Source: a virus
Virus record (IMG/VR): IMGVR_UViG_3300035128_000056
Span: 64,001 to 90,329 of that record
Direction: 5' to 3' (one strand)
Length of the DNA stretch: 26,329 nt
A model generated the notes under the pieces. That model was not told the origin of the DNA, did no database searches, and saw only the letters and a program-made list of their open reading frames with translations. Within the stretch, counting starts at the first letter, position 1; each line of letters opens with the position of its first letter. Both the position numbers and the translations under genes were made by a program. Shown one piece after another: positions 1 to 26,329 of this stretch.

Positions 1-180
1 CGTCGTTGTTCCCTTTGCGCGGTGCTTCTCGAGCGACTCATACGCTGGGTCGGTGACGACCAGGTGGGCGCTCTCGGGGGGGAGTGACGCCAGCCAGGCC
101 ACGGCGTCCGCTTGCGCGATAGTGACCCGCTTCGCCTGGAGCTGGTTGGGAAAAAGGTTAAGGGCCGGGCTGCCGTTCAT
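1..180 (-). CDS. DNA methyltransferase (adenine/cytosine-N4 type), 3' part cut by window edge
   Basis: Only the first 60 codons are present; the gene continues beyond base 1. The visible N-terminus ends with LVVTDPAYESLEKHRAKG. The DPAY tetrapeptide matches catalytic motif IV (D/N/S-P-P-Y/F, here DPAY) of amino-methyltransferases acting on the exocyclic amine of adenine or cytosine. The following ESLEKHR stretch resembles phage-encoded DNA methylases known to me. The ATG at 180 overlaps the stop of the gene before it (ATGA), so it is translated with the leftward operon. The likely role is modification of phage DNA against host restriction, which is an inference. The SAM-binding motif is not in view; in this subclass it can follow motif IV. 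Confidence 0.72.
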   Translation of the reverse strand, partial: MNGSPALNLFPNQLQAKRVTIAQADAVAWLASLPPESAHLVVTDPAYESLEKHRAKGTTT

Positions 181-812
181 GCCGCGGACCTCCAAACAAG
201 AACCCGATTCTTTGGTGAGTGAATCCCGCCGTCTCGGTAGTCGGCGGTGGGTTTCGCGTCGAGTTCCAACGGCACACAGCAGGGAATAGCTACGACGCCA
301 ACATCATCTCCGGACAGCGTGCTGAAGGTCTGCGCTAGCGTTGCATGCGAGTGGACCGCAACAACCAGGAGGCGTTTGAAATGCCGAGGCGTGCAGTCCT
401 GCACATGCCGCACGTTGCACTCTAGACGTTCGATGTCACCGACAGAGGCAGGATTGCGCAGCGCTGGGTCGATTGAGATGACGTTCCAGCGAGTCCGAAG
501 CGCGAACGTTGCGCCAGTCCGAGGACGGCACCCATCGCCAACACACGCCACCGTGACACAAGGATCGTCCATCCAGTCTCGGAAGTGCCGTACCGCAGCC
601 CGGAATGCACCAAAGCTCTCGGTCAGCTCCTTCGCGTTTGGGAACAGTTTCCGGCGCTGGTCGAGCAAGTCAGGAGCACACCTGAGCTGCATGAGTTCGT
701 CAAAGTAGCGGTTGCTGTGTCTCTGCACCATGGTCTCAAGTCGCGCAATCGCTTCCTTCGCCTCGTCGAAGACTGGTCGGTATTTGTCTGGACATTGTAG
801 CTGTTTGCTCAC
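177..812 (-). CDS. Rossmann-fold protein, methyltransferase-like
   Basis: The protein has 211 residues from a GTG start that overlaps the upstream stop (GTGA). Residues 1-80 look helical. Residues 86-118 contain VACVGDGCRPRTG, then about 10 residues later SIDPAL. A glycine-rich loop after a beta strand, followed by a strand ending in an acidic residue, is the layout of an S-adenosylmethionine-binding Rossmann domain. A later VVAVHSHA segment could be the motif IV region. It sits directly before a DNA methyltransferase gene (overlap ATGA). The substrate is unknown and no DPPY-type motif is seen, so a DNA target is not implied. It could also bind another nucleotide. Confidence 0.6.
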   Translation of the reverse strand: MSKQLQCPDKYRPVFDEAKEAIARLETMVQRHSNRYFDELMQLRCAPDLLDQRRKLFPNAKELTESFGAFRAAVRHFRDWMDDPCVTVACVGDGCRPRTGATFALRTRWNVISIDPALRNPASVGDIERLECNVRHVQDCTPRHFKRLLVVAVHSHATLAQTFSTLSGDDVGVVAIPCCVPLELDAKPTADYRDGGIHSPKNRVLVWRSAA

Positions 813-1117
813 GTTTGCACCTCGAACCGGCACTGGTGGAATGCAGGACGCTTGGCGATGCGCGGCCGCGCTAGTTGCCATGCCTCGTATGCTGTCACGC
901 CCCATGCAAGTGCATGGTTGGAGCTGTCGTCTCTCGTGTCAATGACCTTCCACAGCTTGCCTTGAGCAGCTGCCTCTTTCGGCGTTAGTCCTTTCGCGAT
1001 CGTGTACTCCAGGACGTACTCTGCATGGGGATGGTCCTCGACCTGCTCGGCTTGCCATTGGGTGGCGCCGTGTCGCTCCATAAGTTCGCGGACGAGTTGG
1101 CTGCGGCGCTTAGCCAA
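809..1117 (-). CDS. Hypothetical protein, 102 aa, TTG start
   Basis: I do not recognise a family. I chose TTG at 1117 because a GGAGG lies six bases upstream and because it gives an 8-nt overlap with the previous gene (TTGGCTAA), a junction type repeated in this operon. The open frame runs further upstream, but those codons lie over the preceding gene. The protein is charged and mostly helical, with HHA-like and W-rich spots (ALAWGVTAYEAWQLARPRI). It has one C-terminal cysteine and no membrane segment. Confidence 0.6.
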   Translation of the reverse strand: MAKRRSQLVRELMERHGATQWQAEQVEDHPHAEYVLEYTIAKGLTPKEAAAQGKLWKVIDTRDDSSNHALAWGVTAYEAWQLARPRIAKRPAFHQCRFEVQT

Positions 1118-1310
1118 TGTCAGCCTCCAGGCATTCGGCGCACCTGTAGCGGTGGGCTCGTTCTGTCTCAAGGAAACGGCGGAATACTGGACACCATGGC
1201 TGCGGCATTCCGTGGACTTCACTCTCCAGAAAGTGCCACCACATGCAACCGCCACATGTTCTCGGTCCGGCCTGGATGTGAATGCGGATTGTTCGTAAGT
1301 GCTTGGTCAT
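1110..1310 (-). CDS. Small zinc-ribbon-like protein, 66 aa
   Basis: The protein carries CGGC near residue 19, a single Cys in PWCPVF and a C-terminal CAEC, a spacing that can bind one zinc ion. The start ATG overlaps the previous stop (ATGA). It resembles many tiny phage Cys4 proteins in general form, but I cannot assign a role. It may bind nucleic acid or another protein. It is one of many Cys-rich small proteins in this window. Confidence 0.65.
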   Translation of the reverse strand: MTKHLRTIRIHIQAGPRTCGGCMWWHFLESEVHGMPQPWCPVFRRFLETERAHRYRCAECLEADIG

Positions 1311-1531
1311 TTTCTCACCTCGACGGCATGCGTTCTAGGTAAGAACGTCGCGTGCCAGGGCAGCGGATGCCACTCTGAATCTAGCCAGCGAACCTGCCTC
1401 TGGTACGGACCAGGCTCACCGACCCAGACCTGCTTCTTGGGTTCGTACTGTCCGACGAACGGGACATTCTCTCCGTTCGCTAGAACAAGCGCATAAACCC
1501 GACCTTCCGGCGGTTCGTGGTGCCAGGTCAT
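1307..1531 (-). CDS. Hypothetical protein, 74 aa
   Basis: The start ATG at 1531 (MTWHHEPPEG) is preferred over upstream codons of the same frame. The upstream extension is Arg-rich and looks like the shadow of another frame, while GGAGGG and GGGG purine tracts lie just before 1531. The protein is Trp- and Pro-rich with short beta-type segments (VYALVLANGENVPFVGQY). No cysteine or membrane segment is present and no family is recognised. Confidence 0.6.
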   Translation of the reverse strand: MTWHHEPPEGRVYALVLANGENVPFVGQYEPKKQVWVGEPGPYQRQVRWLDSEWHPLPWHATFLPRTHAVEVRK

Positions 1532-1568
1532 CTTTGCCCCATCCCTCCGCCGCCTGCAAACCAACTCT

Positions 1569-1946
1569 TCACCACGTCTCCACAACCGCGTTGATGCGCG
1601 CCACAATCTCGAGCGCCTGGTCTGCACTCACATCGTCAGGCGTGTCTGGAAACCCGTGCACCAAGTCGATCACCGGAACCTCCTCGTCCAGCGCGTGGCA
1701 AGATTCTCTCTGCATGCCGTCCGAGATCGCAGGCCCGACAAGCACCATCGCATCGCACCTGCTGATGTTCTCAAAGTCGATCTGCAGGCCCCGCTCGCGC
1801 ATCGACTCGTCCCACTCGCCGGTGAGCACGATCCACATGGCGCTGGGCGAGTACCCGAGCCGGGCGAAGAACGCGCACCACTTGGCAGCGGCTGCTCGGT
1901 TGGCGGTGTCTCCTCCGTACTGGTGGGCTACGTAGACAACTATCAT
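1569..1946 (-). CDS. Nucleoside 2-deoxyribosyltransferase-like / DUF4406-type protein
   Basis: The 125-aa protein opens with a beta strand and Gly loop (MIVVYVAHQYGGDTANR), followed by a helix (AAAAKWCAFFARLGY). It then has ENISRCDAMVLVGPAISDGM with a typical acidic/aromatic spacing, and ends with EVPVIDLVH. This order fits the small Rossmann-like fold shared by nucleoside 2-deoxyribosyltransferases and DUF4406 proteins of phages. These bind nucleosides or nucleotides; some members cleave N-glycosidic bonds. The catalytic residue cannot be fixed by eye. ATG overlaps nothing upstream, but its own operon neighbour begins with ATGA overlap at 1946. Confidence 0.65.
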   Translation of the reverse strand: MIVVYVAHQYGGDTANRAAAAKWCAFFARLGYSPSAMWIVLTGEWDESMRERGLQIDFENISRCDAMVLVGPAISDGMQRESCHALDEEVPVIDLVHGFPDTPDDVSADQALEIVARINAVVETW

Positions 1947-2212
1947 TGGTTCCTCCGGGTGATATGGGAGAGCGCCCAGTCGATGGTGGCGGCTAGGCGT
2001 GGGGCGACGTCATGGAGGGTGATGTCTACCGGAACACCATCGGTCCACGGGTCCCAGCGCTCCGTCGTCACCTTCGGTGGAAGGTGGTCGAAGTCGCTCT
2101 CGTCGTCGCGTCCCCACGGGTCATCTGCCGGGGGACCGCAGAGCAACCGCACCGCCACATCATGCAGGGCGACCGAGGCGCGGTGACAGGCGTATCCGAG
2201 GAGCTTCCTCAT
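1943..2212 (-). CDS. Hypothetical protein, 89 aa
   Basis: The start ATG at 2212 overlaps the previous stop (ATGA). The N-terminus is short and weakly hydrophobic (KLLGYACHRASVALHDVAVRLL). The middle is acidic with Trp-Asp pairs (DDPWGRDDESDFDHLPP). No family is recognised. HDVA occurs twice (residues about 17 and 67), perhaps an internal repeat of a helix. Confidence 0.6.
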   Translation of the reverse strand: MRKLLGYACHRASVALHDVAVRLLCGPPADDPWGRDDESDFDHLPPKVTTERWDPWTDGVPVDITLHDVAPRLAATIDWALSHITRRNQ

Positions 2213-2394
2213 CGCCCACGCTCCTCTAGCTTCTTCTGGTTACGTGTCAGCGACACGGTACCAGGCTTCGGTTTTCCGTCGAGCCACGCAACGACACGGA
2301 GCACCGCAGCCGGAACTGGTCCTTGGTGCTCCAGTATCTTCGTGCGTATCCAAATACCTGCTTCCTCTGGGTCAGAAGGGTGAATATGCTGCAT
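2209..2394 (-). CDS. Hypothetical protein, 61 aa
   Basis: ATG at 2394 (MQHIHPSDPEEAG) has GAGG seven bases upstream, so I prefer it over a GTG at 2433 in the same frame, which has a poor ribosome site. The protein contains IWIRTKILEH and a basic C-terminus (TRNQKKLEERGR). It overlaps the stop of a 23-codon ORF in another frame and the start of the next gene (ATGA). No function is recognised. Confidence 0.5.
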   Translation of the reverse strand: MQHIHPSDPEEAGIWIRTKILEHQGPVPAAVLRVVAWLDGKPKPGTVSLTRNQKKLEERGR

Positions 2395-2443
2395 CACAAA
2401 GCCTCGTTTCCTGCTGATTCCATAGCGCCTCACGCTCCGTCAT
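2372..2443 (-). CDS. Possible micro-ORF, 23 aa
   Basis: ATG at 2443 overlaps the stop of the ASCH gene (ATGA) and has GAGG eight bases upstream. It encodes a short peptide starting MTEREALWNQQE. It may only couple translation of the ASCH gene to the next one. The evidence is limited to the overlap and the ribosome site. Confidence 0.3.
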   Translation of the reverse strand: MTEREALWNQQETRLCDAAYSPF

Positions 2444-2886
2444 CCGAACCGCCTCCGAATCTCCGCATCGACCTCGGCGGGAACGCTGAAGAACCCAAGG
2501 GCGCCCTTGCAGCGGATGGGCTTGGCGAGTTCGACAACATCCTCTAGCAGCAGCCCGTAGGGTCCACAGAACCACGGCGAGTCGAAGTCGCTGTCCTCAT
2601 GCACGCAGTCAGTGATCGTCATCGCCCCGACGATCGCCCCCCGTGGGAGCTCGACCAGAGGCGGCACCCGACACTCGGCAGGACCACCGTCGAGTACCTC
2701 GCGGTCTTCGATGAACTCGCGCGCGTCTTGGTATTCCCGAGCAGTGCACCCGGCTGAAGCGTGGAGCAGAACCCGCCCGCGGAATGCTCGCCATCCCGGG
2801 CAGCGTCCCCAGTCGCGGTTCTCGACGTCCTTTCCGGCGTGCAGAATCGCCCAAGCCCAGGGCTGGCGGACGGAGAGGGCCTTCAC
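2440..2886 (-). CDS. ASCH domain protein
   Basis: The 148-aa protein starts MKALSVRQPWAWAILHAGKD, the classic opening of ASCH domains (beta-barrel, PUA-related), followed by VENRDW. Later features are GRVLLHAS, RGAIVGAMTITDCVHED and PYGLLLEDVVEL, a typical order for phage and bacterial ASCH proteins. ASCH domains are thought to bind RNA or modified nucleosides; some related proteins hydrolyse N4-acetylcytidine or cleave RNA. The conserved Lys and Trp of the first strand-turn are present. GTG start overlaps the preceding stop (GTGA). In this operon it may act on RNA or modified bases, which is an inference. Confidence 0.9.
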   Translation of the reverse strand: MKALSVRQPWAWAILHAGKDVENRDWGRCPGWRAFRGRVLLHASAGCTAREYQDAREFIEDREVLDGGPAECRVPPLVELPRGAIVGAMTITDCVHEDSDFDSPWFCGPYGLLLEDVVELAKPIRCKGALGFFSVPAEVDAEIRRRFG

Positions 2887-3251
2887 CGCTCACCTTGCAC
2901 GGAGTTGACCAGCGCGCGGGCGCAGTCTGCTAGGGTGCCGCCATGGACTTGCTCGCATGTGTCGCCAACGTTGCGCCACGCTGTAAAGTGACCGCTCAAT
3001 CCTCCATGAAGGATCACCCCAACGGCAGCCCTCTCACCGGTGCGCTGCAAGAACCAGGTCCTCCCCGTGTGGGTCCACCCCAACCCCGTCGCTCCACAGA
3101 AGTCCGGTTCCGGAAACTCCCATGGCCAGCGGTAGAGGCCGCACTCTGGGCACTGAATCGAATCGGTTCCTGCAGCTACGTGAGCATTCGCCAACTCGTG
3201 GAATGCGATGTAGTCGAGGTTTGATGGGCGACAGGTTTTGCAGTCAGGCAT
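2883..3251 (-). CDS. Zinc-ribbon protein, 122 aa
   Basis: CKTC at the N-terminus and CPEC near residue 33 form a likely Cys4 zinc site, followed by aromatic segments (YRWPWEFPEPDF) and a C-terminal helix. ATG at 3251 gives the 8-nt overlap ATGCCTGA with the preceding small gene. An in-frame GTG at 3257 has a better spaced AGGAGG and could be used instead, adding two residues. No function is recognised. Confidence 0.65.
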   Translation of the reverse strand: MPDCKTCRPSNLDYIAFHELANAHVAAGTDSIQCPECGLYRWPWEFPEPDFCGATGLGWTHTGRTWFLQRTGERAAVGVILHGGLSGHFTAWRNVGDTCEQVHGGTLADCARALVNSVQGER

Positions 3252-3378
3252 CTTCACGGTCTCCTCCTGTCAGCCTACGCCCGCTCGGTGGGCGGAAAGA
3301 AACCACCAAGGCACCGCGCGTCTCGAGCACGCGCAGCAGCGCCCTACCACACGCACACCGCCATGCCTTGTCAGTCAC
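3244..3378 (-). CDS. Small basic protein with CxC, 44 aa
   Basis: The gene is short but fills the space between two genes exactly. Its GTG start makes an 8-nt overlap with the upstream stop (GTGACTGA), and its stop makes the same type of overlap with the next ATG (ATGCCTGA). The product begins MTDKAWRCACGRALLRVLET and is Arg-rich. No function is recognised; the position argues that it is translated. Confidence 0.5.
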   Translation of the reverse strand: MTDKAWRCACGRALLRVLETRGALVVSFRPPSGRRLTGGDREDA

Positions 3379-3658
3379 AGAAGACACACCTTTCTGCGGG
3401 CAGGCATTCGGAGGTGGCGTGATAGAGGGTGTTACGGTCCGCCGGGTTTACGCACCCGGCCAGCCTCGTCACCGGTTGGAATGCGGTGTGGTAGACGCAC
3501 GTGTCGCCGTAGAGTTTGCAGCCGCAGTACCCCGGTCCGTAGCGGCTCGGCGGGTTGTAGCGCCCGCACGAAGCGCACGTCGGATAGACGACAGTCGCTC
3601 GGATCCTGGGGGTCGGTTTCCCGAACCAGTCGGTGGCTTTTCGCGGTTGCCTGATCAC
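3371..3658 (-). CDS. Cys-rich protein, 95 aa
   Basis: A GTG at 3658 overlaps the stop of the preceding gene (GTGA). The protein has CASC, then GYCGCK, DTCVYH, a single Cys, and CLPAERCVFCD at the end, so it could bind two metal ions. The open frame extends upstream without a stop as far as about 3853, so a single 150-residue protein is possible. The chained overlaps on the other reading favour two genes. No function is recognised. Confidence 0.55.
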   Translation of the reverse strand: MIRQPRKATDWFGKPTPRIRATVVYPTCASCGRYNPPSRYGPGYCGCKLYGDTCVYHTAFQPVTRLAGCVNPADRNTLYHATSECLPAERCVFCD

Positions 3659-3813
3659 CACGGACCCCCCAGCGGGGCACCGCACCAGAGGCGGCCCTTG
3701 CAGTATGGGTCGAGACAATCGCGACCGTGTCCGCGGCACGCCCACGAGCATTCGGAGAACACCCCGGATGGGGTGCGTGGACCAGCGGTCATCGGGAGGG
3801 CGAGCTGGGTCAT
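3655..3813 (-). CDS. Small Cys-rich protein, 52 aa
   Basis: ATG at 3813 overlaps the stop of the preceding gene (ATGA) and the stop overlaps the next GTG. The second half reads SECSWACRGHGRDCLDPYC followed by a further Cys, a compact set of five cysteines and one histidine. It is too short for standard gene calling. It occupies another frame of a longer open frame that would fuse with the next gene. I favour this reading because both borders fit the overlap pattern of the operon. Confidence 0.5.
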   Translation of the reverse strand: MTQLALPMTAGPRTPSGVFSECSWACRGHGRDCLDPYCKGRLWCGAPLGGPW

Positions 3814-4220
3814 GGGGTGCCTTCCCGCTCATCCGGATACCATGCCGTGTCACCCTTCATCGCCCTGGCGATGCTCATAGCTTTCTCGCTGAAGTCGCGC
3901 GCCGAATCGGTAGAGCTGGCGAGCCACAGATGCCGCTGGTGGGCGCCGTCCACCAAGAGCGACAGCGGCGGATAGAGTTCGACCGCCAAGGCCTCCTCGC
4001 CAAGGACCTGGTTCTTGATCGACCACAGATCATACCAAGCGTCCGGACCCTCCACCGGCCGCTGGTCGAGCCTTCCGATCGTGACGCGGATGCCGTAATC
4101 GAAGTGCATCAGCTCGACCCAGTAGACGTCCGATTCCCAACGGCGGTCACGACGCTCAAACCATGGGCACTTCGCTGGCAACTCCCGGAGCGTCACGGTT
4201 GTGCGGCCCTTTCCTGTCAC
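3810..4220 (-). CDS. DUF7694-like phage protein, 136 aa
   Basis: The core SIKNQVLGEEALAVELYPP, then LVDGAHQRHLWLAS, follows a pattern I know from small phage proteins of the DUF7694 type: helix with IKN, G-x-E/D-x-x-A-V-E-x-Y/F-P, then N/H-Q-x-HLW. The N-terminal half (RWESDVYWVELMHFDYGIRVTIGR) looks like beta strands. GTG overlaps the previous stop (GTGA). The function of the family is not known to me. Confidence 0.55.
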   Translation of the reverse strand: MTGKGRTTVTLRELPAKCPWFERRDRRWESDVYWVELMHFDYGIRVTIGRLDQRPVEGPDAWYDLWSIKNQVLGEEALAVELYPPLSLLVDGAHQRHLWLASSTDSARDFSEKAMSIARAMKGDTAWYPDEREGTP

Positions 4221-4438
4221 CGCCCCCCCCTACTAGGAACGTATCCCCGCTCTGGTGGCCTATGAACGAGCCCGCTTGCGACGTTGTCAGCTACCTGCCG
4301 CATGGCATCAGCGGCGTCGTATTCGCCAATCTGGCGTGCCTCGAGTTCTGTCCTCCGAAACACCTGCTCGATGGCCTTGATGCGTTTGCGCTCCTCTGCT
4401 TCACGGAGCAACCTAATTGCGCGCACTGGTGCCAGCAT
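4217..4438 (-). CDS. Helical charged protein, 73 aa
   Basis: The start ATG at 4438 overlaps the upstream stop by one base (TGATG). Residues 5-50 form a charged amphipathic helix (RAIRLLREAEERKRIKAIEQ). A short helix-turn-helix-like piece (IGEYDAADAMRQVADNV) follows, then an Arg/Pro-rich tail. No family is recognised. Confidence 0.55.
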   Translation of the reverse strand: MLAPVRAIRLLREAEERKRIKAIEQVFRRTELEARQIGEYDAADAMRQVADNVASGLVHRPPERGYVPSRGGR

Positions 4439-4680
4439 CAGCGCCCCATCCCCGCCTCGCGCTCGAGGCTCTCGGCGTATTTGAGTCGCTCTTCGTCCGG
4501 CCATGCGAGCGTTCCGCGGAGCGCTTCGGCTACCGCAATCGCTGCAGCGTCCGCTGGCGCCTTGCCTTCTTTCAGCGCTCTTCCAAAGTCGTGTAGGACG
4601 AAGGTGTAGAGGCCGACATCGTCGTCGGCTTGCTCCGGTGCGCCAGGGAACTGGAGGATGGTGGCGTTAGGCATCGTCAT
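4438..4680 (-). CDS. Hypothetical protein, 80 aa
   Basis: ATG at 4680 overlaps the previous stop (ATGA). The N-terminus NATILQFPGAPEQADDDVG is followed by two helices (TFVLHDFGRALKEGK and AAAIAVAEALRGTL) and a charged tail. The ILQFPG opening is common among small phage proteins of unknown function. No further assignment is possible. Confidence 0.6.
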   Translation of the reverse strand: MTMPNATILQFPGAPEQADDDVGLYTFVLHDFGRALKEGKAPADAAAIAVAEALRGTLAWPDEERLKYAESLEREAGMGR

Positions 4681-4883
4681 CCTCGAGCCATGGTCTCGTT
4701 GTAATGACGGTACCCGATCAGAATTCCACGGGCTGTCGCGTCGTGCTCTGCGGCCCAGCACATCTCCCAAAACTTGGGACGCTTCTCCATGGTCGCAAGT
4801 AGCGCCTCGATCGTCAGTGAGTGCTGCAGAGCCATCTCCTTCAGAGCGAGGACGGCCGCCCAGTCCCAGAGGTCGTCAGCCAT
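4677..4883 (-). CDS. Hypothetical MAD-start protein, 68 aa
   Basis: The start is ATG at 4883 (MADDLWDWAAVLALKEMA), with a second ATG one codon upstream. It shares the 8-nt overlap ATGGCTGA with the gene before it. The product is helical and contains several Trp and Met residues. It is the last of a run of four consecutive junctions with the same sequence (see findings). No function is recognised. Confidence 0.6.
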   Translation of the reverse strand: MADDLWDWAAVLALKEMALQHSLTIEALLATMEKRPKFWEMCWAAEHDATARGILIGYRHYNETMARG

Positions 4884-5106
4884 CATCAACCACCTTTCCC
4901 GGTGACCTGAATGCGCGCGCCAACTCCGAACCCTGCGCGACGCGAGGCTGCCGTGCGACGCGATACAACTGGTCGAGCACGTTCCTGGTGGTGCTACCGG
5001 TGAAAGCGGCCAACGCCACGGCACCGTTGTAGAGCTTCGCCCGCTCACCATCCGGCAGGGACTGGAGCCATCGGTTGGTTGCGCTGGTCTCCCAGTGGTC
5101 AGCCAT
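4876..5106 (-). CDS. Hypothetical MAD-start protein, 76 aa
   Basis: ATG at 5106 gives MADHWETSATNRWLQSLPDG. The frame is open further upstream, but that part lies over the preceding gene. The centre (LYNGAVALAAFTGSTTRNVL) could be a helix-turn-helix, weakly. The last 14 codons are made from one copy of a 36-bp direct repeat (4889-4924) and read ARAFRSPGKVVDDG. No function is recognised. Confidence 0.6.
   Translation of the reverse strand: MADHWETSATNRWLQSLPDGERAKLYNGAVALAAFTGSTTRNVLDQLYRVARQPRVAQGSELARAFRSPGKVVDDG
4889..4924. repeat. 36-bp direct repeat, copy A
   Basis: On the plus strand the repeat begins accacctttcccggtgacc and is matched at 33 of 36 positions by 5120-5155. Both copies lie at the 3' ends of neighbouring small genes on the minus strand, but are translated in different frames. 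DNA or RNA function, or recent gene shuffling, therefore explains the conservation better than protein function. Confidence 0.8.
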
Positions 5107-5326
5107 CGTCACCTGCTCGACCACCTTTCTCGGTGACCTGAATACGCGCACCAACATCGAATCCATAATTGACTCCAGCGTCGTAGCAGTCCTCCAGCAA
5201 CTGCCAGAAGTCCTCGCAATCGTGCAGTGGGATGCCGCCGCGATCCCTGAATCCATAGCAGTCCTCTCCGTCGAAGAATATTCCAGAGCGTCTGAATATG
5301 GTGCGCAGTTCTTTGCGGTCAGCCAT
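5099..5326 (-). CDS. Hypothetical MAD-start protein, 75 aa
   Basis: ATG at 5326 (MADRKELRTIFRRSGIFFDG) overlaps the upstream stop by 8 nt; an adjacent GTG at 5329 is the alternative. The middle is acidic and aromatic (DCEDFWQLLEDCYDAGVNYG). The C-terminus is made from the second copy of the 36-bp repeat (5120-5155), but in a different reading frame from the neighbour, giving GARIQVTEKGG. No function is recognised. Confidence 0.6.
   Translation of the reverse strand: MADRKELRTIFRRSGIFFDGEDCYGFRDRGGIPLHDCEDFWQLLEDCYDAGVNYGFDVGARIQVTEKGGRAGDDG
5120..5155. repeat. 36-bp direct repeat, copy B
   Basis: This is the partner of 4889-4924 with three mismatches over 36 bases. It contains the short palindrome GGTGACC. 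It lies just before the ATGGCTGA gene junction, with a slightly longer spacer than in copy A. Confidence 0.8.
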
Positions 5327-5654
5327 CACCCTGCACCTTCGCCACCTCAGTGGTGCGCTGGAACCTGGATACTATATCGCGGAGCCCAGCAATCACCTGA
5401 CGCAGTCGCTGGATGTACTCCTCGCGATAGGCCAGGGCAAAGCGCTGCTCTGCGATGATGCGGCTGAACTCCTCGTAGTCCAATGCCACGTAGGTTTGCG
5501 CCTCGGTAGCTGTTGGATGCTCGGCTCTGAAGTCTGCTATAGCTTCGGCACGAACGTCTACGCTCAGCCGTTGACGGTCTCGGTATCCCAACTTAATCCC
5601 GGCTGCGTGCTCTTGCTGGTATGCGTATTGTGGTACGCTGTATTTGTCAGCCAT
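5319..5654 (-). CDS. Helical MAD-start protein, 111 aa
   Basis: ATG at 5654 (MADKYSVPQYAYQQEHAAGI) overlaps the upstream stop by 8 nt; GTG at 5657 is an alternative. The central part is charged. Residues 75-105 form a probable long helix (RIIAEQRFALAYREEYIQRL). No cysteine or membrane segment is present and no family is recognised. Confidence 0.6.
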   Translation of the reverse strand: MADKYSVPQYAYQQEHAAGIKLGYRDRQRLSVDVRAEAIADFRAEHPTATEAQTYVALDYEEFSRIIAEQRFALAYREEYIQRLRQVIAGLRDIVSRFQRTTEVAKVQGDG

Positions 5655-5838
5655 CACTCTTCACCTTCATCCTAACCACCATCGCGTTCCAGAACTGGCG
5701 CGCCTGTGCTTCGGTAGTGCCACGTTTGCCCTCGCGACCGCACTGCGCACACACAAGACACGATCCGTCTTGCACGCTAAACCGCTCACCAACATGACGA
5801 CAGCCGCACGGGCAAGGAAGCGTTTGGCTAGCCACCAT
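5647..5838 (-). CDS. Lar-like restriction alleviation zinc protein
   Basis: The 63-aa protein has LPCPCGCRHVG, then CAQCGREG, then TTEAQARQFWNAMV. This is the order seen in the Lar family: a CxxC-type knuckle, a second CxxCG, and a C-terminal T-x-x-E-A-x-x-x-W-N helix. Lar of the Rac prophage relieves type I restriction by modulating host modification. Many phage relatives have no tested role, so the name reflects family resemblance only. It overlaps the SLOG gene by 11 nt and the next gene by 8 nt. Confidence 0.7.
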   Translation of the reverse strand: MVASQTLPCPCGCRHVGERFSVQDGSCLVCAQCGREGKRGTTEAQARQFWNAMVVRMKVKSDG

Positions 5839-6334
5839 GCACCCCCACCGTCAGCCCAGCAGAACGGGCCAGCTTTAGGCAGCCGACCGTTCCGCCTTCC
5901 GTTGCATCGTGCTTCCATGGGAAGCCAGCCACTTCGACGACGGCGCCGCGGTCACGTTCTCGGACGCATCCGGAAACCATGCGCTTGCTGCGACGCGGAC
6001 CCGCCTGTGGCCACGGTCCGTCCTTTTCGTGATCCACCGCACACTTCGCGACCTTCCACCCGAGGTGTCGCGCGACTCGATCGGCAACCCAGTCGATGCT
6101 GTTCGGTCCGCGCACCGGAGATGCTCCGTGGACTAAAACGAGATCGACACCTGGCTTCCAGTTACGGAACGCGAAATCATCGCAGACGTCGAGCACCATC
6201 TTGAAGACTGCGTCTGGTGAGCCTGGGTAGGCGCGTGAACCGGCGACTAGCAGGATTGCGCGTCCGCGGCAATCGTCGCGATAGGCGACCTGCCCGCACT
6301 TGTGGCAGAGGACGACGGGCGCTGTGTCAGACAT
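5828..6334 (-). CDS. SLOG-domain (YspA/DUF2493-like) protein with N-terminal zinc knuckle
   Basis: The 168-aa protein starts MSDTAPVVLCHKCGQVAYRD, a CxxC knuckle with a third Cys at about residue 22. From residue 27 it reads AILLVAGSRAYPGSPDAVF, then VDLVLVHGASPVRGPNSID and ADRVARHLGWKVAK. The G-S-R strand-loop and the later VHGA...G segment are the ligand-binding loops of SLOG-fold proteins of the DUF2493/YspA type. SLOG proteins bind nucleotides or nucleotide-derived signals, and several act in anti-phage defence or as enzymes on nucleotides. ATG at 6334 gives an 8-nt overlap (ATGTCTGA). The fused zinc knuckle is less usual. Confidence 0.75.
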   Translation of the reverse strand: MSDTAPVVLCHKCGQVAYRDDCRGRAILLVAGSRAYPGSPDAVFKMVLDVCDDFAFRNWKPGVDLVLVHGASPVRGPNSIDWVADRVARHLGWKVAKCAVDHEKDGPWPQAGPRRSKRMVSGCVRERDRGAVVEVAGFPWKHDATEGGTVGCLKLARSAGLTVGVHGG

Positions 6335-6536
6335 CTGTAACCTCGCCCCACCTTTCGAACATCCTCCCGCAGGTGGTGCAGTACGCCTTCTGCTTGTCCT
6401 GTGAGACACGCAGCTTGCCGCCATACTCGCACGTTCCAGTGGACCACGGTTTTGTCGGACCGACGTTTGGAAGTGGGGTTCCTCCTGCAACAGCGGCGGC
6501 TGCAAGGAGACCAAGTACCAGGCGCTTGTCAGACAT
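6327..6536 (-). CDS. Small protein with N-terminal hydrophobic segment and zinc knuckle, 69 aa
   Basis: ATG at 6536 starts MSDKRLVLGLLAAAAVAGGT. Residues 6-19 are hydrophobic and could be a short membrane anchor or signal sequence. The C-terminal part has Cys in TCEYGG and a CTTCGRMFERWG knuckle. Both borders have the ATGTCTGA 8-nt overlap. The role is unknown; the hydrophobic N-terminus sets it apart from its soluble-looking neighbours. Confidence 0.6.
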   Translation of the reverse strand: MSDKRLVLGLLAAAAVAGGTPLPNVGPTKPWSTGTCEYGGKLRVSQDKQKAYCTTCGRMFERWGEVTDV

Positions 6537-6759
6537 AGGAATTTTCCTCAAGCTGTTCGGCTCGCCCCGCTTCGTAGGCTTCGCGGAGAGCGGACGCAAT
6601 CCCGTCGAGCTCGGACCTGTCGGTTGGATGCTCGAATGCATACTTCATGATGACCCTTAGCGGTTGTCGTTGCCACCTGGCGAACCTGGCGATCACCACC
6701 AACGATCGCAGCGTTGCCCAGTCCACGTCTGGATCCCACGGTCTCCACGAGTCAGCCAT
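6529..6759 (-). CDS. Hypothetical MAD-start protein, 76 aa
   Basis: ATG at 6759 (MADSWRPWDPDVDWATLRSL). The product is helical and contains VIMKYAFEHPTDRSELDGIA and an acidic C-terminus. A 37-base gap separates it from the gene before it, with only a weak GGCGGCG ribosome site. No family is recognised. Confidence 0.6.
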   Translation of the reverse strand: MADSWRPWDPDVDWATLRSLVVIARFARWQRQPLRVIMKYAFEHPTDRSELDGIASALREAYEAGRAEQLEENSYV

Positions 6760-6796
6760 TCGCCAACGCCGCCTGGTTGTTGGTCAAACTGAACAA

Positions 6797-7234
6797 CTAT
6801 CGTCCTCGTCGCTTCCCTCGGTTCTGCCGCCCTGCCTTGCGCTGGTTGCGGGTCTTGCCGCTGTGCATTGAGTGGTGCAGGCTCGTTAGCGCTTCGCGTT
6901 CGGCAGCCCAGTCGATTCGCTGCTTGCGCGTCATCTGGGATAACTGCGCCGCCTCCTCCTCGGAACAAGCGCTGCCAGCCGACCCAGAGTACGCCCCCCA
7001 CACCGCACGCGCTAGTCCCTTCACGGTATTTGGGCCTCCATCGCGGAGCACTTCCAGAACCTGCTCAGTCCTCGCAGGGTGCCTGCCGTGCTTGCGCCCC
7101 GGTACTGCAGCGCCTAGCGCTGCGACGAGTTCCTCTCGCTCTCTCTCAAGAGAATCGAGCTCGCGGTGGACCTGCTCCAGGCGTTTCAGTGCCATGTCGC
7201 GTTTCGCTTTCAGATCTGAAGCAAGATCACTCAC
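6797..7234 (-). CDS. Coiled-coil plus winged-helix-like protein, 145 aa
   Basis: GTG at 7234 is preceded by GGAGGAGGCGGC. Residues 4-45 form a heptad-like coiled coil (KRDMALKRLEQVHRELDSLE). Residues 52-80 (TEQVLEVLRDGGPNTVKGLA) resemble the first helices of a winged-helix DNA-binding domain. The C-terminus is strongly basic (KTRNQRKAGRQNRGKRRGR). A DNA- or RNA-binding role is plausible; no family is certain. Confidence 0.6.
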   Translation of the reverse strand: MSDLASDLKAKRDMALKRLEQVHRELDSLEREREELVAALGAAVPGRKHGRHPARTEQVLEVLRDGGPNTVKGLARAVWGAYSGSAGSACSEEEAAQLSQMTRKQRIDWAAEREALTSLHHSMHSGKTRNQRKAGRQNRGKRRGR

Positions 7235-7258
7235 GCCGCCTCCTCCTCGTCAGTATCA

Positions 7259-7432
7259 TCACGCTACTCCCTTCTCGCCTTCCTCCAGCAGTCTCTCGAG
7301 ATTCCGCGCCTGCACCTCGTAGTTAGCGGCGTTCAACGTGTACCCGCGCTCCTGACACCACTGTGCCCAGTGACGCGCAAAGGTCAGTTGTGCCTTGAGT
7401 AGTTCGCGATCGGTTGGTGGTGTGGTGGACAT
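7259..7432 (-). CDS. Hypothetical protein, 57 aa
   Basis: ATG at 7432 directly follows the TAG of the gene before it. The product MSTTPPTDRELLKAQLTFAR continues with WAQWCQERGY and a charged helix (ARNLERLLEEGEKG). The exact junction and the lack of any other reading for this gap support translation. No function is recognised. Confidence 0.55.
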   Translation of the reverse strand: MSTTPPTDRELLKAQLTFARHWAQWCQERGYTLNAANYEVQARNLERLLEEGEKGVA

Positions 7433-7819
7433 CTAGGACCCCTTCAGCTTCTCAATCTCCTGCCGCAGAAACTCAGCGAAGCGGAGGAACGCCCCGACGT
7501 GGTCCAGAGACTCCAGCCCGCCGTCAGCCAACTCGGAGGCATCGAGCTCCGCCTGCTCGCGGAGCCTCTGGAGGCGATCTGCTACCGCTACCGTCATGGA
7601 TCGCTTGGTGGCGGGGGAGGCCGGCTCGAAGTGCGGGCATGGCTTACCGAAGTTGATCGTGGCAATCGGCGCAGTCGCCGCAACGTAGTGCTCACCCTTC
7701 TCGCAGCGCTTCCAGCGGATCGTCTCTACGTCGCTATCCGGTAGCCCGGGAAAGTGCACGCACTGGCCGCACGTCTCCCGTTTCAGGAGCTCGTGCTGGG
7801 GGATGATGGGGATGGTCAC
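7433..7819 (-). CDS. Zinc-binding small phage protein, 128 aa
   Basis: GTG at 7819 overlaps the antirepressor stop (GTGA). The N-terminal half contains ETCGQCVHFPG, a later WKRCEKGEHY and KPCPHFEP. This CGxCxHF...C...C-x-x-F layout is common in small phage zinc proteins and is also present in the first rightward gene (8986-9321). The C-terminal 60 residues are helical (ADRLQRLREQAELDASELAD). The function is unknown; a role in nucleic acid or protein binding is inferred. Confidence 0.6.
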   Translation of the reverse strand: MTIPIIPQHELLKRETCGQCVHFPGLPDSDVETIRWKRCEKGEHYVAATAPIATINFGKPCPHFEPASPATKRSMTVAVADRLQRLREQAELDASELADGGLESLDHVGAFLRFAEFLRQEIEKLKGS

Positions 7820-8622
7820 TTGCTATTCTTTCCGTCGTCGCTATTTGGCGGCAACAGCAACGGCACCATGATGGTCATCTGCAGAGCCTTGGTGCCGAAG
7901 GCGAGCTCCATCCGGTACTTCCAGTCATCCCAGGCGGAGGCGCCCTTGGCGATCGCGATGCCGGCGATACAGACATCGCGAACCTTCTCGCGAGCCACGT
8001 CCGAGAACGTCGAGTGGTCTTGGAGGCGCGCTGATTCACCCGCAGGTACCGGGTTCAGCTCTCTGCGGCGTTCCTGCTGCCCTGGCGGCAGCGACCAGTG
8101 GTAGAGCAAGCTAGCGAGAAGCTTCGCCCATGGCGGCGCCCCAGGACCCCTGCGCGGCACTCGCGTCCCGGACTGTGCTGGGCACCACCCGAACCGGCGG
8201 AGCAGAACCTCGATCAGGTCGGAGATGAGCGGCCTCGCGTACCCGGGAGCGTTCGGGAAGTGCTCTGCAAGGAGCTTCTCTCGCTGCTCGCGTAGCTGGT
8301 GCTCATAGAGCGAGTAGTACCCGCGCTTGCGGATCTCGGGAATGACATCGCTGGTGACCCACTTCTTGAACTCGCGAGCCTGTTGCTTCCGGCTTCCGAG
8401 CACCAGTTGGTAGAGACCGGCTTCGGTGACGAATGAGGCGTGTTTTTCGCCTTGTGTCGGCTGAACCGACACATCGTCCGGGTCGAGGCGCGAGACAGCG
8501 TCCCGCGAGTTGGCGATCCCGAGTGCAGTGCAGACGTCCGCTGCGCAGAACAACGGCGTCTCGAAGTCGCCAGCGGTGCGGACCGGGTGCCCGCGGAAGT
8601 CGAAGGTGGCGAGGGTCGTCAC
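7816..8622 (-). CDS. BRO-N domain antirepressor
   Basis: The 268-aa protein begins with a BRO-N domain (residues about 1-105). The visible pattern is FRGHPVRTAG, FCAADVCTALGI, SRLDPDDVSV, SFVTEAGLYQLVLGSRKQQA and REFKKWVTSDVIPEIRKRG. BRO-N proteins of phages bind DNA and often act as antirepressors that undo CI-type repression. The C-terminal 160 residues are not assigned; they include a DLIEVLLRRFGW segment and a helical region. GTG overlaps the repressor stop (GTGA), so the two are translated together. Pairing with a repressor next to a divergent operator supports a role in the lysis-lysogeny or early switch. Confidence 0.9.
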   Translation of the reverse strand: MTTLATFDFRGHPVRTAGDFETPLFCAADVCTALGIANSRDAVSRLDPDDVSVQPTQGEKHASFVTEAGLYQLVLGSRKQQAREFKKWVTSDVIPEIRKRGYYSLYEHQLREQREKLLAEHFPNAPGYARPLISDLIEVLLRRFGWCPAQSGTRVPRRGPGAPPWAKLLASLLYHWSLPPGQQERRRELNPVPAGESARLQDHSTFSDVAREKVRDVCIAGIAIAKGASAWDDWKYRMELAFGTKALQMTIMVPLLLPPNSDDGKNSK

Positions 8623-8858
8623 GCTGCCTCGCCGTCGTCGGTGTCATTATCCTCCAGATCCTCGAACCACGCCGTCACCGGAACGAAACCGCTGGTCTCC
8701 CTTGCGATCTGCTCCTTGATGCGATCGAGCGGGACCGATCCGGTTTCCCAGGCGTATGGCTGCGGTTTTGCAACGTTGAGGCGACGGGCCAACGCTGCTG
8801 ATGTCTCAATTCCCTCCTGCTGTGCCCATTCTCGCAGAAGCTGATGCGCGCGTCTCAT
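8619..8858 (-). CDS. Cro/CI-like HTH repressor, 79 aa
   Basis: ATG at 8858 gives MRRAHQLLREWAQQEGIETS, then the HTH ALARRLNVAKPQPYAWETGS followed by VPLDRIKEQIARETSG. This is the helix-turn-helix layout of small Cro-like repressors: a first helix, S/T-x-x-ALA as helix 2, V-x-x-P/S as the turn, and a W-E-x-G-x-x-P ending. It lacks a cleavage or oligomerisation domain and ends in an acidic tail. The frame is open upstream, but the promoter -10 lies there. It is likely to bind the two operators found at 8864 and 8945 and regulate both directions. Confidence 0.85.
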   Translation of the reverse strand: MRRAHQLLREWAQQEGIETSAALARRLNVAKPQPYAWETGSVPLDRIKEQIARETSGFVPVTAWFEDLEDNDTDDGEAA

Positions 8859-8863
8859 GGGGC

Positions 8864-8880
8864 GGTATGGTAAGCCTACC
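8864..8880. promoter_or_regulatory. Operator over the leftward -10
   Basis: An imperfect palindrome. The minus strand reads GGTAGGCTTACCATACC, which shares the CTTACCRTACC box with the operator at 8945-8965. It covers the -10 of the repressor promoter, so repressor binding would be autoregulatory. Confidence 0.6.
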
Positions 8881-8895
8881 CGGACCCGTGTGCAA
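8867..8895 (-). promoter_or_regulatory. Leftward promoter of the repressor operon
   Basis: On the minus strand TTGCAC (8890-8895) and TACCAT (8867-8872) are 17 bases apart. The predicted start lies within a few bases of the repressor ATG at 8858, and there is no Shine-Dalgarno sequence. The repressor mRNA is therefore probably leaderless, as for lambda CI from its maintenance promoter. Confidence 0.65.
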
Positions 8896-8934
8896 GGGTC
8901 TGTCGATTTTTTGCTGACCGAGACCGATTGCCAC

Positions 8935-8963
8935 TTGCGTGGCAGTACGGTATGCCTTACCGT
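8935..8963 (+). promoter_or_regulatory. Rightward promoter
   Basis: TTGCGT (8935-8940), 17 bases, then TACCGT (8958-8963). GGGAGG follows, with ATG at 8986. The design mirrors the leftward promoter (TTGCAC-N17-TACCAT). Confidence 0.65.
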
Positions 8964-8965
8964 AC
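8945..8965. promoter_or_regulatory. Operator over the rightward -10
   Basis: A perfect inverted repeat: GTACGGTA, five bases (TGCCT), TACCGTAC. It covers the spacer and the whole -10 element, so binding would block rightward transcription. Confidence 0.75.
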
Positions 8966-8985
8966 CTCTGACACCGGGAGGAACC

Positions 8986-9321
8986 ATGCAGCGCACCACA
9001 TCCACCTACATCGGGCATCGCAGCGGCGTCGAGTGGCGCTGCTACCGACTGCCCAGCGACACCGACGAGACGTTTGCTGCCCGCGTCGAGCAGATGCGCG
9101 AGGCGTTCGAGAAAACGCCACTATGCTGTGGCGACTGTGCCCATCTAGGGAGCGACGACTGGTGCCACGCCGGGCCATCGCGAGTGAGAGGCAAGCGGTT
9201 CCCGGTTAGTCGCGCTGGATATGGGCGTGATGGCGGAGCATGCCACTCGTTCGTCGCACCAGTGGTGGACGCCCTGGAGCTTCTCCGTAGCGACTTCGAT
9301 GCGCGGAGGGCAGCACAATGA
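8986..9321 (+). CDS. Zinc-binding small phage protein, 111 aa
   Basis: This is the first gene of the rightward operon, with GGGAGGA before ATG. The middle holds TPLCCGDCAHLGSDDWCHAG and a later GGACHSFVAP. This is the same CGxCxHx...C...C-x-x-F pattern as the gene at 7433-7819, so the two may be distant relatives placed on both arms of the switch. The C-terminal helix is short. The function is unknown; as an immediate-early gene it could be regulatory. Confidence 0.7.
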   Translation: MQRTTSTYIGHRSGVEWRCYRLPSDTDETFAARVEQMREAFEKTPLCCGDCAHLGSDDWCHAGPSRVRGKRFPVSRAGYGRDGGACHSFVAPVVDALELLRSDFDARRAAQ

Positions 9322-9536
9322 GCTACACCATCCGCACCGTCACCACCATCAGCAACGGAGGCAGGCGCCGCATCCTACGTCCCTGCTATCTACGCAGCGA
9401 AGGCGCCTGGTGTCTGCAGTGGGGCAATCCCACCGAGCACGGACACCGGTTCGAGGACCCGCTGCCTGAGCGCTACCGCACCCGCAAGGAGGCGACGACG
9501 GCGGCGAAGCGGATCCGGAATGGAGAGCAGCCGTGA
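9318..9536 (+). CDS. Hypothetical protein, 72 aa
   Basis: ATG overlaps the previous stop (ATGA). The protein begins MSYTIRTVTTISNGGRRRIL, has one CYLRSEGAWCLQWG segment with two Cys, and ends in a basic helix (RKEATTAAKRIRNG). The beta-rich start and short basic tail are seen in many phage proteins of unknown function. Confidence 0.6.
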   Translation: MSYTIRTVTTISNGGRRRILRPCYLRSEGAWCLQWGNPTEHGHRFEDPLPERYRTRKEATTAAKRIRNGEQP

Positions 9537-9919
9537 CCATGAGCAAAGAATGGCTCGAACTCGCGCGCAAAAACGCCGACATGCGCCGCCGCATCGACAA
9601 GCTCAACGTCAGGCGTGCAGAGGTTGCCGCCAACGTAGAAATGACGCTAGCACGGTGCGCGGAGCTGGAGGCGGAGAACACTGAGCTGAAATCGCACCTG
9701 CACGGCCGTCGTGAGGAGATCCAATACCTCCGCTCTGAGCTGTCAGCCTGGCAGTACCTACGTGACTGGGTGATGGCGAATCCCAGCCGCTGTGTCGGAA
9801 ACAGCTGCGGCGAGATTGCTGCGTTCACGGTGTATGATCAGGAGTTGATTACGACCGACGCAACTGGACCAACCGTCGTCGAACTCGCAGAGAAACTTGG
9901 ATGGGAGGGTGGCAAGTGA
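9533..9919 (+). CDS. Coiled-coil protein, 128 aa
   Basis: GTG at 9533 overlaps the previous stop (GTGA); ATG at 9539 is possible. Residues 5-72 have heptad-like spacing (RRRIDKLNVRRAEVAANVEM, ELEAENTELKSHLHGRREEI). A compact C-terminal part follows (YLRDWVMANPSRCVGNSCGE). No family is recognised; it is similar in style to 11890-12330 and 16930-17349. Confidence 0.6.
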   Translation: MTMSKEWLELARKNADMRRRIDKLNVRRAEVAANVEMTLARCAELEAENTELKSHLHGRREEIQYLRSELSAWQYLRDWVMANPSRCVGNSCGEIAAFTVYDQELITTDATGPTVVELAEKLGWEGGK

Positions 9920-10104
9920 CCCACGTCCAGGCCGCCGCCATCCTCGCCGCCCAGGCCCCGCGCTGCCCGTTCTGCGGGGCCCCGGGGCGCCTCGTCGGAG
10001 ACGGACCAGACGGAGCCCAGTACCAGTGCCAGCACCCCGGCTGCACTGTTCGTGGGTCGTGGACCGAGGACGCCCCCGATGGGGCAGAGAGGGAGAATCG
10101 ATGA
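9916..10104 (+). CDS. Zinc-ribbon protein, 62 aa
   Basis: GTG at 9916 overlaps the previous stop. The product has APRCPFCGAPGRLVGDG and YQCQHPGCTVRGSWTED, a CxxC...CxxxxC zinc ribbon with a short helix before it. It is typical of small phage zinc ribbons, and no function can be assigned. Confidence 0.65.
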   Translation: MTHVQAAAILAAQAPRCPFCGAPGRLVGDGPDGAQYQCQHPGCTVRGSWTEDAPDGAERENR

Positions 10105-10160
10105 ACGACCAAACCTGCAACGAACCCGACTGCTCCTGCCGACAAGGAGGATCCTGGTGA
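10101..10160 (+). CDS. Micro-protein, 19 aa, Cys-rich
   Basis: ATG overlaps the upstream stop (ATGA) and the stop overlaps a following GTG (GTGA). The product is MNDQTCNEPDCSCRQGGSW, with three Cys. Its own sequence carries AGGAGG for the next start. It may be a true micro-protein or only a translational coupler. Confidence 0.4.
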   Translation: MNDQTCNEPDCSCRQGGSW

Positions 10161-10303
10161 CCTTTTTGGGCCAAGCGGTGACGAAAATGGGCATGATTTT
10201 CCTCAATGATTTCGCGACCGGTACCCAAAATTGTTACCACCGGTGCCGCAAATCGTCACTTCGCGCGGCCTGTGATAGCAGAAATGAGGTGTTTTTTAGG
10301 TAA
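10157..10303 (+). CDS. Possible small ORF, 48 aa
   Basis: A GTG follows AGGAGG at good distance and overlaps the previous stop (GTGA). The product starts MTFLGQAVTKMGMIFLNDFA. The base composition is more AT-rich than its neighbours and the region can fold (see 10178-10259), so it may be non-coding instead. Confidence 0.3.
   Translation: MTFLGQAVTKMGMIFLNDFATGTQNCYHRCRKSSLRAACDSRNEVFFR
10178..10259. other. Structured AT-richer region before gene 10408
   Basis: GTGACGA at 10178-10184 pairs with TCGTCAC at 10253-10259. A smaller hairpin GAAAAT...ATTTTC and two ACCGGT palindromes lie between them. Together with 10304-10407, this is the longest gap in the left half of the rightward operon without a convincing gene. 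It could hold a promoter, an RNA element or an origin; nothing is decisive. TTGGCA at about 10309 is followed 18 bases later by TAGTCA, a weak promoter candidate. Confidence 0.35.
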
Positions 10304-10407
10304 TCCAGCTTGGCACGCAGCATGCATCAGCTCTAGTCAGCGGCTACACAGAATCACGACGGACGCTCTGATTCACCGGACCCCGCAATAACCCTGGAGA
10401 CCTAGCC

Positions 10408-10584
10408 ATGCTGACCTGCCCCGCAACCGTACATGCCGATCCAATCGATTCGCTCACACTCGAAGCCAAGGTGGATGCTCGCCTGCTAGACCGCCACGCT
10501 CGGCAGATGCTGCGACCAACAGATCAAGCAGCGATGTGGATGCTGCGCATTGAGCTCGCGCGGGAAGATGTGGAGAGAGAGTGA
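10408..10584 (+). CDS. Hypothetical protein, 58 aa
   Basis: GGAG lies ten bases before ATG. The product starts MLTCPATVHADPIDSLTLEA and continues with a charged helix (ARLLDRHARQMLRPTDQAAM). Its stop overlaps the next GTG (GTGA). No family is recognised. Confidence 0.55.
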   Translation: MLTCPATVHADPIDSLTLEAKVDARLLDRHARQMLRPTDQAAMWMLRIELAREDVERE

Positions 10585-10772
10585 TCGACCATTCAGTATT
10601 GAAAACGTTCTCGAGTGACCCGGAGGACCTCGTTCTCGCGCTGGAAACGGCACGGGAGCGAGCGTGGTTTTTTGGGTACCAGGTGCGGCTGATCGGGCTA
10701 CTCGGCGGAGTTATATCAGTGGTTGACCCGCCGGGCGAAGGTGCCGACCTTGGGTGGATTGGAGTACAGTGA
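10581..10772 (+). CDS. Hypothetical protein, 63 aa
   Basis: A GTG start overlaps the previous stop. The product is MIDHSVLKTFSSDPEDLVLA, then a beta-rich end (VRLIGLLGGVISVVDPPGEG) that is somewhat hydrophobic but probably not membrane-spanning. It resembles small orphan phage proteins. The role is unknown. Confidence 0.6.
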   Translation: MIDHSVLKTFSSDPEDLVLALETARERAWFFGYQVRLIGLLGGVISVVDPPGEGADLGWIGVQ

Positions 10773-11143
10773 TGAAACACAACGCCTGCCCTGCTTGTGG
10801 TGACACGGAATGGTTAGAGCAGTGGATTGGGGAAGATGGACAACTGATGCGTCGCTGCTCGGTAACCGGATGTCATGCATCCTATGAAGTGTCTGAGCTG
10901 GAACTCGAGCTTTCCGACATGACCGACGCGCTGAGAATCGTGATTGATGAGCGAGACGAACTGCAGCGGCGTCTGACTGACATGGAGGGACAGGCGCTCG
11001 AGGCGGCACTGTCTGCCGTCACCAAAGAACGTGCGTCTGCTGAGCTGCTCGACACGTTGCGAGAAATTGCTGAGCTACCTGACGATGGACTCGTGCGTGC
11101 ATTTCGCGCCGGTGTCGCTGCATTCGCTAAGAGGGAGTCGTGA
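10772..11143 (+). CDS. Zinc-ribbon plus coiled-coil protein, 123 aa
   Basis: ATG overlaps the upstream stop by one base (TGATG). Residues 5-35 form a zinc ribbon (CPACGDTEW ... CSVTGCHAS). Residues 40-85 form a coiled coil (SELELELSDMTDALRIVIDE). This domain order recurs in phage proteins of unknown function; the ribbon may bind nucleic acid and the coil may dimerise. Confidence 0.65.
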   Translation: MKHNACPACGDTEWLEQWIGEDGQLMRRCSVTGCHASYEVSELELELSDMTDALRIVIDERDELQRRLTDMEGQALEAALSAVTKERASAELLDTLREIAELPDDGLVRAFRAGVAAFAKRES

Positions 11144-11487
11144 AACACTACTTCACCACCCATACCAGCATCAGCAGCCACAGCACGCGAGTCGAGATCC
11201 GCGCTAGTACCGAAGCATACGCCGAGACGGTGGCCCTGTTCATCTGCGCGCTGGCATCGGCTGCCGGGGTGCTCGAGCAGATTCACGTCTTCACTCTCGA
11301 ATGCGACGACGACGGGTACGCATACTGCGAGTTGAGCGGCGACGAACCGGTTGTAGTTGGTCCTGCAGCAACCCGCCGCGCCATGGCCTCGATCATTCTT
11401 GACGCGCGCAAGCTGGCGAGAGCGGCGCTGCGCAGTCGAGGGTCCGCTAGCTGGTCATCGAAGAGGGCTTTTGGAGACGCAGCATGA
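11140..11487 (+). CDS. Hypothetical protein, 115 aa
   Basis: GTG overlaps the previous stop (GTGA). The protein has a beta strand start (KHYFTTHTSISSHSTRVEIR), a helix (YAETVALFICALASAAGVLE), a strand (QIHVFTLECDDDGYAYCEL) and a helical basic C-terminus. A small alpha/beta fold is likely. No family is recognised. Confidence 0.6.
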   Translation: MKHYFTTHTSISSHSTRVEIRASTEAYAETVALFICALASAAGVLEQIHVFTLECDDDGYAYCELSGDEPVVVGPAATRRAMASIILDARKLARAALRSRGSASWSSKRAFGDAA

Positions 11488-11873
11488 TCCGCCACTACAC
11501 CGACTGTCTCGCCATCGAATGCGACGGCTGTGGCACGGAGCTCTACGTTGGCCACGTCGTCCCTACAGCGTTCGAGGCAACGGAGCACTACTGCGACGAT
11601 TGCGAGCGCCCGGGATGCGCCGAGTGCGGTGTCGACCTCGTTGACAAGCCGCGCTTCGAGGCGCACGACATCCAGCCAGAGGGGCAGACGTGGTTTCGCT
11701 GCGCAGCCTGCAGCGCCGCCGTCATCCGCGACGACCTGCTCCACCTGATCAATCTCGACCGCGGCGACGCGGTCCGCCAGTTCACCGCTGAGTTCGGACT
11801 GGAGAAGCAAACTACCCGGGGCGCCACGGCTGGAGACGACGTGGATGTCCCGGAGTCAACTACCGCGGCCTGA
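11484..11873 (+). CDS. Multi-zinc-ribbon protein, 129 aa
   Basis: ATG overlaps the previous stop (ATGA). The Cys pairs are ECDGCG at about 12, CDDCERPGCAECG at 37-49 and RCAACSAA at 72-79. They could form two treble-clef or ribbon sites. A helical tail follows (LLHLINLDRGDAVRQFTAEF). The role is unknown; nucleic-acid binding is a reasonable guess. Confidence 0.65.
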   Translation: MIRHYTDCLAIECDGCGTELYVGHVVPTAFEATEHYCDDCERPGCAECGVDLVDKPRFEAHDIQPEGQTWFRCAACSAAVIRDDLLHLINLDRGDAVRQFTAEFGLEKQTTRGATAGDDVDVPESTTAA

Positions 11874-11889
11874 GCCGCTGGGGAACACG

Positions 11890-12330
11890 ATGCCAAGCAA
11901 ATCAGAACCCGACCACGACCTCTCCAACGAGATCCTAGGCATGACCGACGTCGCGGAATGGCGCCGTCGGCAACTAGCGACAGCGGCCCGCCGGCGCGAA
12001 CTCCGCATCCATGATCTGGAGCGCGAGGTAGCCGCTGCACAGCGTCTGCTCACGCAAGCGCAAGGGGACATCGAGATGTGGGCTGAACGTCACGCGAAGC
12101 TTGCCCGGTCTCACCGGGACCTGCAACAGCACAATGACGCTCTCACCGATTCGCTGCGGCGAGTGCAACCCGCCCACGACCAAGTTGTCCGCGATGGGCT
12201 GGAGCGTGCAGAAGGCACCGAGGCGCCAATGTTCAGCCACGGGCGGGACAATCTACCCAGCACGCCACCGCCACCCCGGGGCCACCTGGAAGGGCGGCTC
12301 GACCCGAAAGCCACTCACGACCCGAGATAG
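11890..12330 (+). CDS. Coiled-coil protein, 146 aa
   Basis: ATG at 11890 is preferred to in-frame upstream codons that overlap the gene before it; GGGGA lies upstream. Residues 20-100 form a long coil (ATAARRRELRIHDLEREVAA, HRDLQQHNDALTDSLRRV). The C-terminus is Pro-rich and disordered. No family is recognised. Confidence 0.6.
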   Translation: MPSKSEPDHDLSNEILGMTDVAEWRRRQLATAARRRELRIHDLEREVAAAQRLLTQAQGDIEMWAERHAKLARSHRDLQQHNDALTDSLRRVQPAHDQVVRDGLERAEGTEAPMFSHGRDNLPSTPPPPRGHLEGRLDPKATHDPR

Positions 12331-12367
12331 CAACTACCACCACGCCCCTCGCGGGCTCGCACGAGCT

Positions 12368-12408
12368 ACCGACTCTATCGGTCCTCCCCCCTCCCGGTGG
12401 GGGTCGGT
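12368..12408 (+). other. Stem-loop in gene gap
   Basis: In the 111-base gap before 12442, ACCGAC (12368-12373) can pair with GTCGGT (12403-12408), and CCCCC with GGGGG (12399-12403) inside it. A GGAG and ATG follow. It may be a diverged member of the stem-loop leaders seen at 20663, 22319, 22754 and 23031. Confidence 0.35.
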
Positions 12409-12441
12409 GGCTCGCTCGAGGTCGTGAGAACGGAGATACCA

Positions 12442-12999
12442 ATGACATCCCAAAATGCCATCCCACAGAACCCAGACGTCCTCCGCGCTAACTCACTGAT
12501 CGGGCAGGCTCGCACGGCGCGCACCGCAGCAGAGTGGCGCACCTTCAAGCAGGCGCTGCTCGATGCCGAGCGAGATGCCATCGTGTGGGAAGACCTGGTC
12601 GCAGCGGCCGAGGTACGCGCTACCGAAGCCGAGGTTGCCGAGCGACGCGCGGCGCTGCAAGGTGCAGACAACGCGCTTTACGCGGCCGTCACGTGGATGC
12701 TCTCGCTGGTCACCCAGCACGCCGGAACGAGCCAAGAAGGTTTTGCTCGCGAGGTTGTGTTGGCCGCTACGAGTGAGCATGCTATCAGCGACGATGCGCG
12801 CGAATGGCTGCGGCGGCTGACTGCGCGCGGTGACCATCTGCATCGCGCGTGGGCGGTTAGGTTGATGAGGGAGTGTGAAGACACAGCCGGGCTACTACGC
12901 GAGAGTCGCAGTGGCAAACCGACTCAGTGGGACAAGATGCCAAGGGCGATGCTGCGCTGCACATGGGCGGAGAAGTTGATGAAGGAGTGTAAAGGATGA
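12442..12999 (+). CDS. Helical protein with a recT-derived C-terminal segment, 185 aa
   Basis: ATG at 12442 follows CGGAG. Residues 15-145 are helical and charged (ARTARTAAEWRTFKQALLDA, AAEVRATEAEVAERRAALQG), without a family I know. Residues 148-173 (AGLLRESRSGKPTQWDKMPR and the next five) are nearly identical to residues 451-475 of the downstream exonuclease-RecT protein. The inserted piece is flanked by a 31-bp imperfect direct repeat that encodes AVRLMREC before and AEKLMKEC after it. The original gene probably ended near the first copy. The stop overlaps the next ATG. Confidence 0.7.
   Translation: MTSQNAIPQNPDVLRANSLIGQARTARTAAEWRTFKQALLDAERDAIVWEDLVAAAEVRATEAEVAERRAALQGADNALYAAVTWMLSLVTQHAGTSQEGFAREVVLAATSEHAISDDAREWLRRLTARGDHLHRAWAVRLMRECEDTAGLLRESRSGKPTQWDKMPRAMLRCTWAEKLMKECKG
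12850..12880 (+). repeat. 31-bp imperfect direct repeat, left copy
   Basis: tgggcgg...gttgatgagggagtgt matches 12964-12994 at a fixed distance of 114 bases (38 codons, in frame), with about six mismatches. The copies flank the recT-like segment. Confidence 0.75.
12883..12960 (+). repeat. 78-bp copy of a recT segment
   Basis: Matches 14666-14743 with seven mismatches over 78 bases, in the same reading frame, so both DNA and protein agree. The match stops abruptly at both ends. Confidence 0.85.
12964..12994 (+). repeat. 31-bp imperfect direct repeat, right copy
   Basis: This is the partner of 12850-12880. It forms the last codons of the gene and runs into its stop. Confidence 0.75.
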
Positions 13000-13319
13000 C
13001 AGGAATCGAACTGGAGCTAATCAAGAGCGCGAAGCCACACCAGATCCACGACGCGCTGAAAAGCCTCTACGATCAGGTAATGCGTGCCGAAAAGTGGAAC
13101 GACGAGAAGTCAGACCAGATCATCACGGCGCGCCAGATTCTGATTCGCGCTGCTCGACACTGCGGCGTAATGCTTCCGTCAGAAGACGATTTTCCGCGCA
13201 TCGTTGAGGCGATTGCCCGCGCGCTTGTCGCTCAACACGTGCAGATCGCCATCAAGGTCTCAGGCGGGGAAGTGTTTGATCCGGTTCCAGATCCAGATCG
13301 CGAGGAGATGCCTTTCTGA
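12996..13319 (+). CDS. Hypothetical protein with SSB-like acidic tail, 107 aa
   Basis: ATG overlaps the preceding stop (ATGA) and the stop shares one base with the fusion gene start. The body is helical (TARQILIRAARHCGVMLPSE, IVEAIARALVAQHVQIAIKV). It ends DPVPDPDREEMPF, which resembles the acidic C-terminal tip (x-D-D-x-I-P-F) by which bacterial SSB recruits partner enzymes. No OB fold is seen. A link with the exonuclease-RecT protein next to it is inferred. Confidence 0.6.
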   Translation: MTGIELELIKSAKPHQIHDALKSLYDQVMRAEKWNDEKSDQIITARQILIRAARHCGVMLPSEDDFPRIVEAIARALVAQHVQIAIKVSGGEVFDPVPDPDREEMPF

Positions 13320-14860
13320 TGTCACGACTACTACTCATCGACCTGTCAGGCCTGTTCTGGCAAAACTGGCACGCGACTGCGGACAAGGAGCTTGGTGCTG
13401 CGTTCACGTTGACGCTGAAGAAAATCCAGAGCTACGCTGGCCACTATGACCACGTCGCTATTGCCTTGGATCGTCCGCCGTACAAGCGCAAGCAGATCTC
13501 GCAGGAATACAAGGCGCAAAGGGACACTCCAGCCGAGGACGCGCTAGACCAGTTCCGGCGCATTCGTGAGCGCTTGAGCGATGATGGGTATCTGCTCTGG
13601 GGTGTCGATGGGTTCGAGGCCGACGACGTGATCGCAACTGCTGCTCGCATCGCAACGACAACGCACGGGATGAGCGTCGATATTCTATCGGCAGACAAGG
13701 ACCTGATGCAGGTGATCGACGACGAACTCAAGATCGTCTGCATCAGCCCGCGCACCGGCGAGCGATACAACTCGGACGGTGTCTTCTCAAAGTTCGGGGT
13801 GCTCCCTGACCACGTTGGTGACCAGCTTGCGCTGACCGGTGACAAGTCCGACAACGTGCCTGGGATACCTGGTGTCGGACCGAAGCGGGCAGCAGCGCTC
13901 CTCGATCATTGGGGCTCGCTTGATGAACTACAGCGCGCCATAGCTGATGGCGACGACACGGAGGAGATCTCCCCGCCGGCAGTCCGCAAGGCGCTGCTGG
14001 AGAACGCGGATCAACTCGAGACGTCCCGTAAGCTTGTCCGACTAGTCACAGATTTGCCGATCAACTTCGACGAACTGTTCGAGGAACGCGAGAGGAAGAC
14101 GGGAGAGCACAACGAAGTGCCAGACGAGGAATTCGACGATGAGCCCGGCGCCAAGCCGCCACAGGAGGAACCGAGTATGCAAGAAGAAACCACGCCTCCG
14201 CGGGAAGAGCCGGCGGAGCCGAAGCAAACAACCACCAACGACGCGCAGCAGAAGTCCAGCCCGGAAGCTTCCGCGCCACAGCCAGAGGAGCGCCGCATCG
14301 TAAGGGCCAGCACGGACGACTGGAACTATGCCCTGGAGCCGAGCACGCCACGCGGAGCCTGGCGCCTGGCCAATGCGATGTGTGAGTCTCGCGCGTTCGG
14401 AATTGCGAACCCAGAAACAGCGCTCGCCATCATCATGAAGGGGCGCAGCCTGGGCCTCGACGCCGTGACGGCGCTTACCTCGTTCCACATGATCGAGGGC
14501 AAGCCGAGCATGTCCGCGCAACTTCTGATCGGCATGATCAAGGCGTCCCCAAAGTGCGAGTACTTCACACTAGTGAAGAGCACGCGCGAGATCGCGGTGT
14601 GGCGCACCAAGCGCGTTGGAGAGCCAGAGCCACAGGAACTCGACTGGACGCTGGACGATGCAAGGACAGCCGGGCTACTGCGCGAGAGTCGCAGCGGCAA
14701 GCCTACTCAGTGGGACAAGATGCCAAGAACCATGCTGCGCTGGCGCTGCGGGGTGGAGCTTGGCCGCGCCGTCTACCCAGACGTCATCACCAATCTGTAC
14801 TCCGTCGAGGAGATGCACGACGTCATCGAGGCGCGCGGGGTGGAGGTGATTTCGGCATGA
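13319..14860 (+). CDS. Flap 5'-3' exonuclease fused to RecT/Bet-like annealing protein
   Basis: The 513-aa protein has two domains. Residues 1-255 are a FEN/PolA-N-type nuclease: metal-binding acids are seen at D8 (LLIDLSG), D51 (ALDRP), E100-D102-D103 (FEADDV), D126-D128 (SADKD) and D175-D178 (GDKSD), followed by the helix-hairpin-helix VPGIPGVGPKRA. Residues 256-325 are an acidic, Pro/Gln-rich linker. Residues 330-513 read like a RecT/Bet-family annealase: ALAIIMKGRSLGLDAVTALT, FHMIEGKPSMSAQLLIGMI, LDWTLDDARTAGLL, then QWDKMPRTMLRWRCGVELGR and VYPDVITNLYSVEEM. In Red-type systems an exonuclease and an annealing protein are separate partners; here they seem to be one chain. All nuclease acids are intact. 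Confidence 0.85.
   Translation: MSRLLLIDLSGLFWQNWHATADKELGAAFTLTLKKIQSYAGHYDHVAIALDRPPYKRKQISQEYKAQRDTPAEDALDQFRRIRERLSDDGYLLWGVDGFEADDVIATAARIATTTHGMSVDILSADKDLMQVIDDELKIVCISPRTGERYNSDGVFSKFGVLPDHVGDQLALTGDKSDNVPGIPGVGPKRAAALLDHWGSLDELQRAIADGDDTEEISPPAVRKALLENADQLETSRKLVRLVTDLPINFDELFEERERKTGEHNEVPDEEFDDEPGAKPPQEEPSMQEETTPPREEPAEPKQTTTNDAQQKSSPEASAPQPEERRIVRASTDDWNYALEPSTPRGAWRLANAMCESRAFGIANPETALAIIMKGRSLGLDAVTALTSFHMIEGKPSMSAQLLIGMIKASPKCEYFTLVKSTREIAVWRTKRVGEPEPQELDWTLDDARTAGLLRESRSGKPTQWDKMPRTMLRWRCGVELGRAVYPDVITNLYSVEEMHDVIEARGVEVISA
14666..14743 (+). repeat. Partner of the 78-bp recT segment
   Basis: Lies within the RecT-like domain of the fusion gene. Since the sequence is an integral part of that fold, this copy is the likely source. 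Confidence 0.85.
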
Positions 14861-15957
14861 CCAGGATCACCACAACATCAACCCCGCCGGTCGTCTACCA
14901 GTTCACCACCGACGAACTCCGCCAGAAGCTCTCGGAGGTTCCGGAAGGGTTCGAGGAAACCGTCACCGCGATTTCCTCCGGAGACATCGACGAAGACCAA
15001 CTCCGCGAGCGCGCCTGCGAACTGCTCGGTCCCGCCAAGTCCCGGCAAGCTATCCGCGCAGCGCTCGCCGTCCGGCGCACCCTCCGCGGTGACATCGAGG
15101 CAAAGCGCAAAGAACTGAAGGCTGGCGCTCTCGAGTACGGGAGAAAGGTCGACGCCGTCGCCAAGGAACTCATCGGCATCGTGCTCGAGACAGAGACCCC
15201 GCTCAAGGCCATGAAACAGGCTCACGACGACGAGCAGGAGCGGATCAAGCGCGAGCGTGAGGAAGCGGAACGCCAGGTGCGCGAGTCAGAGCTCCGGCGC
15301 CAGCGAGAGGAGGAGGAAGCCCGACTTCGTGCCGAGCGGGAAGCCGAGGAGAAGCGGATCGCCGAGGAACGGGCAAAGCTCGAAGCCGAACGGAAGGCCG
15401 CCGAGGAGTCAGCCAGGGCTGAGCGCGAGAAGCTGGAGGTAGAGCGAGCCAAGCTGAAGGCCGAGCGCGAGGCCCAGGAGGCCGCTCAGCGCGCCGAGCA
15501 GGCCCGGAGGGATGCGGAGGCCAGGGCGGAGCGGGAGCGCATTGACGCCGAACGTCGAGCGATTGAGGAGCAACGCCGGCAGGTAGAGCGTGAAGAAGCA
15601 GAGCGACAGGCCAAGATCCGGGCCGAGCAGGAAGCCAAGGAGCGGGCGGAACGCGACCGCCGCGAGGCCGAGGAAGCCGCCGTCCGGGAGCGGGAGAGGC
15701 AGGCAGCGCTGGCGTCCCGACTCGAGGCGCTTAAGCCGGACAAGGAGCGGGCGGTCGACTACATGGATCGGCTGCTCGCTGTCGAGAAGCCTCATGTGGA
15801 CGATCCAGACATGGACCGGTTGCTGGACCAATTGCGAATCGAACTCGGAGACTGGAAAGACGATTTCTCGCGCTTCGGGGACGCGGACGACTTCGAGGAA
15901 GTGAGCCAACTCCAGGAGACCCAGGCTCACGGCGGCGGACTCGGAGGAGGGGACTGA
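14857..15957 (+). CDS. Long charged helix (ER/K-type) protein, 366 aa
   Basis: ATG at 14857 overlaps the fusion gene stop (ATGA). Residues 45-120 (AIRAALAVRRTLRGDIEAKR, GALEYGRKVDAVAKELIGIV) match a helical domain often found next to phage recombination genes and akin to DUF1351-type proteins. Residues 125-295 are almost pure E/R/K/A, such as EREEAERQVRESELRRQREE, and would form a long coiled coil or single alpha helix. The C-terminus is acidic, with GGGLGGGD at the end. Its place next to RecT suggests a scaffold or regulator of recombination, which is an inference. Its codon pattern makes a large open frame on the other strand. Confidence 0.75.
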   Translation: MTRITTTSTPPVVYQFTTDELRQKLSEVPEGFEETVTAISSGDIDEDQLRERACELLGPAKSRQAIRAALAVRRTLRGDIEAKRKELKAGALEYGRKVDAVAKELIGIVLETETPLKAMKQAHDDEQERIKREREEAERQVRESELRRQREEEEARLRAEREAEEKRIAEERAKLEAERKAAEESARAEREKLEVERAKLKAEREAQEAAQRAEQARRDAEARAERERIDAERRAIEEQRRQVEREEAERQAKIRAEQEAKERAERDRREAEEAAVRERERQAALASRLEALKPDKERAVDYMDRLLAVEKPHVDDPDMDRLLDQLRIELGDWKDDFSRFGDADDFEEVSQLQETQAHGGGLGGGD

Positions 15958-15959
15958 CC

Positions 15960-16517
15960 ATGCCAACCAAGCTCTATGATTGGGTGATAGCTTCGCACGA
16001 ATCACCGTCAGGGTTCACGTCGCCACCGGTAGGAGTGGTGCGCGTCCAGGCGACTGGCGACGAATTGCTTGTAACCACTCGCATCGTCGAGGTCATCAGC
16101 GATGACCAGCGTGTGTTCCGCACCAAGTCCGACAGCGTCTACGAACTCGTTGGTCCTCCGCTCAAGGGCTGGACTGAGTATGCTGGCGAGACCGGAATCG
16201 ACGACTTCGCGCCGTTCGACGTGAGCCGGTTCGGTGTTACGTTCCTCGACGAACCAACGCGCGGCCGCATCACTAGGCAGGGCTGCGACTGGCTGTGGAG
16301 CGTGTCGCGCGACGACGACAGGTGGCGCGGTCGCTGTGTTGAAGATCGTCCGATGATGTGCCGCGTCGTTTCTACAGCGGAATCGTTTGCTACCATAGCT
16401 GAGGCGCGTGACGATGCGGTTGCCGCTATGGAGCGCGTCTACAAAGAGGCTGGCGGAAAGCGACTTGTGGCTGCCGGCGGTAGCGGGTTGCGTGTCTATG
16501 CTGATGAGCCAAACTGA
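15960..16517 (+). CDS. Hypothetical protein, 185 aa
   Basis: ATG at 15960 lies two bases after the previous stop. The first half has short beta strands (VVRVQATGDELLVTTRIVEV), the middle is acidic and aromatic, and the second half has CDWLWSVSRDDDRWRGRC and a helical end (EARDDAVAAMERVYKEAGG). No family is recognised. No coding frame was chosen in the following 130 bases. Confidence 0.6.
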   Translation: MPTKLYDWVIASHESPSGFTSPPVGVVRVQATGDELLVTTRIVEVISDDQRVFRTKSDSVYELVGPPLKGWTEYAGETGIDDFAPFDVSRFGVTFLDEPTRGRITRQGCDWLWSVSRDDDRWRGRCVEDRPMMCRVVSTAESFATIAEARDDAVAAMERVYKEAGGKRLVAAGGSGLRVYADEPN

Positions 16518-16531
16518 CTCTACAACGTGTC

Positions 16532-16560
16532 TTGCACGCACGGGCCCCCGCCGCTAACTA
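16532..16560 (+). promoter_or_regulatory. Candidate promoter
   Basis: TTGCAC (16532-16537), 17 bases, TAACTA (16555-16560), in the 131-base gap before 16649. The -35 and the spacer length equal those of the repressor promoter. Confidence 0.4.
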
Positions 16561-16648
16561 CGAGACGGAACAAACAACTGATGGATGACCTGATTCGCGA
16601 GCACTTGCGCACCGAGAGAGCGGTGCACAATGTACGAGAGGAAACACC

Positions 16649-16933
16649 ATGCCTGACTACTACACGGAACCAGACGAGAACGGTCTACCTCGGTGCACAA
16701 ATGATGAGTGCCGGCACTACGACGGTAAGCGGTGCCGCGTCATTGGCTTTCGCCCAGGCCTGTTCTGTGAACCGGCACTGATTGATTTGAAGCGTCAGGC
16801 AGACATAACCACACGCGCCGACAACCTTGCCACCGTGCACCAGGCCGCCAGCCGCGTCGCTGCTGCGCTCGAAGGAGTGGACCGGGAGCTCTGGCCTGCG
16901 GTGATGGTCGTGGTGGGGAAGGTGACGAAGTGA
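16649..16933 (+). CDS. Small zinc-binding protein, 94 aa
   Basis: GAGGAAAC lies just before the ATG. The N-terminal half has PRCTNDECRHYDGKRCRVIG followed by FCEPA, giving four Cys plus a His for one metal ion. The C-terminal half is helical (ADNLATVHQAASRVAAALEG). This is a frequent small phage architecture with no known role. Confidence 0.65.
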   Translation: MPDYYTEPDENGLPRCTNDECRHYDGKRCRVIGFRPGLFCEPALIDLKRQADITTRADNLATVHQAASRVAAALEGVDRELWPAVMVVVGKVTK

Positions 16934-17349
16934 CGGTCAGGAATCCGTGGCGGCGCGAGATGCCAGTTTGGTGGGTTATGGCCGAATGGGGGCGACTAAA
17001 GGGTAACGCGATTGCATGGTGGAAGGGAGAGCATGTTACCGGGCCAGCCAGGATTCCGCTCCGCATTCGCTGGGCGGCGCGCCACGCATGCAAGCGGCTG
17101 CGGGCGCGGGTTTCGGAGTTGGAGCGGGACGTTAACGAGGCGTGGGCTGACGTCGAGAACTGGAGGAGCGCCCACACCAAGGACGTCGGGCATCTGAGGG
17201 CCGAGATTGAGCAACTCAAGTCGGACATCTACGCCGCCCTCGATGAGGGACGCTGGGACGAGTGGGACCGCGCTGTGGATACCTGGGGCCGATCCAGCGG
17301 GCGCCCTGACGACGTCCGCCTCATTCTGGAAGGAGCGTTGGAGCGATGA
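16930..17349 (+). CDS. Basic/coiled-coil protein, 139 aa
   Basis: GTG overlaps the previous stop (GTGA). The N-terminus is Trp-rich (REMPVWWVMAEWGRLKGNAI) and may touch membrane or protein. Residues 50-100 form a coiled coil (ACKRLRARVSELERDVNEAW). It resembles 11890-12330 in style (W-x-x-x-H after the coil). The role is unknown. Confidence 0.6.
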   Translation: MTVRNPWRREMPVWWVMAEWGRLKGNAIAWWKGEHVTGPARIPLRIRWAARHACKRLRARVSELERDVNEAWADVENWRSAHTKDVGHLRAEIEQLKSDIYAALDEGRWDEWDRAVDTWGRSSGRPDDVRLILEGALER

Positions 17350-17618
17350 ACTTGTCAGAACGGATACGAGAACACGCTCAGTATTTGCTGAATGCTGGGA
17401 GGAAAGGCCACGCGAAGAAACTGAACTCGTTTGCTGATGAGGTTGACGCCGAGAACGCGCGGCTACGTGAAGCGCTGCGCCCGTTCGCCGAGCGCGCGAA
17501 GGAGATGGAGGAACGCGAGGTCGGCTTCCGGTTCTACGACGACTCATACCCAGCAGACATCTGTAAGATCAACGCCGGAGAACTGCGCACCGCCCGCGCC
17601 GCACTGGAGAAACGATGA
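17346..17618 (+). CDS. Hypothetical phage protein, 90 aa
   Basis: ATG overlaps the previous stop (ATGA). The protein has MNLSERIREHAQYLLNAGRK, a coil (DEVDAENARLREALRPFAER) and ends GELRTARAALEKR. The ENARLREALRPFA...L-R-x-A-R-A-A-L layout is common in small phage and prophage proteins of unknown function. Confidence 0.65.
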   Translation: MNLSERIREHAQYLLNAGRKGHAKKLNSFADEVDAENARLREALRPFAERAKEMEEREVGFRFYDDSYPADICKINAGELRTARAALEKR

Positions 17619-17622
17619 AAGA
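17596..17622 (+). repeat. Gene-boundary repeat, copy 1
   Basis: gcgccgcactggag followed by aaacgATGaaaga; matched at 24 of 27 bases by 17914-17940. The repeats sit exactly at the starts of two genes and bracket the gene at 17615-17899. Confidence 0.7.
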
Positions 17623-17899
17623 CCAAGACCGAGGTATCTACCGCAAGTACGAAATCCGCAGAACTGACGGCAGCTCCAAACCCGGCGGTAAGCATGCCGA
17701 CTGCGCATACTTCGTACTCGACTTGACGCATGACCCGTTCGCGCTACCGGCGCTGAAGGCGTATGCCGAGGCGTGCCGCGAGACCCATCCGATACTAGCT
17801 TCTGAGTTGGATGATGTTTCCGGTCGGCCACAGAGTATTGACGAGTCACTCACAGAAACAGCTTCGGAGCAGGCGCATCGCTACATGGACAACCGATAG
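17615..17899 (+). CDS. Conserved phage protein, 94 aa
   Basis: ATG overlaps the previous stop (ATGA). The sequence KYEIRRTDGSSKPGGKHADC followed by AYFVLDLTHDPFALPALKAY and EACRETHPILASEL is a pattern I know from small proteins of many phages and prophages. Its biochemical role is, to my knowledge, not established. A Gly-Lys-His/Asp-Cys turn and an HDPFA segment are the best conserved parts. Confidence 0.75.
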   Translation: MKDQDRGIYRKYEIRRTDGSSKPGGKHADCAYFVLDLTHDPFALPALKAYAEACRETHPILASELDDVSGRPQSIDESLTETASEQAHRYMDNR

Positions 17900-17913
17900 C
17901 CGCCCGCTCGCCT

Positions 17914-17940
17914 GCGCCGCACTGGAGGAATCATGAAAGA
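17914..17940 (+). repeat. Gene-boundary repeat, copy 2
   Basis: The copy in front of the gene at 17933. It includes the Shine-Dalgarno sequence, the ATG and the first codons. Confidence 0.7.
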
Positions 17941-18100
17941 AAAGCCGCTCGACATCCGCACGCTGACTGAGCTCGAAATTGAGCTGGAATCTCGCCTCGA
18001 CAACGACGCCAACGAGTTGACCGGCGAGGTGATCGAGGAGCTGGAACGCTGGCTCTCGTGGACCCGCAAGCACAAGCGGGCTGCACTGGATGCGCCGTGA
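17933..18100 (+). CDS. Hypothetical protein, 55 aa
   Basis: GGAGGAATC lies just before the ATG. The product is acidic and helical: MKEKPLDIRTLTELEIELES, then VIEELERWLSWTRKHKRAAL. Its stop overlaps a following GTG (GTGA). No family is recognised. Confidence 0.55.
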   Translation: MKEKPLDIRTLTELEIELESRLDNDANELTGEVIEELERWLSWTRKHKRAALDAP

Positions 18101-18389
18101 TCGACTGGAGCAAGTATCCGCTGGTGGCGAACGCGATAGCAGCAGCCGACGCGCAGTACGACTTCGAAACGCAGGGGGCGCCGGTGCCCAAGTCATGTAC
18201 GCTTACATCAAGGACCGCGCGGCCCAGTACGAACCGAGTAGCGGCATCTTCTGCGCGCTCAACGATGAGCTGGCTCCGCGAATACTCGACGGTGATGCAT
18301 ATAGTGCATACGAGCACGGTGAGTTGGACGATCTGATGGAGGAATATCATGAGCGAACTCGGAGACGAGATGCGGCGCTCTGCCGCTGA
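18097..18389 (+). pseudogene. Small phage gene with an apparent -1 frameshift
   Basis: GTG at 18097 opens a normal-looking frame (MIDWSKYPLVANAIAAADAQ), but after about 32 codons this frame becomes Ser/Thr/Arg-rich and ends at 18336. The frame one base back carries a convincing continuation, MYAYIKDRAAQYEPSSGIFC and LNDELAPRILDGDAYSAYEH, to 18389. A run of five G at about 18174 lies where the change is needed. This could be a natural mutation, a sequencing or assembly error, or programmed slippage. A separate gene starting with ATG at 18195 is also possible, but has no good ribosome site. Confidence 0.5.
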
Positions 18390-18669
18390 ATCGATGGAAA
18401 CAGATACGGCTGATTTCGAGGCGTCGGAGTCAACCAAATACTGGGCAGGCCGTATTGATGACGCCATCGCCCAAGCCGTCGCAGTTGAGCGCGAGGCATG
18501 CGCGAAGGTATGCGACGATCGCGCTACCGCCCACGAGCTAGCTTCCGCAGGGCGCCTCTCTGATGAGCGCAACGACCTCCGTATTGCATGCGATGAGGCA
18601 TATGACTGCGCCGCCGCCATCCGCGCCAGAGCCAACGACTGCCCGCCGACGAAAGGCGACAAGTCATGA
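18349..18669 (+). CDS. Conserved helical phage protein, 106 aa
   Basis: ATGGAGGAATATC precedes ATG at 18349. The core AVEREACAKVCDDRATAHEL and IACDEAYDCAAAIRARAND follows a pattern shared by many small phage proteins (V-E-R-E-A-C-A-K-V-C ... A-A-A-I-R-A-R). The biochemical role is unknown. Confidence 0.7.
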   Translation: MSELGDEMRRSAAESMETDTADFEASESTKYWAGRIDDAIAQAVAVEREACAKVCDDRATAHELASAGRLSDERNDLRIACDEAYDCAAAIRARANDCPPTKGDKS

Positions 18670-18773
18670 CTATCGAACTGCACGAGAAGATCCACCGGTT
18701 GGCGGACGTTGCTGCGCTGTGTCGCACTGAGCTTGCGCGAGCAAGATGGTTGAGGTTTGACGATGGCGATTGA
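18666..18773 (+). CDS. Small ORF, 35 aa
   Basis: ATG overlaps the previous stop (ATGA). The product is MTIELHEKIHRLADVAALCR plus a short basic end. It overlaps the next gene by 11 bases. Support comes from position only. Confidence 0.4.
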   Translation: MTIELHEKIHRLADVAALCRTELARARWLRFDDGD

Positions 18774-19236
18774 GTGGACAAGCACGCGAACAGAGGAATC
18801 CAAACACCGGCTATTGGTGGAGGTGCGAGCACAACGGGACCAGCCACGACCTGGCGGGTGGCACGTTGTCTCCACCGAGCCAGCAACAACCGATGACATC
18901 CGCGCAGCGCTCGATGCGTTGCCAGAATCCGAACGCGCCAAACTGGTCGTGCACGCCGAGCGCGAGCGGCTCAAGCAACGCGAAATCGCCATCGCCGAAG
19001 CCCTCGGTTGCGCGAACACCGGCGAGACTGGCAACGCCGTCCAGCGGCCGTCGTGGGAGGAGATGGTGGGGCGGGTACAAACGCTCGTCGCCAGAGCAAA
19101 CAGCCTGGAGGACCGCGCATACCGGCAGCCGGCAGACGAGCACCGGGCGGAGGTTGCTGAGCGCGATGCCGCGAAGTTGCGCCAGCGGTGTGACGAGTAC
19201 CGCGACCAGCTCCAGGCCGCGAGGCGGCGGACCTAG
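18763..19236 (+). CDS. Helical charged protein, 157 aa
   Basis: ATG at 18763 (MAIEWTSTRTEESKHRLLVE). Residues 42-75 and 95-150 are helical (TDDIRAALDALPESERAKLV, RAEVAERDAAKLRQRCDEYR). A second frame is open over the same stretch, but its Ser/Pro/Arg-rich product looks like a shadow. It is the last gene before the terminator-like hairpin at 19331. No family is recognised. Confidence 0.6.
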   Translation: MAIEWTSTRTEESKHRLLVEVRAQRDQPRPGGWHVVSTEPATTDDIRAALDALPESERAKLVVHAERERLKQREIAIAEALGCANTGETGNAVQRPSWEEMVGRVQTLVARANSLEDRAYRQPADEHRAEVAERDAAKLRQRCDEYRDQLQAARRRT

Positions 19237-19330
19237 CTTCTACGATCACGTTTGCTATGGCCCGCATCATGCATAGCGATCAGCAATGCGACGCTCTACC
19301 AGCACGGCAGCACGTGACCGCACCTCGACC

Positions 19331-19357
19331 CGCGCCCTGGGTGACCTCCTGGGCGCG
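19331..19357 (+). terminator. Terminator-like hairpin
   Basis: CGCGCCC (19331-19337) pairs perfectly with GGGCGCG (19351-19357) around a 13-base loop. No T-run follows, so termination strength is uncertain. It lies in the 214-base gap after 19236, upstream of a new promoter, which fits the end of the rightward operon. Confidence 0.5.
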
Positions 19358-19412
19358 TCCAGCTCCGCCCCTCCGGTTATACAGAGCCTCGCTGCTAATG
19401 CGGCCGCTTCCG

Positions 19413-19441
19413 TTGCGTCCGCGTCATAGGCGTGCTATGGT
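19413..19441 (+). promoter_or_regulatory. Promoter of the nuclease island
   Basis: TTGCGT (19413-19418), 17 bases, TATGGT (19436-19441), with TGC just before the -10. The predicted start is within a few bases of ATG 19451, so the mRNA would be leaderless or nearly so. A TGTCAT half-site (19447-19452) overlaps the start, suggesting autoregulation. Confidence 0.65.
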
Positions 19442-19450
19442 GAATATGTC

Positions 19451-19903
19451 ATGATTTACGTCATCGGAGCGTTCCACGCTGGCCGTCTGCTGGCAGTCAA
19501 GGTAGGGTTCTCGCTGTATCCTAGAGACAGGCTGGAGAGCCTTCAGACTGGATCGCCTCTGAAGCTCGAAGTTCTCACGACTCGACCAGGCGACCGACTG
19601 GCAGAGGTGGCACTGCATCGGGCCATGCAAGCCTGGCGACTGCGCGGAGAATGGTTCTCCCCCACGATTGATGTGCTGGGAATACTTGGAATAGAGGCTC
19701 CTGGAGAAGTGGGGGAGGCGGAACCGCTGGCCGAGTCAGTGGAGAGGTTCCGTGGAGCCTGTATTGACCGGGCCCTGGAGCAGACCTGTGGCAACCGAAC
19801 TGCCGCAGCGGAGTTGCTCAAGTGCAATGTCCGGACGGTCTTCCGACATGTCGCAAAGAATGCGGACCAGCGACATGAGTGTCATAGCGCCGAATCGCAG
19901 TAA
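19451..19903 (+). CDS. T5orf172 (GIY-YIG-like) domain fused to a Fis-type HTH
   Basis: Residues 1-75 match the T5orf172/MUG113 branch of GIY-YIG-like domains: IYVIGAFHAGRLLAVKVGFS, PRDRLESLQTGSPLKL, then AEVALHRAMQAWRLRGEWF. The Arg after the K-V-G-F-S strand and the final Glu (GEWF) are the expected catalytic-type residues. Residues 99-136 (CIDRALEQTCGNRTAAAELL, NVRTVFRHVAK) are a Fis/NtrC-type helix-turn-helix. An N-terminal nuclease-like domain with a Fis HTH could be a site-specific nuclease or a regulator. Fis-type HTHs bind palindromes as dimers, and several ATGACA-N4-TGTCAT palindromes surround this gene. It is the first gene after its own promoter. Confidence 0.75.
   Translation: MIYVIGAFHAGRLLAVKVGFSLYPRDRLESLQTGSPLKLEVLTTRPGDRLAEVALHRAMQAWRLRGEWFSPTIDVLGILGIEAPGEVGEAEPLAESVERFRGACIDRALEQTCGNRTAAAELLKCNVRTVFRHVAKNADQRHECHSAESQ
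19870..19885. promoter_or_regulatory. Imperfect ATGACA-N4-TGTCAT site
   Basis: GCGACA-TGAG-TGTCAT: a perfect right arm and four of six bases in the left arm, inside the 3' end of the T5orf172-Fis gene. Confidence 0.35.
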
Positions 19904-19938
19904 TGTCCTGGGCTTAGGTAGTGTTCAGTGGCGTACAG

Positions 19939-19956
19939 TATGACACGTATGTCATA
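19939..19956. promoter_or_regulatory. Operator-like palindrome 1
   Basis: TATGACA-CGTA-TGTCATA, seven-base perfect arms. It lies about 80 bases upstream of the start of the HNH gene at 20037, in the gap after 19903. Confidence 0.7.
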
Positions 19957-20008
19957 CCCACAATCGGTCGATGGGTGACTTTCGCGCATATTCTCGTCGT
20001 GCCACCTT

Positions 20009-20036
20009 TGGCATACCACGTGCACTAGTACCTGGC
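20009..20036 (+). promoter_or_regulatory. Conserved start leader, copy 1
   Basis: With the ATG at 20037 it forms a 31-base stretch identical at 27 positions to 22057-22087. It includes TGCACTAG exactly 16 bases before the ATG. No Shine-Dalgarno is present, so leaderless translation is possible. Confidence 0.6.
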
Positions 20037-20402
20037 ATGGCGACACGAAAAGCAGGTCAGGGCAGCAAGTGGATTCGGCCGACGACGCGGCTGGCGATCT
20101 ACCTCCGCGACGGCCTGTGCTGCGCATACTGCGGCCACGCGGTCGAAGAGGGCGAGCGCCTGAGCCTCGACCACCTGAGCCCCGCGAGCCGAGGCGGCCA
20201 GAACGACGCAAGCAACCTCGTGACCTGCTGCTCGCACTGCAACAGCGCCCGCGGCAACCGGCCGCTGAGGACCTGGTGCCGCGCTGTCAGCGCGTACACC
20301 GGTGAGGACGCCGCCGCCATCGAGCGCCGCGTCCGCAAGCTGTCCCGCCGCGCCCTTCCGCGCGATGAGGCCCGAGAGATGATCGCCCGCCGCGCGGGCT
20401 GA
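20037..20402 (+). CDS. HNH endonuclease, 121 aa
   Basis: The HNH motif is complete. It has YLRDGLCCAYCG (zinc CxxC), then LSLDHLSPASRGG (D45-H46, the catalytic His), SNLVTCCSHCN (N60, zinc CxxC at 65-68) and SARGNRPL. This is the classic His-Me finger nuclease layout, seen in phage homing endonucleases and in stand-alone HNH genes. The start at 20037 uses the conserved leader; an in-frame upstream extension (from 19971) is less likely. It makes a nick or double-strand cut in DNA; the target is unknown. The C-terminal part (SAYTGEDAAAIERRVRKLSR) is helical. Confidence 0.88.
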   Translation: MATRKAGQGSKWIRPTTRLAIYLRDGLCCAYCGHAVEEGERLSLDHLSPASRGGQNDASNLVTCCSHCNSARGNRPLRTWCRAVSAYTGEDAAAIERRVRKLSRRALPRDEAREMIARRAG

Positions 20403-20413
20403 GGAGACACGAC

Positions 20414-20641
20414 ATGGACTATATCCGCTACATCACCACGGCCGACGAATCCGACTCTACCGTCACCGTCTCGTCTCGACACCGCAGCCGACGCGCGGCT
20501 GCGCGCACGGGCAGACGGGTCATAGAGCTCACCTACCACAGCGGACTCGGGCGACTCCGCACGCCGCACATCGGCGACCGACTGGGCCTCTACTCCGAGC
20601 CCGGCGGTGCCGTGTACGCACTCGCTCCTCTCGGCGAGTAG
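20414..20641 (+). CDS. Hypothetical protein, 75 aa
   Basis: AGGAGACACGAC lies directly before ATG, identical to the sequence before 20977. The product is MDYIRYITTADESDSTVTVS, then an Arg-rich and beta-rich end (HIGDRLGLYSEPGGAVYALA). No family is recognised. Confidence 0.6.
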   Translation: MDYIRYITTADESDSTVTVSSRHRSRRAAARTGRRVIELTYHSGLGRLRTPHIGDRLGLYSEPGGAVYALAPLGE

Positions 20642-20662
20642 TCCGCCCTCTCCCTAGTCCCG

Positions 20663-20705
20663 CCCCGCAGGTTCGTCCCCGGGGCTTGAGGGCGTAGGAG
20701 GCATC
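20663..20705 (+). promoter_or_regulatory. Stem-loop/SD leader, copy 1
   Basis: CCCCG (20663-20667) pairs with CGGGG (20680-20684); then cttgagggcgtaggaggcat precedes the ATG at 20706. It is one of four similar leaders. Confidence 0.55.
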
Positions 20706-20960
20706 ATGCGTTTCACGATCCATAGCAACAAACTCAACCGCGATTTCGATTTCTACGCGCCCTCTGGCGGCGGGTACGTTCGCCTCGAGACCGAGCGACG
20801 CCCCGGGACGCTCGGTGAGCAGATCTGCGAGGGTGGCGGCGTCGGCTACGGTTCCGCGCTCAGTTGTGCGGGCAGCGAGCGCTCGCTTGAGGTGGTGGCC
20901 CGCCGCTGGTACCGCCAACACATGGCCTGGCAGCGCGAGATGGGATTCCCAGACGCCTAG
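20706..20960 (+). CDS. Conserved phage protein, 84 aa
   Basis: FDFYAPSGGGYVRLETERRP, then GTLGEQICEGGGVGYGSAL and VVARRWYRQHM follow a pattern I know from small proteins of many tailed phages (FxF-x-x-P-x-G-G-Y-V-R-L-E, RPGTLGxQIC-x-G-G, RRWYR). The beta-rich body and the C-terminal helix suggest a small folded domain. The role is unknown to me. The start follows AGGAGG and the stem-loop leader. Confidence 0.75.
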   Translation: MRFTIHSNKLNRDFDFYAPSGGGYVRLETERRPGTLGEQICEGGGVGYGSALSCAGSERSLEVVARRWYRQHMAWQREMGFPDA

Positions 20961-20976
20961 CCACAGGAGACACGAC

Positions 20977-21396
20977 ATGAACGATTGGACGCCAACTCAC
21001 AGAATCACGATCACCCGCAACGACAACGACCCAGAGATTGTCGATGTCATGCTCATCGACGGAGCCGCATACACTGCAGTTGAGTGGGACGCCGAAGTAG
21101 CCGCTGACTGGGAGCGTGACGTCAACGGAAACTGGTCATTCCAGGGGCGATCTGCCCCGTGCGCCGGTTGCTCCGTCTCCGTCGCGGCGCTCGCCGAGAT
21201 CACGATTGCCACAATCACCCGCGCGGACGTTGCTGCTCTCCGCGATGACGCACAGCAATGCGGCGACGAAGCGCTGGCGCGGATCGCGCATAAAGCGCTC
21301 GTGTCGATCGACACAGCACCGCGCGATGTGCAGTATCCGGACACCGAGTCGCTCAGAGAGTGCGTGCGCGTGATCCGCCGTTCGAGGGAGGACTGA
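20977..21396 (+). CDS. Hypothetical protein, 139 aa
   Basis: AGGAGACACGAC lies directly before the ATG. The N-terminal part (RITITRNDNDPEIVDVMLID, EWDAEVAADWERD) looks like a beta sandwich, with CAGC at about residue 63. The C-terminal half is helical. No family is recognised. Confidence 0.6.
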   Translation: MNDWTPTHRITITRNDNDPEIVDVMLIDGAAYTAVEWDAEVAADWERDVNGNWSFQGRSAPCAGCSVSVAALAEITIATITRADVAALRDDAQQCGDEALARIAHKALVSIDTAPRDVQYPDTESLRECVRVIRRSRED

Positions 21397-21402
21397 CCAT
21401 CT

Positions 21403-21420
21403 AGACCGACGGCCGGGTCT
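21403..21420 (+). terminator. Weak terminator-like hairpin
   Basis: AGACC (21403-21407) pairs with GGTCT (21416-21420) in the 51-base gap before the second HNH gene. There is no T-run. Confidence 0.3.
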
Positions 21421-21431
21421 GGCCTCATTCC

Positions 21432-21447
21432 TGCATTAGCTCAGGAC
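21432..21447 (+). promoter_or_regulatory. TGCATTAG start box, copy 2
   Basis: TGCATTAG lies exactly 16 bases before ATG 21448, as in copies 1 and 3, with partial agreement in the eight bases between. No Shine-Dalgarno is visible except GGA. Confidence 0.5.
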
Positions 21448-22002
21448 ATGACTCTAACAACATCCTGCCGACTGCCAGACCAACGATACATTGACCGAGT
21501 GAGGTCCAAGCTCAGGCCGTTCGCTGGTCCCCTATCAACACCCTGCTGGGCCTACACAGGGGGGCATGATGTTGCAGGTTACGCCAGGACCACCATCCCC
21601 GGTAGCGGCCAGTGGCGCGTCCACGCTCTGTTATGGCGATCCGCGGGCGGGGTGTACCGGGACGGTTGGTGCCTGGACCACCTGTGCCATAACCCAGGCT
21701 GCTGCAACCCTGACCATCTAGAGCTCGTCCCTCGAGGCCTCAATGCGGCTCGTGGGCTGGTAAAGCTCACTGCCGAGCAGCGCCGTTCCGTGATCGAATC
21801 GTCGGAGACGGCCGCAGTTTTGGCCGCTCGATATAGGGTCAGCAAGAGGACGATTTTTCGCATCCGCCGTGGGACCGGCAGGTTCAATCGAGAGCTCACC
21901 GCTCCCTCCCTATGCAACCGATGCACACCCATGACACACATGTCATACCCGAGAACGTGTGTGTCATCCAATAGTTACGGCAAAAGTCAAAGTGACCCAT
22001 GA
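21448..22002 (+). CDS. HNH_3-type homing endonuclease with HTH, 184 aa
   Basis: Residues 31-95 are an HNH_3-type nuclease: TPCWAYTGGH, RVHALLWRSAGGVYRDGWC, then LDHLCHNPGCCNPDHLELV, with D77-H78 as the metal/catalytic pair and Cys residues for zinc. Residues 106-142 (LTAEQRRSVIESSETAAVLA, VSKRTIFRIRRG) form a helix-turn-helix like those of phage homing endonucleases. These enzymes cut intron-less or endonuclease-less alleles and spread their own gene. The C-terminal 35 residues look unstructured, and their codons contain an operator palindrome (21931-21946). The true end of folded protein is near residue 150. Confidence 0.85.
   Translation: MTLTTSCRLPDQRYIDRVRSKLRPFAGPLSTPCWAYTGGHDVAGYARTTIPGSGQWRVHALLWRSAGGVYRDGWCLDHLCHNPGCCNPDHLELVPRGLNAARGLVKLTAEQRRSVIESSETAAVLAARYRVSKRTIFRIRRGTGRFNRELTAPSLCNRCTPMTHMSYPRTCVSSNSYGKSQSDP
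21931..21946. promoter_or_regulatory. Operator-like palindrome 2
   Basis: ATGACA-CACA-TGTCAT, inside the 3' coding end of the HNH gene. A lone TGTCAT lies 16 bases further on (21962-21967). TGTCATACCC is shared with palindrome 1. Confidence 0.7.
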
Positions 22003-22014
22003 CAGTCATGTCAT
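21999..22014. promoter_or_regulatory. Operator-like palindrome 3
   Basis: ATGACA-GTCA-TGTCAT, about 70 bases upstream of the start at 22085 and overlapping the stop of the HNH gene. Confidence 0.7.
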
Positions 22015-22056
22015 GCGCGTCTTCGGTGACAACGCGATTTCTTGGTGACAATTGAC

Positions 22057-22084
22057 TGGCACAGCGCGTGCATTAGTACCTGGC
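22057..22084 (+). promoter_or_regulatory. Conserved start leader, copy 3
   Basis: Matches copy 1 at 27 of 31 positions including the ATG. TTGACT (22052-22057) may be a -35, with a 16-base spacer to TAGTAC (22074-22079), which would place the start of transcription at or near the ATG. Confidence 0.6.
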
Positions 22085-22297
22085 ATGACCACGACGACGA
22101 CGAACAACACCCTGACCATCGAGACCGACGGCCTGACCCTCAGCTACTCGCCCGAGACCGACAGCCGGGTCATGGCCGCCGAGAACGGCCGGCTCTACAC
22201 CCGGAGTGCCAAGAGCGCCCGCGAGCTGGCCAGCGAGCTCAGGTCCTGGGGTGTCGCGAATGCCCAGGCAGTCGGCAAGGGGGTGGTGTTCGGCTGA
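22085..22297 (+). CDS. Hypothetical protein, 70 aa
   Basis: ATG follows the conserved leader. The product is MTTTTTNNTLTIETDGLTLS, then a helical end (SAKSARELASELRSWGVANA). It is small, with a beta-then-alpha layout. It shares its regulatory leader with the HNH gene at 20037, so it is probably expressed at the same time. The function is unknown. Confidence 0.6.
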   Translation: MTTTTTNNTLTIETDGLTLSYSPETDSRVMAAENGRLYTRSAKSARELASELRSWGVANAQAVGKGVVFG

Positions 22298-22318
22298 CGC
22301 GGCCGCCCCCAGCTCCCA

Positions 22319-22364
22319 CCCCGGTAGGGCTCGACCCCCGGGGTTGAGGTGTCAGGAGGACATG
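22319..22364 (+). promoter_or_regulatory. Stem-loop/SD leader, copy 2
   Basis: CCCCGG (22319-22324) pairs with CCGGGG (22338-22343); then ttgaggtgtcaggaggacatg precedes ATG 22365, with in-frame alternative ATG 22362. Confidence 0.55.
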
Positions 22365-22745
22365 ATGCAGACACTCAGCACCCACAACCCGCGCCCGATC
22401 ATGCTCGACCACAGTTCCGGCGGCCTGACATTCCTCGGCAGTGTAGTGGTTCTGACGCGCCATTTCAGCATTCACGCATGCTCGGACGAAGGCATGGTGC
22501 TAGCTGAGCTCTGGCACGGTTCCGAGGAGGGCATCGTACTGGCTCAGGTGTCAAGTGACGAGCCCGACAATAGCGTATTAGACGTCGGACTCGCAAAGCG
22601 CAGCAGCAATCCGTTACTGCGACTCGCTGCTCGACTCATCGGAAAATCTCCTGTCGTCCACGAAGTCGGGCCGTATGACGCGGCGCTGCGAGCGAGCCGC
22701 CCCGCAAGAGGGCTGCCGCGCCCTGATGTATGCCTGGTATACTAA
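22365..22745 (+). CDS. Hypothetical protein, 126 aa
   Basis: The N-terminal half is beta-rich (GGLTFLGSVVVLTRHFSIHA, GMVLAELWHGSEEGIVLAQV). Then a helix (NPLLRLAARLIGK) and a basic, Pro-rich tail follow. AGGAGG precedes the start at good distance. No family is recognised. Confidence 0.55.
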   Translation: MQTLSTHNPRPIMLDHSSGGLTFLGSVVVLTRHFSIHACSDEGMVLAELWHGSEEGIVLAQVSSDEPDNSVLDVGLAKRSSNPLLRLAARLIGKSPVVHEVGPYDAALRASRPARGLPRPDVCLVY

Positions 22746-22753
22746 TTTCCCAC

Positions 22754-22803
22754 GCCGGCACCCATTCAGTTGGGGCCGGCTTGAAGCCGTAGGAGGATTG
22801 AAA
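22754..22803 (+). promoter_or_regulatory. Stem-loop/SD leader, copy 3
   Basis: GCCGGC (22754-22759) pairs with GCCGGC (22775-22780), with CCC/GGG continuing the stem. The overlapping CGGCTTGAAGCCG can form a competing hairpin just before AGGAGG. Confidence 0.6.
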
Positions 22804-23004
22804 ATGACACACCGACAACGTGTACTTGCCTGGGCGCGCTGCAACATCCGAGTCGGGGGCAGGACCCCCCGCATGTCCGCTACGTGCGCCACTGACCCGT
22901 CCCTCGGGGTGTCCACGTGGGACGTCTGGGAGTCGGCCGGGCGCAGCCGTAACCGGCTGGCTCGGGTGCGCGTGAGCCGCAGCGAAATTGAGGTGATCGA
23001 CTAA
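22804..23004 (+). CDS. Small basic protein, 66 aa
   Basis: ATG follows AGGAGGATTGAAA. The product is MTHRQRVLAWARCNIRVGGR, with Ser/Thr- and Arg-rich parts and STWDVWESAGRSRNRLARVR. It may bind nucleic acid because of charge. No family is recognised. Confidence 0.5.
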   Translation: MTHRQRVLAWARCNIRVGGRTPRMSATCATDPSLGVSTWDVWESAGRSRNRLARVRVSRSEIEVID

Positions 23005-23030
23005 CCACGCCCAGCCACACCGCCGCCACC

Positions 23031-23076
23031 GCCGGCACCTGCACTGCGGGGCCGGCTTGAGGCGTCAGGAGGCATC
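23031..23076 (+). promoter_or_regulatory. Stem-loop/SD leader, copy 4
   Basis: GCCGGC (23031-23036) pairs with GCCGGC (23051-23056); then ttgaggcgtcaggaggcatc before ATG 23077. This copy is very close to copy 3 in the first half and copy 1 in the second. Confidence 0.6.
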
Positions 23077-23367
23077 ATGAACGACGTTGCACGAGCGAGA
23101 CTAGACCCTGAGATGACCGCCGTAGTCCGAGCACACGACGCGCTCGCCGCCGCAGTAGGGCGCGCCTCGGCCGACTTCGAGCTGTGGCACGTACTGCAGC
23201 AGCTGCTCAATCGCTTCGTCGCGGACCACGCTGCGGCGTTCGCTGAGCTCGACCGACTGCAGCACGATGGCGACGTCTACGGATGCGATGGTGAGCTGCT
23301 TCGCGAAGCGCTCAAGAGCGAAGGCCCCGTCTTCCCTGACGGCGGGCTGACATATCAACGGCGTTGA
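23077..23367 (+). CDS. Helical protein, 96 aa
   Basis: The protein is mostly alpha-helical (AVVRAHDALAAAVGRASADF, HVLQQLLNRFVADHAAAFAE) with a short acidic end. There is one Cys in VYGCDGEL. No family is recognised. Confidence 0.6.
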   Translation: MNDVARARLDPEMTAVVRAHDALAAAVGRASADFELWHVLQQLLNRFVADHAAAFAELDRLQHDGDVYGCDGELLREALKSEGPVFPDGGLTYQRR

Positions 23368-23406
23368 CCGCTGCCCGTGGGTCCGATACCGGAAAGGGAG
23401 GTTCCG

Positions 23407-23643
23407 ATGCGCGATTACAATACGACGATTCCAACTGCACCGCCAACGACTCCAGCTAGCCCACCGACTGTTCCGCCTGGCGAGGTCGACGTGTTTCTGA
23501 TGGAGGCCGGCGCACGACGCATGCTGCGCCGCCGCGACCGTATCGGTCTAGCACGCGCGATGCTCCAGTACGGCCTCCCAGCGGTTGCCCCGCGGCCGCG
23601 TGGGACGCATGGTGGACAGAGGATCCGAAGGAGGGCAGCGTGA
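23407..23643 (+). CDS. Hypothetical protein, 78 aa
   Basis: GGGAGGTTCCG precedes ATG at 23407. A Thr/Pro-rich disordered N-terminus (IPTAPPTTPASPPTVPPGEV) is followed by a basic helix (GARRMLRRRDRIGLARAMLQ). The stop overlaps the next GTG (GTGA). No family is recognised. Confidence 0.55.
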   Translation: MRDYNTTIPTAPPTTPASPPTVPPGEVDVFLMEAGARRMLRRRDRIGLARAMLQYGLPAVAPRPRGTHGGQRIRRRAA

Positions 23644-23993
23644 TTCATTTCAAGAACGCTCGCGAAGAGCAACTCTGGATTTCCCGCACGATGCGCGGCG
23701 ATTCGTTCGACGAGGCCGATGCGTTCGTCCTCGAGTTCCGCCGCCGCGTCGAAGGGCCGAACACTGAAGGACGAGCTCCCGGCGTATGGCTTGAGGATGT
23801 TGGACCGAGAAAAATCCAGGTCATCAAGCAGATCCGCGAATACACCGGTCTAGGGCTACGCGAGTCGAAGGATGTTGTTGACCGGCAACTGCCAACGCTG
23901 ATTCCACGCCCATGGGGCGTACCTACCACTGACAATACCGCATTCATCAGCGCGTTGAGGAGTGCAGGGGCGACGGTAGTAGAGGTGAAGTGA
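23640..23993 (+). CDS. Protein with a ribosomal L7/L12 C-terminal-like domain, 117 aa
   Basis: Residues 48-117 align by eye with the C-terminal domain of bacterial ribosomal protein bL12: KIQVIKQIREYTGLGLRESK, DVVD and ALRSAGATVVEVK match the host pattern K-x-x-VIK-x-x-R-x-x-T-G-L-G-L-K-E-A-K-D-x-V ... L-x-x-A-G-A-x-V-E-x-K. That domain recruits translation GTPases such as EF-G and EF-Tu. The N-terminal 45 residues are different and lack the usual dimerisation and hinge parts. Free CTD copies may interfere with, or tune, host translation factors; this is an inference. GTG overlaps the preceding stop. Confidence 0.85.
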   Translation: MIHFKNAREEQLWISRTMRGDSFDEADAFVLEFRRRVEGPNTEGRAPGVWLEDVGPRKIQVIKQIREYTGLGLRESKDVVDRQLPTLIPRPWGVPTTDNTAFISALRSAGATVVEVK

Positions 23994-24265
23994 TGAGGGT
24001 GGACCCAGCCGAAAGGATGGAAACCATGAAGCTAGGAAAGCACGACTACATCAAGCTTGGACCGGGGAACTATCGCTGCGACACCTTCTCAGTCGGAATC
24101 TTCGAGTGGGTGCCTGCGAAAAGTGGCGGTCTGAAGAAGAGCAAAGCGAAGGTCCGCGTCGCTGGTATGACGTCGCACCCAGAGGCTGTATGGACCAAAG
24201 CTGACAAAATCGTGGCGCAGCTCGACGCTGGAACGTACACGGGTAGGAAGATGGTGGTAGCATGA
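23993..24265 (+). CDS. Hypothetical protein, 90 aa
   Basis: ATG at 23993 shares a base with the previous stop (TGATG) and has AGAGGTG upstream; ATG at 24026 (MKLGKHDYIKLGPGNYRCDT) is an alternative. The protein is basic with beta-type segments (SVGIFEWVPAKSGGLKKSKA) and short Gly turns. No family is recognised. Confidence 0.55.
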   Translation: MRVDPAERMETMKLGKHDYIKLGPGNYRCDTFSVGIFEWVPAKSGGLKKSKAKVRVAGMTSHPEAVWTKADKIVAQLDAGTYTGRKMVVA

Positions 24266-24468
24266 CCAGCTCGGAGATTGACGAACTGGTGCTGCGTAGC
24301 ATCAGATGTGGGAACAGGACGGCCAGTAGCGTCTGCTTTGATGTCGAGCGGCGCGGAATAGATGTTGGCGGAAGCAACAGATGGAGAACCATCGACCGTG
24401 CACTACAGCGCCTCCGCAAGCGCGGCGTCATCAACTACACTCGATCATGGGGGTGGAAGGTGAAGTGA
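24262..24468 (+). CDS. Winged-helix-like small protein, 68 aa
   Basis: ATG overlaps the previous stop (ATGA). The product MTSSEIDELVLRSIRCGNRT, then VCFDVERRGIDVG and WRTIDRALQRLRKRGVINYT, GWKVK, has the helix-helix-recognition helix-wing order of a winged helix. It is likely a DNA-binding protein, and lies two genes before the RuvC nuclease. Confidence 0.6.
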   Translation: MTSSEIDELVLRSIRCGNRTASSVCFDVERRGIDVGGSNRWRTIDRALQRLRKRGVINYTRSWGWKVK

Positions 24469-24653
24469 TGCCAGCGCAGCACCTCAAGTGTCCAAGCTGC
24501 GGCAGCCTTTACGATACCGGTCCTGCACACGGGAAGGCATTCGAGTGCGTCGTCTGCGGCGCTTGGTTGCAGGCAGTCGAATTCAAGATCGGATCTGGCT
24601 ATGCGTTGCTGATCGAGCGACGGACTGCAAAGCTGATCCGAAAGCTGTGGTGA
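24468..24653 (+). CDS. Zinc-ribbon protein, 61 aa
   Basis: ATG shares one base with the previous stop (TGATG). CPSCGSLYDTG and CVVCGAWLQ form a CxxC...CxxC ribbon, followed by a helix (YALLIERRTAKLIRKLW). It is the gene directly before the RuvC nuclease, with 14 bases between them. A functional link is unproven. Confidence 0.65.
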   Translation: MPAQHLKCPSCGSLYDTGPAHGKAFECVVCGAWLQAVEFKIGSGYALLIERRTAKLIRKLW

Positions 24654-24667
24654 CCAAAGGAGCACTG

Positions 24668-26329
24668 ATGACCACCATCGTCTACAAGTACGGGGCACGC
24701 GCCCCAATCGCCGGCTTCGAAGCGTTCCGCGAGCAGGAGCGACGTGCGCACAAGTACCGGCGCAAGCTACTCGACATCGAGATTGCACACCATGCGACTC
24801 TAGCGACTATCGAGCGCGAGCAGCAAGCCGAGATTGCCGAGCTACTGGAGGAGCTTGCCGACGCAGACGACAGGATTGCGTTGCGGCTCGAGCAGGCGCG
24901 TCAGGAGCGGGTGAAGCAGCGCAAGCGCGGCGAGCAAGCAGCAGCGCGCGCCGAACTGAAGGCGCTGAAGGACGCTCGGAAGGACGTGAAGCGGCGCATC
25001 AAGGAGGCTCGTGTTCGAGTCCGTAATGCTCACGAGGCGGCATCACTAGAGTTCGAGTGGCGCTGCGCGGCGGGGCGTGCTGGAGTGCTAGATGGACGCG
25101 GGAAGCCAGCGCTGCTACCGTGCACGCATGGCGAATGGCTCGCCCCGATGAATGCCGAGGAGCGAGCTAAGCTTCGAGCGAAGTTGAAAGCTGCAACGAA
25201 GATTGATCCACCGACAACGGGGGATGTGCGGCGCGAGGTGCTCGCTACGATGCTCCAGGAACAGTGGCCAGCGCACTGGATCGCGCTGCAACGTGCTGAC
25301 TGGGATCGATCAAGAGCGCGCCGACGGGCACGTGCTGATAGTGGTCTCTACCACGGGACCTACGCTGCAGTCGAAGACGCTGTGGACGCTGCGGTGAAGA
25401 AGCGGCGTAAGCTAGGGCTTCCTCCAGAACACCACTGGGTCGATCAGGTCCGAATCGGAACACAGTGCCAGGGCGGCGTCACCGCTCAGCGGTTCGAGTT
25501 GGCTGACGAATTGGAATTGTCTGCGCCCGGTCGAGCGTTCCAGCGCGCTGGCGGAAAGCCTCTTCCTGAGCACATGCGCAAGCGCGGAACCGGACGGCGC
25601 TCTCGGACGCTGCGGACCATGCGTGTCCGCGTCGCGTCCGACGGTCGTGATCCTATCTGGGTGACACTGCCTGTGCAGATGCAACGTCCGCTACCGAACG
25701 GAGCACGAGTTCTGTGGGCATACGTCATCCGTCGCGACCTCGAGCGCGCCCCGTACTCGACGTGGGAGGTACAGCTCACCGTCGACGTCGATCGGAAGCG
25801 TCCAACTGCACAGCGGCACGAAGCGGTTGCCGTCGATGTTGGTTGGCGGCGACGACCAGAGGGCAGCATCCGCGTGGCATATTGGGTTGGTAGCGACGGC
25901 ACCGAAGGAACCATCGACGTGCCAGCACGCATCGACGCGGCGCTCAGTCACTCGCACGAGATTCGCGCTGTCAGCGATCGTCTGTTCGACGACGTTCGGT
26001 CTGTCGTGCTCGAGAACAAGGCGTCGCTTCCGGACGCCGCGCAGGAGATGCTCCGACATGCTGCGCAGTGGAAGCGCCACGGAAAGCTCGTTCGCGTCGC
26101 CACGGTGGTGTCCTACTACACCGACTCTGACTGGGAGTACTGGCGCAAAGAGCGCAAGGATGCACGGTTGCACCTCATGCCGACTGTCGATGAGTCGCGA
26201 GAGCACGCCGGTGAAGACTGGCTTGCATGGTACCTCTACTGCTGGACTCGGCAAGATCGTCACCTGCATCAGTGGGAGGCCGACGAGCGTCGGCACGCGC
26301 TGCGCAGTCGCGACGAGATATTCCGCGTC
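24668..26329 (+). CDS. TnpB/Cas12-superfamily RuvC-like nuclease, 3' end outside window
   Basis: AAAGGAGCACTG precedes the ATG; 554 codons are in view and no stop occurs. Residues 20-135 form a very long charged helix region (AELKALKDARKDVKRRIKEA). Residues 335-385 look like the beta-rich WED-type part: WVTLPVQMQRPLPNGARVLW, then YSTWEVQLTVDVD. The RuvC-I motif follows at once, AVAVDVGWRRRPEG, with catalytic-type D390. The last part (WTRQDRHLHQWEADERRHAL, then RSRDEIFRV) corresponds to the helices that precede the RuvC-II Glu in TnpB/Cas12-type enzymes. That Glu, the zinc finger and the RuvC-III Asp would lie beyond the window. No transposase, inverted repeat or CRISPR array is visible. It could be RNA-guided, but the guide is not in view. 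Confidence 0.7.
   Translation, partial: MTTIVYKYGARAPIAGFEAFREQERRAHKYRRKLLDIEIAHHATLATIEREQQAEIAELLEELADADDRIALRLEQARQERVKQRKRGEQAAARAELKALKDARKDVKRRIKEARVRVRNAHEAASLEFEWRCAAGRAGVLDGRGKPALLPCTHGEWLAPMNAEERAKLRAKLKAATKIDPPTTGDVRREVLATMLQEQWPAHWIALQRADWDRSRARRRARADSGLYHGTYAAVEDAVDAAVKKRRKLGLPPEHHWVDQVRIGTQCQGGVTAQRFELADELELSAPGRAFQRAGGKPLPEHMRKRGTGRRSRTLRTMRVRVASDGRDPIWVTLPVQMQRPLPNGARVLWAYVIRRDLERAPYSTWEVQLTVDVDRKRPTAQRHEAVAVDVGWRRRPEGSIRVAYWVGSDGTEGTIDVPARIDAALSHSHEIRAVSDRLFDDVRSVVLENKASLPDAAQEMLRHAAQWKRHGKLVRVATVVSYYTDSDWEYWRKERKDARLHLMPTVDESREHAGEDWLAWYLYCWTRQDRHLHQWEADERRHALRSRDEIFRV

Follow-up and report, generated by a model that had tools for sequence, protein, structure and literature searches.

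Pairs of an exonuclease and an annealase are what drives recombination in phages, and recombineering is built on them; how the product of the exonuclease is handed over to the annealase is a long-studied question. In phage T7, the FEN-family exonuclease gp6 works with the annealing protein gp2.5, but each is a protein of its own, and gp2.5 has an OB fold and resembles SSB; it is not a RecT. FEN enzymes also cut 5' flaps and remove primers. The N-terminal domain of bacterial DNA polymerase I and the standalone FENs (ExoIX and T5 D15) share such a nuclease domain, with the same acids, but carry no annealase. The lambda Red (Exo and Redbeta) and RecE-RecT systems combine a 5'-3' nuclease with an annealase of the RecT/Redbeta fold, and are expected to act at DNA ends; these are two-protein systems, and their nucleases, of the lambda-exonuclease/YqaJ/RecE kind, belong to a family different from the FENs (PMC7496540, PMC8093625), as an earlier reading of the present DNA from its letters alone (hereafter, the sequence-only reading) had stated. 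In a survey of Firmicutes annealases, the neighbours named are YqaJ, DUF3799, DUF2800 and SbcC, and the words 'fusion' and 'fused' are absent from it (PMC8093625). We found no description of a FEN-annealase fusion in the literature, in a search that covered neither most subscription journals nor bioRxiv preprints.

The gene considered here lies in a stretch of 26,329 nucleotides (the window, referring to its whole length), which makes up the last 26 kb of a virus record 90,329 bases long. It differs from lambda Red and RecET in that both partners are encoded by one ORF as one chain, the nuclease is of the FEN type, and the chain stops at the RecT core, whereas in those systems the annealase has a C-terminal domain that recruits the nuclease. 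With two proteins each and a nuclease from another family, lambda Red and RecET do not include the fusion as a member, although it probably works like them, its activity being inferred. The fused FENs are also separate from those of polymerase I, ExoIX and T5 D15 on the FEN tree. We consider it likely that the gene encodes a single-chain exonuclease-annealase recombinase of the single-strand-annealing kind with an exchangeable annealase, although its activities, their order and its role are inferred without any biochemistry.

Architecture of the 513-residue chain

The features of the gene are as follows.

13319-14860 (+): FEN-RecT fusion gene, 513 aa plus stop (profiles, model, and 70 distinct homologous fusion genes)
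13319-14083 (+): predicted PolA-type FEN 5'-3' exonuclease domain, residues 1-255 (PF02739 and PF01367, fold, nine acids)
14084-14323 (+): acidic Pro/Glu-rich disordered linker, residues 256-335 (composition, pLDDT, relaxed selection in relatives)
14163-14179 (+): possible internal ribosome-binding site AGGAGGA (14163-14169) with an in-frame ATG at 14177 (Met287), in the linker
14324-14857 (+): predicted RecT/Redbeta annealase domain, residues 336-513, with no C-terminal tail (profiles, fold)

The ORF is open over 513 codons with zero internal stops, and profiles, fold and homologues agree on a nuclease and an annealase in one polypeptide, as the sequence-only reading had proposed. The full-length AlphaFold model consists of two domains, in which pLDDT mostly exceeds 85-90, and a disordered stretch between them at residues 264-332. 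The 80-residue linker contains 23 D+E, 10 K+R and 12 P and has a pLDDT of about 43, in keeping with the acidic disordered linker described in that reading.

Judged by its sequence, the segment of residues 1-255 belongs to the PolA-type FEN 5'-3' exonucleases, and its nuclease activity is inferred. Pfam 5_3_exonuc_N (PF02739) matched residues 3-160 (6e-27; 94.8 bits against a gathering score of 34.3), 5_3_exonuc (PF01367) matched residues 162-251 (8e-24; 84.4 bits against a gathering score of 40), and the PHROGs exonuclease profile phrog_107 matched residues 3-316. All nine metal-binding acids are there (D8, D51, E100, D102, D103, D126, D128, D175 and D178); the only one that varies across 38 fused homologues is D8, with a conservation of at least 90%. 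The YKxxR arch motif is present as YKAQR, and so is the helix-hairpin-helix, GDKSDNVPGIPGVGPK. The full set of FEN/PolA-N metal-binding acids and the helix-hairpin-helix noticed at first reading were therefore recovered, with Pfam and the predicted fold in agreement. The closest solved relative by sequence is Taq polymerase, and the closest by fold are ExoIX, T5 FEN and mycobacterial FEN, the model of this half matching ExoIX with a TMt of 0.87 and T5 FEN with a TMt of 0.73.

Residues from about 336 to 513 are assigned to the RecT/Redbeta-type annealases from profiles and a predicted fold, annealing and oligomerisation being inferred. The Pfam RecT profile (PF03837) matched residues 431-505 just above its gathering score (8e-6; 25.9 bits against 24), phrog_561, a RecT-like annealing protein, matched residues 340-507 (E=2.5e-25), and a profile of 22 relatives, compared with solved structures, matched lambda Redbeta at 1.3e-6. 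The AlphaFold model of the half (pLDDT 82) retrieved Redbeta first in Foldseek (7ujl, E 4e-5, prob 1.0), and VIA aligned it with Redbeta at Z 9.0 over 137 residues, with A118 RecT at Z 7.2 and with Rad52 near Z 6. Structure prediction of the two halves thus gave an ExoIX/T5 FEN-like and a Redbeta/RecT-like fold, and the RecT/Bet-like character that the sequence-only reading had attributed to residues 330-513 was supported.

The fused RecTs differ from standalone ones in what follows the core. The residues beyond the RecT core number 1.5 in the median in fused proteins, and no more than 10 in complete ORFs, against 25-235 (median 153) in 33 standalone RecTs, so that the two ranges are disjoint. 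The C-terminal domain of Redbeta binds lambda exonuclease and SSB (PMC8303780); as the fused RecTs have no such tail, the simplest reading, which remains an inference, is that the covalent tether made the recruiting tail dispensable. In a tree with 20 standalone RecTs, a branch sets the fused RecTs apart from these, though its SH-aLRT of 90 is not decisive.

Distribution of the fusion and exchange of its annealase

We scanned uncultivated viral contigs with a FEN alignment, classified the loci by profiles, and extended the set by further scans. FEN and RecT were found in one ORF at 114 loci, comprising 70 distinct gene sequences in contigs from many metagenomes, and their order was always FEN, linker, RecT; other phages with the same order of domains, named at first reading as a way to check the fusion, thus do exist. 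Closely related fusion pairs are under purifying selection, with dN/dS of about 0.1-0.2 in the FEN half and 0.02-0.18 in the RecT half, the linker being looser. These data bear on whether an error of sequencing or assembly joined two adjacent genes, for example through a missing stop near residue 255, a concern that the sequence-only reading had itself raised. Separate adjacent FEN and recT genes do exist (L092 and L121), and in one contig (L105) the reading frame shifts from one half to the other, but 70 distinct in-frame fusion genes from many metagenomes, with selection acting on both halves, leave such an error only a vanishing chance. Since so many homologues share the in-frame fusion, we take a missing stop to be ruled out from the sequences, and we rejected an erroneous origin of the RecT fusion.

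Other searches were less productive. A scan of the uncultivated viral contigs with the window protein alone returned nothing, its search patterns being too exact, although the FEN alignment later found the family. A RecT-side scan gave standalone RecTs only, with no FEN in the surrounding loci examined. Neither about 50,000 GenBank phage records, searched with the window protein and four fusion queries, nor plasmids, searched with fusion queries, had a match covering at least 80% of a query in a single place, and one scan of genome contigs matched the FEN half alone, in every case within a long ORF about the size of PolA. In UniProt, A0A6J5MUB0 from an uncultured Caudovirales phage aligns to the full-length model over 502 columns with 32% identity (E 4.6e-41); it has the same architecture, although its database name, 'PIN_53EXO domain containing protein', covers the exonuclease only. 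Separately, positions 3258-5103 of L105 look like a fusion gene of the L097 kind that has undergone a frameshift, so that the frames of FEN and RecT overlap.

RecT is not the only annealase joined to a FEN. Sak3 takes its place in three fusions (L103, L126 and L127; PHROG 3290 at 3.7e-48 in L103), Mgm101/Rad52 in one (L077; Pfam, 4e-28) and Sak4 in one (L111; Pfam AAA_24, 5e-33, and PHROG 124). A single ERF fusion (L113; Pfam, 1e-13) has the reverse order, ERF-FEN, and carries a PolA-group FEN separate from the fused FEN lineage. Two further FEN scans for additional Sak4 or Mgm101 fusions returned none beyond the contig already known; the Mgm101, Sak4 and ERF fusions each rest on one contig, which leaves some room for an assembly artefact.

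The Sak3, Mgm101 and Sak4 fusions arise from within the RecT fusions in the FEN tree, on starred branches. The FEN of the Mgm101 fusion (L077) is 80% identical to that of a RecT fusion (L065), and DNA homology between the two contigs extends over the upstream genes and the FEN, breaks off where the FEN domain ends, and restarts downstream. In the near-identical pair L046/L047, dS rises to 2.28 in the RecT half, from 0.23 in the FEN and 0.17 in the linker. From this break in homology at the FEN boundary and this jump in dS, both read from sequence comparison, we infer that the linker joint is a site where annealase halves are exchanged. A FEN chassis on which RecT, Sak3, Mgm101/Rad52 and the RecA-like Sak4 are exchangeable at the linker is well supported, and such repeated natural exchange on one nuclease suggests that a FEN is able to cooperate with annealases whose folds differ.

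Proposed order of action and competing readings

While the architecture, the intact catalytic acids, the predicted folds, the selection on both halves, the loss of the tail and the swaps are all established from sequence, nuclease activity, annealing activity, the order in which they act and the biological role are inferred. In the mechanism that we consider most likely, the FEN domain would degrade the 5' strand wherever phage DNA has an end, a nick or a gap, and so leave 3' single strands, and the RecT domain, held on its 80-residue flexible linker, would load on the 3' single strand, oligomerise and anneal a complementary strand, the outcome in the phage being concatemer formation, break repair and genetic exchange. 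The covalent tether would stand in for the C-terminal domain with which standalone annealases such as Redbeta recruit the exonuclease, and the annealase half would be an exchangeable module, swapped by recombination at the linker while the nuclease is kept. The direct hand-over of resected ends to the annealase is an inference, which the natural covalent fusion makes directly testable.

Trimming of flaps after annealing remains a live alternative and is the main rival to this resection-first reading, neither activity having been shown. RecT would then act first, annealing strands for the most part at the replication fork, after which the 5' flap or primer would be removed by the tethered FEN to allow ligation. 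The FEN half is indeed of the PolA/ExoIX/T5-FEN kind, a family that cuts 5' flaps and primers, and we found no phage polymerase I to provide this removal, either in the record of the window or in 30 fused records. However, flap removal is normally supplied by the host PolA, and the gene adjoining recT in known phages is usually an end-resecting nuclease (PMC8093625), so we give trimming perhaps one chance in a few. In favour of the single-chain recombinase, neither the record of the window nor the 30 fused records has a match to polymerase I, YqaJ or DUF3799. This absence of other nucleases was judged from no more than two Pfam families, and the records may be incomplete; that of YqaJ (0 of 30 fused records against 2 of 20 standalone-RecT records) discriminates little, because YqaJ is rare in standalone-RecT records too. 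The record of the window has no match to the SSB family, and an SSB is present in 2 of the 30 fused records. In addition, the ORF directly downstream ends in an SSB-type C-terminal tip, DDIPF or DDSIPF, in 7 of 65 other fusion genes (L072, L094, L106, L108, L135, L159 and L177), and in none of several thousand other ORFs checked.

It is also conceivable that the two halves have unrelated jobs, such as primer removal and recombination, and that the fusion is only a convenient means of co-expression; a long, disordered and poorly conserved linker means that no fixed interface is needed. However, fusion of this FEN lineage with annealases that differ in fold has occurred repeatedly, and the fused RecTs have lost the tail, both of which suggest functional coupling, and we think such independence of the halves improbable.

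Returning to the single-chain recombinase, a further possibility is that its gene has two products, the full chain and a RecT-only protein started at the ATG at 14177, which would form mixed filaments with few nuclease-bearing subunits. AGGAGGA, which resembles a strong ribosome-binding site, lies 7 nt ahead of this ATG, a similar site occurs in many relatives, and 34 of the 39 linkers left after dereplication contain Met, of which 25 of about 80 fall 10-19 residues past the FEN end. Five of the 39 linkers, however, have no Met, and acidic codons, e.g. GAGGAG, resemble ribosome-binding sites regardless. In a synonymous-shuffle test over the family, the summed energy was -201.5 against -182.4 +/- 11.2, a modest excess that was reached in 7 of 200 shuffles. 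With only this weak support, we did not retain the internal start as a general feature of the family; a RecT-only product from Met287 may exist, on weak evidence, and we regard the dual-product gene as doubtful. Equally tentative is the broader notion of a recombinase class in which annealase cartridges are mounted on a FEN chassis and an internal start, itself speculative, determines how many subunits of the filament bear the nuclease relative to those with the annealase only. In practical terms, a single-gene recombinase could be a simpler tool in hosts where Red and RecET perform poorly.

The source phage and the genes around the fusion

According to Pfam and PHROGs profiles, the record encodes a terminase, a portal, tail-sheath and baseplate proteins, a DnaB-like helicase, a primase and a Bro-N antirepressor, from which we conclude that the source phage is contractile-tailed and probably temperate. 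The fusion gene (13319-14860, +) lies within a rightward run of small genes, with the following neighbours.

12442-12999 (+): 185-aa upstream protein, containing an in-frame copy of the RecT core motif (12883-12959)
12996-13319 (+): 107-aa protein with the C-terminus DPDREEMPF (loosely SSB-tip-like), overlapping the start of the fusion gene by a few bases
14857-15957 (+): 366-aa charged long-helix protein, overlapping the stop of the fusion gene by a few bases

The sequence-only reading had suggested that the flanking SSB-tail-like and long-helix genes may belong to the same machine. Both genes do overlap the fusion gene, but conservation does not support their membership: homologues of the 107-aa and 366-aa proteins were looked for next to other fusion genes and none was found, and we therefore rejected the two genes as conserved partners. 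The 107-aa protein matched no Pfam family, and the N-terminal part of the long-helix protein, searched against phages, gave no match.

The 77-nt copy within the 185-aa protein (12883-12959, +) is in frame and 91% identical to 14666-14742, with differences that look mostly synonymous; either an exchange of annealases left it behind as a scar or the peptide has been retained, both being mere possibilities. In another contig, a RecT C-terminal fragment similar in kind lies directly 3' of a complete FEN-RecT fusion gene (L064, 2402-2554). Elsewhere in the window, the Bro-N antirepressor gene (7819-8622, -) is found close to the place at which leftward genes give way to rightward ones, and an HNH endonuclease gene (19971-20402, +) lies in the same rightward run as the fusion gene. 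Outside the window, one protein encoded at 38010-39326 of record G000 has both ParB-like and DNA methyltransferase family matches.
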